In this document: positions 1 through 64,000 of the stretch, in pieces | How the letters are laid out: each line of letters begins with the position of its first letter | How positions within the stretch are numbered: the stretch's first letter is position 1 | From: Flavobacteriales bacterium | GTDB taxonomy: Bacteria; Bacteroidota; Bacteroidia; Flavobacteriales_D; Sanyastnellaceae | Assembly: GCA_027491075.1 (NCBI GenBank) | Contig: JAIXWX010000010.1 | Coordinates: forward strand, 62,001-126,000 | DNA: 64,000 nt | Reading direction: 5' to 3' | Program-made: the position numbers and the translations under genes | Notes under the pieces: model-generated | Databases searched by the model: none | Seen by the model: the letters and a program-made list of their open reading frames with translations, nothing else | What the model was told of the DNA's origin: nothing

Positions 1-44
1 CGGCTGAAAAAGAAAAACCCATCAATAAGGAAGCAATAGAAGAT

Positions 45-875
45 ATGGCAAGTAAAACTTCACCGCGTCTAGCCTTCATGGAAGGTGATGATGCTAAAAA
101 AGGCGTGAGCGTAGAAGCAAAGCTCCGCGCCCTGTATGACATTCAACTAATCGATTCTAGAATCGATAAAATCCGTGCAATGCGCGGAGAATTGCCACTG
201 GAAGTAGAAGATTTGGAAGATGAAGTAGCGGGATTGGAAACAAGAATCTCCAATACACAAACTGAAATCACCAACTTAGACAATGAAATCAATGGAAAGA
301 AAAACGGTATCAAAGATGCCGAAGCGTTGATCAAGAAATACAAAGAGCAGTTGAACAAGGTGAAGAACAACCGCGAATTTGAAAGTTTAAATAAGGAAAT
401 TGAATTTCAAGAATTAGAAATTCAACTTCACGAAAAGCGCATCAGAGAGTTCAAGGCTCAGCTCACACAGAAGTCTGAATTGCTTGCAGCTGCTGAGCAG
501 AAGCTTGCTGAACGTGGCAACGATTTGAAAGTGAAGAAAACCGAATTGGACGAAATCATTTCTGAAACGAAGAAAGAAGAAGATTTTCTTCGTGCAAAAA
601 GCGACGAGGCCAAGCAATTGATTGATCAGCGTTTGTTGGATGCTTATGAGCGTATTCGCAGCGGTGCTCAAAATGGATTGGCTGTTGTACCTATTGAAAG
701 AGAAGCTAGCGCAGGTTCTTTCATTCAAATTCCACCGCAGAAGCAAATGGATGTTGCTGCGCGCAAGAAAGTCATCGTTGATGAGCACAGCGGTCGTATC
801 CTCGTAGATGGGGATTTGGCACGAGAAGAACAAGAAAGAATCGATTCTCTTCTTGCGAAAGAATTAGGAAAATAA
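45..875 (+). CDS. COG1579-type coiled-coil protein with degenerate zinc ribbon
   Basis: A 276-residue protein of the zinc-ribbon family COG1579, found in nearly all Bacteroidota; its exact role is not established. Residues about 25-200 are a long charged heptad-rich helix, predicted to form a coiled-coil hairpin. The C-terminal 60 residues align with the family's zinc ribbon (IPPQ..., ...EHSGRILVD), but the four expected cysteines read Ser222, Ser225, Asp246 and Ser249, so zinc binding looks lost. The frame stays open to the left edge of the window, so a start upstream of the ATG at 45 cannot be excluded. The family usually begins just before VEAKLRALYDIQ, so the first 20 or so residues here are extra. 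In relatives a Nif3-family gene lies upstream; that position is outside the window. Family call firm, start uncertain. Confidence 0.85.
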   Translation: MASKTSPRLAFMEGDDAKKGVSVEAKLRALYDIQLIDSRIDKIRAMRGELPLEVEDLEDEVAGLETRISNTQTEITNLDNEINGKKNGIKDAEALIKKYKEQLNKVKNNREFESLNKEIEFQELEIQLHEKRIREFKAQLTQKSELLAAAEQKLAERGNDLKVKKTELDEIISETKKEEDFLRAKSDEAKQLIDQRLLDAYERIRSGAQNGLAVVPIEREASAGSFIQIPPQKQMDVAARKKVIVDEHSGRILVDGDLAREEQERIDSLLAKELGK

Positions 876-897
876 AAAATCCCAAATCGAATCAAAG

Positions 898-924
898 AAA
901 CCGCCTCGAAAGGGCGGTTTTTTT
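898..924 (+). terminator. Rho-independent terminator
   Basis: An 8-bp stem (AAACCGCC paired with GGCGGTTT) with a short loop and a run of seven T lies 22 bases after the stop codon of the COG1579 gene. Confidence 0.9.
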
Positions 925-940
925 ATGCGCAAAGGGGGAC

Positions 941-1229
941 AATTCGCAAAGGGGGAATTCGCAAAGGGATAATTCGCAATGGGGAATTCGCAAAGGGGGG
1001 AATTCGCAAGGGGGAATTCGCAAAGGGGGAATTCGCAAGGGGGAATTCGCAAGGGGGAATTCGCAAGGGGGGAATTCGCAAGGGGGAATTCGCAAGGGGG
1101 AATTCGCAAAGGGGAATTCGCAAGGGGGAATTCGCAAGGGGGAATTCGCAAGGGGGGAATTCGCAAGGGGGAATTCGCAAAGGGATAATTCGCAATGGGG
1201 AATTCGCAATGGGGAATTCGCAAGGAGGG
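941..1229. repeat. Tandem array, 20 units of AATTCGCAA plus G-run
   Basis: Twenty copies of AATTCGCAA are each followed by four to six G, sometimes with A or T changes, giving a period of 14-16 bp. It fills most of the gap between two convergent genes (876-1302). Each full unit creates a GAATTC site. Two copies of the inverted core TTGCGAAT follow at 1257-1264 and 1271-1278. The array contains no stop in several frames, so long spurious reading frames cross it. Related arrays lie at 5998-6210 and 8117-8203. Confidence 0.95.
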
Positions 1230-1302
1230 ATTCACATGAGCATCGCGAATTAGAAATTGCGAATAAGTAGTTGCGAATCAGTCATCGCTCACTCCATTTT
1301 AT

Positions 1303-2793
1303 CTACCCTAGCTTGCCCTGCGCCCATGCTTCGAAGTCGAAATATTTAAACACGATTTCATTTTCTGCCTCTTGCTTCAATATCTTCAACTCATTGTGGA
1401 AAGCAGTGAATTGTTTCTTTCTCTCCGATTCCGATTGATTTCTGATGAGCTTTTTGAAATAATCAATGATCATCTTCTCCATTGGAAAATCGCGCTCTCT
1501 TTTTTGAAGATAGCGAGAAGTGGACTTAATGGTGTATTCCAATAAATCAAAATTGCCTAATTCAAAGTGTATCGCCAAATTGAAAAGGCGTGCATAACTG
1601 TAGATGTCTTGACGCAAGGTATTCTCATTGTCATTAAGTACCTTGTTGATCCAGTAGAGTGCCTTGTTGTATTGTTTCGCGCCAAAATAGATGTATGCAA
1701 ATTGATAGAAGAAACTAAGTTCGTGCTCTTTGTGCATTTTTCCTTCGAACTCTGCCAGTCGTTGCATGATCGCTTCTGCCGCATTGATACCATTGACAAA
1801 GTCTGCAGTGTAGTGATATAGTTCTAACTCAGAAAGACCCGCACTTCTGAAAATACTCACTTGTGTATCCACATGATGGAATCCATCCATCTCTCCAAGG
1901 TTCTTCAAGGTCTCGATATTTGTTCGCGCTTCATCGAATTGCCCTTGATCCAACATACAGGTGATCATGTTGGCCATGGTTCGAATGTAACGTTTGGGTA
2001 AATCACTGCGCAAATGATCCGCTTCGTCGAGGATTTGCTTCACCCGTTTGAACTTTTCCAAGGCGGTTTTGTAATCTCCATTGGCCAGATTGCAAAAGCC
2101 TTGGGTATAGTAGCAAATGGAGGCCGCCCGCTTTGAAAGAGCCGTATTCTTTCCCTTGATCAAGGGGTGATTGACGATTTCATCCACGATGTTTCTGTTC
2201 TCTTCAGTGCGTGCATATCCCCCACTCCGAAATACGTAATTGATTTTAGAATACAAAACATGGTATTCTGCAAGATTGCGCAACTGGTCGATTACCTTCT
2301 GTTCTTCTTCAATTAAGGCATCGATGTCCTTGTTGAATTGCCCATCTTCAAAGGCCTCTTCCATCAAGGTTTTCTCCCAATTGATTAATTCAAAAACATA
2401 GTAGAACTTCTCATATTTAACAGCAAGCTTCTTGGCTCTCAACAAAAACTTATTGCATTCATCAAATAATGCTTTGTTATAAAGAATTTCAATGTTCTTT
2501 ATTTCTTGTTTGAGAATGCTAGAAATACTCGTATCGCTGTAATAACTTCTCAGCGCTTTTAAGATCAACTTGTACAGGTGATTCTTCTCGCTTGGAAGAT
2601 GTTTGATGAATTTTTCTCCTTTGAAAACCTTTTTAATGGCCTCCTCGTCGTACTCGTCCATTCGGTCGACACAATCAAAAAGACGAACGTAGTTCTTGTC
2701 ACCACTTTGAAGGGCGCTCTGCAACTTAAAAAAACGTTTTTCGCTCTTCGTTAAGGTCTTGATAAGATCAAAAAGTTCATTGCTCGGTTTCAT
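1303..2793 (-). CDS. Helical-repeat (TPR-like) protein of unknown function
   Basis: A 496-residue, probably cytoplasmic protein with no signal peptide or membrane segment. It is almost entirely alpha-helical, with repeated helix pairs of about 34-40 residues, such as those around YYTQGFCNLANGDYKTALEK (about residues 227-246) and the segment around YFGAKQYNKALYWINKVL. These have the small-large residue pattern of tetratricopeptide repeats. The N-terminal part (residues 1-100) is a separate charged helical segment. I know similar proteins only as uncharacterised Bacteroidota proteins. TPR folds usually mediate protein contacts, but no partner can be inferred here because the gene stands alone: convergent with the gene on its left and divergent from the peptidase on its right. 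Confidence 0.85.
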   Translation of the reverse strand: MKPSNELFDLIKTLTKSEKRFFKLQSALQSGDKNYVRLFDCVDRMDEYDEEAIKKVFKGEKFIKHLPSEKNHLYKLILKALRSYYSDTSISSILKQEIKNIEILYNKALFDECNKFLLRAKKLAVKYEKFYYVFELINWEKTLMEEAFEDGQFNKDIDALIEEEQKVIDQLRNLAEYHVLYSKINYVFRSGGYARTEENRNIVDEIVNHPLIKGKNTALSKRAASICYYTQGFCNLANGDYKTALEKFKRVKQILDEADHLRSDLPKRYIRTMANMITCMLDQGQFDEARTNIETLKNLGEMDGFHHVDTQVSIFRSAGLSELELYHYTADFVNGINAAEAIMQRLAEFEGKMHKEHELSFFYQFAYIYFGAKQYNKALYWINKVLNDNENTLRQDIYSYARLFNLAIHFELGNFDLLEYTIKSTSRYLQKRERDFPMEKMIIDYFKKLIRNQSESERKKQFTAFHNELKILKQEAENEIVFKYFDFEAWAQGKLG

Positions 2794-2811
2794 ATCTTGC
2801 GGTTAGGATTC

Positions 2812-2819
2812 CAAATATA
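2812..2819 (-). promoter_or_regulatory. Bacteroidota -7 element (TATATTTG) of the TPR-like gene
   Basis: On the minus strand TATATTTG matches the consensus TAnnTTTG and lies 18 bases before the ATG at 2793. No good -33 TTTG is found at the usual 19-base spacing, so this is a partial match. Confidence 0.45.
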
Positions 2820-2899
2820 AAAGTACACCTAAGGAAAGCTACTCCCTACTTTTTCTTCAAAAAAAAGAGATTATATTCGACTCCCTAATATCCAAAGCC

Positions 2900-5296
2900 A
2901 TGCGATTGTTCGCCGTTGTCCTCTTTTATTTTACGTGCCTCCTGGGCCATTCGCAACATATGTGCAGCCACCGTTCGGGCGGGGGCGCTGGTTTCTTTAC
3001 AGATCCTGGAAATTCACGCAGTGACTCCATCGATGTGGCCAATTATGGGATTTATCTCGACATGACCGAGATGGACAATGGCATTCTAAAGGGGCATTGC
3101 GATGTGCTTTTCTCCTCCAAAATAGATGACTTGAACGAGTTACATCTCGATCTACAGGCACTAACAGTGGATTCTGTGCTATACGAAGGGAATCCTCTTG
3201 CTTTTACACACCTTGGATTTTCACTCAAGATACATCTTAGCACTCCAATGCTTTTGGGAGAAAGTCGAAGCATTCGCGTTTACTATGGCGGCAATCCTGA
3301 CACCGATGCGATTTTTGGTGGCTTCTACCATCAAGGAAATTACGCATACAACTTAGGCGTAGGATTTATAGCGGATCCACATAATTTTGGTCGTGCATGG
3401 TTTCCGTGTGTCGACAATTTTGTGGAACGGAGCACTTACACCATCAACGTGCTCACCAATGAAGGTCGCACTGCATACTGCGGAGGCTTGCCAGTTGAGA
3501 CTATTGCAGTAGGGCAAGACAGCTTACTTACTCTTTGGCACTTGTCTGAAGAAATTCCAACCTATTTGGCATCCGTTGCTGTGAGCGATTACACGCATGT
3601 AGATTGGAGTTATGAAAAGCAAAACGGAGAAACGGTTCCCGTCTATCTCGCCTCACGCGCAGCCGATACCACTGCGTTTAAAGGTTCTATGGTGAATCTA
3701 CTCGAATGGTTGGATGTTTCTGAAAGTCTATTTGGAGAATACCAGTGGTCCCGAGCTGGCTATGTGGCAGTTCCTTTCAATGGTGGAGCAATGGAACATG
3801 CAACCAACATTGCCTATCCCCTTTTCGCAATCGACGGGACGGACGCATTTGGAACACTCATGGCTCACGAACTTTCTCACCACTGGTGGGGAGATTTGGT
3901 AACCTGCGAAACAGCCGAGGACATGTGGCTCAACGAAGGATGGGCTTCTTATAATGAAGCTCTTTATTTAGAAAACATATACGACTATAGTTCATTCCGA
4001 ACTTACATGCGGGCGAATCATAAAGATGTTTTGCAGAATGCACACGACATGGACGGAGGCTATTATCCTGTTGCTGGTGTTCCGCATGAATTGGTGTATG
4101 GTGCGCATGTATACAACAAAGGAGCGCTTGTGGCCCATAGCTTGCGCGGATATATGGGTGATGAAGCTTTCTTTCAAGCATGCACCGATTTTCTCAGCAC
4201 CCATGCTTTTACCTCGATCACTAGTTTAGAGATGCGCGATTTTTTTCAGCTTTATACCGATAAAAATCTTACTTCATTCTTTAACCAATGGGTTTTTGCT
4301 CCAGGCTTTCCTGAGTTTCGTATTCATCACTGGGAACAAAATGGAGAAGTAGTTCAACTCGATCTAGAATCTTTTACGCACAACGCTCCTGAACCGCATA
4401 CCAATATACCCATTGAGGTGACATTGACCGATTGGGCGGGTAATACGCAGCGCACAGAAGTGGTGCTCGACGATTCATTCGGTTCGTTTGAAATTCCCCT
4501 TACGGAAAACTTCAATGTCGTTTCGGTGCTGCTCAATCAAGAGGAGAAAATTACACCGGCCATCTTACCAGAAACCAGAATTCGCTATACTACTGGAATC
4601 GCTGCCTTCAATCAAGCGCTGATGGATGTCAACGTCCAAGATCTTGCTGGAAACGACAGCGTGATCATTCATATCGAGAACCATTGGGCTACGGCGCATT
4701 CTCCTGCGTTTATTCCAGGAACAGACCTCTTTGTTTCTCCTGATCGATGGTGGTTGGTGGACGGAAAATTTGATGGTGCGCAACTTCGCGGTACGATTCG
4801 TTTTTACGGAAGCGAAACCAATCCAAATTATTTTGATCCGCAATTTTTCACTTATCTAGAAACAACCTCCTTGACGGAAAACGACATCAAGTGTTTCTAT
4901 CGTGTGGACGGCACACAACCGTGGCAAGAGTGGAGCGATTATTCGATCGAAACTCTTGGCAACAATACCAATTGGGACGGTCGCGTGCGCATCAACAACA
5001 TGCAGAAAGGACAATACTGTTTTGGCGTCAATACCGGAGTCATTGGTCTAGAAGAACAAAAGAATGCACTGGGTTGTAGTGTTTACACAGATCGTCAAAA
5101 TCAATTGCATATTCAAACTGCCTCTATGCATTATGATGTGCGTCTTTATGACCGCTATGGTCGCCTGGTAAAATCAGCATTATCGATGAGCGGCAATGCT
5201 TTGATTTCACTTCAAGAACTTGCAACAGGAACCTATAGCGTTGTTTTAAAAGAGCAAGACGGAACGACGAAAACGTTTCATATTTTCCATCCATGA
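2900..5296 (+). CDS. Secreted M1-family metallopeptidase with T9SS sorting domain
   Basis: A 798-residue zinc aminopeptidase-like enzyme. Residues 1-19 form a signal peptide ending near GHSQ. An N-terminal beta domain (about 40-230) precedes the catalytic domain. The zinc site is HELSH near residue 322 followed 18 residues later by E in WLNEGWASY, the HExxH-x18-E signature of family M1. The substrate-binding GAMEN motif reads GAMEH. The last 75 residues (VRLYDRYGRLVKS...LATGTYSVVL) are a type A T9SS sorting domain, so the protein should cross the outer membrane and be released or anchored at the surface. Likely role: trimming extracellular peptides. Its stop overlaps the next start by four bases (ATGA), suggesting translational coupling. 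Start chosen because it gives the signal peptide. Confidence 0.93.
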   Translation: MRLFAVVLFYFTCLLGHSQHMCSHRSGGGAGFFTDPGNSRSDSIDVANYGIYLDMTEMDNGILKGHCDVLFSSKIDDLNELHLDLQALTVDSVLYEGNPLAFTHLGFSLKIHLSTPMLLGESRSIRVYYGGNPDTDAIFGGFYHQGNYAYNLGVGFIADPHNFGRAWFPCVDNFVERSTYTINVLTNEGRTAYCGGLPVETIAVGQDSLLTLWHLSEEIPTYLASVAVSDYTHVDWSYEKQNGETVPVYLASRAADTTAFKGSMVNLLEWLDVSESLFGEYQWSRAGYVAVPFNGGAMEHATNIAYPLFAIDGTDAFGTLMAHELSHHWWGDLVTCETAEDMWLNEGWASYNEALYLENIYDYSSFRTYMRANHKDVLQNAHDMDGGYYPVAGVPHELVYGAHVYNKGALVAHSLRGYMGDEAFFQACTDFLSTHAFTSITSLEMRDFFQLYTDKNLTSFFNQWVFAPGFPEFRIHHWEQNGEVVQLDLESFTHNAPEPHTNIPIEVTLTDWAGNTQRTEVVLDDSFGSFEIPLTENFNVVSVLLNQEEKITPAILPETRIRYTTGIAAFNQALMDVNVQDLAGNDSVIIHIENHWATAHSPAFIPGTDLFVSPDRWWLVDGKFDGAQLRGTIRFYGSETNPNYFDPQFFTYLETTSLTENDIKCFYRVDGTQPWQEWSDYSIETLGNNTNWDGRVRINNMQKGQYCFGVNTGVIGLEEQKNALGCSVYTDRQNQLHIQTASMHYDVRLYDRYGRLVKSALSMSGNALISLQELATGTYSVVLKEQDGTTKTFHIFHP

Positions 5297-5997
5297 CCGA
5301 TTACAACCCTAATTCTCGTCGCTATTGGTTGTTTATTTTCCTCGCAGGATTGTTTGTGACCAATGCGATTACCGCTGAATTAATTTCCAATAAACTAGTA
5401 GAGATTCCCTTTAGTTTTTCGCTTTTTGGAAAACAATTTGGACCCTTTGTGACCATCGTCGGCATCCTTCCGTGGCCCGTGGTGTTTCTCTTGACCGATT
5501 TGATCAATGAGTTTTACGGCCAAAAAGCGATACGTCGCTTGAGCTGGATCACCGCGGTCTTGATCTCCTATTGCTTCGTGATCGTGTTGATAGCTTTGCA
5601 CGTCAACACGAAAGAAATCCCTGGTTCCGGCTTAGCCACCGATGAAGAGTTTAGAAAGGTTTTTGGACAAGCACCTTGGGTCATTGCAGGAAGTATAACT
5701 GCGTTTTTATTTTCTCAAATACTCGACGCCACCTTGTTTCATCGTATCAAACAATGGACGGGCAATAAGTACATCGGATTGAGAAGTACAGGCAGCACGA
5801 TGGTGTCGCAGTTGTTTGACAGTTACATTGTTTTGTACATCGGCTTTGTTTTGCCAGGAAGAATGAGCTGGTCGGATTACATGTCCATCGCTCCGACCAA
5901 TTACATTCTAAAACTGATCATCGCCATTTCGCTCACGCCGCTCATTTATCTCGGGCATTACGCTGTTCGGCGTTACCTTGGGGGGAATGAGAATTAG
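5293..5997 (+). CDS. Queuosine precursor transporter (YhhQ/COG1738 family)
   Basis: A 234-residue inner-membrane protein with about six hydrophobic segments. It contains family marks such as NAITAELISNKLVEIP near residue 24 and LLTDLINEFYGQKAIRR near residue 66, typical of COG1738 (DUF165) proteins. These import queuine or pre-queuosine bases used to modify tRNA wobble position 34. The start overlaps the stop of the secreted peptidase (ATGA), so the two are probably one transcript, although no functional link is evident. The family assignment is strong; the exact substrate (preQ0, preQ1 or queuine) cannot be told from sequence. Confidence 0.9.
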   Translation: MTDYNPNSRRYWLFIFLAGLFVTNAITAELISNKLVEIPFSFSLFGKQFGPFVTIVGILPWPVVFLLTDLINEFYGQKAIRRLSWITAVLISYCFVIVLIALHVNTKEIPGSGLATDEEFRKVFGQAPWVIAGSITAFLFSQILDATLFHRIKQWTGNKYIGLRSTGSTMVSQLFDSYIVLYIGFVLPGRMSWSDYMSIAPTNYILKLIIAISLTPLIYLGHYAVRRYLGGNEN

Positions 5998-6210
5998 TGA
6001 TTCGCAGTGACTGATTCGCAATGACTAATTCGAAATGACTAATTCGCAATTTTCAATTCGCAATTCTAAATTCTAAACTCCAAATTCTAAATTTCAAATT
6101 CTAAACTCCAAATTCTAAACTCCAAACTCCAAATTCTAAACTCCAAATTCCAAATTCTAAACTCCAAATTCCAAATTATAAATTCCAAATTCTAAACTCT
6201 AAACTCTAAA
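5998..6210. repeat. Low-complexity array of AATTCGCAA and AATTCTAAACTCC units
   Basis: The whole gap between the convergent transporter and pirin genes is repetitive. It starts with five imperfect ATTCGCAA-type units (5999-6070) and then passes into about 140 bp of alternating AAATTC, TAAACTCC and CAAATTC units. The first part shares its core with the array at 941-1229. The second part matches the arrays at 32935-33065 (inverted) and 33489-33640. No terminator hairpin is seen. Confidence 0.9.
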
Positions 6211-6213
6211 TTG

Positions 6214-7083
6214 TCACTCCTCTAGGAACCCGAATTTTCCTTGGTTGTAGTCTTTGATCGCTTGGTGTATTTCCTCGTAGGTATTCATTAAAAACGGGCC
6301 GTGTGCTGCAATGGGTTCGTTGAGACCTTGACCGCTGAGAAGTAATAGCTGCGCGCCGCTCTGGGATTTCAAATGGATGTCCGTTCCGCTATTTTGAAAC
6401 AATACGAATTGATTTTCTTCCGCGAAATAATCCTCTTGAAGATTTACGTTTCCATCTACGACAAGAATTCCTGTATTGAAGGTTTCTTCCAAACCGAATG
6501 AATATTCGGCTCCGGCTTGAAGTTCAATGACGGCCATGACGATTGGAGAAAAAGTAGATGCGGGTCCTGTTTTTCCTTCTATTTCTCCTGCGATGAGCCG
6601 CACCTCTACTCCATAGTGTTTAATGGTAGTCATTTGTTCTTTTGAAATCCCTTGGTATTTGGGGGCCGTCATCTTATCCTTCGCGGGCAAGTTGACCCAG
6701 AGTTGCACCATTTGAAAGAGTCCTCCCGTCTTACTGAACGTTTCATCGTGATATTCTTTGTGCAACACGCCCGATCCGGCGGTCATCCATTGGACACCGC
6801 CTTCCGTGATCACTCCGCTGTTGCCCGCACTGTCATGATGGGCCACGCGACCGTGGAAAGCAATCGTTACCGTTTCAAAACCACGGTGTGGATGTACACC
6901 GACTCCGCGAGGTTTGTCGGTGGGGGAAAACTCTACCTTCGAGTTATAATCCATCAGAAAAAACGGACTCATGCGGTCTTGCGGCATATCATATCCGCTG
7001 GGAAAGAAGTTGTGAACTCTGAAACCATCTCCCACCATATGCGGTGCGGGAGGCGGAAGGATTTGTTGGATGGGTTTTCGCAT
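6214..7083 (-). CDS. Pirin family protein
   Basis: A 289-residue bicupin of the pirin (YhaK/YhhW) family. The N-terminal cupin carries the metal-site pattern: HPHRGFETV near residues 85-93 gives two histidines, and GVLHKEY near residue 130 gives the third histidine and the glutamate. The second cupin (about 180-260) matches the pirin C-terminal domain. Bacterial pirins bind Fe or a similar metal, and some have quercetin 2,3-dioxygenase activity; the natural substrate is generally unknown. The protein lacks a signal sequence and should be cytoplasmic. It is transcribed toward the low-complexity array and has no obvious operon partner. Confidence 0.93.
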   Translation of the reverse strand: MRKPIQQILPPPAPHMVGDGFRVHNFFPSGYDMPQDRMSPFFLMDYNSKVEFSPTDKPRGVGVHPHRGFETVTIAFHGRVAHHDSAGNSGVITEGGVQWMTAGSGVLHKEYHDETFSKTGGLFQMVQLWVNLPAKDKMTAPKYQGISKEQMTTIKHYGVEVRLIAGEIEGKTGPASTFSPIVMAVIELQAGAEYSFGLEETFNTGILVVDGNVNLQEDYFAEENQFVLFQNSGTDIHLKSQSGAQLLLLSGQGLNEPIAAHGPFLMNTYEEIHQAIKDYNQGKFGFLEE

Positions 7084-7119
7084 TGCGCGAAATTAAAGGA
7101 AGTCCTCTTCTCTTCATCG

Positions 7120-7380
7120 TAGCGTTCTATCTTTTCTTTTTCCTTCTGTTTCTCATTCTGTTTCTCCTTCTATCGTCATTCTCATTCTGTTTCTGTTTCT
7201 CATTCTTAACGCATTTCTCATCTTTAAACGTTTACAGCGGGGCGAGGGTAGGTGAAGAATGAGAATGACAATCACAATGAGAATGACAATCAGAATGAGA
7301 ATGACGAGAGGAGGAGGAGGACGTGTAGAATTAGAATGACAATCACAATGAGAATGACGAGAGGAGTATGAGATTTAGAG
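7120..7380. repeat. Opposed purine/pyrimidine low-complexity arms
   Basis: The 308-bp gap 7084-7391 has a pyrimidine-rich arm (about 7120-7215, TTTCTCATTCTG-like units) and a purine-rich arm (about 7256-7360, GAATGAGAATGACAATCA-like units), separated by about 45 bases. The arms are inverted copies: 7174-7189 is the perfect reverse complement of 7291-7306 (16 bp), with many shorter matches. The gap holds no gene that I can support. Confidence 0.85.
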
Positions 7381-7391
7381 TTCTAAGAGAT

Positions 7392-8054
7392 CTAGAGTTC
7401 AATTAAATGGAAGCGGGCGAATAACTCCTCAGAATACCAATTGAGTTCTTTCGTTTTTTGGATGGCTTCTAGATGTAGCGGATTCTTATACGCATAGGCG
7501 CGCATGTGTTCTTGCGACTCCCATACACTGAGCGTTGCTTGCAGAAGAAGGGGAAACTCACCGACGCCGATGCTGAATAACCGACCATTGACGTGTTGTA
7601 AAGCCTCGGTGGTTTTGGGTACGAAATCCCAAAACTTCTTGACCATTCTCCACTTGATACGCGCTCTGGTCAAAACGAGGATTTGACCATCTTCTACAAC
7701 CAAATCTTTTCTCACTTCAAAAGGTTGAACGCCGCTCCACTTGCCGTGGACTTGATAAGCCACGCCGTAGCGTTTTTCCACATGCTCCGACATTTTGCAA
7801 TACCTGGAGAACAATCGATTGTTCGCTTCAAATGCTTTGAGATTTTCTACATGGTCCCAAACCATGATAGCAGCGTAAACTTTAAAATTCGGCGACAATC
7901 CGAATCCTCCAGTTCCTCCCCCACTGCCCATTACCTTCACGAAGCGGCATCCTTTCGCCCTTCTAAACAGTACGGCAGCGTAGGCCATCTTCACCAACGC
8001 GCTGTATTGATATTTCGGCTTGATGGTGAAGACATAGAAGGAAGTTGTTTGCAT
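7392..8054 (-). CDS. CrtA-like (spheroidene monooxygenase-type) protein
   Basis: A protein of about 220 residues resembling the CrtA carotenoid monooxygenase family. Recognisable blocks are the central GCRFVKVMGSGGGTGGFGL (about residues 31-49), PNFKVYAAIMVWD (51-63) and GKWSGVQPFE (about 92-101). CrtA enzymes are heme proteins that introduce keto groups into carotenoids. No other carotenoid gene is in the window, so the substrate is open. The frame runs on to 8198, but residues upstream of 8054 are translated low-complexity array and a short linker. I chose the ATG at 8054 (MQTTSFYVF) because homologues begin about there; 8087 is an alternative. Family call is by motif recall, not by search. 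Confidence 0.72.
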   Translation of the reverse strand: MQTTSFYVFTIKPKYQYSALVKMAYAAVLFRRAKGCRFVKVMGSGGGTGGFGLSPNFKVYAAIMVWDHVENLKAFEANNRLFSRYCKMSEHVEKRYGVAYQVHGKWSGVQPFEVRKDLVVEDGQILVLTRARIKWRMVKKFWDFVPKTTEALQHVNGRLFSIGVGEFPLLLQATLSVWESQEHMRAYAYKNPLHLEAIQKTKELNWYSEELFARFHLIEL

Positions 8055-8116
8055 TTTGTAGGCCGTTACTCGCCCATAACACAACATGGTGGGCAGTAGA
8101 ATGTTCGGAGAGAAGC

Positions 8117-8203
8117 AATTCGCAAGGGGACAAATCGCAATAACTAATTCGCAAGGGGACAATTCGCAATAACTAATTCGCAAGGAAAGGATTCGCAAAG
8201 GGA
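8117..8203. repeat. Short array of AATTCGCAA units
   Basis: Six units of AATTCGCAA or close variants are joined by alternating spacers GGGGACA and TAACT. It belongs to the same family as the array at 941-1229 and lies upstream of the CrtA-like gene, within the 5' extension of its reading frame. The remainder of the gap to 8317 is AT-rich with no gene seen. Confidence 0.9.
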
Positions 8204-8317
8204 AATATGAGTATTTTATCTAATAATACTGTATTATTAGCTTTTAAACTAATAAATTAACATTATCAGTTATTGAACTTATAGTTTTCATTCCGAGTTG
8301 TTCAATGTTCTAATTAA

Positions 8318-8815
8318 CTATCTATGTTGATAGCACCTCCCTGAAGGGTGTGAAGTCTTGTGTTTACAACGATTTCCAGATCTGGTGATGCCAGAACATT
8401 GTTGTTCACGGGCTTCTTGAAGCGAACAGGCAGTATTAGTTTCTAATATTTGAACCTTGTAATGGTAGCCTTTGTCGTTGATGAATGTACACCCTCCTCC
8501 GTCATCGATTTCAGGAGCTGTGAAGTGCTCCGTATCCATGAAGCCATCTGGAAAAAAAACCTTCACTAAACGATTACTTTCTACTTCAACAAAAAGGGTA
8601 TATGTACTAGAAGTGCCCGTTTGAGGATTGTAATATTCAATACTTGCACAACGCTGACCTGACAATAGCTTTCGTTTATTTACTTTTTGATCCCCTTCGC
8701 TTCCTATTGCCTCTCCCCTTGAGTTATCAGTAGAATTATTTACTTTCTCACCTTGATCACACCCCAGAAGAAAAATTGATAATAGGAGGATATGTATGAA
8801 TTTGATTGGAGACAT
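8318..8815 (-). CDS. Putative lipoprotein with C-terminal cysteine/histidine motif
   Basis: A 165-residue protein with a lipoprotein signal: a hydrophobic stretch followed by LLGC, with lipidation expected at Cys19. After a Ser/Asn/Gly-rich linker (20-45) comes a small domain of unknown type. The last 27 residues carry CSGITRSGNRCK...SGRCYQHR, a Cys-x9-Cys...Cys-x2-His arrangement. This motif recurs as a short C-terminal tail in many Bacteroidota and phage proteins (DUF5763-like) and looks like a small metal-binding knuckle. Function unknown. Probably periplasmic and attached to a membrane. It stands alone at the left edge of the defence island. Confidence 0.75.
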   Translation of the reverse strand: MSPIKFIHILLLSIFLLGCDQGEKVNNSTDNSRGEAIGSEGDQKVNKRKLLSGQRCASIEYYNPQTGTSSTYTLFVEVESNRLVKVFFPDGFMDTEHFTAPEIDDGGGCTFINDKGYHYKVQILETNTACSLQEAREQQCSGITRSGNRCKHKTSHPSGRCYQHR

Positions 8816-9019
8816 TGAAGTGCGGTATTTAAAATCAGAATGGTATTTTGATCATATTGAAGACAAAAATACAGGGACGAGGAAAATTTTTAACTACGAA
8901 CCAATTAAACGGTTCGAAGTAAATTTAACAGGATTGAAAATTTTATATTATAAAAACTGGCTTAGTTTGAAAAGGTTGATGAACTAGGCTGATTGAAATC
9001 TCAAAGAAGTGTCCCCCCA

Positions 9020-9160
9020 TCACTCCTCAAAATACCCGGGGTCGAATTCGCGGATGATGTAAGTGGATTTTATTTTGCAGCCGATGTTGAAGTCGATCAT
9101 GTACTGAGTGAGCTCGCGGCCATCGACGAGGATGATCTTCTTGTCGGAGTGGTTTTTAGA
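9020..9160 (-). pseudogene. 3' remnant of an Mrr-type endonuclease gene
   Basis: Only the last 45 or so codons of an Mrr-like gene remain (SDKKIILVDGREL...YMIDFNIGCKIKSTYIIR...EE). They match the C-terminus of the intact Mrr gene at 15348-16256. Nucleotides 9022-9102 are identical to 15350-15430 (81 of 81), after which similarity drops to about two thirds for about 50 bases and then disappears. The upstream hydrophobic codons to 9232 are unrelated. No catalytic motif is left, so it cannot be functional. Confidence 0.85.
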
Positions 9161-9295
9161 TTTGGTCAAGTACACCAACAGGAACTGAGTAGTGACTACT
9201 ATTAACAATAAAAAGGAACGGCGAAAATCCAAATAGTAAAATATTTTTAATATGATTGCACAAGTAACCCTGACACCACCCTACAAAAAGTCTAA

Positions 9296-9481
9296 ATGAG
9301 CAAAAAAGATAACATTCTAAATGTGATTATTACTCTTATTACCCTTATTGGAGTAGTAGCATTTATTAAACATCTTATTAGCCAGACGGAAACTAGATTG
9401 TTTTCAGATGATGCTGTGAGCACTTTGAATAACAGGGAGGAATTGTTGAAGATTGAAAAAGAACTGCACCCTGATAACTAG
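9296..9481 (+). CDS. Small single-pass membrane protein, unknown
   Basis: A possible 61-residue protein with one hydrophobic segment (about residues 8-25, NVIITLITLIGVVAFIKHLI) and a charged C-terminal tail. I recognise no family. It sits between the Mrr remnant and the helicase gene, on the opposite strand to both. A hydrophobic core flanked by polar ends is not expected by chance in an antisense or degenerate stretch, but the evidence is limited to this composition and an uninterrupted frame. Confidence 0.4.
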   Translation: MSKKDNILNVIITLITLIGVVAFIKHLISQTETRLFSDDAVSTLNNREELLKIEKELHPDN

Positions 9482-9569
9482 TGTAGCGTATTTCCGCTTA
9501 TCTGAATAACTTTTAATACTTACATCTTGAGCCTTACCCTAGACTTCATATTGCTAAGTGTATTGCCCC

Positions 9570-12500
9570 TCACCCATCCACTTCCAAAATCTCAACGTAG
9601 TGCTCGAGTTGGCCGAGCTTGACGATGTCTCCGGGGAGGTGGCCGAGGATGGACTTGGCCAAGGGTGATCCTGAACTCACCACTTGTACGCCGCCTTTCG
9701 TCTCACTCTTATTGGCATTGTCACTGTCGCTAATGTGAACAGTCAGCTTTTTGCCATCGTTTACATATAACAACTTCACGGTACTGCCTACTTTTATTTC
9801 ATTCTGAAATAAACTTTCCTGGCGCGTTGTGGTCTTCTTCGATTTCTTCAAATCCACTTTGCTTGCTTCACTCGAAAGGGTCTCCACAATGTCCGCGGAG
9901 ATGGGTGAATGCTCATGATTCACTGTGATGTTCACAGTGTCGGTAAAAGCGGTGGTGACGGATGCATCCACGGGCTTTTTCTTGTAGGTGCCGTTCTCCA
10001 CTTCTCGAAGAAACTCTATCAACTTCATCGCTTCTCGCTTGGGATTGCGCCACCAATTGGTACTCCAAATGCGATGGAATACAAATCCATAATCTTCTAA
10101 TATTTGTTGCCTGTGTTTGTCATACAAATATGCTTCCTGACTGGAATGGTACTTCGCACCGTCGCACTCAATGGCAACCATTGGCGATTGCGGATTCTGA
10201 GGCTGATATACGATGTCAATTCTAAAGCCGCCATATCGATATTGTAATTTGAACCGATCCGGACTAAAGGCATCCATTAAGTAACTATACACCTCTTCTT
10301 CAAAAGGCGACTCCAAAACACCCAGCGCTTGTCCTTCTTCATCCCGATGGGCAGTGGTAAACTCCTGAAGCGTTCGGAGTATTTTTTCGCGTGAAGCTTC
10401 GTCGCCTTCGCTCACGGCTTTAGCGTAGGCTAAATAGGCATAGAAAACAGCTCTCCTATCATTGGAGCCTTCGGTGACCAAATAATCCCTGTAATTCAAG
10501 ATAATGCTATCGGGCACTGAGGTGCATACGTATATCTTGTATTTGGCTCTGGTGATGATTACATTCAATAATCGATAACCCTTGCTATGATTGACAGGGC
10601 CAAGGCGCTGAAGAAACTTGCCATCTTTGTTAACACCATAGGTGGTCGATAAAATGATAACATCCCGCTCGTCTCCTTGGATATTCTCAAGATTCTTTAC
10701 AAAAAATCCATTCTGCTCTAGTTCGAATATCTTATCATTAAACTGCTGATACTTCTCAAAATTCCTCCTTTGTGAAATCTTCTCGAGTATCAAGTTTCTC
10801 TGGGTGATATTGAAGGTGGCAATGCCCACTGTTGGATACTGCCCATTGGGCAAGCGATGTATGTTGTTTTCAATAATGGATAAGACTACTTCAGCTTCAG
10901 CTTCATTGGTGTGTTCGGAAAATGTGCCGTTCACAGACACGAAGGTGATGGGAGTATAGTCAAACTTCTTAGGCAGCGGTTTCAACCTCGATTGATAGAA
11001 GGCGAAATTGGAAAAGTCAATCAAATAAGGGTGTCTGGACCTGTAGTGAAAATCCAAATACCGTTTTTCAAAGTTGAGAGAGGTTCCAAAGTCTAGCAAC
11101 GAATCACACGAAAGCAAGACTTCGTCTTCATTCAATTTGTACTCCTCTTCTTCTTGAATGTCCTCTTCGTCTTCCACTGCTCCTTCATAAATCTTTGCGA
11201 AAAAATTTGATGGCGGCATCTGATGTTCGTCACCGGCAATGATGACTTGCTTTCCCTTTAAAAGCGCTGGGAGCGTGTCTTCCAATCGCAACTGCGAGGC
11301 TTCATCGAATAGCACTATATCGAAAAACTTATTCTTGCCTTTGAATAAATTCGAACACACATCAGGTGTGGTAAGTATGACAGGGAAAAACGAGGTGAAA
11401 AGCTCTAAATCATAATTGACAATCTGTCGCAACGACAATTTCTTATGCCTCTGACTACTGCGCTTGTTATATAGGTTTTCAATAGAGAGATTGCTATTCT
11501 TCATCTCAAAATTTCGAGCGGCATTGACTTGTTTTGAAAACCAATATTGTCTAATAAACTTCAACTGTTCATGCCCAAGTCCACTCAGCGCAACATTCAA
11601 GTCGCGGTGTTCTGTATCATCAAAGGGTAGGCGGTCATCTGCATTTATTCTTAATAGAGCATTCAGATAAAAAATAGTGAACAATCTTGTCCACTCCTCC
11701 TCTTCTAGTATTGCACTTACAATACTCCGCTCTTGCTCATTCAGCTTAGCGACGAAACTGAACCAGTCATACTCTACTTGCAGGAGATTGTCTTGATGAT
11801 TGAAAAATGCTTTCTTCTTGTCCAAGGCGTCCTTCATACTCGAAAGAAATTCTGTAAACTCCCCGTCGCATGAAACATTCTTTAATAATTCGTTTTTGAG
11901 AACCAACTCCTTCAATTCTTGAAATCTACTGGAAAAAGAAGTATATGTTTCCGTATGGTAACGCTGATCTTTAAATTTCAAATGACTCAAGGAATTGAAC
12001 TCAGAAAGTAGTTTTGACTCCAGATTCTGTCGCTCCATATCCAGTCGTTCAATGAGCGTCTTAATATCCACCATCAACTTTTGCTCAAACGCTAGGTTGA
12101 CGCTCAGGTTGAAAAACTTGGAATTCTGCAAACTAGAGATCAACTCTTGAATTCTATCTTGTACTTCACGCTGCGCATCTTTTAATTGTCTTTTCTCTTG
12201 CTGAAAAATGGCAGAAAGACGGTACACCAGACTATTGGTGCTCTCTACATTAAAGAAGGTGACACTAGTCTCATATTTCGACACCACTTCATGGATTCGT
12301 ACTGCCAGGTTGCGGTGCGTTTTAAAAGTGCTATCCTCCTCATTTAATCTTAGTTCTAAGTGTTCTTGTTTCCATTTTGAAAACAACTCATCCAGATCTA
12401 GTAGTGCGCGCTCGTATGCCTTGAATGAACTGTGTACAGCGTCTTCGAGCGCAAAAATATTCCCCTCAGCATACTTCAGAGGGTTTAAAAAAGAATATGA

Positions 12501-13973
12501 AGTATAGGGTTTAAATCTCTTGTACAACTGCTCTCCTTTGGAGAGCACATCAATCAAGCGCGTGAATTCTTCTTGTGAAAAAACAAAAGAGACCTCATCA
12601 AATTGCAAATTATTTTCTTTCTCATTCTGTCTTAATTCTCGCAATAAAATTCCCACGGTATTGGTCCAATTGTTATCTGCAAACACCGCAGTTCCAATCT
12701 TCGAATGTTTCGAGTTGATGCGCTTAATAATTTCACTTGCTTTATTCAAAATGCCTTTGAGCGCGGTATCCGAAACATTATATACATACTTTCGAAACTC
12801 TGAATACTCGATTCTTTCCCTCACTGAATCCACCACCGCCTTTCGGTCTTTGGCGATATCTTTGATCAAAACGCAATTGGCATCTAGATCAAGCCTTTCC
12901 ATTGCGTTGTGCAATACTTCCAGCGCCGTTCGTTTTTCACATACCACGAGCACTTTCTTATTGTTTTCAAGCGCATTGGTGAGCACCGCAGTGAGCGTTT
13001 GACTCTTCCCCGTTCCAGGAGGCCCTTGTATCAATAGGTTCCGCTTGGTCATCAGCGAATACAATATGCTCTGTTGCGAAGGATCTGTTTGAACCGATGA
13101 TATGGGTTGAAAGAAATGGTTCTCCATATCATTCGTATCCAAGTCGGCTAAATCCAATGCTTGCAACACATCAAAATCATCTATGATGCTTTGCTTTTGA
13201 ACTTCAAAAAGAGAAAACAATCCCCCGAATTCTATGACTGCATTGGACGACTTATTCAGCAAAGATTCATACTTGGCCTTGTCGCCAATCGAAGACACAG
13301 ACTCGATACGCTCCAAGCAGTTTTGATAAAACGTTGAATCGGCTTGAGGATTTATACCTCCTATAAAGTTGGATAAGATTTCAGCGAGTTCTGTTTTGCT
13401 AATAAAGCCATCGTCCAACATTTCTGATGGAAAAGGCTCAATAGCCATGCCCGTATCTCCATTCAAATGATTGATAAGCACATCGTTCATATAGATTGGA
13501 TCTTCCTCATTGCGCAGGACTTCCCACGTATTGAATTCACGCGAATGGCGCATGCGTAGCGACCAAATCATGATGGGAGCCACGGTGATTTTGCCATCGG
13601 CCAAATCTCTTCTCACCAAAAGTGGATAACCAAAACCGAAGGTATTGATCCCTTTTTCAGACTCTACCGCATCCGACTGATTAATGAGGTTTTCCAGTGC
13701 TCTGGAGATTTGAACCAAACTTGCTTGATCCTCTTCAAACAGTGCGGCCAAATCTGGCACATTGTTTTTCCAAGTGATTTTGAATTTGAAGGAGTTATTA
13801 GATAAGAGCGCGTTTACAAAATCCCGCGGCATGTTTTCCTGAATCTTGGCAAGGCGACTGATATCAAATTTATAGGCCGATCGCCCCGGAATGGCGTTTA
13901 GATGCACCCCTTTTCGATTTCCGACCTTGAGTCTTCGTTGTAGTTCTGATAATAGTATTTTAGATAATTGCAT
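9570..13973 (-). CDS. SF1 helicase with Vsr/DUF559-like nuclease and GreA/B-like C-terminal domain
   Basis: A 1467-residue multidomain protein. The N-terminus (1-300) resembles DUF4011-type leaders of large defence helicases. The SF1 helicase core has Walker A QGPPGTGKSQ (about 313), a long coiled-coil insert (about 380-790), Walker B LFDEASQ (about 888) with AGDEHQMPPS, the HYRSRH motif (about 976), QGDERDVIILS (about 1096) and TRAKYKIYV (about 1138). Then a DUF559/very-short-patch-like nuclease: FRIDIVY and AIECDGAKYH (about 1250-1270) with YGFVFHRIWS. The last 75 residues (KVGSTVKLLY...SPLAKSILGHLPGDIV) match the GreA/GreB C-terminal, RNA-polymerase-binding fold. It probably unwinds and cuts foreign DNA; the Gre-like part suggests contact with transcription. 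Encoded downstream of the SIR2 gene on the same strand. Confidence 0.88.
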   Translation of the reverse strand: MQLSKILLSELQRRLKVGNRKGVHLNAIPGRSAYKFDISRLAKIQENMPRDFVNALLSNNSFKFKITWKNNVPDLAALFEEDQASLVQISRALENLINQSDAVESEKGINTFGFGYPLLVRRDLADGKITVAPIMIWSLRMRHSREFNTWEVLRNEEDPIYMNDVLINHLNGDTGMAIEPFPSEMLDDGFISKTELAEILSNFIGGINPQADSTFYQNCLERIESVSSIGDKAKYESLLNKSSNAVIEFGGLFSLFEVQKQSIIDDFDVLQALDLADLDTNDMENHFFQPISSVQTDPSQQSILYSLMTKRNLLIQGPPGTGKSQTLTAVLTNALENNKKVLVVCEKRTALEVLHNAMERLDLDANCVLIKDIAKDRKAVVDSVRERIEYSEFRKYVYNVSDTALKGILNKASEIIKRINSKHSKIGTAVFADNNWTNTVGILLRELRQNEKENNLQFDEVSFVFSQEEFTRLIDVLSKGEQLYKRFKPYTSYSFLNPLKYAEGNIFALEDAVHSSFKAYERALLDLDELFSKWKQEHLELRLNEEDSTFKTHRNLAVRIHEVVSKYETSVTFFNVESTNSLVYRLSAIFQQEKRQLKDAQREVQDRIQELISSLQNSKFFNLSVNLAFEQKLMVDIKTLIERLDMERQNLESKLLSEFNSLSHLKFKDQRYHTETYTSFSSRFQELKELVLKNELLKNVSCDGEFTEFLSSMKDALDKKKAFFNHQDNLLQVEYDWFSFVAKLNEQERSIVSAILEEEEWTRLFTIFYLNALLRINADDRLPFDDTEHRDLNVALSGLGHEQLKFIRQYWFSKQVNAARNFEMKNSNLSIENLYNKRSSQRHKKLSLRQIVNYDLELFTSFFPVILTTPDVCSNLFKGKNKFFDIVLFDEASQLRLEDTLPALLKGKQVIIAGDEHQMPPSNFFAKIYEGAVEDEEDIQEEEEYKLNEDEVLLSCDSLLDFGTSLNFEKRYLDFHYRSRHPYLIDFSNFAFYQSRLKPLPKKFDYTPITFVSVNGTFSEHTNEAEAEVVLSIIENNIHRLPNGQYPTVGIATFNITQRNLILEKISQRRNFEKYQQFNDKIFELEQNGFFVKNLENIQGDERDVIILSTTYGVNKDGKFLQRLGPVNHSKGYRLLNVIITRAKYKIYVCTSVPDSIILNYRDYLVTEGSNDRRAVFYAYLAYAKAVSEGDEASREKILRTLQEFTTAHRDEEGQALGVLESPFEEEVYSYLMDAFSPDRFKLQYRYGGFRIDIVYQPQNPQSPMVAIECDGAKYHSSQEAYLYDKHRQQILEDYGFVFHRIWSTNWWRNPKREAMKLIEFLREVENGTYKKKPVDASVTTAFTDTVNITVNHEHSPISADIVETLSSEASKVDLKKSKKTTTRQESLFQNEIKVGSTVKLLYVNDGKKLTVHISDSDNANKSETKGGVQVVSSGSPLAKSILGHLPGDIVKLGQLEHYVEILEVDG

Positions 13974-14272
13974 TCGCGGATTGAGCTTGTTCTTCGGAGT
14001 AAACTTAGTGGTAATTATTTAGAAAAAAGAAAGCCATTTGTAATTCTAATTATTCCATGTATCTCAGCGTTTGCTAAGGTAAATGAAAATCAGATATACA
14101 AATTACAACACCCAAAGAACACAAAATAAAAGTCAGCCCAGATGTAGGATAAGCGGGTTTCTCGGAATGATTGTAAAGACTCTATGGAACGCCACTGTTC
14201 CCATCCCTAGAATATTGACAAATTGGAGTGGCATGGGGGGGGGGGAGGTTTATTTGAAGTGAGCAGTTATTG
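13974..14272. other. Intergenic gap with G11 tract
   Basis: These 299 bases between the SIR2 and helicase genes contain no supported gene. An uninterrupted run of 11 G lies at 14235-14245. No clear promoter or terminator was found, so co-transcription of the flanking genes is uncertain. Confidence 0.6.
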
Positions 14273-15304
14273 CTAATAAAGAAGATCATTCGGAATATAA
14301 AAGTTATCACAATTATTGATAAGCCGGACAAAACCCTCTCGGTAGGTTATACCTGCGCCTTCCATGACGTCTTTAACTTTATCAAGAACTACTTCAGCAT
14401 TGACGTCTTGAATCACTAATTTAGATAGCGTCCCCTTCATCCTCTCAAGAATCTTAACGTCAATCTTTCGATTTGAATCAGGAAAAGAATATCCGATCAC
14501 CACCAGCATATTACATTCGAAAAATTCTTTCGAATTATTAAAATATTGTACTATTCTTTCTTCATTCCACGCATATTGAATATCATCGGATCTGAAACCA
14601 TTACACACTTTTAATTGCTCAGTTAAGAGTGCCCGAATCACTTGTGACAAGTTCTGGCTACTCTCAAGGTAGCGTTGAGACTGAAAATGTTCTATTTCAT
14701 TACTGTAACAGCTCAATTCTCCGTTAATTTTTAGGTGATTATCTCTATGGATGTAATTCTGAATATTATAATCTCTAAATGTTCTGTCATTATATCTGTA
14801 CAACCCTTTATTGTTAAGGACACGAAGAATAGCAGACTGAACTTGCCGATCATAATTCCAAGACAGAATTTTAAGATTCTCTGGTAAAGTACTTGAACCT
14901 TCAGATAAGATGTTAGAAAAGAAAGTTTCATATCTTGGATCGTTACCATTGAGATATTCTAGAGAAGATAGATATAAATTCGTCACCGCTTTGATCTTTT
15001 GCATCATGCCTTGATCTCCCTGAATTAGTGACTTTTTCGCCCATGTATCAATCGTAGAGTGTTTTCCTGACATCAGCCCATTAAATACCTCTTGGGTCGT
15101 TTCCACTAACTCAGAAACCAAAGACTCAAATCGTCTATCCTCGTGAAAAACACTAACTTGTTTTAATGCAGTTAAAAAAAAATCCATCGAAAAAGAAGCA
15201 CGTTCTTGAAGCTCTGGTTGACTTAAAATAAATTCACTTAATAGCGGTAGCGAGCGCCTGCTTGCACCAGCACCTAGAAGATATGTGATGTTCTTTCTTG
15301 ACAT
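14273..15304 (-). CDS. SIR2-like domain protein, probable defence NADase
   Basis: A 343-residue protein of the SIR2-like group found in anti-phage systems. The N-terminal nucleotide-binding signature is YLLGAGAS (about residues 8-15). ILSWNYDRQ near residue 145 corresponds to the conserved T/SxNYD motif, and VVIGYSFPDSN near residue 264 to the late GYSxPxxD-like block. Known defence SIR2 proteins degrade NAD+ on phage infection and so stop the cell growing. It lies 43 bases downstream of the Mrr gene on the same strand, suggesting a shared transcript, with the helicase-nuclease fusion 299 bases further on. Whether these three act together is an inference from position. Confidence 0.82.
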   Translation of the reverse strand: MSRKNITYLLGAGASRRSLPLLSEFILSQPELQERASFSMDFFLTALKQVSVFHEDRRFESLVSELVETTQEVFNGLMSGKHSTIDTWAKKSLIQGDQGMMQKIKAVTNLYLSSLEYLNGNDPRYETFFSNILSEGSSTLPENLKILSWNYDRQVQSAILRVLNNKGLYRYNDRTFRDYNIQNYIHRDNHLKINGELSCYSNEIEHFQSQRYLESSQNLSQVIRALLTEQLKVCNGFRSDDIQYAWNEERIVQYFNNSKEFFECNMLVVIGYSFPDSNRKIDVKILERMKGTLSKLVIQDVNAEVVLDKVKDVMEGAGITYREGFVRLINNCDNFYIPNDLLY

Positions 15305-15347
15305 TTCTAAGTTTCAGTATTTCTAATTTGTTTAACCTAGCGCCGAC

Positions 15348-16256
15348 CTACTCCTCAAAATACCCGGGGTCGAATTCGCGGATGATGTAAGTGGATTTTA
15401 TTTTGCAGCCGATGTTGAAGTCGATCATGTGGGCGGTGAGTTCTTTGCCGTCGATGAGGATGATTTTCTTGTCGGAATTGCTGGCGTAATCCTTTGCTTC
15501 TTGGGAGAAATTGCCCGTGGTGATGAATACTCCTTTGGTGGCGCGTTTGCCGCCGAGGGCGCCGTAAAACTTCTGAATGTCAGGTCGGCCTACGACACTG
15601 CCTTCTTTCCACTTCTTGGCTTGAATATAGATGGTTTCAAGCCCTAATCTATCTTCTTTGATGAATCCATCTATTCCTTCATCGCCACTGCGCTTTAAGG
15701 CCTCTCCTGCGTCTTTGTGCGATCCGCCGTATCCCATTGCAATCAGTAAATCCACCACGAGTTGTTCGAAGAATTGCCACGACATATTTTCAATGGCACT
15801 GAGCAAATCCGATTGCAAAGCAGAGCGCAATTTTTTCTCCGCTTGATTCATTTCTTCATCTGGTGTGATGTCTTCGGAAGCTTCGTTCGTAACGGCGTCA
15901 TTAGAACCCACGGTAGCAACTCCAATGAATTCTTTGAATGAATCAAATTGTTTTAGAAAACGATTGTCTATTCGATTGGGTTTATCCGCCAATATTTTCT
16001 TACCGAGGGGTGTGATTTCAAATTCACCTCTTTTGGGCGAAGCAATCAAACCTGACTTCTTGAGATAGGTAGTAGCCCAACCCACACGATTATCAAAAGC
16101 GCGCTGAGTGCCGCTTGGAAGCAGCATATTGCGCTCTTCGTTTGAAAGTTCGTATCGCACGGCCAAGGCTTCGATGAGGGCTCTATATTTCTGCACCCCG
16201 CCATTCCCTAGTTCTTCCAATACCGGAAGCATGATAGATTGATAGTCTGGGATCAT
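15348..16256 (-). CDS. mrr: Mrr-family restriction endonuclease
   Basis: A 302-residue Mrr-type protein. Residues 1-100 match the Mrr N-terminal winged-helix domain (YQSIMLPVLEELGNGGVQKY...). Residues about 155-280 are the Mrr catalytic domain of the PD-(D/E)xK superfamily: WQFFEQLVVDLLIAMGYG, GDEGIDGFI (catalytic Asp) and IYIQAKKW (QxK), then GVFITTGNFS. Mrr enzymes cut methylated or otherwise foreign DNA and need no partner methyltransferase. The last 27 codons share an 81-bp identical copy with the gene remnant at 9020. First gene of a probable Mrr-SIR2 unit. Confidence 0.93.
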   Translation of the reverse strand: MIPDYQSIMLPVLEELGNGGVQKYRALIEALAVRYELSNEERNMLLPSGTQRAFDNRVGWATTYLKKSGLIASPKRGEFEITPLGKKILADKPNRIDNRFLKQFDSFKEFIGVATVGSNDAVTNEASEDITPDEEMNQAEKKLRSALQSDLLSAIENMSWQFFEQLVVDLLIAMGYGGSHKDAGEALKRSGDEGIDGFIKEDRLGLETIYIQAKKWKEGSVVGRPDIQKFYGALGGKRATKGVFITTGNFSQEAKDYASNSDKKIILIDGKELTAHMIDFNIGCKIKSTYIIREFDPGYFEE

Positions 16257-16313
16257 GAAGGTTTTGGTGTGTTTTTCAATTATCTATCTATTCATATAAA
16301 ATCTAATATCACT

Positions 16314-16882
16314 CTATTCCGTTTCGTCACAATACCCATTCCAAAATCTTTCAAGTGTTCGGTTAAATTTCAATTCTTCATTAAAAATCTCTTCTTTCCA
16401 TTTGTAATATTCCCGCTCATTTGCTTTGCTCCTTTTGTACTTTTCGGCATTGCTTCTAAAATAGTCGTTTTCTCCTGCAATGCCGTTTAATAATATTTGA
16501 TCTATTGTCGGGTAGATTGAATTTAATACACTTTCCAACTCAAGATTATTAAGATCTCAAAGACCAACGTATGTCTTCTTAAAAATCGCCACAATTTTCG
16601 CCATCTTATCAAAAGAACAATTATTACTGAACAACTCTTTCGCTTCAGAGATAATTTTTTCGCAATACCTTTCAAGTTAGCCGATAGTTCTATGCACAGT
16701 TCATCGTGAATTTAATGATAATCTCCACCTGTCCTAATATATTCATCAACGACAATCTGCAATTTGGAAGATTCTATTGCATCAGCAATAACTTTATTGG
16801 TTGTAAATCCTCTTCTCACCGCCGCGGCGGCTGTCCAGCAGGCGAAGTTGTGGAGGTGTTCGTTGGGAGTGTAGTCTTTCAT
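16314..16882 (-). pseudogene. Broken gene with stops and a frameshift, unknown family
   Basis: Read from the ATG at 16882, a protein starts MKDYTPNEHLHNFACWTAA and runs about 57 codons to a stop. Shifting by one base near 16670 restores coding (CEKIISEAKELFSNNCSFDK...), which is cut by a TGA near 16556 and then continues in the same frame (LNNLELESVLNSIYPTIDQ...) to a normal end at 16314. The opening motif, a TPNE...FA.WTA..A..RGFTT pattern, is known to me from small proteins near restriction systems, function unknown. Three lesions make it a clear pseudogene. The rest of the gap 16883-17087 shows no gene. Confidence 0.75.
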
Positions 16883-17087
16883 ATTTGTTCAAATTACTTG
16901 CAAAAGTATTCAATTCTTGCAAGCATATATTTGTATATAGATGAACCGAAACCAAAAAGAAACTTCGCACTATTAATACTAATAATGTGTGCTATCTAAG
17001 AAGAAAACTACGCGTGAAAATCTCTAGTAATCTTGAAAATAAAGAAGAAATTTAATATAATTGTCTGCAAATAGAAAAATTAACTTT

Positions 17088-17399
17088 ATGACAGAACTCG
17101 AATTTCTTCAAACTAAAATGCTTTTTGATGCTGGAAATGTGGAGTTTAATCATGGCCAAAGTGTATTAGCCTTCAGCTATCAGAAACGTTGGTATCCTGC
17201 TAAAGCCTTTGTTAGTCAAAACATTCCGGATGTGAACACCTACCAATCCGTAGTGGAATTAATTAAAATTTGGCCGACGTTATTTTTTAAGGAAGTTAAT
17301 TTTATAAATGCAAATGGACTCCCTCTTGAAGTAACGGGTCAAGAAATTAAAGATGAAATGAAAGTTCTGGCTAAACGGCTGTTGGAACTAGTCGACTAG
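17088..17399 (+). CDS. Hypothetical protein
   Basis: A 103-residue protein of no recognised family, with mixed alpha/beta composition, no membrane segment and no signal peptide. The ATG at 17088 is preferred over the in-frame TTG at 17061. Its codon use and amino-acid composition look coding (charged C-terminal helix QEIKDEMKVLAKRLLELVD). It is the only plus-strand gene in this part of the island and faces the DUF2971 pseudogene. Confidence 0.6.
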   Translation: MTELEFLQTKMLFDAGNVEFNHGQSVLAFSYQKRWYPAKAFVSQNIPDVNTYQSVVELIKIWPTLFFKEVNFINANGLPLEVTGQEIKDEMKVLAKRLLELVD

Positions 17400-17466
17400 A
17401 TTTTGCAATTGAAGTAGTGATAAAGAGAAATATTCAAGTAGAGGGTCTAGCTAAAGTTTGTAAAGA

Positions 17467-18468
17467 CTATTTGGGTGCATTAAAATATTTCGCCAGAGCT
17501 GAATCCACAAAATTTGGCTTGTTTTCGTATGTTTCCAAGTGAGGTTCCAATGCCCTCATAATTTCATACTTCGTTTGTTCCGAAAGCCGATATCCAAAAA
17601 TGACTGAATCTATGCTAACATATGGGAAGATTCGTTTGGCAATTTTCTGATAATCCTTACTCTCAAATTTATTCCATCGGCAATCTTCAAGGGCTAACTC
17701 TCGATATGTACAAAACTGCATTTTAGAGTTCAAATCTTGAATTCCTCTATCCTCGTGAAGCTTTGTGAAATCATTATTAAAAAGTAGCCTCACTTCGGCT
17801 TCGTCTTGATAAATTTTTTGTTTATGGAAAGCAAGAAGATTGTAGAAAAAAGCCTCAAAATTATTGACTACAAAACTATTTGTGAGTACAAATTCATTAT
17901 AAGCCTGAATAGTTCTAAGCAATCCGTCAAAATGATTATTGCCGTAATGAATCTAGCTTAAAACAAAGTTGCGCCAATGATTACGATTAGATTTCGAAAA
18001 ACGAAGCACCAATCCAACTCCGTTACCATCTTGACCGAATTGACGCCACATGCTAAGACTCTTCTCCTTGGTTTCAAGTTCAAAGCGACACATAGACAAA
18101 CTGTAGATTCTTCTTTTAATCATAGAGACTTTGTAAGGATCCCCATTTAAATCCAACGCTTTGTTTGCAAAATCAAATTCATCCTTGTCGTCCATAGACT
18201 CCAAATCATACATGCGCAGTCTTTTTTCCCTTACTATACTTAAAAGTTTATGAGGAGAGGTAAAATGAATGAATTTGTAATCACCGGTATGATAATACTT
18301 GGACTGCTCATATTCACCATATTCAGTTGGAAGATATATGGAAGCGTAGTTGTGTTCATCTATGTTCGCAGAGCCGAAAACATGCCCACCTTTATATTCC
18401 ATTCTGGGTAAAAGATTCTTTCTCAGTACATCATTAAAAAAGAGGTCTATTTTCTTCCTGTCTATCAT
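17467..18468 (-). pseudogene. DUF2971-like gene interrupted by one in-frame TAG
   Basis: Two open stretches, 18468-17953 (171 codons) and the part ending at 17467, are in the same frame and separated by a single TAG at 17953-17955; coding signal continues straight through it (FVLS-stop-IHYGNNHFDGLL). Without that stop the product would be about 333 residues. The first part has the DUF2971 hallmarks FIHFTSPHKLLSIVREKRLRM, a MDDKDEF-like acid motif and SMCRFE...SLSMWRQFG. DUF2971 proteins are common in defence islands, but their biochemical role is not settled. It may be a recent nonsense mutation, a sequencing error, or a functional truncated product. Confidence 0.75.
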
Positions 18469-18504
18469 TTTGTAATTTTTACAGAATTAAGTCGGAACAA
18501 CGCA

Positions 18505-18804
18505 CTACTTGCCAAATCTCCAAGACAAAACATAGCCAATTACGGTTCCGAACATTACTCCAAATGTGCTCTTGTCGATGAGCTGATGATCATGGGTATA
18601 AATTAGAATGTAAACCACTAGACAGGCAATCCCAATGGTTACAATTGTCTGGAATATATCATCCCAAATCTTACTGAAAGATATTATTCTTCTAAGAAGT
18701 CTACTCCATTTTCCGCTTTCTTTAGACCGTAAAAGTGATAAGAGTGATGCAAGTATATCTTGATTGGGCTCTTGGTTTTGTTGAGGTGCTGGATTCTCGC
18801 TCAT
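18505..18804 (-). CDS. Small two-helix membrane protein, unknown
   Basis: A 99-residue protein starting at MSENPAPQQNQ; the frame opens 10 codons earlier. A Gln/Pro-rich N-terminus is followed by a basic segment and two hydrophobic helices, IVTIGIACLVVYILIY (about residues 53-69) and FGVMFGTVIGYVLSW (about 80-95). It lies 36 bases upstream of the DUF2971 gene on the same strand, so the two may form an operon. Small membrane proteins of this kind often serve as the effector in abortive defence pairs, but no family is recognised and that role is only a guess. Confidence 0.6.
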   Translation of the reverse strand: MSENPAPQQNQEPNQDILASLLSLLRSKESGKWSRLLRRIISFSKIWDDIFQTIVTIGIACLVVYILIYTHDHQLIDKSTFGVMFGTVIGYVLSWRFGK

Positions 18805-18930
18805 TGTAAATGGTTTTCGAAGAACCCATAACATTCATGCCAACATATCAATTTCCAATCTTAATATAATTGCTTTATGTAGTCGCGACACCTTAAAACG
18901 ACAGGAATGTGATATAATAACAAGTTCTAT

Positions 18931-19092
18931 TCAATGCTTCCTTTCCTCTTGAAGCCACTCATATAAAGTATTTCCTTCTATGATTTCTCTATTCTTGGAG
19001 ATGGTGTTTTTAAGGATTTATAAACTCTCTATTCTTGTGTAATATATCCCCGGCTCTAACACGACCATATAGAAATAACTTTTTTCAGCGTT
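18931..19092 (-). pseudogene. Possible gene remnant
   Basis: About 53 codons read as coherent coding sequence (SYFYMVVLEPGIYYTRIESL, one stop, ILKNTISKNREIIEGN, LYEWLQEERKH) ending in a TGA. No family recognised and no intact start. Low confidence; it could be a chance frame beside the IS66 remnant. Confidence 0.3.
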
Positions 19093-19390
19093 AACTATTT
19101 TCAGCAATAAAGATAGCGGATGTGAGGTAGTATTCTTTGGTGCTGTTGATTTTGCGCGGTACATCCTCCAACCATTCTTCCTGATTAAAGTTGTTTACTC
19201 TACAGCTTATTAAAAAAGAATAAACCATAGCGGAACACTGCGCATTGAAGGGAGATCAACTAGATTCATGACTCTTTATACCAATAACTTTTGCTCGGAT
19301 TTTACTTTCTATCGGAATAATATCGATGTGACTCTTTCCTTCTTGAGTATAGCTCATAAGCTCCTCTCTTGATGTTGAGTTGAAGAGCCT
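19087..19390 (-). mobile_element. Remnant of an IS66-family transposase gene (C-terminal end)
   Basis: The minus strand encodes EELMSYTQEGKSHIDIIP, then IESKIRAKVIG, a TGA, then NAQCSAMVYSFLISCRVNN and EEWLEDVPRKI, and in a shifted frame ILPH. This follows the order of the IS66 TnpC C-terminus: L..Y...G..EIDNN.IEN.IRP..IGRKN, then A..YSF..TCK.N...P.EWL.DVL..I, then LLPH. The diagnostic D, N and R residues are mutated, there is one stop and one frameshift, and neither TnpA/TnpB nor terminal repeats are seen. It is an old, inactive fragment inside a 790-bp stretch without intact genes. Confidence 0.75.
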
Positions 19391-19592
19391 TGTAGATTGA
19401 AAATTCAGATGTTAACTTATTTATTGTGTGCGCAATTTAATCGAAAATATTATTGAGCCTCGAAACTGAGATTTCTTTTAACAGCTTCTTTTTCCCACGT
19501 CTTTAATTTTATACTTACTAAGCTATGCCTTCCATAACCAAACGAGTAAAATTTTCCAGCCTCAAAGGGGGGGCATTTCAATCAAAGTACTA

Positions 19593-19615
19593 AATTTGAC
19601 AACTCTGTCCAAATT
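19593..19615. promoter_or_regulatory. Candidate operator upstream of the HTH regulator
   Basis: An imperfect inverted repeat, AATTTG-ACA...TGTC-CAAATT, spans 19593-19615. It contains a TTTG (19595-19598) and is followed by a weak -7-like TTAATTTG at 19614-19621, only six bases before the regulator start. The layout is what self-regulating controller proteins of restriction systems use. The -33/-7 spacing is 15, shorter than usual, so the promoter itself is uncertain. Confidence 0.45.
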
Positions 19616-19626
19616 AATTTGTCTAA

Positions 19627-19926
19627 ATGAGCAATATTACATTTTGTGACTATATCAGAAAACGAAGGGAAGAAATAGAACTTCCATTGCGGAAGGTTGC
19701 TGCTTATCTCGACATTGATACTTCAACTCTCAGTAAAGTTGAACGTGGTGAGCGACCAGCATCACCTGACTATTTAAAACCGCTTTCAGAAATTTTGGAA
19801 CTGGACTTGAAAGAAGTGCAGACAACTTACATAGCAGACAAAATCACAAAAGACTTTGGTGGACTGGAACATTTAAGTGAAGGATTAAAAGAGGCGGAGA
19901 AACAGATAAAAAGAAACAAAAAGTAA
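19627..19926 (+). CDS. XRE-family HTH regulator
   Basis: A 99-residue protein with a helix-turn-helix of the XRE/Cro type: RKVAAYLDIDTSTLSKVERGER (about residues 22-43, longest helix pair) followed by a short basic C-terminal helix. Such proteins act as controllers that delay expression of the restriction enzyme until methylation is in place. The stop overlaps the next start as TAATG, so this is the first gene of a tightly coupled three-gene operon. An inverted repeat just upstream is a likely binding site. Confidence 0.88.
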   Translation: MSNITFCDYIRKRREEIELPLRKVAAYLDIDTSTLSKVERGERPASPDYLKPLSEILELDLKEVQTTYIADKITKDFGGLEHLSEGLKEAEKQIKRNKK

Positions 19927-22900
19927 TGGCAACTAAATTTTTTACAAATAAAGACGACAAAACCCTGATTGGTAAGTTCGAAGGAATATTTACCAATACT
20001 CATGTACATTACTTTGACGCATTAGTTGGCTTTTTCAGAGCTTCTGGTTATTTCAAAGTTAGACCTCTTCTAAAAGACGTTTCTAAAATCAGAATTTTGG
20101 TCGGTATTGATGTTGACCATTTAATTAGTGAAGCTGCAAGGAAAGGACTCGAATTCAATTTCAATACAGATGTAACCAGGGACGTATTTATCGCTGAACT
20201 GAAATCAGACATTCAAAATGCAGAATACAAAAGAAATGTTGAAGATGGAATTCTAGAATTTGTAAATGACATCATTGACAAAAAGATTGAAATCAAAGCA
20301 CACCCGAGCCAAAAACTTCATTCCAAAATTTACATTTTCAGACCAGAGAATTTTAACGAACATAATTCAGGTTCGGTAATCACAGGTTCAAGCAATCTTT
20401 CAGAATCAGGGCTTGAAAGGAATTTTGAATTCAATGTTGAGTTAAGAGACTTTGACGATGTGGCTTATGCTTTAAAAACTTTCAATGAACTGTGGGAAGA
20501 GAGCATTAGCATTATACCCTCGTCGATTGCCGAACTTAAAACAGAGACTTACCTGAACGAGGATTTCACTCCTTTTGAGGTTTACATCAAGTTTTTAATT
20601 GAATATTTTGGCAAGAGTATCGAGTACGACCCTGAATCTGTAACTGATTTACCAAAAGGTTATAAAAAGCTACATTATCAGATTGATGCGGTAAATGATG
20701 GCTATAACAAATTGGTTCAGCACAGCGGTTTTGTATTGGCAGACGTTGTGGGATTGGGTAAAACAATCATTGCCACTATAGTGGCAAAGAAGTTTTATTT
20801 CTCCAACGGCTACCGAACCAAAATACTAATTATTCATCCTCCAGCATTACGACCTAACTGGGAAAGAACTATTCGTGATTTCGAAGTTCCGAATGTTACA
20901 TTGATTACCAATGGTAGCTTACACAAGGTTACACACCCCGAAATATATGATTTAATCATTGTTGATGAAGCTCACAAATTCAGAAGTGATGAATCTGAAA
21001 TGTTCAACTTCCTTCAAAAAATTTGCAAGACTCCAAGAAAAAACCCTGCACCTGATGGAAGCAGAGAGAAAAAAGTAATTCTAGTTACAGCTACACCACT
21101 TAACAATAAACCTGATGATATCCGAAATCAGTTGTATTTATTCCAAGATGCAAAGAACTCAACTCTTGAAATCGGAAACTTACAACACTTTTTCAGACCA
21201 CTCATTGACCGATATGACAAACTGAAAAAACAAAAAGATAAATATATCATCGCTTCTGAGGTTAAGAAAATCTATGACGAAATCAGGGTTAAGGTTTTAG
21301 AACCAATCATCGTTAGAAGAACTCGTACCGACATTAGAAACACAGAAGAATATTGGAAGGACATTAAAGAACAAGGTTACACCTTCCCGGACATAGAGCC
21401 ACCAAGACAGATTCTTTATCAGATGGATTTGGAATTGAGTGAATTGTATGATGAAACGCTAAAGCAACTTAAAGACACAAAAAATGGCTTAAAGTATTTC
21501 CGCTATCAGGCAATAAAGTTTTTACCTGAAGAAATCAAAAAGAAATTTTTTAATAAGAATGCCGACATCATCTCCGAGTCATTGGCTAAAATCATGAAAA
21601 CGCTTTTGGTGAAAAGAATTGACAGCAGTTTTGAGGCCTTCAAAATGAGTTTAAAGCGTTACCATAATGCTAATACAGCTATGGTAAAGATGATTGAAAA
21701 CGGCAGAATTTTCATTGCTCCCAAATTGGGTGTGAATGACTACATCCTCAATGATGATGAAGAGAGCCTACAAAAGTTATTAGAAGATACCCAAGACCCG
21801 AATATCATTCAGGCATTTTCGGTAGAAGAATTTGCACCTGAATTTATTGTTGGCATTTACCACGACCAAAAGGTTTTGGACAAGTTGGTTGAAAGTTGGA
21901 ACAAAATAATCCAAGATCCCAAGTATGACGAATTGGTTTTCAGACTGAAAAATGAGTTGATGAATAGAGACATCAACGACAACAGGAAACTCATACTTTT
22001 CAGTGAGTCGAAGGAAACAACTGATTATATCAGTAAAAGGTTGAAAAAAGACGGCTTTGAAAGATTGATTGCAGTGGACAGTTCTAATCAAAAAGACCTT
22101 TCAGAAATAATTGCTGCAAACTTTGATGCAAACCTAAAACTAGAAGAACAAAAGAATGATTACGACATCATCATTACCACAGAAGTTTTGGCTGAGGGTG
22201 TAAACCTTCACCGTTCTAATGTTATTGTAAATTATGACATTCCGTGGAACGCAACCCGTTTGATGCAGCGTATTGGGCGTGTAAACCGTATTGGTACGCC
22301 TTCGGATAAAGTGTATATTTATAATTTTTTTCCAACCGCAAAAACAGATAATGAAATAGAGTTGAATAAAAAGGCTTACATCAAGCTTCAAGCTTTTCAC
22401 TCTGCATTGGGAGAGGATAGCCAAATCTACTCAGATGATGAGGAATACGGAACTTTTGGATTGTTCGAGAAAGTACCCGAGGAAGAACGAGATGAGCGTT
22501 TAATATTCCTAAATGAGTTAAGAAAGTTCAAGGACGAGCAACCAGAATTTTATAAAAAGATTCGTGACCGTGTGCCAAAACGAGCAAGGACCGGCAGAAA
22601 CGACAAGAGCAGAAAAGAAACATCATTGGTGTATATCAAAAACCAAAAACGTGACAGTTTTTATTACATCAACAACAAATTGGAGTTTGAAGAACTTACT
22701 TTCATTGAGGCTGCTCGAATATTCAAAGCACACATAACTGAAAAGGCAGTACGGCTTCACCAATTTCACCACGACCAAATCGGAACAGCACTTCAAACTT
22801 TCAGAGAAGAAGAAAATCTTGCTGCATTAGGGCAGTTAGGAACTGTAAAGATGGGGCCGAACGACCAACGGGCCATTGAGTATTTACACGGTCAAATTCA

Positions 22901-23219
22901 TTTTAACTTTGTAAGTCCTGGTGAAAAAGAGTTACTGAATGCTGCCAAAGCAGCCATTTCTAAAGGTAAATTTCAAAAATTACCAAGAGAGATAAACAAA
23001 CTGGCAAAAGAACGGAAACGACTTTTTGAGGATTCACGCAAAAATCCTACGGTGAAACCCATGACCAATATAGATGCATTTCAGCAGTTGATTAGAATTC
23101 TGAAAGCTTATCCATTGATTGATGCCATGAAAGAAGACGAGCAGGAACCGAAAACAAAGAAACTTGAAACCAGGTACAACGCACCGCAGATAATTATATC
23201 AGAATCATTCGTAGGCTAA
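19926..23219 (+). CDS. PLD-nuclease/SNF2-type helicase, restriction component
   Basis: A 1097-residue protein. Residues 1-210 form a phospholipase-D-like nuclease domain with HSKIYIF (about 131) and GSSNLSESGLE (about 155), i.e. one HxK motif; activity would need dimerisation. The SF2/SNF2 helicase follows: Walker A DVVGLGKT (about 277), DEAH box VDEAHKF (about 346), VTATPLNN motif III (about 398), and the C-terminal motifs TTEVLAEGVNL and RLMQRIGRVNRIG (about 755-785). It probably couples ATP-driven movement on DNA to cleavage. It shares TAATG overlaps with both the regulator before and the methyltransferase after, so the three form one unit, most likely an ATP-dependent restriction-modification system. 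It lacks DISARM's DUF1998 gene. Confidence 0.87.
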   Translation: MATKFFTNKDDKTLIGKFEGIFTNTHVHYFDALVGFFRASGYFKVRPLLKDVSKIRILVGIDVDHLISEAARKGLEFNFNTDVTRDVFIAELKSDIQNAEYKRNVEDGILEFVNDIIDKKIEIKAHPSQKLHSKIYIFRPENFNEHNSGSVITGSSNLSESGLERNFEFNVELRDFDDVAYALKTFNELWEESISIIPSSIAELKTETYLNEDFTPFEVYIKFLIEYFGKSIEYDPESVTDLPKGYKKLHYQIDAVNDGYNKLVQHSGFVLADVVGLGKTIIATIVAKKFYFSNGYRTKILIIHPPALRPNWERTIRDFEVPNVTLITNGSLHKVTHPEIYDLIIVDEAHKFRSDESEMFNFLQKICKTPRKNPAPDGSREKKVILVTATPLNNKPDDIRNQLYLFQDAKNSTLEIGNLQHFFRPLIDRYDKLKKQKDKYIIASEVKKIYDEIRVKVLEPIIVRRTRTDIRNTEEYWKDIKEQGYTFPDIEPPRQILYQMDLELSELYDETLKQLKDTKNGLKYFRYQAIKFLPEEIKKKFFNKNADIISESLAKIMKTLLVKRIDSSFEAFKMSLKRYHNANTAMVKMIENGRIFIAPKLGVNDYILNDDEESLQKLLEDTQDPNIIQAFSVEEFAPEFIVGIYHDQKVLDKLVESWNKIIQDPKYDELVFRLKNELMNRDINDNRKLILFSESKETTDYISKRLKKDGFERLIAVDSSNQKDLSEIIAANFDANLKLEEQKNDYDIIITTEVLAEGVNLHRSNVIVNYDIPWNATRLMQRIGRVNRIGTPSDKVYIYNFFPTAKTDNEIELNKKAYIKLQAFHSALGEDSQIYSDDEEYGTFGLFEKVPEEERDERLIFLNELRKFKDEQPEFYKKIRDRVPKRARTGRNDKSRKETSLVYIKNQKRDSFYYINNKLEFEELTFIEAARIFKAHITEKAVRLHQFHHDQIGTALQTFREEENLAALGQLGTVKMGPNDQRAIEYLHGQIHFNFVSPGEKELLNAAKAAISKGKFQKLPREINKLAKERKRLFEDSRKNPTVKPMTNIDAFQQLIRILKAYPLIDAMKEDEQEPKTKKLETRYNAPQIIISESFVG

Positions 23220-26200
23220 TGACAAAAGAAGAACTACACGAACATTTAAGAGCCGAATATTCACGGGACAATTGGAAGAAAATTGTAAACGCCATCTTCC
23301 CCAACCGTGAATTTTTTACCACTGAAGAGCCTGTGGATATGACCAAGCAGGCACAACGTGACCTTACACAGAAAATCATTCGTTTTGGTAACATCAAACT
23401 GGATGATGGTAATAGTTTGGCATTATATGAAGTTGAACTCAAAACTAATGCTACACACATCACCCGCAACCGTGTTGGCTTACGCAATTTGATTACCAAT
23501 GAAGTAATTCCTGGGGTGGTAGATGGTGCCTTGATTGTTTACCACCAACCGGGACATAACGACTGGCGTTTTTCCTTTTACTCCAAGTCGAAATATTGGG
23601 ATGATGAAGGCAATGAGATAAAGAAAGAAACACACCCCAAGCGATACACTTATGTATTGGGCAAAGACGAAACTTGTGTAACACCCAGAGAACGTTTTTG
23701 GCATTTGGTAGAAAAGCGAACCCGAACAATAAAGGATGTATTAGAGGCATTCTCAGTAGAAAAGGTTTCCAAGGAGTTTTTCGTAAAGTATAAAAAGCAT
23801 TATCAGGCATTTGTTGAAAGCCTGATAGATTCAAATTTCAAAGCCAGCATCTTTAATGGCAATGAAAAAGCCATTCGTGACTTTGTAAAGAAAATGTTGG
23901 GCAGGATTGTCTTTCTTCAATTCCTACAAAAGAAAGGCTGGTTAGATGTTGCACAAGACAAACACTATGGAGAAGGCAACAAGAATTTCTTAGCAGAATT
24001 TTTTGAAGCCAATTGCAATGATGTCTTTTACAGCAACTGTCTTGTGCCCTTATTCTTTGAAACACTTAACAATCCGAAGGATGAAGTTTTCAAAGTAACC
24101 AAAACCAAGTTTCCTTATCTGAATGGTGGTTTGTTTGAACGTGATGAAATTGAAAAGAAAGCCAAAGCCGATTTCATTGTTTTCAAAAAAGAACTGTTTG
24201 AAAACCTGTTCTCATTTTTTGGCGAATACAATTTCACCATTGATGAAAGTACGCCTGATGATTTGGATGTGGGTATTGACCCTGAAATGCTTGGGCACAT
24301 TTTTGAAAACCTACTCGAAGATAACCGTGAGAAAGGGGCTTTTTATACGCCCAAACTCATTGTGCAATACATGTGTCAGGAAGTATTGATTCAATACCTT
24401 GAACTAAACTTGGGCAAACATGAAGCCATTGCTAACTTCATCCGATATAAAGACCGTGGAGATGAAAAAGCCAAAGACAACTTTATACGAAACAACGCAT
24501 CCCAAATTGAAAAGCTTCTAGATGATGTAAAAATTTGTGACCCAGCTATTGGTTCGGGTGCTTTTCCTATGGGATTGTTGCAGGAAATATTTCACGCCAA
24601 ACTGGCTTTGGACTGGACTTTACTCGATAAAAAAGGTGAGGTCAAACGAGCCATTATACAAAACTCTATTTATGGAGTGGATAAAGACAAAGGTGCGGTG
24701 GATATTGCACGTTTGCGTTTTTGGTTGAGTTTGATTGTAGATGAAGAGGTAAAGAAAGGCGAAAAGCCACAACCACTACCCAACTTCGATTACAAAATCA
24801 TGCAAGGAGATTCTTTGCTTGAAAGTTTCAAAGGGTATTCTTTAAAGTATCACGACATACAAGAAGAGCCACAACAAACAGATTTATTTAATACACAAAC
24901 ACAGGTTAATCTGTTTAAGAAAACACATACCGATTTAGCTAAACTCGAAAAGGATTTTTTTGACCCGAAAAACAACCACCGTAAAGAAGAAATACGAAAT
25001 GAAATTGATGCTTTGGTGGCTCATAGTATTGAGCAATCGTTTAAAGACTTGATTGCTGAAAAGAAAAAGACAGTTGCATCCATTTCAAGAAACTTTGCTC
25101 CAGATAAAAGCCGCAAAACAAAACAGGAGAAAAACATAGCAACATTAGATGCAGAAATTGAGGATATGCAACAGGCCTTGAAAGACATTAAACCACTTTT
25201 AAAAAAAGATGAAAAGCCTTGGTTTATGTGGCATTTGTACTTCAAAGATGTGTTTGATAAAGGTGGTTTTGATATTGTGATAGGTAACCCACCCTACATA
25301 CGACAGGAAAACATTACCGACATTAAACCCTATTTAGAGAAGATTGACGGTAAACCTAATTATGAAGTGTACAACAGCACCAGCGACATTTATACCTACT
25401 TCTTTGAATTGGGGCATAAAATTTTGAAGCAGGAAAAAGGGGTTTTCTCTTATATCTGTTCAAAGAAATATACAAGAGCAAAATATGGGCAAAACTTGCG
25501 TAAATACCTGTTGTCAAAAACCCAATTGAGCGGATATGTTGATTTTAATGAAGTTCAGGTATTTGGTGCAACAGTTGATACCTCAATTATTTTCTTTCGG
25601 AAATCATCAAAGCCATCAGATAACTACTCTTTTACATTCTGTCTTGTTGGGAATGATTTGCAAAGGAATGAACCACTTATTGATTATATTAATAAAAATG
25701 GAAATAAATATCAAAGAAAGTATTTAAATGATTCAAGTTGGTCATTTGCTGATAAATTTTCTGAGTATGTTAAACAAATAATTGAGATGGTACCCAAGAA
25801 ATTAAAAGATTGGAATACTGAAATCAATTATGGGATTAAGTCAGGTTGCAATGAGGCTTTTTACATTAATGAAAAAACAAGAAACATACTTATTTCTGAA
25901 AATCCAGCTTGCGCAGATTACATAAAGCCCCTTTTACGAGGTAGGGACATAAAACGTTTTATTACCGACTATAAAAAGCAGTATCTGATTTTTATAAGAC
26001 GAAATGATGATGTTACAAGGATTAATAATATTCTTACTTATTTGAATCAATACAGAGAAAGATTGGAGCCAAGGCCCCTTGAATGGCAGCCTTTACGTAA
26101 TGGAGAGAAATGGAAGGGCAGAAAATCTGGGCCTTATAAATGGTATGAAATACAAGATAATGTGGCTTACTACTCGGATTTTGAAAGGGAAAAAATTGTA

Positions 26201-26797
26201 TGGTTAGTTCTTTCTGATAAAGCAACCTTTGCTATTGACAAAGAAGGTTATTACACCAACGATAGTACCTTTATAATGTTAGGTGCAAATTTAGAGTACT
26301 TATGTTCTATCTTAAATTCTAAATTGTGTGAATGGTACTTTGATAAGATAGCTACTAGTTCAGGTGTTGGTACAAACATGTGGAAGAAGGCATACATCGA
26401 ACAAATCCCAATTCCTGAAATTCCCAAGATGGAAATGAAGCCATTTGAGATTTTGGTGGATTACATCACCTTCATCAAAAAATATTCAGAACGCATCAGT
26501 CCATATACTCCCAACGACCACATGGCAGCCAACTTTGAAGAACTGGTAGATGCCTGTGTGTATGAATTGTATTTCAAGGAACACATGGAGGAGAAAGGTA
26601 TTGCTGTTTTAAAAGAAGTAAACCAACTTCTAAAACCCATAGACCACCTGGATGAAAAAACACAGGCGGACAAGATTGTGAGAATCATCAATTCGGTATA
26701 TGACGAATACAAAAGCACCGACAACATTATCCGCAGGCGTATTTTAGACTTTCCGGTGAAAAGTCCTGACATCATCAATGTAATACAGAATGGGTAA
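23219..26797 (+). CDS. Eco57I-like adenine DNA methyltransferase
   Basis: A 1192-residue class I N6-adenine methyltransferase. The N-terminal 200 residues include ALYEVELKT (about 70-76), which may be a degenerate or active PD-(D/E)xK nuclease core as in type IIG enzymes. Methyltransferase motifs are GAFYTPKLIVQYM (about 374), the SAM-binding DPAIGSGAF (about 441) and the catalytic IGNPPY (about 690). The C-terminal third (about 850-1120) resembles the TaqI-type target-recognition domain, e.g. RGRDIKRF and NSKLCEWYF. It would mark self DNA for the helicase-nuclease encoded just upstream. It could also cut on its own if the N-terminal nuclease is active. Confidence 0.9.
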   Translation: MTKEELHEHLRAEYSRDNWKKIVNAIFPNREFFTTEEPVDMTKQAQRDLTQKIIRFGNIKLDDGNSLALYEVELKTNATHITRNRVGLRNLITNEVIPGVVDGALIVYHQPGHNDWRFSFYSKSKYWDDEGNEIKKETHPKRYTYVLGKDETCVTPRERFWHLVEKRTRTIKDVLEAFSVEKVSKEFFVKYKKHYQAFVESLIDSNFKASIFNGNEKAIRDFVKKMLGRIVFLQFLQKKGWLDVAQDKHYGEGNKNFLAEFFEANCNDVFYSNCLVPLFFETLNNPKDEVFKVTKTKFPYLNGGLFERDEIEKKAKADFIVFKKELFENLFSFFGEYNFTIDESTPDDLDVGIDPEMLGHIFENLLEDNREKGAFYTPKLIVQYMCQEVLIQYLELNLGKHEAIANFIRYKDRGDEKAKDNFIRNNASQIEKLLDDVKICDPAIGSGAFPMGLLQEIFHAKLALDWTLLDKKGEVKRAIIQNSIYGVDKDKGAVDIARLRFWLSLIVDEEVKKGEKPQPLPNFDYKIMQGDSLLESFKGYSLKYHDIQEEPQQTDLFNTQTQVNLFKKTHTDLAKLEKDFFDPKNNHRKEEIRNEIDALVAHSIEQSFKDLIAEKKKTVASISRNFAPDKSRKTKQEKNIATLDAEIEDMQQALKDIKPLLKKDEKPWFMWHLYFKDVFDKGGFDIVIGNPPYIRQENITDIKPYLEKIDGKPNYEVYNSTSDIYTYFFELGHKILKQEKGVFSYICSKKYTRAKYGQNLRKYLLSKTQLSGYVDFNEVQVFGATVDTSIIFFRKSSKPSDNYSFTFCLVGNDLQRNEPLIDYINKNGNKYQRKYLNDSSWSFADKFSEYVKQIIEMVPKKLKDWNTEINYGIKSGCNEAFYINEKTRNILISENPACADYIKPLLRGRDIKRFITDYKKQYLIFIRRNDDVTRINNILTYLNQYRERLEPRPLEWQPLRNGEKWKGRKSGPYKWYEIQDNVAYYSDFEREKIVWLVLSDKATFAIDKEGYYTNDSTFIMLGANLEYLCSILNSKLCEWYFDKIATSSGVGTNMWKKAYIEQIPIPEIPKMEMKPFEILVDYITFIKKYSERISPYTPNDHMAANFEELVDACVYELYFKEHMEEKGIAVLKEVNQLLKPIDHLDEKTQADKIVRIINSVYDEYKSTDNIIRRRILDFPVKSPDIINVIQNG

Positions 26798-26877
26798 ACA
26801 TGTTGAAATACAAATACCTAGATTTTTTTTCTGCAAACTTTTCTTTGAAAACGTTTACGGAATTCAAAAACTTGTTT

Positions 26878-26885
26878 TACTTTCG
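26878..26885 (+). promoter_or_regulatory. Candidate -7 element for the hairpin RNA and abi gene
   Basis: TACTTTCG differs from the Bacteroidota consensus TAnnTTTG at one base and predicts a start near 26889-26891, just before the hairpin. No good TTTG lies at the normal -33 spacing. Confidence 0.4.
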
Positions 26886-26888
26886 CAT

Positions 26889-26946
26889 CAACATGTCCAC
26901 CCCCCTTCCCGTTAGATCAGGGCGCTCAGGGTGGACTTTTTATTTT
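26889..26946 (+). ncRNA. Hairpin RNA candidate upstream of the AbiF-type gene
   Basis: An 8-bp perfect stem, GTCCACCC (26895-26902) with GGGTGGAC (26929-26936), encloses a 26-base loop in which CCCT and AGGG can pair again. It is followed at once by TTTTTATTTT, ending two bases before the abi start codon. It could be simply a terminator for the methyltransferase operon. However, it lies 98 bases from that gene and directly against abi, and Abi_2/AbiF proteins are known to be paired with structured RNAs encoded just upstream that keep them inactive. I favour the RNA antitoxin reading. Confidence 0.55.
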
Positions 26947-26947
26947 C

Positions 26948-27946
26948 ATGCCTATGCCTAGAGTGCCATATATCAAACCGGCACTCAGTTATGCCGATCA
27001 ACTTCAACAGTTAAAAGATAGGGGGCTTATCATAGAAAGTGAGGCCAAAGCCTTGCATTTACTCGAAAACATCAGCTATTACCGACTTAGTGGCTATTGG
27101 CATCCAATGCTAGCACAACCAAAAACTACTCATAATTTCAAACCTGGTTCAACTTTTAATAATGCGTTTAAGCTCTATTGCTTCGACCGGGAGCTTAGAA
27201 AAGTAATTTTAGGTGAACTTGAGAAAATCGAAGTCGCAATTCGTGCCAAGATGATTTACGAATTGTCCCATAGGCACGGTTCATTTTGGTATACATTACC
27301 CGGAATCTTTACGAACGCAAACAATCATGCAAAGACGCTCCTTAAGATTACCGATGAATTTACACGGAGCGATGAAAAATTCATTTTGGATTTTAAACAA
27401 AAATATCTTGATCCGATGCCTCCTAGTTGGATGATGTTAGAACTGACATCGTTTGGGAGTTTATCTATGTTGTATAAAAATTTATCCGGCACACATGACC
27501 GAAGAGATTTAGCCCACTATTTTGGCCTTGATGACACTACATTTGAATCGTGGCTTCACAGTATAGTTTATGTGCGAAATGTTTGTGCCCATCATTCTAG
27601 GCTGTGGAGCAGGGTGATGCGTATTACTCCTGCGATTCCTGCAAATCCAAGGTACACCTTTCTGAATCACACGATTATCTATGACCCAACAACTGGAAGA
27701 CCCACGAATAATAACAGAACTTATTTCTTGTTGAGCATGCTTATTTATTGGCTTAACATCATCAACCCTAAGCATACGTTTAAAAACAAACTTTTCAGAT
27801 TACTTAAATCCTACCCAATGGTAGACGTCAGGGCTATGGGGTTCCCTTCAAACTGGGAAACAGAACCCATATGGAACTGGCAAAAAGTAATTGATGATGA
27901 AAAATGGTTTAATCGCATTTTAAAGACATTTGGAATCAAAAAGTAA
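26948..27946 (+). CDS. AbiF-type abortive infection protein (Abi_2, HEPN ribonuclease)
   Basis: A 332-residue Abi_2 family protein (PF07751). Family marks are the N-terminal QLQQLKDRGLII, the YYRLSGYWHP block (about 47-56), FDRELRKVILGELEKIEVAIR (about 80-100) and PSWMMLELTSFGSLSMLYKNL. The HEPN active site RxxxxH appears as RNVCAHH near residue 211. Members are toxic RNA-cleaving proteins, related to the HEPN domains of Cas13, held in check until infection. The hairpin RNA candidate ends two bases upstream, and the ATPase gene begins at the very next base after this stop, so RNA, HEPN protein and ATPase may form one system. Confidence 0.9.
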   Translation: MPMPRVPYIKPALSYADQLQQLKDRGLIIESEAKALHLLENISYYRLSGYWHPMLAQPKTTHNFKPGSTFNNAFKLYCFDRELRKVILGELEKIEVAIRAKMIYELSHRHGSFWYTLPGIFTNANNHAKTLLKITDEFTRSDEKFILDFKQKYLDPMPPSWMMLELTSFGSLSMLYKNLSGTHDRRDLAHYFGLDDTTFESWLHSIVYVRNVCAHHSRLWSRVMRITPAIPANPRYTFLNHTIIYDPTTGRPTNNNRTYFLLSMLIYWLNIINPKHTFKNKLFRLLKSYPMVDVRAMGFPSNWETEPIWNWQKVIDDEKWFNRILKTFGIKK

Positions 27947-29695
27947 ATGGCTAAAAAGTACTTACATAGCATAGAGTTGCAAAACTTCAAGGCGTTTCCT
28001 TATAACGCTGAAATAAAATTTAATGGTAGGCATGCTTTAGTTTTTGGTGTTAATGGTAGTGGAAAGTCTTCTATTTTTTGGGCATTATATACAGCATTAC
28101 AGTGTAGTGGTAAGAAACCTAATGAACACAAGAAGTATTTTGAAAAAATTACTCCGCTTTCACAAAGTTTAAGAAATGTATATCAAAAAGACGAAGTTGA
28201 TTCCTTCATTCATTTGAATTTCAAAGAAAAAAACAGCAAGTCCCTAACATCCTTTAAGCTTTCTGAAACGGATGATGATTGTAAAGACCCATTTATTAAA
28301 CAAGTAAATTCATCAAGTGAATTTATTACGCATCGCTTGCTATTGAACTTTAGTAATTTCAGGAACTCTGAACCACTAAATCTCTGGCCATTTTTCTTAC
28401 GTGATATTATCCCATTTGCCCAAAGCAGCACTGGCATTAACCTTCTTGAGCTCTACAATAAAATAATTGATGGATGCAATAACAACGAGAAGATTGCAAC
28501 ACTAAACAAATGGCGTAGCGAATTTAATAACGCACTGGAAGACCTTATAGACCCTTTGAAACTAAAAGGGAGCTCAAGTCTAGTTAGTCAATATTATAAC
28601 ACATATTTAGCGAGAGATGGTGAAAAAGCTGAAATAGGCGTTTATGTCCAAAGTCCCCTTGAAGAGTTTGATAGGAACAGGCAAGTTTCAAAAATCAAGA
28701 TTCACCTAACAGCTACATTTGGTGATGACAAGACGGGATTAATTAATATTGACAAACCGCATATCTTCTTCAATGAAGCAAGGATAAACGCAATTGCATT
28801 GGCAATTCGTTTCGTTTTGATGGAAGTAAGAAAAAAGAACTCTCTAGCAGGCCATGAAGATGATTTGAATCTATTAGTTTTAGATGACTTACTAATAAGC
28901 TTGGATTTGAACAATCGTCTAAAAGTGATTGATTTGGTCATTGATAAGTATTCGGAGGATTATCAAATTATCATTCTAACCCACGAAAAAGGTTTTTATA
29001 ACGAGCTTAAAAGAAAAATACATGACAATATCAGCAAATGGCAGTTGATGGTATTTGAACCAACTCCTATTCATGAAAATCCGAAAATCAGATATGACAG
29101 AAGTGATTTTCTAACAAAAGCAATTGATAACTATAAAAATGGTGATTATGAAGCCTGTGCTTTGTATTTGCGAAAAGAAACAGAATCAATTCTCGGTAAA
29201 TACACTGACCCTGAACTAAAATATATTTGGGCCAATACAAGTTGGACAAGCCTTGGTTCTATGATTGAATCTTTACTTAATAAGTCAGACGAAAGCCAAC
29301 TATTAGGTGATTTACGAAGCCTCCTAAAGAAAATGAAACTTACTAAGGAGGAGTTAGAAGACTTAAAGGGCGATTTAGATACCAATACAAAGTATAATGC
29401 TACACCCCCTATAAAACGTAATCAACTAAAATCTTTCAAGCGAGATTGGCTAAATCTATTTATAAGAATTTTGGAAGAGAAAAACGAATCTTCAGCTGCA
29501 AGAGAAATGGCAGGTAAAATACTAACTATCAAAAACAGGTGTTTGAATCCTGGTGCTCATTTCAACGAATCACCTCTTTTTAAAGAGGAGATTGAAGAAG
29601 CCATTGAAACTGTAATTGAAATCAAAAAAATCATTGCGAACCAGAATGTGAAACTATATGTAAAACGCTGTCAACAGGCAGGGATGAAAATTTAA
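27947..29695 (+). CDS. AAA/ABC-type ATPase, probable partner of the Abi protein
   Basis: A 582-residue P-loop ATPase of the RecF/SMC-like group. Walker A is GVNGSGKSS (about residues 33-41) after a typical SIELQNFKAF opening. NEARINAIALAIRF (about 278-291) stands in the ABC signature place, Walker B is NLLVLDDLLISLD (about 305-317), and the H-loop is IILTHE (about 345-350). The C-terminal 200 residues are helical (LTKAIDNYKNGDYEACALYLRKE...) with no recognised domain. Such ATPases act as sensors in OLD-, septu- and retron-type defence systems. It starts with no gap after the Abi stop, a strong sign of coupling. Its 3' end overlaps the truncated Fic gene on the other strand. Confidence 0.82.
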   Translation: MAKKYLHSIELQNFKAFPYNAEIKFNGRHALVFGVNGSGKSSIFWALYTALQCSGKKPNEHKKYFEKITPLSQSLRNVYQKDEVDSFIHLNFKEKNSKSLTSFKLSETDDDCKDPFIKQVNSSSEFITHRLLLNFSNFRNSEPLNLWPFFLRDIIPFAQSSTGINLLELYNKIIDGCNNNEKIATLNKWRSEFNNALEDLIDPLKLKGSSSLVSQYYNTYLARDGEKAEIGVYVQSPLEEFDRNRQVSKIKIHLTATFGDDKTGLINIDKPHIFFNEARINAIALAIRFVLMEVRKKNSLAGHEDDLNLLVLDDLLISLDLNNRLKVIDLVIDKYSEDYQIIILTHEKGFYNELKRKIHDNISKWQLMVFEPTPIHENPKIRYDRSDFLTKAIDNYKNGDYEACALYLRKETESILGKYTDPELKYIWANTSWTSLGSMIESLLNKSDESQLLGDLRSLLKKMKLTKEELEDLKGDLDTNTKYNATPPIKRNQLKSFKRDWLNLFIRILEEKNESSAAREMAGKILTIKNRCLNPGAHFNESPLFKEEIEEAIETVIEIKKIIANQNVKLYVKRCQQAGMKI

Positions 29696-29845
29696 GTCTG
29701 GAATCATTCTGAAGGCTTCCCATAAACTGAAATGTTCAAATTCATCCAACTCCCCTCGTGTGGAAATGGTGGAAATCAATAACCCTTCCTTCTCCTCTTC
29801 GTCAATAGGGGTTTGACCGTTGAGGTGTTCTAAATTCAATCCCAT
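29654..29845 (-). pseudogene. 5' remnant of mobile mystery protein B (Fic family)
   Basis: The first 37 or so codons (MGLNLEHLNGQTPIDEEEKE... STRGELDEFE) match the N-terminus of mobile mystery protein B, a Fic/DOC-domain protein normally of about 200 residues. Homology stops near 29735; the remaining codons run through unrelated sequence into the end of the ATPase gene. The HPFxxGNGR catalytic motif is absent, so it is inactive. The start overlaps the stop of protein A by about ten bases, as in intact A-B pairs. Confidence 0.82.
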
Positions 29846-30294
29846 AAAATCTTTGGCATTTCTTTTTGAATGATTGCAGCCCTTTCTTTTATGGCTTTTT
29901 CAATGCGCTTTTTTGAATTGCCTTGATCTTCCAATTTCATGGTAGTGGATGTTCGCATCACAATTTGAGATGCTAAGGCGATAGCTCGTTTTTCAATCAA
30001 CGCATCTAACGATCCATCATTTGGTATGAATCCATATACCAATTGCATGTCTAAAGCATGAGCAACTTCCCTTAGTGACTTGATAGTAATTGAACCTTCC
30101 TTCTCTCTTTTTTCAATGTCCATCACGCCTTGTTTAGAGATGTTCAACTTGTTTCCGAGCTGCTGCATAGACATACCAATTGCCAAGCGTATGGCTTTTA
30201 CCCACCCCGTTGGAGGCATCGCTATTTGCTTTAAAGTCGCAAATCCTCTCATTTTGCTGTTAAGTTGTTGCAGTTGAAGTGATTTTGTATTCAT
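29836..30294 (-). CDS. Mobile mystery protein A (HTH regulator)
   Basis: A 152-residue member of the mobile mystery protein A family (TIGR02612). An XRE-type HTH lies at about residues 35-90 (IGMSMQQLGNKLNISKQGVMDIEKREKEG...), preceded by the family opening LQLQQLNSKM and PPTGWVKAIR. The family always travels with protein B, a Fic-domain protein, on mobile elements; A is thought to act as regulator or antitoxin. Here B is reduced to its first codons, so A is an orphan. It has a clear promoter with an overlapping palindrome, which suggests autoregulation. Confidence 0.9.
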   Translation of the reverse strand: MNTKSLQLQQLNSKMRGFATLKQIAMPPTGWVKAIRLAIGMSMQQLGNKLNISKQGVMDIEKREKEGSITIKSLREVAHALDMQLVYGFIPNDGSLDALIEKRAIALASQIVMRTSTTMKLEDQGNSKKRIEKAIKERAAIIQKEMPKILWD

Positions 30295-30325
30295 TAAGTA
30301 AAGCTATTAAGTGACAATCACCCTA

Positions 30326-30356
30326 CAAAAGTAAAGCTATTACTTTATTTTGCAAA
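30326..30356 (-). promoter_or_regulatory. Promoter and operator of mobile mystery protein A
   Basis: On the minus strand TTTG (30353-30356), 19 bases, then TACTTTTG (30326-30333) is a perfect Bacteroidota promoter, placed 32 bases before the start codon. A palindrome AAGTAA-N5-TTACTT overlaps the spacer, and the 13-mer AGTAAAGCTATTA occurs at 30330-30342 and again at 30297-30309, nearer the gene. These are likely sites for autorepression by protein A. Confidence 0.75.
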
Positions 30357-30411
30357 TAAAAAGCAAAGATATAGATTGACAATAGCCACTAGGTTGGTGG
30401 GACAGTCAGAC

Positions 30412-30446
30412 AATAAAAAAATCCCCTAGCCTAGGGCTAGAGGATT
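30412..30446 (-). terminator. Rho-independent terminator of eno
   Basis: On the minus strand AATCCTCTAGCC pairs with GGCTAGGGGATT around a CTA loop, followed by seven T. It lies about 27 bases after the eno stop. Confidence 0.88.
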
Positions 30447-30472
30447 TTAAGTTTTTGACTATTGCGAATGAA

Positions 30473-31792
<1,320 letters not shown>

Positions 31793-32905
31793 TTAGGCAG
31801 TTACTTTCACTGCTTTCATGGCTTCGATAAATTGATCGAAGAGATAACGCGAATCGTGCGGACCAGCGCTTGCTTCCGGATGGTATTGCACCGAGAATAC
31901 AGGCTTGTCTTTTAAACGAATACCGGCGATGGTATTATCGTTGAGATGTATGTGTGTAATGTCAATGTTGGGATTGTTCTTCACGCTGTCGTGTGAGATC
32001 ACAAATCCGTGATTCTGCGAGGTGATTTCGCTCTTTCCTGTGATTAAATTTTTGATCGGATGATTGATGCCGCGGTGTCCATTGAACATTTTTACGGTAG
32101 AAAGTCCTTGACTGAGTCCGATTATTTGGTGTCCGAGACATATTCCAAAACACGGAATTCCCGTGGCGATGATTTCTTTGAAAAGCTGAATTTGTGCAGG
32201 CATGGCTCCTGGATCTCCAGGTCCGTTGCTGAACATCACTCCGTCGGGTTGAAACGCTAAGATGTCGCTTGTACTGGCATCCATCGGGAATACTTTCAAA
32301 TAACAGCCTCTCTCTGCTAAGCAACGCAGGATGTTTTTCTTCACTCCCAGATCGATGACAGCTACTTTGAATGCGGCATTGGTCTGACCGAAGAAGTAGG
32401 CTTCTTGGGTGGCGACTTTGGAAGAAAGTTCTAATCCGTCCATAGAGGGCACTTTAGCGAGTTGTGCGCGCAGTCCTTCTATGTTTTCTGTATCGGTAGA
32501 GATAATGCAATTTTGGGCACCGCTTTGGCGAATATGACGCACGAGCGCACGGGTATCGATGTCACAAATTCCCACTACGTGGTCTCGAATGAGATAATCT
32601 TGAAGGGTACCAGCCCCGCCAATGCGGCTTGCTATGTCCGAAAACTTTTTGATGATGATTCCCGAAACCTTGCAGGATTCGCTTTCAATCTCCTCACTGT
32701 GTACGCCATAGTTGCCGATATGGGCAGTAGCCATGACCAATACTTGTCCGTAGTAGGATGGGTCGGTGAATACTTCTTGATAGCCCGTCATTGCGGTGTT
32801 GAAGGCGATTTCGCCTGTGGTCGTACCAACGGCTCCGCATGATTTACCGTGGAATACAGTACCGTCTTGAAGGATCAATACTGCGGGTTGAATAGTTCGA
32901 ATCAT
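31793..32905 (-). CDS. carA: Carbamoyl-phosphate synthase small subunit
   Basis: A 370-residue glutaminase subunit that frees ammonia from glutamine and passes it to CarB for carbamoyl phosphate synthesis (arginine and pyrimidine pathways). The N-terminal CPSase domain has GEIAFNTAMTGYQEVFTDPSY; the class I amidotransferase domain has the nucleophile in CFGICLGHQI (about 263-272) and the His-Glu pair in QYHPEASAGP (about 344-353). carB is not in the window. Gene order rplQ...carA-eno is typical of Flavobacteriales. Confidence 0.97.
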   Translation of the reverse strand: MIRTIQPAVLILQDGTVFHGKSCGAVGTTTGEIAFNTAMTGYQEVFTDPSYYGQVLVMATAHIGNYGVHSEEIESESCKVSGIIIKKFSDIASRIGGAGTLQDYLIRDHVVGICDIDTRALVRHIRQSGAQNCIISTDTENIEGLRAQLAKVPSMDGLELSSKVATQEAYFFGQTNAAFKVAVIDLGVKKNILRCLAERGCYLKVFPMDASTSDILAFQPDGVMFSNGPGDPGAMPAQIQLFKEIIATGIPCFGICLGHQIIGLSQGLSTVKMFNGHRGINHPIKNLITGKSEITSQNHGFVISHDSVKNNPNIDITHIHLNDNTIAGIRLKDKPVFSVQYHPEASAGPHDSRYLFDQFIEAMKAVKVTA

Positions 32906-32913
32906 TTGGGGGA

Positions 32914-32921
32914 CGAAGATA
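32914..32921 (-). promoter_or_regulatory. Weak -7 element of carA
   Basis: TATCTTCG on the minus strand is one base off TAnnTTTG and lies 9 bases before the start, so any leader would be very short. Low-complexity repeats reach almost to this point, and no -33 element is seen. Confidence 0.35.
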
Positions 32922-32934
32922 GGACGAGAAATTG

Positions 32935-33065
32935 GAATTTAGAATTTGGAGATTAGAAATTAGAGATTAGAGTTTAGAATTTAGAGTTTAGAATTTAGAG
33001 TTTAGAATTTAGAGATTGGAGTTTAGAGATTGGAATTTAGAGTTTGGAGTTTGGAGTTTGGAGTT
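32935..33065. repeat. Low-complexity array, left arm (TTTAGAGTTTAGAA type)
   Basis: About 130 bp of repeated GAATTTAGAGTTTA, GGAGATTAGAAATTAGA and GGAGTTT units between carA and the four-helix-bundle gene. It is the reverse complement in type of the array at 33489-33640. Confidence 0.9.
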
Positions 33066-33416
33066 CTATTTTGTGTTTTTTGCTATCAGGCCTCGGAGTA
33101 GTTTGCTAATAAGTTCTAGAAGTTCATTTATCTCTGCGAAAGGTGGAGTCGGAGCTGTAGTGAATAAATGCAGCATATCTAATAGAGCTTCTACTTCTCG
33201 AAGGGAGCCGTTAGCCATGACAAAGAAATGCTTTTGGTCTTTAGCAGTAGATCGTCCAGATCCTTCAGCTATGTTTAAAGCCACACTTAATGCCGCTCTG
33301 CCAAGTTGATCCTTAAAGTAAAGAGGCAAGCTTCCTCCATTATTTTTTATAATGGACAGGCATTGCATGTTTAGTTCTTTAGCTTTTTGATACGCTACTA
33401 GGTTTTTGAAATGCAT
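33066..33416 (-). CDS. Four-helix-bundle protein (S23/TIGR02436 family)
   Basis: A 116-residue four-helix-bundle protein with the family core FKDQLGRAALSVALNIAEGSGR (residues about 34-55) and the N-terminal FKNLVAYQKAKEL. Relatives are encoded in intervening sequences of 23S rRNA genes and beside diversity-generating retroelements, and many stand alone in Bacteroidota; no biochemical role is settled. Here the gene sits between two long inverted low-complexity arrays that separate it from carA and from the DUF1761 gene, so the whole block looks like an inserted unit. Confidence 0.9.
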   Translation of the reverse strand: MHFKNLVAYQKAKELNMQCLSIIKNNGGSLPLYFKDQLGRAALSVALNIAEGSGRSTAKDQKHFFVMANGSLREVEALLDMLHLFTTAPTPPFAEINELLELISKLLRGLIAKNTK

Positions 33417-33488
33417 AGCATCAAAATTAACCCGGCATCTTCAAAAACGTCTCTTATAAATTATTCGAGTCATTCGAATAAAATATTC

Positions 33489-33640
33489 CCCCATCTCCAA
33501 TCTCTAAACTCTAAACTCCAAATTCTAAACTCCAAACTCTAAACTCCAATCTCTAAATTCTAAACTCTAATTTCTAAACTCTAAATTCTAAACTCTAATT
33601 TCTAAACTCTAAATTCTAAATTCTAATCTCTAGACTCCAG
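33489..33640. repeat. Low-complexity array, right arm (CTAAACTCTAAATT type)
   Basis: About 150 bp of CTAAACTCC, CCAATCTCTAAA and TTCTAAACTCTAA units. Inverted in type relative to 32935-33065 and the same type, same orientation, as 6085-6210. The remaining 70 bp of the gap (33417-33488) shows nothing recognisable. Confidence 0.9.
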
Positions 33641-33646
33641 ACTCAT

Positions 33647-34141
33647 TTATTTCCACCCGCAAATAATCCCCCCCATAATCATCAACGTAATGCACCAGTA
33701 TCCTGTGTGGATGGCGATGTATTTGAAGGATTTTCTTTCGAAGATAGCGTTGAGGCCGAGGATTGGGAGCGCGAGGAAGAGGCCGAAGAAGAAACCGTGG
33801 AAGGCGCCGTGTTTGAAAGTGCGGAAATTGTTGCCGTACTTGACCATGAAGTCTTTGAGGTAAACATCAACTGGGGAATTGTCAACTCCGTAACCGGGTT
33901 CGCCCATGAGTGTTGATTGAATGTGATTTTGGTGGATTACCAAATAAGGCGTTATGAATGCGAGGAGGAAGCTCAGGATAAAAGAGAAGATGAGGATTTT
34001 GATGAAACTGCCTTTTTTGAGGTCCTCTTCGGTGAGTCCGGCTGCTGCTTGCCATTGTTTGCCGAAAACTTTATTGCTGTACCAAATGAAGCCAATGAGG
34101 GTGGGCACGAGGGCCGCGACGAGGATTGCAATGAAATTCAT
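33647..34141 (-). CDS. DUF1761 membrane protein
   Basis: A 164-residue inner-membrane protein with about four hydrophobic segments. It opens with ILVAALVPTLIGFIWYS, followed by a KQW motif as in DUF1761 proteins, and has the later block FKHGAFHGFFFGLFLALPIL. Function unknown. It lies between the ribosomal superoperon terminator and the array, on the same strand as its neighbours. Confidence 0.85.
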   Translation of the reverse strand: MNFIAILVAALVPTLIGFIWYSNKVFGKQWQAAAGLTEEDLKKGSFIKILIFSFILSFLLAFITPYLVIHQNHIQSTLMGEPGYGVDNSPVDVYLKDFMVKYGNNFRTFKHGAFHGFFFGLFLALPILGLNAIFERKSFKYIAIHTGYWCITLMIMGGIICGWK

Positions 34142-34176
34142 AATGTTAGTGGTTTAGTGATGCCCAAACATAAACA

Positions 34177-34210
34177 AAAAAACCGCTTCCTTTGAGGGGA
34201 AACGGTTTTT
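34177..34210 (-). terminator. Terminator of the ribosomal superoperon
   Basis: On the minus strand AAACCGTTTCC pairs with GGAAGCGGTTT around a short loop, followed by T's. It lies just after the rplQ stop and closes a transcript that begins upstream of rpsL. Confidence 0.85.
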
Positions 34211-34232
34211 CATATCTTGAGATGGGTGATGC

Positions 34233-34784
34233 TTATTCAGCAGATCCTTCGTCGGTCTTCTTCTTGGTAGCGCGCTTTGCTTTTGGCTTTGCTTCTACTT
34301 CTGGAGTTGCTTCTGAAGAAGTTTCAGTTGCTGCAGCTTCTACAGTTCCTTCCTCTTTCTTCTTTGCACCACCGCGACGTGTGCGCTTCTTAGCAGATGC
34401 CTTTTCAGCCTCCTTGCCATAGATGGTATTGAAGTCAACCAATTCGATAAGACAAGTTTCAGCGCTATCTCCAGGGCGGTATCCAGTGCGGATGATACGC
34501 GTGTATCCTCCTGGTCTGTCATTCACCTTTGGAGCCACTTCTCTGAAGAGCTCAGTTACCGCGTATTTGTCCTTCAAGTAGCTGAATACAGTACGGCGGT
34601 TGTGAGTGCTATCCGTCTTTGATTTTGTAATCAATGGTTCGATGTACTTTCTCAACGCTTTTGCTTTCGCCAAAGTGGTGTTGATGCGCTTGTGCTCGAT
34701 CAAAGAGCAAGCGAGGTTCGACAAGAGAGCCTGACGGTGTTCAGCTCTTCTTCCTAAGTGGTTTATTGTTCTACCGTGTCTCAT
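34233..34784 (-). CDS. rplQ: Ribosomal protein L17
   Basis: A 183-residue L17. Residues 1-120 are the conserved core ([20 protein letters not shown]..., [20 protein letters not shown]). The last 55 residues are an Ala/Lys/Glu/Thr-rich tail, longer than in E. coli but usual in Bacteroidota. Last gene of the superoperon, 42 bases after rpoA. Confidence 0.98.
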
Positions 34785-34826
34785 TTTCGTGTTCTGCTAC
34801 AATCCCGTTTATGTGGGGATTAAAAA

Positions 34827-35819
34827 TTAATCTCTGTCAAGTTTGTATTTAGCAACCTGCATTCCGAACTGCAAGCCTTTACCTTCCACGAGTTCTTCCA
34901 ATTCAGTAAGTGATTTTTTACCGAAGTTTCTGAACTTCAACAAGTCGTTCTTATTGAAAGAAACGAGGTCACCGAGTGTTTCGATATCTGCAGCTTTCAA
35001 GCAATTCAAAGCTCTCACGCTGAGGTCCATGTCCACCAACTTGGTCTTGAGAAGTTGTCTCATGTGCAAGCTGCTCTCATCGAACTCTTCTACTTCCTTC
35101 TTCGCTTCCGTTTCGAGAGTGATTCTCTCGTCACTGAATAGCATGAAGTGGTGGATGAGGATTTTGGCAGCCTCTTGAAGGGCATTTTTAGGAGAAATCG
35201 ATCCATCTCCTTGGATTTCGAGGATAAGTTTCTCGTAGTCCGTTTTCTGTTCAACGCGGTAGTTCTCCACGCTGTACTTCACGTTTCGGATCGGAGTGAA
35301 AACCGAGTCGATGAAGATAGTACCTACAGGAGCGCTGCTGGTTCTGTTCTCTTCAGCTGGACGATATCCACGACCTTTTCCGATGGTCATATCGATTTTG
35401 ATCTTCACTTTGGGATCCATGTTGCAGATCACCAAATCAGGGTTCAATACTTGAAATGCAGTAGTGAAGTTGCTGATATCACCAGCTTTGAATTGGTCTT
35501 GGCCAGTGATATTGATAACTACTTTTTCGTAGTCAGTATTTTCGATTTGTCTTTTGAAACGCGCTTGTTTCAAGTTCAAAACGATTTCGGTCACATCTTC
35601 CACCACCCCTTTGATAGTGCTGAATTCATGGTCCACACCTTCGATGCGGATAGACGTGATGGCAAAGCCCTCGAGGGAAGAAAGAAGAATTCTTCTGAGC
35701 GCGTTACCTACAGTGATTCCAAAGCCCGGTTCTAGTGGGCGGAATTCGAACGACCCTGTGAAGTCGTTGCTTTCCAGCATCACGACCTTATCCGGTTTAA
35801 CGAAATCTAGAATAGCCAT
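34827..35819 (-). CDS. rpoA: RNA polymerase alpha subunit
   Basis: A 330-residue alpha subunit. The N-terminal domain (1-230), with [20 protein letters not shown], dimerises and starts polymerase assembly. The C-terminal domain (about 255-325), with [20 protein letters not shown] and [18 protein letters not shown], contacts upstream promoter DNA and activators. Lies between rpsD and rplQ as in other bacteria. Confidence 0.98.
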
Positions 35820-35845
35820 TGAATGGTTTATGTGTTTTTTATTTA

Positions 35846-36448
35846 TTACTTAGAGTACAACTCGACGATCAACTGTTCCTTGATGTTTTCAGGGATCTGA
35901 ACACGCTCAGGATAGTTGATAAAGATTCCTTGCTTATCGCTATCGTTCCAATCCAACCAGTCGAACTTCTTGCGGTTTGCAAGCGCGAGCGTGATGGTAG
36001 GGAGTGATTTGCTTCTTTCGCGCACGGCGATACGATCGCCTGGGCGTAATTGGTAAGAAGGGATATTTACAACGTTACCATTCACCGTGATGTGGCTGTG
36101 GCTTACGAGCTGACGAGCAGACATTCTAGAAGGGGCTACACCTAGGCGGAAAACGGTGTTATCCAGGCGAGCTTCGCAGAGCGCCAATAGGATTTCACCA
36201 GTAACACCTGGACGAGCAGAAGCCTTTTTGTAAAGGTTCGAGAATTGTCTTTCAAGAATACCGTATGTGTATTTTGCTTTTTGCTTTTCAGCAAGCTGAG
36301 TCGCGTATTCTGATTGCTTCGCGCGCTTCTTGTTTGGACCGTGTTGTCCGGGAGGATAATTGCGTTTCTCCAATCCTTTGTCAGGACCGTAGATTGCTTC
36401 ACGGAATTTGCGGGCGATTTTTGTTTTTGGACCTGTATACCTAGCCAT
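35846..36448 (-). CDS. rpsD: Ribosomal protein S4
   Basis: A 200-residue primary 16S-binding protein of the 30S subunit. The S4 RNA-binding domain is visible from about residue 92 ([14 protein letters not shown]...[15 protein letters not shown]). The N-terminus lacks the four-cysteine zinc cluster of some S4 proteins. In E. coli S4 represses its own operon; no such site can be confirmed here. Confidence 0.98.
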
Positions 36449-36479
36449 TTTCTATTTGAATGGTTGTGAGTTGTGCTTA

Positions 36480-36866
36480 TTAGATTCTTCTTGCTTTCGG
36501 TGGACGGCAACCATTGTGAGGAAGTGGAGTGGTATCGACAATTTCTGTCACTTCTACACCAGTGCTGTGGATGGTACGGATTGCAGATTCACGACCTGCA
36601 CCAGGACCCTTCACGAAAACTTTTACTTTGCGGAGGCCGAGTTCGTAAGCTTCCTTTGTTGCTTGTTCAGCGGCAAGCTGAGCAGCGTAGGGAGTGTTCT
36701 TCTTCGAACCGCGGAATCCCATCTTACCAGCAGAAGACCAAGAGATAACTTGTCCGCTGTTGTTGGTAAGGCTGATGATGATGTTGTTGAATGTAGATTG
36801 CACGTGTGCTTGACCTACTGCTTCTACAAGTACATTCTTCTTTTTCTTCTTTTCTACTTTAGCCAT
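36480..36866 (-). CDS. rpsK: Ribosomal protein S11
   Basis: A 128-residue platform protein of the 30S subunit near the E site mRNA path. Contains [19 protein letters not shown] and the C-terminal [15 protein letters not shown], the hallmark of S11. Confidence 0.98.
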
Positions 36867-36891
36867 GTCTTTTGTGCTTAGCAGCTATTTA

Positions 36892-37269
36892 TTATTTAAC
36901 GGCTTTTTTCTTGTTGGCAACTGTCTTACGCTTACCCTTACGAGTACGTGAGTTGTTCTTTGTAGACTGTCCACGTACAGGAAGACCTACACGGTGACGC
37001 ACTCCACGGTAGCAACCGATGTCCATAAGGCGCTTGATGCTCATTTGAACTTCAGAGCGGAGAGCTCCTTCTACTTTAATTTCGTTGGTTATGGTACCAC
37101 GGATTTTAGAAAGATCGTCGTCATTCCAATCCTGTACTTTCTTGTTTACATCAATACCGTTGTCGATAAGGATTCGACGAGCGGTGCTGCGTCCGATTCC
37201 GAAGATGTAGGTGAGTCCGATTTCACCTCTTTTCTTACGCGGTAAGTCGATACCTGCTATTCTTGCCAT
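36892..37269 (-). CDS. rpsM: Ribosomal protein S13
   Basis: A 125-residue 30S head protein that forms bridges to the 50S subunit. Shows [32 protein letters not shown], and the [17 protein letters not shown] block near residue 100. Full length. Confidence 0.98.
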
Positions 37270-37312
37270 TTTTCAAATATGGTTATAGTCCACTCCAAGA
37301 GGAGTGATTAAT

Positions 37313-37429
37313 TTATCCTTGTCTTTGTTTGAACTTTGGGTTCTTCTTGTTAATCACATAAAGCTTTCCCTTTCTGCTCACGATTTTGCAGTCAGCAGAG
37401 CGCTTTTTCAATGATGCACGTACTTTCAT
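37313..37429 (-). CDS. rpmJ: Ribosomal protein L36, zinc-free type
   Basis: A 38-residue protein beginning [10 protein letters not shown] and ending [10 protein letters not shown]. The zinc ligands of the classical form (Cys11, Cys14, Cys27, His33) are Ser, Cys, Asn and Phe, so this is the C-minus type, as is usual in Bacteroidota. Located between rpsM and infA, its standard place. Confidence 0.96.
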
Positions 37430-37443
37430 GGTCGTTCAAATAA

Positions 37444-37662
37444 TTATTTATAACGGAAGCTTATCCTTCCTTTTGTCAAATCATACGGTGACATTTCCAC
37501 CTTCACTTTGTCTCCTGGCAGGATACGGATGTAGTGCATTCGCATCTTTCCGGAGATATGGGCAATAATAACGTGTCCATTTTCCAACTCCACGCGGAAC
37601 ATTGCATTTGACAATGCTTCCACGATTGTTCCATCTAACTCTATTGACGTCTGTTTTGCCAT
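37444..37662 (-). CDS. infA: Translation initiation factor IF-1
   Basis: A 72-residue S1/OB-fold protein ([20 protein letters not shown]... [20 protein letters not shown]). It binds the A site of the 30S subunit during initiation. Three bases separate it from map. Confidence 0.97.
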
Positions 37663-37665
37663 ATA

Positions 37666-38448
37666 TTAATTCAAGCCTAATGCTTGTTCTACCCATTTAA
37701 AGCTCGACAAAATCTCAGCCTTGTCTTTTCTCACTACGATGGTATGTTCGAAGTGAGCGCTTGGTTTTCCATCTGCGGTTTGAATCGTCCATCCATCTTT
37801 CAATTGACGAACATTTCGAGTTCCTAGGTTAATCATCGGCTCAATGGCAATTACAAGATTTTCTTGCAAAAGCATTCCCGAACCTCTTTTTCCGAAGTTG
37901 GGTACTTCAGGTGCTTCGTGCAAATCTCTGCCGAGGCCGTGTCCTACGAGTTCTCTCACCACTCCAAATCCATTGGATTCAGCGTGAGATTGAACTGCGT
38001 GTCCGATATCCCCTATTCGCTTTCCAGCTACTGCGTTTTCGATTGCGAGTGCGAGCGTTTCCTTTGTTACTTTCAGAAGTTTCAAAACTTCTTCAGCCAC
38101 CTCGCCTACTGCAAACGTGTATGCTGAATCTCCCCAATATCCATCCTTAATTACACCGATGTCTACTGATATGATATCACCAGAATCGAGTGGTTTGGAG
38201 GTAGGAATTCCATGCACCACAGCACTGTTGACGCTGGCGCAGATGGAGTTTGGAAAACCACCGTGCCCAAGAAATCCTGGATAGGCTTTGTGGTCTTTGA
38301 TAAACTCTTCCGCTCTTTTATCCAATTCCAGAGGGGTGATACCCGGCCTGATCATGGATGCCAGCTCCGCTAATGTTTTTCCAACAAGTAAAGAACTTTG
38401 TCTGATGAGCTCAATCTCATCTTCGGTTTTTAAAACCGGTTTTTTCAC
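37666..38448 (-). CDS. map: Type I methionine aminopeptidase
   Basis: A 260-residue enzyme that removes the starting methionine from new proteins. Metal ligands are in DIISVDIGV (Asp), YWGDSAYTF (Asp), LVGHGLGRDLHE (His), IAIEPMI (Glu) and FEHTIVV (Glu). No N-terminal zinc-finger extension. Between secY and infA, as in many bacteria. Confidence 0.97.
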   Translation of the reverse strand: MKKPVLKTEDEIELIRQSSLLVGKTLAELASMIRPGITPLELDKRAEEFIKDHKAYPGFLGHGGFPNSICASVNSAVVHGIPTSKPLDSGDIISVDIGVIKDGYWGDSAYTFAVGEVAEEVLKLLKVTKETLALAIENAVAGKRIGDIGHAVQSHAESNGFGVVRELVGHGLGRDLHEAPEVPNFGKRGSGMLLQENLVIAIEPMINLGTRNVRQLKDGWTIQTADGKPSAHFEHTIVVRKDKAEILSSFKWVEQALGLN

Positions 38449-38458
38449 CTTTTAAATA

Positions 38459-39784
38459 TTAACTCGTATAACCGGAACTAATCGCTGTCTGATTGCGTCC
38501 TCTTACACGGCCTGATTTCATCAGACCATCATAGTGACGCGAAAGGAGATGGCTTTCAATTTGTTGTAACAAATCGAGAATCACCCCAACTGTAATCAGC
38601 AGAGACGTACCGCCAAAAAACTGCCCAAACATTTGGGTTTTCGTTAACCCAACAATCATTACCACAGCGGGCAAAATTGCAATAAGGGCGACAAATATAC
38701 CACCAGGAAGCGTTATATTCGACAAAACTCTATCAATAAATTCAGCAGTGTCCTTTCCAGGCTTTACTCCCGGCACATAATTTCCGTTCTTCTTTAAGTC
38801 GTCAGCGATCTGGTTAGGGTTAGTAACAATCGCTGTATAGAAGAATGTAAAGAGGATAATCATCACAAACAGAAGGAGGTTGTATCCCAATCCCTGAATG
38901 TCCGTTAAGCTCTGTAATATTTTGCTGTCTTGAAGTCCTTCTGAGTTTTGCAACAAAGCTGGAATGAACATGATTGCTTGAGCAAAAATGATCGGCATTA
39001 CACCAGCGCTATTAACTCGCAACGGAATGTACGATCTTGCTCCCTCCCCTTGCGGAAGCATGCTTCCAGAGTTCGCCTGTCTTGCCATTTGAACCGGTAT
39101 TCTGCGGATCGCCTGCGTAATTGCAACCACCGCTCCGATAATCACAATCAAGAAAGCAAGTTCAATCAAGAAGAAGAAGATGGTCTGGCTAGTCGCTTCT
39201 GAGTAGATACCTCTAGGGATATCAGAGATGATACCCGTCATGATAATCAGCGAAGTACCATTTCCAATTCCACGGTCTGTGATTCTCTCACCCAACCACA
39301 TTACAAAAAGTGTGCTCGCCGTAAGGATCAATGTTGCAGAGATGTTCCAGAACATGGTGTCAGGTCTAGCGGCATCTGGCACGTATTGAGTGATATAGCT
39401 TGGTGCTTGCACAACCGCGATAGCGATGGTCAGATAGCGCGTCCACTGCGTAATTTTCTTTCTTCCACTCTCCCCTTCTTTTTGTAATTTTTGGATGCTA
39501 GGCACAGCAAGTCCGAGCAATTGGATAACGATAGAAGCCGAGATATACGGCATAACACCCAACGCAAAAATAGAAGCACGGCTGAAGGCACCACCGGTAA
39601 ATAGACCGAGGAAAGCCAAAAGTCCTTCTTCTTCCTCTTGCTTGAGGGCTCCAGCGTCGATACCTGGCAGAACAATGAAAGAACCAATTCGATAAACCAG
39701 CAACAACAAAAGAGTGTAGCCGATTTTATTCCTCAGCTCTTCATGTCTGTAGATATCCTTAAATTTATTGAAAAATTCTTTCAT
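38459..39784 (-). CDS. secY: Preprotein translocase subunit SecY
   Basis: A 441-residue, ten-helix inner-membrane channel for protein export. Recognised by FVLPGIDAGAL, LGVMPYISASIVIQLL and GERITDRGIGNGTSLIIM, and by the late segment GGTSLLITVGVILDLLQQIES. Lies 10 bases downstream-side of map and 6 bases from rplO in the spc part of the cluster. Confidence 0.98.
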   Translation of the reverse strand: MKEFFNKFKDIYRHEELRNKIGYTLLLLLVYRIGSFIVLPGIDAGALKQEEEEGLLAFLGLFTGGAFSRASIFALGVMPYISASIVIQLLGLAVPSIQKLQKEGESGRKKITQWTRYLTIAIAVVQAPSYITQYVPDAARPDTMFWNISATLILTASTLFVMWLGERITDRGIGNGTSLIIMTGIISDIPRGIYSEATSQTIFFFLIELAFLIVIIGAVVAITQAIRRIPVQMARQANSGSMLPQGEGARSYIPLRVNSAGVMPIIFAQAIMFIPALLQNSEGLQDSKILQSLTDIQGLGYNLLLFVMIILFTFFYTAIVTNPNQIADDLKKNGNYVPGVKPGKDTAEFIDRVLSNITLPGGIFVALIAILPAVVMIVGLTKTQMFGQFFGGTSLLITVGVILDLLQQIESHLLSRHYDGLMKSGRVRGRNQTAISSGYTS

Positions 39785-39790
39785 AAAGTG

Positions 39791-40237
39791 TTAGAGTGTA
39801 GTAACAGTACCGCCGAGTTTTTCGATAGCATCCTTTGCAGTAGCAGAGAATCCGTGAGCAGTCACAGAAAGTTTTCCTTTCAGTTCGCCGCGACCGAGGA
39901 TCTTCACTAGATCTTTCTTTGCGCAGATTCCGTATTCTACAAGCGTATCGTGGCTGATTTCAGTAAGGCTATACTTTTCAGCGAGGAATTGAAGCGTATC
40001 AAGGTTGATCGCTTTGTATTCTACACGATTGATATTTTTAAAGCCGAACTTAGGCAAACGGCGTTGAAGAGGCATTTGACCACCTTCAAATCCGATTTTG
40101 CGCTTTGTACCTGAGCGCTGACCAGCACCTTTGTGACCACGAGTAGAAGTACCACCATGGCCAGAACCTTCACCGCGACCAACGCGCTTGCGGTTTTTAA
40201 TGGAGCCTTCAGCAGGCTTAAGGTTATTGAGTTTCAT
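39791..40237 (-). CDS. rplO: Ribosomal protein L15
   Basis: A 148-residue 50S protein with a Gly/Arg-rich N-terminus (RVGRGEGSGHGGTSTRGHKG) that reaches into 23S rRNA, and a globular C-terminal half. Full length. Confidence 0.98.
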   Translation of the reverse strand: MKLNNLKPAEGSIKNRKRVGRGEGSGHGGTSTRGHKGAGQRSGTKRKIGFEGGQMPLQRRLPKFGFKNINRVEYKAINLDTLQFLAEKYSLTEISHDTLVEYGICAKKDLVKILGRGELKGKLSVTAHGFSATAKDAIEKLGGTVTTL

Positions 40238-40265
40238 ATTTTTTACCTAAAATAAGAGGAGTCAA

Positions 40266-40445
40266 TTATTTGTATTCCACTTTAAGCAGGTGGCGGACTG
40301 CACGAATCATTCCTTCGATGTTAGGAGACAAATCCTTTTCAACTGGAACGTTCAATTTTTTAATCCCGAGGGCTTCGATCGTTAGCTTTTGACGTTTTGG
40401 TTGGTCAATCGCGCTACGAACTTGGGTGATAACAACTTTTGCCAT
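40266..40445 (-). CDS. rpmD: Ribosomal protein L30
   Basis: A 59-residue 50S protein, MAKVVITQVRSAID... QKLTIEALGIKKLN... IRAVRHLLKVEYK, encoded in the usual place between rpsE and rplO. Stop TAA at 40266. Confidence 0.96.
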   Translation of the reverse strand: MAKVVITQVRSAIDQPKRQKLTIEALGIKKLNVPVEKDLSPNIEGMIRAVRHLLKVEYK

Positions 40446-40455
40446 TTTGATTCAA

Positions 40456-40968
40456 TTATCCGTTGTACACTTTTTCGAGGGAGATACCACGCATGCGAGC
40501 GATATCATGAGGGTTGCGTAGTTTGCTAAGCGCATCCAAAGTCGCCTTCACCACGTTGTGTGGGTTAGAAGATCCTTTCGATTTTGCCAATACGTCTGTT
40601 ACACCAGCTGATTCAAGCACTGCGCGCATCGCACCACCGGCGATTACTCCAGTTCCGTGAGAAGCAGGCTTGATGAATACGCGAGCACCACCAAACTTAC
40701 CGTTTTGTTCGTGAGGAATGGTTCCTTTGAACACGGGTACTTGGATGAGGTTTTTCTTAGCATCTTCAACCGCCTTAGTAACTGCTTCAGATACTTCTTT
40801 TGACTTACCAAGTCCGTGACCAACCACACCATTTTCATTACCCACTACTACGATAGCGGCGAATCCGAAAGTGCGACCACCTTTAGTTACTTTGGTGACA
40901 CGGTTGACTGCTACGAGGCGGTCCTTTAATTCTGTTTCGCTTGAGCGAACTGTTCTAGCTTCTGCCAT
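40456..40968 (-). CDS. rpsE: Ribosomal protein S5
   Basis: A 170-residue protein at the mRNA entry side of the 30S subunit, important for decoding accuracy. Shows [21 protein letters not shown] (N-terminal double-stranded RNA-binding domain) and [21 protein letters not shown]. Confidence 0.98.
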
Positions 40969-40976
40969 GACTTCTA

Positions 40977-41330
40977 TTAGAATTTAAGGCCTGCCTCACG
41001 AGCTGCTTCGGCCAATGATTTAACACGTCCATGATATAAGTAACCACCTCTGTCGAACACTACTTCGTTGATACCGGCAGCCAATGCGCGTTCTGCGATT
41101 TGCTGACCAACCAATTTAGCTTGTTCTACTTTGGCCACCTTCTGCGCATCCTTCATCGTGAGAGAAGATGCTGAAGCGAGGGTTACACCTTTCAGATCGT
41201 CAATGATCTGAGCGTAGATTTGGCTATTGCTGCGGAACACAGACAAACGAGGTCTTGTATTAGTGCCCTTAACACTAGCTCTGATTCTTTTGCGAATTTT
41301 AGCTCTGCGAGCTTCTTTGCTGAATGCCAT
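40977..41330 (-). CDS. rplR: Ribosomal protein L18
   Basis: A 117-residue 5S rRNA-binding protein: [20 protein letters not shown], then YAQIIDD and [20 protein letters not shown]. Full length; 8 bases from rpsE. Confidence 0.98.
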
Positions 41331-41342
41331 TGCTGATTCTTA

Positions 41343-41894
41343 TTATTTAGCTGCTGACTTACCAGCTTTTTTACGTACATATTCTCCGATATAACGCACA
41401 CCTTTTCCTTTGTATGGTTCTGGAGCGCGCAGGCTACGGATTTTCGCCGCTACCTGACCGATCAATTGCTTGTCAAAACTTTCCAAGGTGATCAATGGGT
41501 TCTCCCCTTTTTCTGCCTTGGCAGCTACTTTAATCTCCGTTGGAAGTTCAAACACGATCGGGTGGCTGAATCCGAGTGTCAATTCAAGTTGTTGGCCATT
41601 TGCTTTCGCACGATAACCTACACCGATCATCTCGAGTTCTTTTTTCCATCCGGTGCTAACACCCACTACCATGTTATTGATGAGTGAGCGGTACAAACCG
41701 TGCTTTGATCTTGCATCTTTGTGATCACTCGTACGAGACAAAGTAATCTGTCCGTCAGCGATTTCGATGTTTACAACTGGATCGATGTCCTGATGTAATT
41801 CTCCTTTGGGACCTTTCACCTTAACCACTCCATTGCTGAAGTTTACTTCAACACCTGAGGCGATTTTGATGGGGGCTTTTCCTATCCTTGACAT
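41343..41894 (-). CDS. rplF: Ribosomal protein L6
   Basis: A 183-residue 50S protein near the factor-binding site, made of two related domains. Recognised by MSRIGKAPIKIASGVEV and the C-terminal IRSLRAPEPYKGKGVRYIGE. Confidence 0.98.
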   Translation of the reverse strand: MSRIGKAPIKIASGVEVNFSNGVVKVKGPKGELHQDIDPVVNIEIADGQITLSRTSDHKDARSKHGLYRSLINNMVVGVSTGWKKELEMIGVGYRAKANGQQLELTLGFSHPIVFELPTEIKVAAKAEKGENPLITLESFDKQLIGQVAAKIRSLRAPEPYKGKGVRYIGEYVRKKAGKSAAK

Positions 41895-41917
41895 GGGTCA
41901 AAAGTTTTTTCTGATTC

Positions 41918-42313
41918 TTAGTAAACGTAACACAATACTTCGCCACCAACGTTTTCGTTGCGGGCTTCTTTATCTGTCATTACTCCTTTTGAAGTAGACA
42001 TTACCGCGATACCCAATCCGTTTAATACGCGAGGAAGTGCATCAGCTCCTGTGTATTTGCGGTGACCTGGTGAGGAAACGCGCTCGATATTGGTGATTGC
42101 TGGGATTCTAGTTTTCGGATTGTACTTCAAAGCAATTTTGATAGTACCTGGCTTTCCGTCCTCGAACTTATAGTTGAGGATGTAACCCTTATCGTGAAGG
42201 ATTTTAGTGATTTCCTTCTTCAAGTTAGACGCAGGGATTTCAACCACCTTGTGGCGTGCGATCTGCGCATTTCTGATGCGGGTCAAATAATCTGCTATTG
42301 GATCAGTAAACAT
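41918..42313 (-). CDS. rpsH: Ribosomal protein S8
   Basis: A 131-residue 16S rRNA-binding protein: [19 protein letters not shown] and the C-terminal [18 protein letters not shown]. In E. coli S8 represses the spc operon by binding mRNA in front of L5; this was not tested here. Confidence 0.98.
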
Positions 42314-42341
42314 TGTTACGTCTTTTTCTTAATTAAATAAA

Positions 42342-42611
42342 TTACCAGCTCGCTTTTTTCACTCCTGGGATTTTTCCATTGAGGGCCAATTCGCGGAATT
42401 GGTTACGGCACAGACCAAATTGGCGCATGTAACCGCGAGGGCGACCCGTTAGTTGACAACGGTTGCGTACTCTCACCTTGCTGCTGTTTTTAGGTAGCTT
42501 TTGCAAAGCATCCCAATCTCCTGCAGCTTTTAATTCTTCGCGCTTTGCAGCGAACTTATCCACCAATGCGATGCGCTTACGCTCGCGGGCTTTCATTGAT
42601 TCCTTAGCCAT
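42342..42611 (-). CDS. rpsN: Ribosomal protein S14, long zinc-free type
   Basis: An 89-residue S14: [13 protein letters not shown]... [21 protein letters not shown]. It is the long form without the CxxC zinc knuckle pairs of short S14. Confidence 0.98.
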
Positions 42612-42632
42612 GGTATTTTTTCGTGGTAATTT

Positions 42633-43181
42633 TTATTTTGTAAATGGGAATCCGAATTCTTCCAAAAGTGCTTTTGCTTCTTCGTTGGTTTTCGCGGTAG
42701 TCACAAAAGTGATATCCAAACCATTGAGTGCTTTCACTTTGTCCAAATCAATTTCAGGGAAAATGATTTGTTCTTTCACACCGAAGGTAAAGTTACCTCT
42801 TCCATCAAATCCGCTGGATTTAACACCACGGAAGTCACGAGTACGAGGTAGTGCTACAGCGATCAAGCGATCGAGGAATTCAAACATTCTGTCGCCACGG
42901 AGAGTTACTTTCGCTCCAATCGCTACACCTTTACGCAATTTGAAGTTCGAAATATCTTTTGTAGACATGGTAGGCACCGCCTTTTGTCCACTGAATAAAG
43001 TCATTTCCTCCACAGCAGCATCGATGAGTTTCTTGTCTGCAGTTGCTTTACCAAGACCTTGATTGAGGCAGATTTTGGTAATGCGAGGCACTTGCATCGA
43101 TGAAGTATATTCAAAACGCTTCATCAAACTAGGAGCGATTTCCTCCTGGTATCTTGTTCTTAAACGTGGTACGTAGCTCAT
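42633..43181 (-). CDS. rplE: Ribosomal protein L5
   Basis: A 182-residue 5S rRNA-binding protein of the 50S central protuberance: [33 protein letters not shown] and [20 protein letters not shown]. Start overlaps the rplX stop (ATGA), indicating coupled translation. Confidence 0.98.
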
Positions 43182-43498
43182 TTGAGTGTCTCCCCTGATT
43201 TTTTAGAATAACGTTCTAGCTTTCCATCAGCATTTCTTCTACGGCCCACGCGAGTAGCGTTTCCTTTTGCGTCTACAACTTTAACGTTGCTGATGTGAAT
43301 TCCTGCTTCCATTTTCTCAATTCCACCTTGTGGATTTTGAGCAGATGGTTTGCGGTGTTTGGTGACCATATTGACACCTTCAACGATGACACGATCGTTG
43401 TCGCGGTTTACCGCTGTAACACGAGCTTGTTTGCCCTTGTTTTCGCCGGCTGTTACCACAACGAGGTCACCTTTTTTTATTTTGAGTCGCTTTTGCAT
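43178..43498 (-). CDS. rplX: Ribosomal protein L24
   Basis: A 106-residue KOW-domain protein that starts 50S assembly: [20 protein letters not shown] at the N-terminus and [18 protein letters not shown] in the middle. Confidence 0.98.
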
Positions 43499-43518
43499 CG
43501 CGCTTAAATTTTGCTTTT

Positions 43519-43887
43519 TTAAAGTACTTCTGGAGCTAATGATATAATTTTCATGTAGTCTTTTTCACGCAGTTCGCGCGCTACTGGACCGAAGATACGC
43601 GTTCCGCGCATTTCCCCTTGGTTATTGAGGAGTACAACAGCGTTGTCGTCGAAGCGGATATAGCTTCCGTCGCCGCGGCGTACTTCTTTTTTAGTGCGAA
43701 CAATTACTGCTTTAGAAACTGCGCCTTTCTTCACGTTTCCACCCGGTAATGCATCCTTCACGGTTACCACGATCTGGTCACCTAGAGAGGCGTAGCGACG
43801 GCGGGTTCCGCCCAATACACGGATCACGAGAACTTCGCGCGCTCCGCTGTTATCTGCTACTTTAAGTCGAGACTCATTCTGTATCAT
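43519..43887 (-). CDS. rplN: Ribosomal protein L14
   Basis: A 122-residue 50S protein at the subunit interface: [19 protein letters not shown] and [32 protein letters not shown]. Confidence 0.98.
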
Positions 43888-43909
43888 AGCTCAAAATCTT
43901 TTTTACGGC

Positions 43910-44164
43910 TTATTTCGCCTTTTCAATAATCTCTACCATTCTCCAGCGTTTGAGTTTGCTGAGTGGACGAGTTTCCATGATTCTAACGGTGTCACCAATT
44001 CCACACTCCTCTTTTTCGTCATGTGCCATGAACTTTTTAGAGTGCTTTACGAACTTACCGTACTTAGGGTGCATCACTTTTGTTTCTACCGTAACAACGA
44101 TAGACTTGTTCATCTTGTTAGATGTGACTACACCGATTCTTTCTTTACGAAGATTCCTTTCCAT
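43910..44164 (-). CDS. rpsQ: Ribosomal protein S17
   Basis: An 84-residue OB-fold 16S-binding protein: [18 protein letters not shown]... [19 protein letters not shown]. Full length. Confidence 0.98.
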
Positions 44165-44176
44165 TACAAGGACCCC

Positions 44177-44371
44177 TTATTTATTATTTTTTCTTTCATT
44201 TAAAACAGTCTCCATGCGGGCGATCTCACGTCTTTTGTTGCGGATCTGCATTGGATTTTCTGTTCCTGCGATGTGGTGACCAAATTTCATTTTGGCCAAA
44301 GCATCTTTTTCTTCCTTGATTTTAGCAAGGATGTCAGTTTCTGACATATTTCTGATATCTGCAGCTTTCAT
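44177..44371 (-). CDS. rpmC: Ribosomal protein L29
   Basis: A 64-residue two-helix protein at the peptide exit tunnel: IRNMSETDILAKIKEEKDA... IRNKRREIARMETVLNER. Confidence 0.97.
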   Translation of the reverse strand: MKAADIRNMSETDILAKIKEEKDALAKMKFGHHIAGTENPMQIRNKRREIARMETVLNERKNNK

Positions 44372-44382
44372 TGCTGTAATTA

Positions 44383-44802
44383 TTATTCTACGTAATCAGG
44401 ACGAACGATGAACTTGGTGCGGCAAGGCAATTTTTGCGCTGCCAGGCGAAGGGCTTCTTCAGCCACTGCGAGAGGAACACCTTCTGCTTCGAAGATGATT
44501 CTTCCGGGCTTGATCACGGCTACCCAGTGATCAGGAGCTCCTTTACCTTTACCCATACGAACCTCAGCGGGTTTTGCCGTGATAGGCTTGTCTGGGAATA
44601 TTCTGATCCATACCTTACCTTCTCTCTTCATGAAGCGGGTAAGAGCCACACGGGCAGCTTCCAATTGACGGGAAGTGATGAATCCTTCATCAAGTGTCTT
44701 GATGGCAAAGCTTCCGAAGGCGAGCTGAGAACCGCGATGTGCGATACCTTTGATCTTACCTTTCTGCTGCTTTCTGTATTTCGTCCTTTTTGGCTGTAAC
44801 AT
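44383..44802 (-). CDS. rplP: Ribosomal protein L16
   Basis: A 139-residue 50S protein near the A-site t[42 protein letters not shown] and [19 protein letters not shown]. Confidence 0.98.
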
Positions 44803-44834
44803 GGTCGTTTATCTTGACGCTGTTTCTAAATTTA

Positions 44835-45602
44835 TTATCCGCGACGCTCTTTTCTCTCTCCGCGTCCACCTCCGCGACGATTGTCACGGCCTGGTCTTTC
44901 GGGGCGTTCTTGTCTTTCGTTGCCACCTGTTCTCTTCTGAACAGTTGCTTGTCCGAAGTTCGGGCTAAGATCTCTCTTACCGTATACTTCACCTCTGCAG
45001 ATCCACACTTTCACACCGATTCTTCCGTATGCAGTGTGTGCTTCTGCGTGATGGTAATCGATATCAGCTCTTAGCGTATGAAGAGGAGTTCTTCCTTCCT
45101 TGTAAGTCTCAGAGCGAGCGATTTCTGCGCCATTCAAACGGCCTGAAATCGTTACTTTGATACCCTCGGCTCCCATTCTCATAGAGGAGCTCAAAGAAAG
45201 TTTTGTTGCTCTTCTGTAGCTGATGCGGCCTTCAATCTGACGGCAGATACCATCTGCTACCAAGCGTGCATCCAACTCCGGGCGCTTGATTTCAAAGATG
45301 TTGATTTGAACATCCTTTCCGGTGAGTTTCTTCAACTCTTCCTTCAATTTGTCCACCTCAGATCCGGCTTTTCCGATAATCACACCGGGGCGAGCAGTGT
45401 TGATGGTTACAGTGACCAACTTCAGTGTTCTTTCGATCACGATTTTAGACACCGATGCTTTTTTCAAACGAGCCATCAGATACTTACGGATCTTATCGTC
45501 TTCAACGATTTTCTCAACGTAGTTATTACCGCCGTACCAATTGCTGTCCCAGCCCTTGATGAAGCCGAGTCGGTTACCTATCGGGTTACATTTTTGTCCC
45601 AT
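44835..45602 (-). CDS. rpsC: Ribosomal protein S3
   Basis: A 255-residue protein at the mRNA entry channel. The KH domain is visible at about residues 65-80 ([20 protein letters not shown]). The C-terminal 30 residues are Arg/Gly-rich and repetitive ([19 protein letters not shown]), longer than in E. coli. Confidence 0.98.
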
Positions 45603-45614
45603 TCTAGCTTCCTA

Positions 45615-46007
45615 TTATTTTTTATCCAAGATGATTGTGACATGATTACTGCGCTTGCGAATCTTGTGCGCACGACCTTGCGGTGCGGGGCTGATACGCT
45701 TTAGCGTTTTTGATACATCTACACGTATATCCTTCACGATTACGTTAGAGGTAGCAATATCTTCCCCAGAGTTTTTCGCTTGCCAGTTGCTAATTGCAGA
45801 GCGGAGAAGCTTTTCCATTGGCACTGCTGCGTGCTTTCTGGTAAACTTGAGGATATTGAGAGCAGCTACTACTTCCTTACCGCGGATGATGTCTGCCACA
45901 AGGCGCATCTTACGAGGAGAAGTCGGTTGAGACTTCAAGCTTGCGATCGAAGTATTCTTGCGCTCTTCTTTCAGCCTTTCGGCCATATTTCTTTTACGAA
46001 CTCCCAT
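45615..46007 (-). CDS. rplV: Ribosomal protein L22
   Basis: A 130-residue 50S protein whose loop lines the exit tunnel: SLKSQPTSPRKMRLVADIIR and the tip region around KTLKRISPAPQGRAHKIRKR. An in-frame ATG at residue 8 (45986) is an alternative start. Confidence 0.97.
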   Translation of the reverse strand: MGVRKRNMAERLKEERKNTSIASLKSQPTSPRKMRLVADIIRGKEVVAALNILKFTRKHAAVPMEKLLRSAISNWQAKNSGEDIATSNVIVKDIRVDVSKTLKRISPAPQGRAHKIRKRSNHVTIILDKK

Positions 46008-46029
46008 TTTCTTGTCTTTTTAGCCGGGA

Positions 46030-46296
46030 TTATTTTCTGTTACCTGAGTGACCGCGGAAGTTGCGGGTTGGAGAAAATTCTCCAAGTTTATGTCCAACCA
46101 TGTTCTCGGTTACATACACTGGAATGAATTGCTTTCCATTGTGCACTGCGATGGTGAGACCAACGAAGTCTGGAGTAATGGTGCTAGCTCTGCTCCATGT
46201 TTTGATGACACTCTTCTTTCCAGAAGTCTGCGCATCTTCTACTCTCTTCGCCAATTTGTAGTGTACAAAAGGCGGTTTTTTAAGCGACCTTGCCAT
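46030..46296 (-). CDS. rpsS: Ribosomal protein S19
   Basis: An 88-residue 30S head protein: [31 protein letters not shown] and [17 protein letters not shown]. Full length. Confidence 0.98.
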
Positions 46297-46304
46297 GTCT
46301 TATC

Positions 46305-47129
46305 TTATTTCTTTCTGCGTTCAATGATGAATTTGGATGAAGGCTTCTTGTTCTTACGAGTTTTGAAACCTTTTGCGATCATGCCCTTGCGTGAGCGTGG
46401 GTGACCACCTGATTGGCGACCCTCACCACCACCCATTGGGTGATCGACTGGGTTCATCGCCACACCACGAACACGTGGTCTGCGACCTAGCCAACGGCTG
46501 CGTCCTGCTTTACCTGAACGAACCAAGTTGTGCTCTGCGTTGGATACTACGCCTATTGTAGCAATACAGTCGGCTAAGATCAAGCGAGTTTCACCAGATG
46601 GCATCGAGATTACAGCATACGCTCCATCACGTGCAGACAACTGAGCATAAGAACCAGCGCTTCTTGCTATCGCTCCACCCTTTCCTGGCTTCATCTCGAT
46701 GTTGTGGATGGTTGTTCCTAGGGGAATGCTGCGCAATGGCAAAGCATTTCCAATCTCAGGTGCAGCACTTGCTCCACTCATGATAGTTTGTCCAACTGTC
46801 AACCCTTGAGGAGCGAGGATGTATCTCTTCTCTCCATCCGCATACTCCACTAGAGCGATGCGAGCAGAACGGTTTGGATCGTATTCGATGGTCAAGACCG
46901 TTGCAGCTACTTCGTGCTTGTTACGTTTGAAGTCAATCAAACGATACTTGCGCTTGTGTCCGCCACCGATCATACGCATGGTGCGCTTACCTTGGTTGTT
47001 ACGACCGCCGGTCTTCTTCAAAGGAACTACAAGTGCCTTGAAGGGTTTGTCGGTTGTCAATTCTTCGAAAGTCTGTGCGACTTTGAAGCGTGTACCCGGA
47101 GTTACCGGATTAAGTTTTCTAATGCCCAT
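46305..47129 (-). CDS. rplB: Ribosomal protein L2
   Basis: A 274-residue core 50S protein close to the peptidyl transferase centre: [20 protein letters not shown] in the N-terminal half and [19 protein letters not shown] at about residues 218-236, which holds the conserved His. Confidence 0.98.
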
Positions 47130-47143
47130 TTTCCGAGTATATC

Positions 47144-47434
47144 TTAAATGTTGGCGTAAAAGTCAATGGTCTCACCTGCTTTCAAAGACACGATCGCTTT
47201 TTTATAGCTCTTCGAACGTCCTTCGATGATAGCAGTTTTTGTATAGCGCGTTTTGCGCTTTCCGTCATAGCGGAGAGTATTCACTGCGGTTACACTCACC
47301 CCGTAAGCTTTTTCTATAGCTTTTTTGATTTCAATCTTATTCGCATTCACGTCTACGATGAAACCATACTTGCCTTGCTTCTCTTGGAGCGCAGTCATTT
47401 TCTCTGTTACGAGTGGTCTGATCAAGATTCCCAT
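47144..47434 (-). CDS. rplW: Ribosomal protein L23
   Basis: A 96-residue protein at the exit tunnel where trigger factor and SRP dock: [20 protein letters not shown]... [20 protein letters not shown]. Confidence 0.98.
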
Positions 47435-47437
47435 GGC

Positions 47438-48067
47438 TTACTTTTTCAGGATTTGAGTTACTACTTCGAATGCGTTACCTACGAAAACAACGTTATGGCT
47501 GTTCATGATATCGTATGTGTTCACATTCGTTGCCACTTGTACTCTTGCACCTTCAAGGTTTCTTGAAGACAAGTACACATTATCGTTTCTTTCTGGGATC
47601 AAGAAGAGCGTCTTCTTGTCTGAAAGATTCAAGTTCTTTACAACTTGAGCGAACTCTTTCGTCTTTGGCGCTGCGAAAGTCATAGCATCGATCACAACGA
47701 TTCCATTTTCTTTTGCTTTGTAGGCGAAAGCGGAAGCTCTTGCCAAACGTTGAGTGCTCTTGTTCACTTTAATATCATAGCTTCTTGGCTGTGGACCGAA
47801 GATGCTACCCCCTTGGCGGAAGAGTGGGTTTTTGATGCTACCCTTTCTTGATCCACCAGTACCTTTCTGCTTGTGCAGCTTTCTGGTAGAACCATGAATT
47901 TCGCCACGGTGCTTTGTCTTGTGAGTTCCTGTGCGCTGTGCTGCGAGGTAACGCTTAACGTCCAGGTAAATCGCATGATCGTTGGGCTCGATCGCGAAGA
48001 TCGTATCATCCAGGTTCACTTTCGATCCTGTCTTTTGCCCTTGTATGTTCAATACTTCCAGTTGCAT
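47438..48067 (-). CDS. rplD: Ribosomal protein L4
   Basis: A 209-residue 50S protein with the tunnel-reaching loop HKQKGTGGSRKGSIKNPLFR (about 68-87). One base separates it from rplC. In E. coli L4 also represses the S10 operon; not shown here. Confidence 0.98.
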   Translation of the reverse strand: MQLEVLNIQGQKTGSKVNLDDTIFAIEPNDHAIYLDVKRYLAAQRTGTHKTKHRGEIHGSTRKLHKQKGTGGSRKGSIKNPLFRQGGSIFGPQPRSYDIKVNKSTQRLARASAFAYKAKENGIVVIDAMTFAAPKTKEFAQVVKNLNLSDKKTLFLIPERNDNVYLSSRNLEGARVQVATNVNTYDIMNSHNVVFVGNAFEVVTQILKK

Positions 48068-48068
48068 G

Positions 48069-48689
48069 TTACTTCACGATTAAAACGGTTGCACCATTGA
48101 AGCCTGGCACAGCACCTTTGATGAGTATTAGATTTTCTTCAGCAAGAACCTTCACTACCTGAAGATTTTGAACAGTTCTGCGGTCTCCACCAGTTCTTCC
48201 GGCCATGCGCATTCCAGGGAATACACGAGATGGGTCAGAAGACGCTCCAAGCGAACCGGGAGCACGAAGACGGTTGTGCTGACCGTGAGTGCTTTCTCCT
48301 ACCCCAGCGAATCCGTGGCGCTTTACAACACCTTGGAAACCTTTACCTTTGGTAGTACCAATCACGTCTACGTTTTCTCCTTCTGCAAACAAAGCTTCAA
48401 GCTTTATTTCGTCACCGAGTTTAACGTCGCCTTCGAAACCATTGAATTCCACGAGGAATCTTTTTGGTGTTGTACCGGCTTTTTTGAAGTGACCTTGAAG
48501 AGGTTTCGAAGTATTCTTCGCTTTCTTCTCTCCGAAGGCCAACTGAACAGCTGAGTAGCCGTCCTTTTCTATGGTCTTGATCTGTGTCACCACACATGGA
48601 CCAGCTTCTATCACTGTGCATGGAATGTTCTTTCCAGCGGCACTGTAGATGCTAGTCATCCCGACCTTTTTACCAATTATTCCTGGCAT
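48069..48689 (-). CDS. rplC: Ribosomal protein L3
   Basis: A 206-residue assembly-initiating 50S protein: [39 protein letters not shown] and [20 protein letters not shown]. Confidence 0.98.
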
Positions 48690-48713
48690 GTGTTTGTGTT
48701 TTTATTAGTGGGA

Positions 48714-49019
48714 CTAAACTTTAATTTCAACTTCAACTCCGCTCGGAAGCTCTAGCTTCATCAGGGCATCTACTGTCTTAGAAGAAGAGCTGTAGATGTC
48801 AAGAAGACGCTTATAAGAGCTGAGCTCGAACTGTTCACGTGCCTTCTTGTTTACGTGAGGCGATCGCAATACAGTGTAAATTCTTTTGTGTGTAGGAAGT
48901 GGAATAGGACCATTCACTACTGCACCGGTTGCCTTTACAGTTTTCACAATCTTCTCAGCTGACTTGTCAACGAGGTTGTGATCGTAAGACTTTAATTTAA
49001 TTCTGATCTTTTGAGCCAT
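48714..49019 (-). CDS. rpsJ: Ribosomal protein S10
   Basis: A 101-residue 30S head protein, also the NusB partner in antitermination: [40 protein letters not shown]. First gene of the S10 segment, 14 bases after fusA, with no separate promoter seen. Confidence 0.98.
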
Positions 49020-49033
49020 CTTGAGGATGTATA

Positions 49034-51139
49034 TTATGCGTTGGCTTTTCCTTTAACTTTTGCAATTACAGCTTCTGCTACGTTTGATGGAGCGGGAGAG
49101 AAATTGCTGAATTCCATTGTTGACGTGGCACGCCCAGAGGTAATGGTGCGAAGGTCAGTCACATATCCAAACATTTCAGAAAGTGGAACTTTACCTGAGA
49201 TAACGGTAGCACCGTTTCTCTCTGAGGTACCTTCAATCATACCGCGGCGCTTATTCAAGTCACCGATTACGTCACCCATATTTTCCGCTGGAGTTACTAC
49301 TTCCAACTTCATGATAGGCTCGAGGAGAATAGGCTTACACTTCGGCATTGCTTCACGGTAGGCCATCTTCGCGCAGAGTTCGAAAGAGAGTGCATCCGAG
49401 TCAACCGCGTGGAAAGATCCATCGTTGAGTTCGATCTTCAAAGAGTCTACAGGATAACCTGCAAGAACTCCGTTGTGCATTGCTTCTTTGAATCCTTTCT
49501 CGATTGCTGGGATAAATTCACGAGGAATGTTACCACCTTTGATATTGTTTACGAAAACAAGACCTGGCTTTTCTTCGTCGTTGTTTGGACCGATATTGAT
49601 AACGATATCAGCGAACTTACCACGACCACCAGATTGCTTCTTATACACTTCTCTGTGGTTAGTGTTCGTAGTGATCGTCTCTTTGTAAGAAACCTGTGGC
49701 GCACCTTGGTTACACTCCACTTTAAATTCGCGGCGTAGACGATCTACAATGATTTCCAAGTGCAACTCACCCATTCCGCTGATGATGGTCTGACCAGAAT
49801 CCTCGTCTGTACGAACACGGAACGTTGGATCCTCTTCTGCCAACTTGGCCAGAGCCATACCCATCTTATCAGAGTCAGCTTGAGTCTTAGGTTCTACTGC
49901 AATACCGATAACTGGATCAGGGAAGTTCATTGCTTCGAGAACGATTGGGTTCTTCTCGTCGCAAAGTGTATCACCTGTTTTGATATCCTTGAACCCAACT
50001 ACTGCACCGATATCACCGGCTACTAGACGCTCAATTGGGTTTTGCTTATTTGCGTGCATTTGGAAGATACGGGAGATACGCTCCTTATTTCCGCTGCGGC
50101 TATTGAATACATAAGAACCTGCTTCAAGCACACCGCTATATGCGCGGGTGAAAGCTAGACGACCTACGAATGGGTCAGTGGCAATCTTGAATGCCAAACC
50201 AGCAAACGGGTCATTAAAGTCAGGCTTACGAACTACTTCATTACCTGTGTTTGGATCCGTTCCAGTAATATTGTCCTTATCCAATGGGCTAGGCAACAAT
50301 TCCATCACCAAATCCAACATGGTCTGCACACCCTTATTCTTAAATGAAGATCCACAAACCATTGGAACGATTTTCATATCGAGACAAGCCTTGCGAAGTG
50401 CATCGAGGATTTCGCGCTCGGTGATCGAGTTTGGATCATCGAAGAACTTCATCATCAAATTGTCATCGTATTCAGATACAGCCTCGAGAAGCTTTTCGCG
50501 GTACTCAAGTGCTTCGTCCATCATATCCGCTGGAATATCTACCACTTCATAGGTCATCCCTTTGTCGTGCTCATTCCAGATCATTCCACGGAAGTTGATC
50601 AAATCAACCACCCCTTTGAAATCATCTTCAGCGCCGATTGGCAATTGCAAAGGCACTGCATTGGACTTCAACATATCCTTCACCTGCTGTACTACCTTTA
50701 GGAAGTCAGCACCTTGACGGTCCATTTTGTTAACGAAACCGATACGTGTTACGCTGTAGTTATCAGCCAAACGCCAGTTGGTTTCAGACTGTGGTTCCAC
50801 ACCATCCACTGCGCTAAACAAGAACACCAGACCATCCAATACTCTCAAGGAGCGGTTTACCTCTACGGTAAAGTCCACGTGACCTGGGGTATCGATGATA
50901 TTTACTTGGTACTTATTATTTCTGTAGTTCCAGAAAACGGTAGTCGCTGCCGAAGTGATGGTAATACCTCTCTCCTGCTCTTGCGCCATCCAGTCCATGG
51001 TAGCGGCACCATCGTGTACCTCACCAATTTTGTGGTTCACACCCGAGTAGTAAAGAATACGCTCTGTGGTCGTAGTCTTACCTGCATCGATGTGAGCAGC
51101 AATTCCTATATTTCTTGTATATCTTAAGTCGCGTGACAT
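49034..51139 (-). CDS. fusA: Elongation factor G
   Basis: A 701-residue translocation GTPase. G motifs: [15 protein letters not shown] (P loop, about 17-31), [14 protein letters not shown] (switch 1), IDTPGHVDF (about 84) and [10 protein letters not shown] (about 138). Domains II-V follow, with the domain IV region around RGKFADIVI. It moves tRNAs and mRNA after peptide bond formation. In the usual place after rpsG. Confidence 0.98.
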
Positions 51140-51163
51140 TTCTTCTTTTTTTTCAATTAGCTA

Positions 51164-51631
51164 TTAGAAGCGGAAGTGAGAGAAAGCTTTGTTCGCTTCG
51201 GCCATGCGGTGAACGTCTTCCTTCTTTTTGTAGGCAGCGCCTTCCCCTTTTGAGGCGGCGATTATTTCACCAGCTAGTTTCTCAGGCATGCTCTTTTCAT
51301 TTCTGCCGCGAGCATATCCGATCAACCACTTCATTGCCATTGAGTTTCTACGTTCTTCACGAATTGGAGATGGGATTTGGAAAGTAGCTCCACCCACACG
51401 ACGGCTTCTTACCTCTACGGCTGGGGTTACGTTTTCCAATGCTTTTCTCCAAATTTCCAAACCATCTTCGTTGGTTTTTGAAGCTACCTTTTCGATAGCG
51501 TCATAGAAAATTGAAAACGCCACTCCTTTTTTACCTTGAAGCATCAAGTTGTTTACAAACTTTGTTACAACGACATCGTTGAACTTTGGGTCTGGTAGGA
51601 CGGCAATTTTTTTGGCCTTTCTTCTTCTCAT
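51164..51631 (-). CDS. rpsG: Ribosomal protein S7
   Basis: A 155-residue protein that starts assembly of the 30S head: [40 protein letters not shown] and [18 protein letters not shown]. Confidence 0.98.
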
Positions 51632-51651
51632 GATCTATTTATTGAAAGGTA

Positions 51652-52032
51652 TTATTTCTTGTCTTTTGGACGTTTTGTTCCATACTTTGAACGGCGCTGA
51701 CCGCGACCGTTAACACCTGCAGTGTCCAAAGCACCACGCACGATGTGATAACGCACACCTGGCAGGTCCTTCACACGACCACCACGAACCAACACAATGC
51801 TGTGCTCTTGGAGGTTGTGACCTTCACCACCGATGTAGGCGATAATTTCGAATCCGTTTGTAAGACGAACTTTCGCAACTTTTCTAAGTGCTGAGTTCGG
51901 CTTCTTTGGAGTAGTAGTATATACCTTAGTACATACCCCTCTGCGCTGTGGGCAAGAGGTCAAGGCGGCAGACTTACTTCTGTAAGTTTTCGGCTCGCGT
52001 CCTTTTCTTATTAACTGTTGAACTGTTGGCAT
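51652..52032 (-). CDS. rpsL: Ribosomal protein S12
   Basis: A 126-residue decoding-centre protein, first gene of the superoperon. Loops that determine streptomycin response are wild-type like: [20 protein letters not shown] (about 39-58) and [20 protein letters not shown] (about 85-104). Confidence 0.98.
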
Positions 52033-52094
52033 TATTCTAAGTTCCTTTTTTTCACGTTCTTCCGCTCGAGTGATCTCGGCCTAAAAACGGGCTG

Positions 52095-52125
52095 CAAATG
52101 TACTCACGATTTTCATTCGTGCAAG
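52095..52125 (-). promoter_or_regulatory. Promoter of the ribosomal superoperon
   Basis: On the minus strand CTTG (52122-52125), 19 bases, then TACATTTG (52095-52102) fits the Bacteroidota sigma consensus with one change at -33. The start would be near 52088, about 55 bases before the rpsL ATG. The spacer contains the inverted repeat CACGA-N7-TCGTG. Confidence 0.75.
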
Positions 52126-52568
52126 CCCAAGATTGAAAATATTCGTAACAATTTAAAATTTCTAATTAATATAATCATTATCAGTTAAATAAGTATCACT
52201 CATTTGCTGTTTTCCATGATATCAACAAAGTGAGGTCTCAACAGAAGATCATCAATCGTGTAGTTCTGTCCTTATCACTTAATATATTGATTATTATTAA
52301 TTTAAATGCTCATTAAAAGACTACTTATCCCCCAAACTGGATTAAATATGAAGCCACAAGTTCGATGTGTTAAATCTAGTATTTTTCGATTGATTTTTTC
52401 AATGTCGTAAAAATACTTATAATTTACATCTATATTTATGCCATATAAAGTCCAATGGTTGTAGCAATAAAATGCTCAAAAACCCGTTCGAGGGAATTTT
52501 TTATAGAACTAGGGAATTCACTCAATGAAGTGATTTTCAAAAGAAACTAGCATTCAAGACCGAAAATG
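52126..52568. other. AT-rich gap with one long hairpin
   Basis: About 440 bases without a supported gene between rpsL and the aminotransferase. An imperfect stem at 52378-52417 (AGTATTTTTCGATTGA against its near complement, TTTTT loop) is the only structure noticed. No tRNA or known riboswitch pattern seen. Confidence 0.6.
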
Positions 52569-53699
52569 CTAAGCCTTACAAAACTCCTTTACGCACGACA
52601 CAATCCACTCGAGCTGCTCATTGGTGAGCTCAGTGTGCATCGGTAAGGAGATTACTCGTTTGCACAGTTCCTCTGTTACAGGGAAATCGCCTTCCTTATA
52701 GCGCGGATCTGTATACGCTTTTTGCAAGTGAAGTGGAACAGGATAATACACCATAGCAGGAATGCCTTTAGAAGAAAGAAACTCTTGCATGGCAAAACGA
52801 TCCAAGCCATCCGTAATTAAAGTATACTGATGAAATACATGCGTGCTGTTCTTGGCTCTTTCAGGAGTATTCAGCTTTGCTTCATCCGCGAAAGCCTCGT
52901 CATAGAAACGTGCGGCTTCATTTCTTGCAGCCGAATATTCATTCAGTTTTCTTAGCTTCACTCTCAAAATTGCCGCTTGAATGCTATCCAATCTGGAGTT
53001 TACTCCTACTACATCATGATAATATCTCACTGTTTGACCATGATTTGCGATCATTCGCATCTTAGCAGCCAAATCATCATTGTTGGTAAACAATGCGCCC
53101 CCGTCTCCATAACAACCCAAATTCTTCGATGGGAAGAAACTTGTAGCACCTATATCGCCTATTGTACCAGCACTTGCAGAAGAACCATTGCTGAAGGAAT
53201 ACTTTGCACCTATAGCTTGTGCGGTATCTTCAATAACGAATAGATGATGCCTTCTCGCGATTTCCATAATGGGTTCCATGTCTGCACATTGCCCGAAAAG
53301 ATGAACAGGTACAATCGCTTTGGTGCGAGGAGTAATGGCTTTTTCTACAGCCAAAGGATCAATGTTAAAGGTATCGGGGTGAACATCGACAAGTACCGGC
53401 TTGAGTTGTAGCAGGGCAATCACCTCAGCAGTGGCAACATAAGTAAAACTTGCAGTAATTACCTCATCACCTGGCTGAAGATCTAAAGCCATCATGGCTA
53501 TTTGCAATGCATCCGTTCCATTGGCACATGGGATCACATGTTTTACGTTCAAATAGTTTTCCAGTTCCTCTTGAAACGCCTTCACTTCTGGTCCGTTGAT
53601 AAAGGCACTAGACCTAATAACGTCAAGCACCGCGCTATCAATCTCACTTTGGATATTCTCATATTGACTTTTCAAGTCAACCATTTGTATGGCTTTCAT
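52569..53699 (-). CDS. DegT/DnrJ/EryC1-family sugar aminotransferase
   Basis: A 376-residue PLP-dependent enzyme that transfers an amino group to a keto sugar nucleotide. Seen: PCANGTDALQIAMMAL (cofactor-binding turn, about 56-71), VPVHLFGQCADMEPI (about 128-142), FVIEDTAQAIGAKYS, and the PLP lysine in TSFFPSKNLGCYGDGG (about residue 189). Such enzymes make amino sugars for surface polysaccharide or LPS. The neighbouring waaA is on the other strand, so pathway membership is not proven. Confidence 0.92.
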   Translation of the reverse strand: MKAIQMVDLKSQYENIQSEIDSAVLDVIRSSAFINGPEVKAFQEELENYLNVKHVIPCANGTDALQIAMMALDLQPGDEVITASFTYVATAEVIALLQLKPVLVDVHPDTFNIDPLAVEKAITPRTKAIVPVHLFGQCADMEPIMEIARRHHLFVIEDTAQAIGAKYSFSNGSSASAGTIGDIGATSFFPSKNLGCYGDGGALFTNNDDLAAKMRMIANHGQTVRYYHDVVGVNSRLDSIQAAILRVKLRKLNEYSAARNEAARFYDEAFADEAKLNTPERAKNSTHVFHQYTLITDGLDRFAMQEFLSSKGIPAMVYYPVPLHLQKAYTDPRYKEGDFPVTEELCKRVISLPMHTELTNEQLEWIVSCVKEFCKA

Positions 53700-53746
53700 A
53701 AGCTGAAAAATTTAACCGGGCTCAAATGTAGGGTTATATTTGTAAT

Positions 53747-54496
53747 ATGAAATACTGGATTTTCATCCTTTTTGCACTTCAAAATTTTATCGGGAAAGCT
53801 CAATTTCAAGTGAGGGATTCTGCACTTTTTGACCCACATATTTCTTTGAGTTTTGGCTATCAAACTCCCGCAGGAGATTTGGCCAATCGCTTTGGAAACA
53901 ATGGAAGCGTTGGTTTGGGTTTTCACATTAAAAGCAAAAAGAATTGGTATTACGGATTGCAAGGTTCTTACCTCTTTGGCAACCGTGTAACGGAACCGGG
54001 TCTGCTTTCCAATTTATACACGGAACGCGGAGAGATATTGGATAATCAAGGACAAATAGCCACTGTATTCATTCAACAACGCGGTTGGTGTTTGACTGCC
54101 AATGGGGGTAAACTATTCAATATTTGGGCTCCCAATCCCAACTCTGGAATTCTGGTAATGGGTGGTCTTGGGTTCATGCAACACAAAATTCGTATTGAAC
54201 ATCAAGAACATGAAATCCGCTTCTTGGATGGAGACTATGAAAAGGGATATGATCGGCTTACTAATGGCATCACCGCTTATCAATTTGCTGGTTATTTTTT
54301 GATGAGCAACAATCGTCTCATAAATTTTTATGCTGGTGTAGAAAGCTTTCAAGGTTTTACTCGCGGAAGAAGGGATCTCAATTTTGACACCGGTGTAATC
54401 GATAATGCACCAAGAATGGACATTCTATTGGGACTTCGTATAGGCTGGGTATTGCATCTTTATGAGCGCGCACCCGATCAATATTATTATAATTGA
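53747..54496 (+). CDS. Predicted outer-membrane beta-barrel protein
   Basis: A 249-residue protein with a signal peptide (MKYWIFILFALQNFIGKAQ) and many short alternating hydrophobic strands rich in Gly, Tyr and Trp (for example HISLSFGYQTPAGDL, NWYYGLQGSYLFG), as in small outer-membrane barrels. No enzyme motif. It is followed by waaA, whose reading frame overlaps its end, so both may serve the outer membrane. Confidence 0.75.
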   Translation: MKYWIFILFALQNFIGKAQFQVRDSALFDPHISLSFGYQTPAGDLANRFGNNGSVGLGFHIKSKKNWYYGLQGSYLFGNRVTEPGLLSNLYTERGEILDNQGQIATVFIQQRGWCLTANGGKLFNIWAPNPNSGILVMGGLGFMQHKIRIEHQEHEIRFLDGDYEKGYDRLTNGITAYQFAGYFLMSNNRLINFYAGVESFQGFTRGRRDLNFDTGVIDNAPRMDILLGLRIGWVLHLYERAPDQYYYN

Positions 54497-55733
54497 TCTC
54501 GTGAATCAATTTTTATATAATACCTCCATTTTAGTTTATCGCTGGATCGTTGGCTTTCTTTCGCCATTTTCGGATAAGGCCAAAAAAGCGCATGAAGGTA
54601 GAAAGCAATGGAGGCAAAAACTAACCGCTTGGCGCAATCAACACACCGGTGAATTGGTATGGTTTCATTGTGCATCTCTAGGAGAATTTGAGCAGGGTCG
54701 CCCTTTGATCGAAGCCATAAAAAAGACGCATCCTACTTGGAAAATTCTCCTTACTTTTTTTTCCCCAAGCGGATACGAAATCAGAAAGAACTACAGCGAG
54801 GTGGACGGAGTTTTTTACTTGCCTTTTGATACACCACGAGCCTCGGCCGACTTTGTATCTATCCTTCGACCAGACAAAGTCATTTTTGTAAAGTATGAAT
54901 TTTGGGTAAATTTCTTCAACACGCTCAGAGCACAGAACATCCCGCTTTATATGATCAGTGTTATCTTTCGAGAAGATCAGCGCTTCTTTAAAATCAATAA
55001 GAATTTTTGGAAGAAAACACTGGATTGCGTTGAATTTTATTTTCTACAAAATGAGAAGTCATTGGCTCTATTGAGAACAGTGAGTGATCGTCCTGCCTTG
55101 GTTACTGGAGACACTCGATTTGATCGAGTATTGCAGATTTCAAGAAATGCCAGCAGCTTTGATCAAATAGAGAAATTCATTCAATCGCGTTCATGTGTAA
55201 TTGTTGGCTCTGCTTATGTTTTCGAAGATCGTATTATACAACAGGTCATGCCTCAAGAAACAGACTGTTGTTTCATTATCGCACCTCATGAAATAAACGA
55301 AGAGCGGATTCATCAGATAGAAAAGAGATTTTCTAAAGATGCAATACGCTATAGCCGATGGAACGGCAGCAAAACAAGCGCAAGAGTTTTGATTTTAGAC
55401 ACTATGGGCATGCTTTCTTCAGTATATCAATACGGAGAAATTGCGTTGATTGGCGGGGGATTCGGAAAGGGCATACACAATACTCTTGAAGCTGCTGTTT
55501 ATGGAATTCCACTGATCTTTGGACCGAACTACGAGAAGTTTGAAGAGGCGAAACTTTTATTGAAATCAGGAGGAGCTAAAACGGTGAACTCAGAGGAGGC
55601 TGCCAGCTCGCAGTTACTATTTTGGTTGAAAGAGAAAAGCAAGCGAGAGCTTGCGGGAAAAGCTGCATTGGAGGTAGTAGAGACAGGCGCAGGGAGTGTG
55701 GCCAAGATTCTCAAAACCCTTGTGAATCAATAA
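54462..55733 (+). CDS. waaA: 3-deoxy-D-manno-octulosonic acid (Kdo) transferase
   Basis: A 423-residue membrane-anchored GT-B glycosyltransferase that adds Kdo to lipid A. N-terminal anchor helix, then GELVWFHCASLGEFEQGRPL with the catalytic Glu (about residues 64-83), FFSPSGYEIRKN, VKYEFWVNFF, VTGDTRFDRV (about 213-222) and the late GGGFGKGIHNTLEAAVYGIP (about 329-348). The ATG at 54462 overlaps the upstream gene by 35 bases. A GTG at 54501, just after that gene's stop, gives an N-terminus closer to relatives and may be the true start. Confidence 0.95.
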   Translation: MSAHPINIIIIDLVNQFLYNTSILVYRWIVGFLSPFSDKAKKAHEGRKQWRQKLTAWRNQHTGELVWFHCASLGEFEQGRPLIEAIKKTHPTWKILLTFFSPSGYEIRKNYSEVDGVFYLPFDTPRASADFVSILRPDKVIFVKYEFWVNFFNTLRAQNIPLYMISVIFREDQRFFKINKNFWKKTLDCVEFYFLQNEKSLALLRTVSDRPALVTGDTRFDRVLQISRNASSFDQIEKFIQSRSCVIVGSAYVFEDRIIQQVMPQETDCCFIIAPHEINEERIHQIEKRFSKDAIRYSRWNGSKTSARVLILDTMGMLSSVYQYGEIALIGGGFGKGIHNTLEAAVYGIPLIFGPNYEKFEEAKLLLKSGGAKTVNSEEAASSQLLFWLKEKSKRELAGKAALEVVETGAGSVAKILKTLVNQ

Positions 55734-55767
55734 AGAAAAAGGATTTTTACTTTTTCCAATAAAAAAA

Positions 55768-55798
55768 TTTGACAAGAAAGATATCCGTTATACATTTG
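55768..55798 (+). promoter_or_regulatory. Promoter of the tRNA genes
   Basis: TTTG (55768-55771), 19 bases, TACATTTG (55791-55798): a perfect match to the Bacteroidota promoter, 22 bases before tRNA-Gly. Confidence 0.85.
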
Positions 55799-55820
55799 CG
55801 CTCCTCAAAAAGGAGAACAA

Positions 55821-55894
<74 letters not shown>

Positions 55895-55897
55895 GAC

Positions 55898-55927
55898 AAT
55901 CCCGGTCTATGTAGATCGGGATTTTTT
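55898..55927 (+). terminator. Terminator after tRNA-Gly
   Basis: AATCCCGGTCTA pairs with TAGATCGGGATT (one bulge) and is followed by T's, between the two tRNA genes. It may be partial, or tRNA-Leu may have its own start. Confidence 0.75.
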
Positions 55928-55941
55928 GTAAAGTGTCTGAT

Positions 55942-56027
55942 GCCCTGGTGGTGGAATCGGTAGACACGCAGGACTTAAAATCCTGTGGCCAGTAACGGCT
56001 GTGCGGGTTCAAGTCCCGCCCGGGGTA
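55942..56027 (+). tRNA. tRNA-Leu (UAA)
   Basis: An 86-nt class II tRNA with a long variable arm (TGGCCAGTAACGGCTG region), G1-T72 closing pair as in E. coli tRNA-Leu(UAA), anticodon loop CTTAAAA and T arm GCGGGTTCAAGTCCCGC. CCA is not encoded. Confidence 0.96.
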
Positions 56028-56028
56028 C

Positions 56029-56070
56029 AAAACCGGTCTGATCTTCGAAAGAAGAAAAGACCGGTTTTTT
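56029..56070 (+). terminator. Terminator after tRNA-Leu
   Basis: AAAACCGGTCT and AGACCGGTTTT form an 11-bp stem followed by T's, directly after the tRNA. Confidence 0.88.
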
Positions 56071-56118
56071 GTTTTCTCGATGAGGAAAAGAGTCTAAAGA
56101 TGGCTCAAGTTAAAGTTC

Positions 56119-56742
56119 TCAGCTATGATGAGAAACCAGAGAAAAAACAAAACTCATTTCCCTAGCGATTTGTCTGCATCTTTCATCATAAATCTGGTCC
56201 TGTTGAGGAGTATTATCCGCAATCTTAGGATCCTCGTAAGTGGTACCAATGCGCTGCTCAACTCCAGGTATGAAAGGGCAGTTCTCTTCCGCATCGCTAC
56301 AAGTCATGATTGCAGCAAAATGATGTTGAGGATTGGAAGGGTCGTTATAGACCTTTGAAAAGCACATCAAGGGCGATCTTTCTTTGTTGTACCAAACCTC
56401 GTATATAGGATTGCTTTCCTGAGATGTTTTCAGGACCTCTAGCCCCGCCCTTCTTAGGGATTCAATAGCATTGGGGTGAAAGGCAGTAGCTTCTGTTCCT
56501 CCGCTGTAGGTGTGTATATTCTTTAAATCAAAATAATCTGCAGCAACCGCAGCCCATACTTGACCAAAATGACTTCTGCGAGAGTTGTGTGTACAAATAA
56601 ACACCAAATGCACCTCCCCTGCTTCCTCATGTTTTTTTAAGACATAACTTGCTATATTCCTAAGAATGACTTTTCGGTCGTCTGGTATGAGAGGAAACTC
56701 AGCGGTAAGACTTTGCATAAATGATGCGACAACTTCCATCAT
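56119..56742 (-). CDS. Thioredoxin-coupled arsenate reductase, LMW-PTPase fold
   Basis: A 207-residue enzyme that reduces arsenate to arsenite. An extra helical N-terminus (1-42) precedes the low-molecular-weight phosphatase fold. The catalytic loop is CTHNSRRS (about residues 50-57). A second pair, TCSDAEENC, has two cysteines six residues apart (about 141 and 148), the spacing of the redox cysteines in thioredoxin-linked ArsC. The Asp general acid probably lies in YEDPKIAD. Its start overlaps the stop of the aquaporin (ATGA), and it is the last gene of the ars operon. Confidence 0.9.
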   Translation of the reverse strand: MMEVVASFMQSLTAEFPLIPDDRKVILRNIASYVLKKHEEAGEVHLVFICTHNSRRSHFGQVWAAVAADYFDLKNIHTYSGGTEATAFHPNAIESLRRAGLEVLKTSQESNPIYEVWYNKERSPLMCFSKVYNDPSNPQHHFAAIMTCSDAEENCPFIPGVEQRIGTTYEDPKIADNTPQQDQIYDERCRQIAREMSFVFSLVSHHS

Positions 56743-57404
56743 GATTTATCCGATTTATATAAAAATATATGAACGACAACAGCTACTAGGGCAGCGGCTG
56801 TGGGAATCAACAAGTAGATCCAAAGACTTTCCGTGTGACCAGAAACAATAGCCGGAGCAAACGATCGTACAGGATTCATAGAAGCTCCAGAAACAGGGCC
56901 ACCGAACAGCGCTTCCAACGACACCACCGAACCAATAGCAATTGCCGCAGTCATTCCCTTTTCCTTGGATCCGGTAGAGACATTGAAGATCACCAAGACC
57001 AGTATAAAAGTCATGATAAACTCCAACACTATGGCTTTATGCACCCCATAGCTTGGTAGTGTTGCTCCAAGGCTTGCGCTTTCTGGAAAAAGATATCGCA
57101 GAATTGCACTTGCCAACAGAGCACCCATTAGCTGAGCCAAGCAGTATGGCAAGACATTCTTGGCAGGAAAACGTTTCGCAGCGAAGAAGGCCAAAGTCAC
57201 CGCGGGATTGAGGTGTGCACCAGAAACATCGCCCAAAGAAAAAATCATGGAAGCCACGATGAGTCCAAAAGTAAGAGCGATACCAAGATGCCCAATTACT
57301 CCCCCTGAAACCTCGTTGATGACAATAGCTCCCGTACCGCAAAAAACGAGAGCAAATGTTCCTATCAATTCTGAAAGTAGTTTCTGTATCATCGTCATTA
57401 ACAA
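56739..57404 (-). CDS. Aquaporin-family channel of the ars operon
   Basis: A 221-residue, six-helix MIP channel. First half-helix SGAHLNPAVT (NPA, about 63-72); second SGASMNPVRS, where NPA is NPV. In Sinorhizobium and others an aquaglyceroporin (AqpS) in the ars operon lets arsenite, made inside by ArsC, flow out. The present gene sits in the place where relatives carry the Acr3 or ArsB pump. It overlaps the gene before it by seven bases and the reductase by four, so the operon is tight. Solute preference cannot be read with confidence. Confidence 0.88.
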   Translation of the reverse strand: MLMTMIQKLLSELIGTFALVFCGTGAIVINEVSGGVIGHLGIALTFGLIVASMIFSLGDVSGAHLNPAVTLAFFAAKRFPAKNVLPYCLAQLMGALLASAILRYLFPESASLGATLPSYGVHKAIVLEFIMTFILVLVIFNVSTGSKEKGMTAAIAIGSVVSLEALFGGPVSGASMNPVRSFAPAIVSGHTESLWIYLLIPTAAALVAVVVHIFLYKSDKS

Positions 57405-57865
57405 CAGCCAGAACCAGGTTTACATGACGTGTCATTGCTCAATTGGGCAATGTTCACTCTGATTTTTTCTTTCGGAACACCACACTTATCCGGTGCCAGA
57501 CAATTGGTAGTTTTCGCTCTAAGGTGAAAAACTGATCCTTCCATTTCCAAGTCATACCTTTCAATTGAAGCTCCCTGATACTCCACTTCTACCTGTTCAT
57601 CTTGAAGTGCTATAACTTCTTGAGCTTTCTTTATAACACCAATGAGTTTAGAAGCGCCCAATCGGTGGTCGAAATCATCTGCTTCCCACAATTGAAAATT
57701 GATGTAGCTTTCTCTTCTAACTTGTCCGCCACAATCAATAAACTCACGCTGAATGCGACCTACTTCGGTGACATGAAAATGAGCAGGGACAAGGGCTCCA
57801 TTGGGAAGAACAAACTGAACTTGATCCATCTCGTGGAGGATACTTACCACTTCACTTAGTTTCAT
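57398..57865 (-). CDS. DUF6428 family protein
   Basis: A 155-residue cytoplasmic protein typical of Bacteroidota ars operons: VLPNGALVPAHFHVTEVGR (about 19-37), FIDCGGQVRRESYINFQLW, and a cysteine-rich end (NCLAPDKCG, SCKPGSGCC). The C-terminal cysteines suggest binding of arsenite or another soft metal, but no function is proven. Between arsR and the channel. Confidence 0.85.
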   Translation of the reverse strand: MKLSEVVSILHEMDQVQFVLPNGALVPAHFHVTEVGRIQREFIDCGGQVRRESYINFQLWEADDFDHRLGASKLIGVIKKAQEVIALQDEQVEVEYQGASIERYDLEMEGSVFHLRAKTTNCLAPDKCGVPKEKIRVNIAQLSNDTSCKPGSGCC

Positions 57866-57880
57866 ATGTAATGAGATTAT

Positions 57881-58225
57881 TTAGCAACATGTTTTCGATG
57901 TTGGTTGTTGATGTATAAAGGTTTCGAATTTCAAAGCGAATCGTTTCCAGATCTTCTCATCGATGCAGTAGCAAACTTTAGCTCCGTCTACCTCTCCTTT
58001 TATTAAACCAATTTTCTTAAGCTCCTTTAAGTGTTGAGAGATGGTGCTTTGAGAAAGAGGTATTTCACCCACTATATCGCCGCAAATACAGGATTGTTTT
58101 TTTAGCAATAGCTGCAGTATAGCGATTCGCGCAGGGTGGGCAAGCGCTTTGGCGAGCTCTGCTAATTCCACTTCTCTTTTGGAAAACATTTCAACTTTCG
58201 AGATTCCCATTGTTCTTCTTTTCAT
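57881..58225 (-). CDS. arsR: ArsR-family repressor
   Basis: A 114-residue winged-helix metalloid sensor. Core: LAKALAHPARIAILQLLLKK, SCICGDIVGEIPLSQSTISQ (two cysteines three residues apart at the start of the recognition region) and LKELKKIGLIKGEVDGAKVCYCI. Start at 58225 chosen because the 17 codons upstream are unlike the family; 58210 is an alternative. Ends in KTCC. First gene of the ars operon and its likely repressor. Confidence 0.9.
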   Translation of the reverse strand: MKRRTMGISKVEMFSKREVELAELAKALAHPARIAILQLLLKKQSCICGDIVGEIPLSQSTISQHLKELKKIGLIKGEVDGAKVCYCIDEKIWKRFALKFETFIHQQPTSKTCC

Positions 58226-58232
58226 CGCAATA

Positions 58233-58260
58233 TTACGATGAATAGGATAGAAGTTACGAT
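58233..58260 (-). promoter_or_regulatory. Possible ArsR operator repeats
   Basis: The heptamer TTACGAT occurs twice (plus strand, 58233-58239 and 58254-58260), 21 bases apart, i.e. two helical turns on the same face, just upstream of arsR. Confidence 0.35.
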
Positions 58261-58353
58261 CTCTGATAAAAATCATGTTTTCTTAATGACATTGATCACC
58301 AAACTATGGAATCTAAGTTTATAACATTTGCTTATAAATTAAACACCAATACC

Positions 58354-58569
58354 ATGAAAAAGAATGTAGGTCTTGCCGATAGAATGATTCGATTAATCAT
58401 TGCGGCCGTATTATTGGTTTTATACTTTACAGGCACAGTTAGCGGCGGACTCGCCATAGGTGCACTTGTGGTTGCAGCAACCATGGCGCTCACTAGTTTT
58501 TTCAGTTTTTGTCCATTGTATCGTTTATTGGGCTTAAGTACCTGCCCTGTTCGCCCAGCGAAGAAGTAA
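58354..58569 (+). CDS. DUF2892 (YgaP-like) small membrane protein
   Basis: A 71-residue, two-helix membrane protein: MKKNVGLADRMIRLIIAAVL, then GGLAIGALVVAATMALTSFF and CPLYRLLGLSTCP, the usual end with two cysteines. The frame opens 16 codons earlier but the family begins at MKKN. Divergent from the ars operon; related domains accompany rhodanese and metalloid genes. Confidence 0.9.
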   Translation: MKKNVGLADRMIRLIIAAVLLVLYFTGTVSGGLAIGALVVAATMALTSFFSFCPLYRLLGLSTCPVRPAKK

Positions 58570-58590
58570 TTTTTAAAAATCCCAACTTAG

Positions 58591-58636
58591 AGATTAAATT
58601 CAAGGTTTTGTCTTTGAATTTAATCTTTTTTATTTT
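58591..58636 (+). terminator. Rho-independent terminator
   Basis: A 13-bp stem, AGATTAAATTCAA with TTGAATTTAATCT, followed by a T-rich run, about 22 bases after the DUF2892 stop. Confidence 0.88.
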
Positions 58637-58682
58637 TATTTTCATCTAAATATTTCTACATTCGGTCGACTAAATTAAACTC

Positions 58683-59831
58683 ATGGATTATTCTATAGAC
58701 CTAATCCAAGAACTCGACAGCATTTCCAAGATTCATTATCTGAAAAGAGATGATTTAGATGAGATGATGATCGAGTTTGCCAAACGGCTCACCGTTACAC
58801 TTCGGATTGAGCGCATGAGTGTTTGGTTATTTGATAAGCAGGGTGATCTTCAATCGATGGGGGAATATGATTCTCGCTCCAAGGAGTATTCTAAGAATAA
58901 GACATTGTACAAAAAGGATTTTCCTCGTTATTTTCAAGCAATCTCTGAGAATAAAATTATACTTGTTGAAGACGTATTGGAAGATGAGAAGACGAGTGAA
59001 CTTAACGAGTTGTATAGTATTCCAGCCGGAGTGCGTTCATTGATGGATATTCCGTTGCGTATTGCTGGAAATTTGGTAGGCGTCATGTGTTTTGAGAAGA
59101 CCGATATTGTAAAGGAGTTTTCGTCTCGTGATCAAGCATTTGCATTTAGTGTTTCGTTGGTTTTTGCAAGCAATCTTGAGGCACGCCAACGCCGTGCACT
59201 TCAGCATCAGTTGGAACTAACCCTTAATGAAAAAGAAAGGCTTATTAAAGAGTTGAACCATCGGGTAAAAAACAACTTTTCCATACTTATTGGTTTATTG
59301 AGAATTGCAAAACAGAATACCAAAAACAATGCATTGGAATCGTTTATCGACGAGCATGAGCAGCAGATTTTTTCAATCTTAAAAATTCACGAACTACTCG
59401 GTAGATCTCAGCGTTTGACACACATTAATATTTCCGACTACCTTCATGAGCTGACCGATCAATACAAGAAGTCTCATACTTCCATTCGAAATCAGTTTTT
59501 AATTCAGATAGACGCTATTGATTATGACATTCCCACCAAACAAGCAACCCATATTGGATTGATCGTAAGTGAGGTGATAATAAACTCGATCAAACATTCT
59601 CTTCCTGGCAGTGACCAATACCAATTCAAGATTCAAGTGAGTGAAACTCCAACTTACATACAACTTACCATTGGCGACAACGGAAGGGGCTTTGATTTTG
59701 ATAAGAAGTTGTTAGGAGATACGTTGGGCTTACCTCTTATAAAAGATTTGGCTGAAGATGCAGAGCTAGATACGCAGTATCCGAGTTTCCAGCAACCGTA
59801 TTACATTTTTCGGATTTACAAAGATCTCTAA
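58683..59831 (+). CDS. GAF-domain sensor histidine kinase (HisKA_2 type)
   Basis: A 382-residue soluble kinase. Residues about 15-170 form a GAF sensor domain (RIERMSVWLFDKQGDLQS, SLMDIPLRIAGNLVGVMCFE). The dimerisation helix carries the phosphorylated His in IKELNHRVKNNFSILIGLL (about residue 198), the HisKA_2 pattern. An HATPase domain follows with GLIVSEVIINSIKHSL (N box) and IGDNGRGFDF (G1 box). No response regulator gene is adjacent on this strand, so it is an orphan; the ligand is unknown. Confidence 0.92.
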   Translation: MDYSIDLIQELDSISKIHYLKRDDLDEMMIEFAKRLTVTLRIERMSVWLFDKQGDLQSMGEYDSRSKEYSKNKTLYKKDFPRYFQAISENKIILVEDVLEDEKTSELNELYSIPAGVRSLMDIPLRIAGNLVGVMCFEKTDIVKEFSSRDQAFAFSVSLVFASNLEARQRRALQHQLELTLNEKERLIKELNHRVKNNFSILIGLLRIAKQNTKNNALESFIDEHEQQIFSILKIHELLGRSQRLTHINISDYLHELTDQYKKSHTSIRNQFLIQIDAIDYDIPTKQATHIGLIVSEVIINSIKHSLPGSDQYQFKIQVSETPTYIQLTIGDNGRGFDFDKKLLGDTLGLPLIKDLAEDAELDTQYPSFQQPYYIFRIYKDL

Positions 59832-59840
59832 GTCTAATCG

Positions 59841-60554
59841 TTAAGATTTGTTTTCAAGTCGAAAACCCACTCCGTGAACATTGACAATTGCCAGGCTAGG
59901 ATCATCGCTGAGGTATTTTCTCAACTTGGTAATGAAAACATCCATGCTTCTTCCTACAAAATAGCTATCGTCTCCCCAAATCATATTGGCGATTAGTTCT
60001 CGTTCCAACACCTGATCTTGATGTTCACACAGCAACTTTAGAAGTTCCGCTTCTTTCTTGGTCAATTTCTTTTTCTCCTCACCTATTCTCAGTTCATAAT
60101 TGGGGAAATCGAAAATATAATTCCCAACTTGAATTTTAGTTTTCTCATTGCTTTCATTTCGGAACTTAGGATTTCTTTTCAAAATCGCTTTTATTCTTAA
60201 AACCAGTTCCTCTGTGCTGAAAGGCTTTGTGATATAATCGTCGGCTCCAACTTTAAAGCCCTTGATTTTGTCCTCGGCCATTTCTCTTGCAGTAAGAAAA
60301 ACGATGGGTATTTCTTCGTTGGTTTTGCGAATGTCTTCGGCTAGACTAAATCCGTCCTTTTTAGGCATCATTACATCAAGAAGACACAGATCATATTCCT
60401 CCTTATTGAAGTTTTGCAAGCCTTCTTTTCCATCCTTCGCCAAGTGTACTCGATAGCCCTCCATCTTCAGCACATCTTGAATGACGAAACCAAGGTTCAT
60501 GTCGTCCTCCACCAGAAGAATTCTCGGAGTATTCATATTTTTATCTTCTATCAT
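59841..60554 (-). CDS. OmpR-family response regulator
   Basis: A 237-residue regulator. The receiver domain has the acidic pair in LLVEDDMNLG, the phospho-acceptor Asp in LCLLDVMMPKKDG (about residue 60), Thr in VFLTARE and Lys in YITKPFS. The winged-helix domain (about 145-235) ends in RSMDVFITKLRKYL and NVHGVGFRLE. The start overlaps the kinase stop (ATGA), so the two are translationally coupled. It resembles RprY-type regulators of Bacteroidota; targets unknown. Confidence 0.95.
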   Translation of the reverse strand: MIEDKNMNTPRILLVEDDMNLGFVIQDVLKMEGYRVHLAKDGKEGLQNFNKEEYDLCLLDVMMPKKDGFSLAEDIRKTNEEIPIVFLTAREMAEDKIKGFKVGADDYITKPFSTEELVLRIKAILKRNPKFRNESNEKTKIQVGNYIFDFPNYELRIGEEKKKLTKKEAELLKLLCEHQDQVLERELIANMIWGDDSYFVGRSMDVFITKLRKYLSDDPSLAIVNVHGVGFRLENKS

Positions 60555-61849
60555 ACGGATGTTTTAAATGACATGGTAAAAGTAGTACCCACACCCTTTT
60601 TACTTTCAACATTAATTTTTGCTTTATGAGCTTTTAGGATAGTATTAACATAAAAAAGGCCCAATCCGAAACCTTTGATATTATGTAAATCACCGGTTGG
60701 CACTCTATAGAATTTATCAAATATCATTCTGAGGTGATTTTTTTCAATTCCCACCCCATTGTCTTTAACGTGAATGAGCAGCTCACTTCCTTTATTTTCA
60801 GTTTTTACAATAATCTTTGGGTCTACTTCGGTGTATTTTCTTGCGTTGTCCAGTAAGTTATATACAACATTAGTCAAGTGCACTACGTCACCGGATACTA
60901 CCGCATTCTGAGCGTTGGTTACTGCCTCAATAGTGCCACCTCTTTCCTCGATATTCACTTTAAAAGTTTCCACCGCACGTTGGACGATGGCATTCATGTC
61001 CACCTGTTCAAATCGAATATTTACCTTTCTTGGGGTCAGCGTAGCGATCTGAAGTACTTTATCTACTTGAGATCTTAGTCGTTGATTTTCATTCTTAATG
61101 ATGGAGACATATTGTTTAAAACGTTCCTTTTGATCCAGTATATCGGGTTTAGAAAGGGCTTCTGCACTCAGGCTAATCGTTGAGATGGGAGTCTTCAACT
61201 CGTGAGTCATATTATTGATGAAGTCCGTTTTGACCTCCGACAATCGCTTTTGCTTGAGAATAACGGCGATCGTATAAGAAAAGAATACAACGATCAAAAA
61301 GATGACAAAACTCGAATACATCCAAAAGTCTAGTTGTTTGAGGATGATTGCCGTTTTATTGGGAAAAAGAACGGCGAAATAGTGTCCGTCTGGTTCAAAT
61401 TTCGAGGTGATGGTAACTGTTTCGTGTTGTACGATAAGATCATCTTGACCGAAGTTCACTCTGCTGCTAAATACCACACTATCGGTAAAACAGTCATAAA
61501 TTCCATATTCAAAATCTTCCGTGAGGTTGTAGCGTTCAAATTGTTCTTTGATTAATGTTTCCAATAAAAACGGCGATGGTGTCTCATTGATATTTGCCAC
61601 ATAAAAATTGCTTTCTTTTTGCAGGACCGGCTCCGTGATAGCACTATCATTATTCATCACCAGGATTTGTTCGACTACGTTGCTAAGTGCGTTTATCACG
61701 TTATCATTGAATTGACGTTCTTGAATGCCGTAGGCTTTGCGCACCCAAAAAACCTGTCCTGCAATAATTACCGCTAAAGAAAAGATTGCCAAAAGGATGA
61801 CAATAATGATGGTTTTTCTGCTCATAACTTGAGTTCGAATGTAGTGCAA
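60551..61849 (-). CDS. Transmembrane sensor histidine kinase
   Basis: A 432-residue sensor kinase. Membrane helices lie at about residues 12-33 and 177-200, with a periplasmic sensing region between them. Kinase: FINNMTHELKTPISTISLSA (His about 219), N box NVVYNLLDNARKYTE, G1 VKDNGVGIEKNH, and GFGLGLFYVNTI. First gene of a two-gene operon with the OmpR-type regulator. Ligand not deducible. Confidence 0.94.
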   Translation of the reverse strand: MHYIRTQVMSRKTIIIVILLAIFSLAVIIAGQVFWVRKAYGIQERQFNDNVINALSNVVEQILVMNNDSAITEPVLQKESNFYVANINETPSPFLLETLIKEQFERYNLTEDFEYGIYDCFTDSVVFSSRVNFGQDDLIVQHETVTITSKFEPDGHYFAVLFPNKTAIILKQLDFWMYSSFVIFLIVVFFSYTIAVILKQKRLSEVKTDFINNMTHELKTPISTISLSAEALSKPDILDQKERFKQYVSIIKNENQRLRSQVDKVLQIATLTPRKVNIRFEQVDMNAIVQRAVETFKVNIEERGGTIEAVTNAQNAVVSGDVVHLTNVVYNLLDNARKYTEVDPKIIVKTENKGSELLIHVKDNGVGIEKNHLRMIFDKFYRVPTGDLHNIKGFGLGLFYVNTILKAHKAKINVESKKGVGTTFTMSFKTSV

Positions 61850-61871
61850 AGTTCGAATTATTTTCTTCGAT

Positions 61872-61879
61872 TATCTTCG
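61872..61879 (+). promoter_or_regulatory. Weak -7 element of fabD
   Basis: TATCTTCG, one base off TAnnTTTG, lies 19 bases before the fabD start. It is in the divergent gap with the histidine kinase gene. Confidence 0.4.
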
Positions 61880-61898
61880 CCCCAAATAGAAATGTAAT

Positions 61899-62780
61899 AT
61901 GAAAGCATATGTATTTCCCGGTCAGGGATCTCAGTTTCCAGGAATGGGCAAAGAACTTTATGAGTCTAATCCCGTTGCTAAAAAGATGATGCAGCGTGCA
62001 GATGAGGTATTGGGCTTTTCTCTTACCGATGTCATGTTCAATGGTAGTGAAGAGGATTTAAAGCAGACTAGAGTCACCCAGCCGGCGATATTCTTACACA
62101 GTGTGGTCTTGGCAGCTTGCTTGGGGGATCGTTTTCAGCCTCAGATGGTAGCGGGACACAGTTTGGGAGAGTTTTCTTCCTTGGTAGCAAACAAGACTTT
62201 AGAGTTCGAAGATGCTTTGCGTTTAGTCTATAGCAGAGCCTTGGCCATGCAGAAAGCATGTGAACACACCCCGAGTACGATGGCAGCCATTTTAGGTTTG
62301 GAAGATCAGATAGTAGAGCGAATTTGCTCTGAGACTCCGGGCGTGGTTGTAGCTGCCAACTACAATTGCCCAGGGCAATTGGTCATCAGCGGAGAGCTTA
62401 GTGCAATTGATGAGGCATGTGCGGCGCTGACTGCAGCCGGTGCGAAGAGAGCTTTAAAACTAGCCGTTGGCGGTGCTTTTCATAGTCCTTTGATGGAACC
62501 TGCGCGCGTTGAGCTTGAAAGCGCCATTGCCTCGACTCATTTTAGCAAACCTATTTGTCCAGTTTATCAAAATGTAACCGCTAAAGCGGTTTCCGATCCT
62601 GAAGAGATAAAGAAAAATCTTATTCTTCAATTGACAGCGCCCGTCCGTTGGACACAGAGCATGCATTCAATGCTCGAAGACGGTTGCACGGAAGTAATTG
62701 AAGTTGGTCCTGGGAAAGTGCTTCAAGGATTGTTCAAGAAAGTTAGTCGAGATTTGCCGGTGAGTTCGGCTGAAGTTTAA
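61899..62780 (+). CDS. fabD: Malonyl-CoA:ACP transacylase
   Basis: A 293-residue enzyme that moves malonyl groups from CoA to acyl carrier protein for fatty acid synthesis. Signatures: FPGQGSQFPGMGKELY at the N-terminus, the active Ser in VAGHSLGEFSSL (about residue 90), and the catalytic His in AVGGAFHSPLME (about 199). Alone here, not in a fab cluster. Confidence 0.97.
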   Translation: MKAYVFPGQGSQFPGMGKELYESNPVAKKMMQRADEVLGFSLTDVMFNGSEEDLKQTRVTQPAIFLHSVVLAACLGDRFQPQMVAGHSLGEFSSLVANKTLEFEDALRLVYSRALAMQKACEHTPSTMAAILGLEDQIVERICSETPGVVVAANYNCPGQLVISGELSAIDEACAALTAAGAKRALKLAVGGAFHSPLMEPARVELESAIASTHFSKPICPVYQNVTAKAVSDPEEIKKNLILQLTAPVRWTQSMHSMLEDGCTEVIEVGPGKVLQGLFKKVSRDLPVSSAEV

Positions 62781-62781
62781 C

Positions 62782-62807
62782 AAAAAGGCCAGCTAGCTGG
62801 CCTTTTT
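62782..62807. terminator. Bidirectional terminator
   Basis: A perfect 26-base palindrome, AAAAAGGCCAGCT and its complement, lies between fabD and the convergent coiled-coil gene, able to end transcripts from both sides. Confidence 0.9.
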
Positions 62808-62832
62808 GTTTATTACATGATTAACGAATTGC

Positions 62833-63036
62833 TCAGGACTTTTTCACCTGAAGCTTATTGGATTCTAGAAAAGTAAACATGGAACTCATAAGCTCTTCTC
62901 TCTCTTGAAGTTCCTTTTGTAACTTCTGATTCTCTTGAAGGAGTATTTCTACCTCTTGTTTGAGGGCAGTGATTTGGTCAGCGGTGGGAGATTCCAAACG
63001 GACCAATTGCTTTCGATATTCGTTGTGGCTGTTCAC
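62833..63036 (-). CDS. Short coiled-coil protein, unknown
   Basis: A 67-residue protein dominated by a heptad-patterned helix (about residues 18-48: ITALKQEVEILLQENQKLQK...). No family recognised; size and pattern resemble small ZapA/ZapB-like or bZIP-like proteins, but this is only composition. Intact and backed by its own terminator. Confidence 0.65.
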   Translation of the reverse strand: MNSHNEYRKQLVRLESPTADQITALKQEVEILLQENQKLQKELQEREELMSSMFTFLESNKLQVKKS

Positions 63037-63148
63037 GGTTCACTTGTTTGCCACAAATATGAATGCTTTACAACTATCCTTGACGAAAAGATTATCAAAA
63101 GATTTGAACCTTAAATTGTTAACGGCTTAAAAATCAAGAAATTCAGAA

Positions 63149-63166
63149 AACTGATAAATATCAGTT
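63149..63166. promoter_or_regulatory. FNR/CRP-family-like palindrome upstream of the stress protein
   Basis: AACTGAT-AAAT-ATCAGTT is a perfect 18-base palindrome that resembles FNR boxes (TTGAT-N4-ATCAA). It is centred about 36 bases upstream of a -7-like TAATTTG (63191-63197), i.e. near position -45 of the expected start, a usual place for an activator. Confidence 0.5.
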
Positions 63167-63236
63167 CCAAATCTGACTCCACTCAAGCGATAATTTGATT
63201 AGTCAGTGGATTTTTGGATCAAAATACAAGGTCCAA

Positions 63237-64000
63237 ATGAACTCTATAATTGTCACGAGTGATTTCACCAAAGAATCACGTTCTGCTGTTAATTATGCCG
63301 CGCGCTTGGCCCTTCTCACAAGGTCCGAGTTGCTTGTTTTGCATGCTACCAATATCCCAGTGGTAAGTGATGCTTTCATTGATGTGAGTATCACCTTGGA
63401 TGAACTCGATCGCTCTGATAAGGAAAAGATGGATGAATTGGTTCGTCAAATCTCTAGTAAATATGGACCTGCCCTTAAAATAAAGGGGAACTCCGAAATT
63501 GGTTTAACCACAGAACTTTTAGAAGACCTGACCGAGAGTCATCAAAACTGCTTGGTTGTCATGGGAATGAAACATGTGGATCGATTTACCGAATTATTAT
63601 TCGGTAGCACATCCACCGATATGGTGGGTCGCCTGAATTGCCCGCTGATGATCATTCCTCAAGATGCTCGTTTTAGACCTTGGAAAAAAATAGCATTTGC
63701 CTTTGACGACAAAGACTTCCCGACGGATTCAGGGGTTTCATTGATAAAAGGTCTTGAGGAAAAGTTTGAATCTAAATTCCATTACATACACATAATTGAC
63801 GACAATAATCCTATTCGACAAGTCCAAACCATCGAAAATGTAAAAGACTACTTAGGTCAAACAGCTCAAGTGCATTTTGTAGATTCAGGAGACCATGCGA
63901 CAGTAGAAGCATTGGAAGACTGGGTAAGAAGATATAAATGCAATGTGCTAGTGATGGTTGCACGCAAGCATACGCTCCTCGAAAGAACATTCAAAAGCTC
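63237..64000 (+). CDS. Universal stress protein, tandem UspA (partial)
   Basis: At least 254 residues, cut by the right edge. First UspA domain: MNSIIVTSDFTKESRSAVNY at the start and VVMGMKHVDRFTELLFGSTS (about 110-130), where the ATP-binding G-2x-G-9x-GS has His in place of the second Gly. A second UspA domain starts near residue 150 (WKKIAFAFDDKDF). Such twin proteins respond to starvation or low oxygen. A palindrome upstream may bind an FNR-like regulator. Confidence 0.9.
   Translation, partial: MNSIIVTSDFTKESRSAVNYAARLALLTRSELLVLHATNIPVVSDAFIDVSITLDELDRSDKEKMDELVRQISSKYGPALKIKGNSEIGLTTELLEDLTESHQNCLVVMGMKHVDRFTELLFGSTSTDMVGRLNCPLMIIPQDARFRPWKKIAFAFDDKDFPTDSGVSLIKGLEEKFESKFHYIHIIDDNNPIRQVQTIENVKDYLGQTAQVHFVDSGDHATVEALEDWVRRYKCNVLVMVARKHTLLERTFKS

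Follow-up and report, generated by a model that had tools for sequence, protein, structure and literature searches.

The PbAbiF-ncRNA pair of Prevotellaceae was reportedly the subject of work by Zilberzwige-Tal et al. in Cell, 2025. Passages in other papers report the structure of PbAbiF (PDB 8vz6) as solved together with its RNA. In C. difficile, according to passages in PMC12373285, the RNA RCd22 neutralizes the toxin AbiFCd both in cis, by premature termination, and in trans, and RNA binding with inhibition of the toxin protein is reported there for other AbiF pairs. Members of the Abi2/AbiF/AbiD family are also embedded in restriction-modification operons (Anantharaman et al. 2013, PMC3710099, Table 1); the passages of that paper on this family mention neither an RNA partner of AbiF nor an operon of PLD-SNF2 helicase, methylase and SMC-like ATPase. 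A combination of helicase, methylase and ATPase is found in Hma and DUF499 BREX-related (BR) systems, and parts of PMC8565338 and PMC12839542 describe Type-2 BR helicases with an N-terminal HKD (PLD) nuclease, whose loci carry accessory HEPN and Schlafen effectors.

We analysed a 64,000-nucleotide stretch of a Flavobacteriales contig (the window), in which a hairpin RNA precedes an AbiF gene. With a probability of roughly 0.8, this arrangement is best read as a type III-like RNA-AbiF toxin-antitoxin cassette within a PLD-helicase/methylase/ATPase restriction operon, where it would serve as a suicide backup. Earlier publications describe both AbiF in restriction operons and RNA antitoxins of AbiF, and judged by the passages of PMC3710099 the window has in principle the same arrangement; what is added here are an RNA type missed by Rfam RF03085, the host operon and a common 25-bp upstream element. 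The window AbiF shares with PbAbiF the family, the R-N-x3-H motif and an RNA partner, but it belongs to a different clade with a different RNA type, PbAbiF being nearest to the clade with RF03085-type RNAs (60% to L063, 40% to the window). The C. difficile pair resembles the window in having the RNA directly upstream, with its own promoter and a terminator, and a HEPN RNase toxin; as far as described in parts of PMC12373285, the RCd22 transcript is ~100-130 nt long, includes two RF03085 motifs and belongs to the lysis module of a prophage, whereas the window has a single hairpin, unmatched by RF03085, in a restriction operon.

The AbiF gene and its position in the operon

The protein matched Pfam Abi_2 with an E value of 7.3e-58 (196.3 bits against a cut-off of 25.6), PADLOC AbiD with 9.9e-78 and the 'Abi family protein' of PDB 8vz6 (PbAbiF) with 3.6e-68 over residues 5-309. 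The HEPN motif R(N/H/D)xxxH is present as RNVCAH from residue 210 (27575-27592) and was found in all 35 rows of the AbiF tree. By analogy with the described pairs, AbiF is probably an RNase toxin. The family occurred in 381 of 72,556 plasmid records at E ≤ 1e-20, and in a search of viral contigs no relative was confirmed.

As annotated from sequence, the cassette of hairpin RNA and AbiF separates the methylase gene from the ATPase gene in a restriction operon with the order HTH regulator, PLD/SNF2 helicase, methylase, ATPase (Table 1). The stop codon of the HTH regulator overlaps the helicase start, and HTH proteins of 97-125 aa were also found upstream of the helicase in L115, L057 and L056. 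AbiF ends with TAA at 27944-27946 and the ATG of the ATPase follows at the very next base, 27947. The Abi_2 gene with its RNVCAH site and the ATPase gene starting one base past the Abi stop, both named in the sequence-only reading, were thus recovered. The gene after the ATPase encodes mobile mystery protein A on the opposite strand; no mobile mystery protein B was found beside the island, its single weak match lying on another contig.

Table 1. Predicted features of the operon and the cassette, in window coordinates
Feature	Position	Strand	Evidence
Small HTH regulator, first gene of the restriction operon	19627..19926	+	Pfam HTH_3 E 4.1e-10
PLD-nuclease + SNF2 helicase (HEL), operon core	19926..23219	+	Pfam PLDc_2 E 1.4e-9, SNF2-rel_dom 4.9e-10, Helicase_C 4.6e-17
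Type IIG-like adenine methylase with TaqI_C specificity domain (MT)	23219..26797	+	Pfam Eco57I 1.5e-39, TaqI_C 2e-19; PADLOC REase_MTase_IIG 1.4e-142
25-bp operator- or promoter-like element TTTGAAAANGTTTACRGAATTCAAA	26844..26868	+	recurrence upstream of AbiF RNAs
TAnnTTTG-type promoter box of the RNA, TACTTTCG	26878..26885	+	one mismatch to consensus
Hairpin RNA, probable RNA antitoxin (ends are estimates)	26889..26944	+	fold, covariation, covariance model, upstream conservation in AbiF loci
AbiF/AbiD (Abi_2) HEPN protein, probable RNase toxin	26948..27946	+	Pfam, PADLOC, PDB 8vz6 match, motif
SMC/Rad50/PtuA-like ABC ATPase (ATP), gene of the helicase-methylase operon	27947..29695	+	Pfam, Foldseek, MT-ATP adjacency

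The hairpin RNA upstream of AbiF

The stem of the hairpin, GUCCACCC...GGGUGGAC, spans 26895-26936, and a T-rich tail runs on to 26946, just before the AbiF ATG at 26948. An outer stem (26895-26902 with 26929-26936) is followed by an inner stem (26903-26906 with 26919-26922), and the bulge CGCUCA lies on the 3' side. The folding energy of the 56-nt RNA was -19.3 kcal/mol, against an average of -12.15 for shuffled sequences (z -2.78; equalled in 1 of 200 shuffles); folded alone, the window RNA prefers a different inner register. In the covariation search of the stem that the sequence-only reading had suggested, all 12 pairs were retained in each of eight related RNAs, six of them with two-sided changes, and 96 of 96 alignment cells were paired, against at most 51% in slid controls. 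Further pair types, one of five covariation measures, were fewer than in shuffles (6 vs 8.9). A covariance model matched the window at 26885-26944 with an E value of 3.8e-19, the window sequence being one of its training rows. The stable hairpin that had been noted just before the Abi_2 gene was therefore confirmed.

Rfam RF03085 gave no match to the window RNA at its gathering score, nor at E ≤ 10 over 26600-27100, and a relaxed-E Rfam search of the window region returned chance-level matches only (rli38 E 7, sR42 E 8.6). The same family matched 4 of 28 sampled AbiF loci. One parse with outer stem, short inner stem and 3'-side bulge fits the window type as well as three RF03085-like RNAs (L064, L073, L066); for L063 and L076 it failed. 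Antitoxin RNAs of type III systems are often tandem repeats. One unit is present in the window and two tandem hairpins in L030, L041 and L207.

The hairpin also has the promoter-like box of its own that had been proposed for it: TACTTTCG differs by one base from TAnnTTTG, the Bacteroidota -7 consensus, and an exact box lies upstream of the stem, no more than 22 nt away, in 22 of the 33 homologous RNAs that were parsed (out of 35, L063 and L078 being unparsed), compared with 0.8% of random 22-mers. A simple scan of 26700-27050 detected no terminator, and its sole sigma-70-like site was elsewhere, at 27004-27033 (0.8 expected by chance). Further upstream, the 25-bp element TTTGAAAANGTTTACRGAATTCAAA had three sites among 395 genomes of the class at ≤1 mismatch, every one immediately 5' of an AbiF RNA.

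Across 37 AbiF loci (L091, an AbiF fragment with no called ORF, being excluded), the RNA was present in 32, and the remaining five form one separate group of the tree (100/100). At L060 and L066 a loose hairpin search misfired and the RNA was recovered by other searches. Beyond its training rows the covariance model found 10 further loci at E ≤ 0.01, all upstream of AbiF, and it gave no match at E ≤ 1 in 79 control loci without AbiF drawn from the best 80 of 584 helicase relatives. One AbiF clade (99/98) is characterised by the window-type RNA and another (100/100) by the RF03085 type; judged from the tree, the two clades are probably sisters (94/89). L173 encodes the RNA and AbiF on opposite strands, and the RNA there has a box and a T-run of its own. 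Eight of 21 plausible RNA loci had no intact AbiF, the 21 being 25 model matches minus four terminator-like ones excluded by eye (G304, G292, G305, G260). Cassettes were broken in L053, L082, L084 and L090, and in L202 an AbiF remnant of ~30 residues is left. Conversely, within the RNA-bearing clade every full-length AbiF in our sample was accompanied by the RNA; both the gene order and this pattern of retention are as in type III toxin-antitoxin systems. Covariation, model searches, the tree and the opposite-strand copy thus support, at the level of sequence, the earlier proposal that the hairpin represents a small RNA gene of conserved structure that is coupled to AbiF, like the published AbiF RNA pairs.

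The ATPase and the surrounding restriction operon

Only the families SMC_N and AAA_23 exceeded their own Pfam cut-offs in the ATPase, and Foldseek returned retron PtuA complexes and SMC and Rad50 heads with query TM-scores of 0.30-0.41. A HEPN fold in its C-terminal part is putative only, because the confidence of the structure model is low there (mean pLDDT 67). With the ATPase as query, it was found directly 3' of the methylase and without AbiF in all 11 judgeable loci, and six more judgeable relatives found via the helicase were placed likewise (17 of 17; the near copies L214 and L217 were counted as two, and L015 and L016 repeat L056 and L059). Not judgeable were L058 (a fragment close to the end of its contig, where the sequence that is left carries no methylase), L105 (partial, two ORFs separating ATPase and methylase) and L215 (beginning at a contig end); the weak relatives L009 (59 bits, a short stretch without methylase), L012, L013, L014 and L129 were not counted. 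The gap between methylase and ATPase was -4 to +21 bp in the 17 relatives and 1149 bp in the window, where the RNA-AbiF cassette fills it. None of the 37 AbiF loci contained the ATPase, and besides G000 relatives of both proteins occurred in one of 395 genomes, on separate contigs. By this distribution the ATPase belongs with the helicase-methylase pair and not with AbiF, and the tight AbiF-ATPase junction is explained by the position of the cassette in the operon. An ATPase relative was present in 7 of 46 helicase-methylase loci having at least 1500 bp past the methylase, so it is not a fixed operon part.

AbiF was found in one of the 80 helicase loci examined, the best 80 of 584 related stretches, and among 114 genomes of the family the helicase was detected at E ≤ 1e-100 in its own genome only. 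Of ten genes picked by hand from other helicase-methylase operons or their flanks, nine were Schlafen, AbiEii, SIR2, ApeA-HEPN, PLD, GmrSD or YhcG. At 7 of the 37 AbiF loci the cassette was surrounded by restriction genes of type I or III; because the other 30, with neighbours annotated in part, were not recognised as restriction operons, the link between AbiF and restriction may reflect island clustering.

No curated system cut-off in NCBIfam was reached by the PLD-helicase/methylase/ATPase operon. The operon was not assigned to DISARM (DrmD helicase 151.5 bits against a curated cut-off of 610) or to Septu (PtuAB), with PtuA at 25.4 bits against 500 and no HNH PtuB in the next gene. Nor was it assigned to the Hma/DUF499 BR systems, since the ATPase is SMC/AAA_23-like, unlike the DUF499-type ATPase (HmaC) of Hma: Pfam scans of the operon proteins contained neither DUF499 nor DUF3780, and for seven ATPase members there was no DUF499 among the families shown (25 of 27) at E ≤ 0.1. 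The best PADLOC match of the helicase was 'HKD+Snf2' (C3a139; 148 bits, E 9.3e-44), which, unlike the window operon, is a candidate model of one protein.

Possible roles of the cassette

Following published AbiF work, the hairpin RNA (~55 nt) would be made from its own promoter, bind an AbiF dimer and block its RNase. If a phage halted the RNA supply or beat the restriction layer, the RNA would be exhausted first; AbiF would then be freed, RNA cleaved and the cell arrested. The cassette would in this way act as suicide backup and addiction element for the restriction operon. A more specific version, in which such cassettes are plug-in suicide guards whose RNA supply is tied to the restriction state via the 25-bp element and the operon position, so that a restriction-blocking phage would lose the antitoxin and free AbiF, we regard as unlikely.

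The most serious competitor is a selfish or neutral passenger with no functional tie to restriction. It is a real possibility, if one we hold at less than even odds: most AbiF loci lie outside recognised restriction operons, cassettes are often broken and the family is common on plasmids, yet the insertion has the same strand as its two flanking genes, which elsewhere abut or overlap, cassettes occur in operons of three kinds (type I, type III, helicase-methylase), and sister operons carry defence genes of other families. That the hairpin does no more than terminate or attenuate the methylase-AbiF transcript, with no role in trans, would agree with its T-rich end and with the cis action described in passages of PMC12373285. 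We rejected a plain terminator and consider this reading very improbable, since inner stem, loop and 3' bulge are conserved beyond the needs of a terminator, the hairpin has its own box and is found on the other strand in L173, the RNA is retained after AbiF loss, the model searches point to AbiF, and RNA type tracks AbiF clade for two types.

A three-part system had been put forward in the sequence-only reading; in it the ATPase would detect infection and release AbiF. The two genes abut and may be co-translated, the ATPase fold resembles PtuA, and ABC ATPases of similar broad kind detect phage proteins in PARIS, according to passages in PMC12839542; the absence of the ATPase from AbiF loci, its regular place after the methylase and the near lack of co-occurrence speak against this proposal, which did not hold up and to which we give only a slender chance. 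A Cas13-like step, with the RNA guiding AbiF to phage RNA, appears least credible of all. Parts of PMC12737573 and PMC12948488 present AbiF as a Cas13 precursor, but window-type RNAs resemble one another in stem, loop and bulge and have no spacer-like variable stretch, and a passage of one review describes AbiF as being without RNA-targeting specificity.

The RNA type with covariation supplied here is one that the public RNA library misses, and the idea of the ATPase as a third AbiF component is corrected. The comparison with related loci indicates a recurring helicase-methylase operon with exchangeable suicide or nuclease genes. Cas13 has been described as descending from AbiF, and by placing an AbiF RNA pair in a restriction operon this locus makes the trigger of the toxin testable.

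Layout of the island and conservation of the hairpin RNA

The hairpin RNA, the AbiF gene, the ATPase gene and their junctions are present in the sequence as the sequence-only reading had described them. They belong to a 3.02-Mb genome whose promoters and relatives point to Bacteroidota. Below the gene for mobile mystery protein A lies a short stretch that may correspond to the beginning of mobile mystery protein B, perhaps interrupted by the island.

Coordinates of features in the window and at compared loci (L-numbers)
Feature	Position	Strand	Remark
HTH gene	19627-19926	+	first gene of island
PLD-SNF2 helicase	19926-23219	+	
Type IIG-like methylase	23219-26797	+	
Candidate 25-bp element TTTGAAAANGTTTACRGAATTCAAA	26844-26868		TTTGAA/TTCAAA ends; 9 bases ahead of RNA promoter box
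Element copies	L068 6873-6897; L080 6904-6928		
Hairpin RNA		+	between methylase and AbiF
AbiF	26948-27946	+	
ATPase	27947-29695	+	
ATPase C-terminal part	29084-29695		
Mobile mystery protein A	29697-30294	-	directly beyond island end
RNA and AbiF remnant	L053 (G129) 12544-12939		
RNA	L173 16781-16844	-	strand opposite to AbiF
Methylase stop, overlapped by RNA T-run	L173 16780-16782		
Two tandem AbiF-type RNA hairpins	L207 (G165:C23) ~5950-6100	-	directly ahead of HsdR
AbiF-type RNA	L205 (G052:C17) 6016-6075		~2 kb from Cas9-like gene on opposite strand

The window AbiF matched Abi_2 of Pfam with 196.3 bits, carries the HEPN motif RNVCAH and has as its closest solved chain 8vz6 (E 3.6e-68), PbAbiF from Prevotellaceae. 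The latter is 60% identical to the AbiF of L063, from the clade with RNAs of the RF03085 (Rfam) type, and 40% to the window AbiF.

For the window RNA (56 nt) a fold of -19.3 kcal/mol was obtained (z -2.78; 1 of 200 shuffles was equally good). Folded alone, its GGG prefers a CCC 5 bases downstream of the homologous CCC; comparison with related RNAs supports the homologous inner stem, CCCU/AGGG. In an alignment of eight related RNAs, 96 of 96 cells were paired and 6 of the 12 stem pairs showed two-sided changes, the second inner pair being G-C in five RNAs and C-G in three, the window among the latter. Slid controls gave at most 51% paired cells and at most one pair with a two-sided change. Four of five covariation measures lay above nearly all shuffles, and the fifth, further pair types, below them (6 vs 8.9); the shuffle counts are not probabilities, since the eight rows are related. 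A structural parser that accepts only fully paired stems with a 3- to 7-base bulge fitted 33 of 35 RNAs. The covariation check suggested for regions upstream of Abi_2 genes came out in favour of the stem, and the window-type RNA, as judged from these comparisons, is conserved as a structure.

Coupling of the RNA to AbiF

A covariance model was built from the 8 RNA rows and first run on 45 sources including 7 training rows. At E<=0.01 it matched ten non-training loci (L062, L065, L068, L069, L070, L071, L074, L078, L082, L090), all upstream of AbiF; among weaker matches up to E 1, L061, L079 and L084 also stand upstream of AbiF, and window 889-927 (E 0.7) lies elsewhere. In the best 80 of 584 stretches related to the helicase (1.27 Mb), nothing was found at E<=1 beyond training row L173, the sole locus with AbiF in that set.

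Under strict filters, and with the 7 training rows counted in, the model gave 25 matches in 24 of 395 class genomes (E<=0.01). Sixteen adjoin an AbiF gene or fragment, and four were dropped for their appearance of plain terminators, leaving 21 plausible loci. Five have no AbiF gene: L202 retains the ~30 first AbiF residues, and the AbiF search gave no match at L203, L204, L205 and L207. AbiF is broken in three of the 16: it is split in L082, reduced to 85 residues in L090, and in L053 a near-identical RNA is followed, after 48 bases, by only the last ~82 residues (~250-331; 80-83% identical to the window AbiF), so that the HEPN site is gone and the RNA kept. Eight of the 21 loci, five without the gene and three with a broken one, therefore lack an intact AbiF.

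Among 37 loci with an AbiF ORF, the RNA stands upstream in 32 (located in most by a loose hairpin search, in L063, L066, L073 and L076 by RF03085 matches, and in L060 and L070 by further searches). The five without RNA form one group in the AbiF tree (support 100/100); all other 30 tree rows, window and L173 included, have it, and no AbiF without RNA was seen outside that group among the 37. Loss of the toxin with the RNA kept, the reverse not being seen, fits the prediction for a toxin-antitoxin pair, and together with the covariation supports the proposed coupling of a structured RNA to AbiF. The window-type RNA marks one AbiF clade of seven (99/98), the RF03085 type a clade of five (100/100; four labelled by Rfam, L064 by eye), and the two join (94/89). 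The strict match between RNA type and AbiF clade is limited to these two types, because two other label groups, which we assigned, do not form clades, B requiring 4 changes and D 6.

The AbiF-associated RNA appears to be a gene of its own. Of 33 RNAs, 22 carry TAnnTTTG no more than 22 nt ahead of their stem, compared with 0.8% of random 22-mers; the window box has one mismatch. In L173, a Desulfobulbaceae MAG, helicase, methylase and AbiF are consecutive and the RNA has its own promoter box; as it lies opposite to AbiF, attenuation in an AbiF leader is impossible in this single case, in a MAG. With at most one mismatch, the 25-bp element was found at three sites in 395 genomes (window, L068, L080), each directly upstream of an AbiF RNA and among restriction genes, with AbiFs of different clades. 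Since these same sites served to define the pattern, the informative part is that it occurs nowhere else. Degenerate copies occur in L048 (19/25) and L053 (20/25).

Two RNA loci without AbiF have other company: at L207, genes of type I restriction (HsdM, HsdS, HsdR) are present and no AbiF gene was detected, and L205 lies near a Cas9-like gene.

The ATPase and its restriction operon

A third part of the AbiF system had been proposed in the ATPase; the loci argue against it. Relatives of the ATPase occur in 13 and AbiF in 35 of 395 class genomes, both together besides the window genome only in G393, on separate contigs. With the ATPase as query, a methylase directly precedes it in 11 judgeable loci (L054, L055, L056, L057, L059, L010, L011, L213, L214, L216, L217); the helicase is visible in eight, the L010, L011 and L214 stretches ending short of its position. 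The helicase search added six methylase-ATPase loci (L099, L103, L108, L112, L115, L117), where helicase proximity holds by construction, the helicase being the query. In all 17, methylase and ATPase are separated by -4 to +21 bp, and AbiF was detected in none; no ATPase was found at the 37 AbiF loci. The window gap is 1149 bp, occupied by the RNA-AbiF cassette. By its gene company, the ATPase appears to go with the restriction operon, of which it is a non-fixed part: among 46 helicase-methylase loci (from the best 80 of 584) that extend 1500 bp or more past the methylase, it was seen in seven.

By sequence and predicted fold, its head groups with SMC, Rad50 and PtuA heads. The C-terminal part is all-helical at low model confidence, with a conserved LNPxSH-like motif; the L108 relative has sub-cut-off matches to DUF4145 (E 0.0013) and HEPN (E 0.0019), and a HEPN-like domain is a lead only, because the window ATPase matches neither profile there.

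The cassette among exchangeable neighbours

The helicase-methylase core (L097-L176) turns up across many phyla, next to varying neighbours; the window helicase reached no NCBIfam cut-off. Ten neighbour genes were hand-picked in or beside other such operons (nine of the best 80 of 584 loci, plus L055): Schlafen AlbA_2 (L101, L103, L119), AbiEii (L102), SIR2 (L126), ApeA-HEPN (L139), PLD/NgoFVII-like (L146), GmrSD (L176), YhcG (L055) and an unrelated lipase (L106). Further neighbours are one more Schlafen, in L213, and a KilA-N gene, in L216. The operon thus appears to carry exchangeable neighbours.

AbiF RNA antitoxins and AbiF in R-M operons are already known: in published work, binding of the RNA to AbiF is reported to shut down a toxic RNase (PMC12373285, PMC12737573), and Anantharaman et al. 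2013 (PMC3710099) list Abi2/AbiF/AbiD among genes that lie within R-M operons. In the literature searched, covered in part, no description of an RNA-AbiF cassette in a PLD-helicase/methylase/ATPase operon was found; the window-type RNA has no match in Rfam 15, and with partial literature coverage an earlier description is possible.

Parts, order, predicted RNA fold, RNA-AbiF coupling and the company of the ATPase can be read from the sequence. We put the probability of a toxin-antitoxin cassette placed between methylase and ATPase at roughly 0.8, a figure that covers the cassette and its place and does not apply to the guard function (backup to restriction) alone. That the cassette is a passenger without functional tie to restriction has about one chance in three. 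Restriction genes surround AbiF in 7 of 37 loci (neighbours annotated in part), type I in L049, L061, L068, L072, L078 and L080 and type III-like in L067, some labels resting on weak matches (L078 HsdR, 57 bits). In the most likely mode of action, loss of the RNA supply during infection would free AbiF and stop the cell; placed within the restriction operon, the cassette would then serve as a backup to restriction or as an addiction lock on it.
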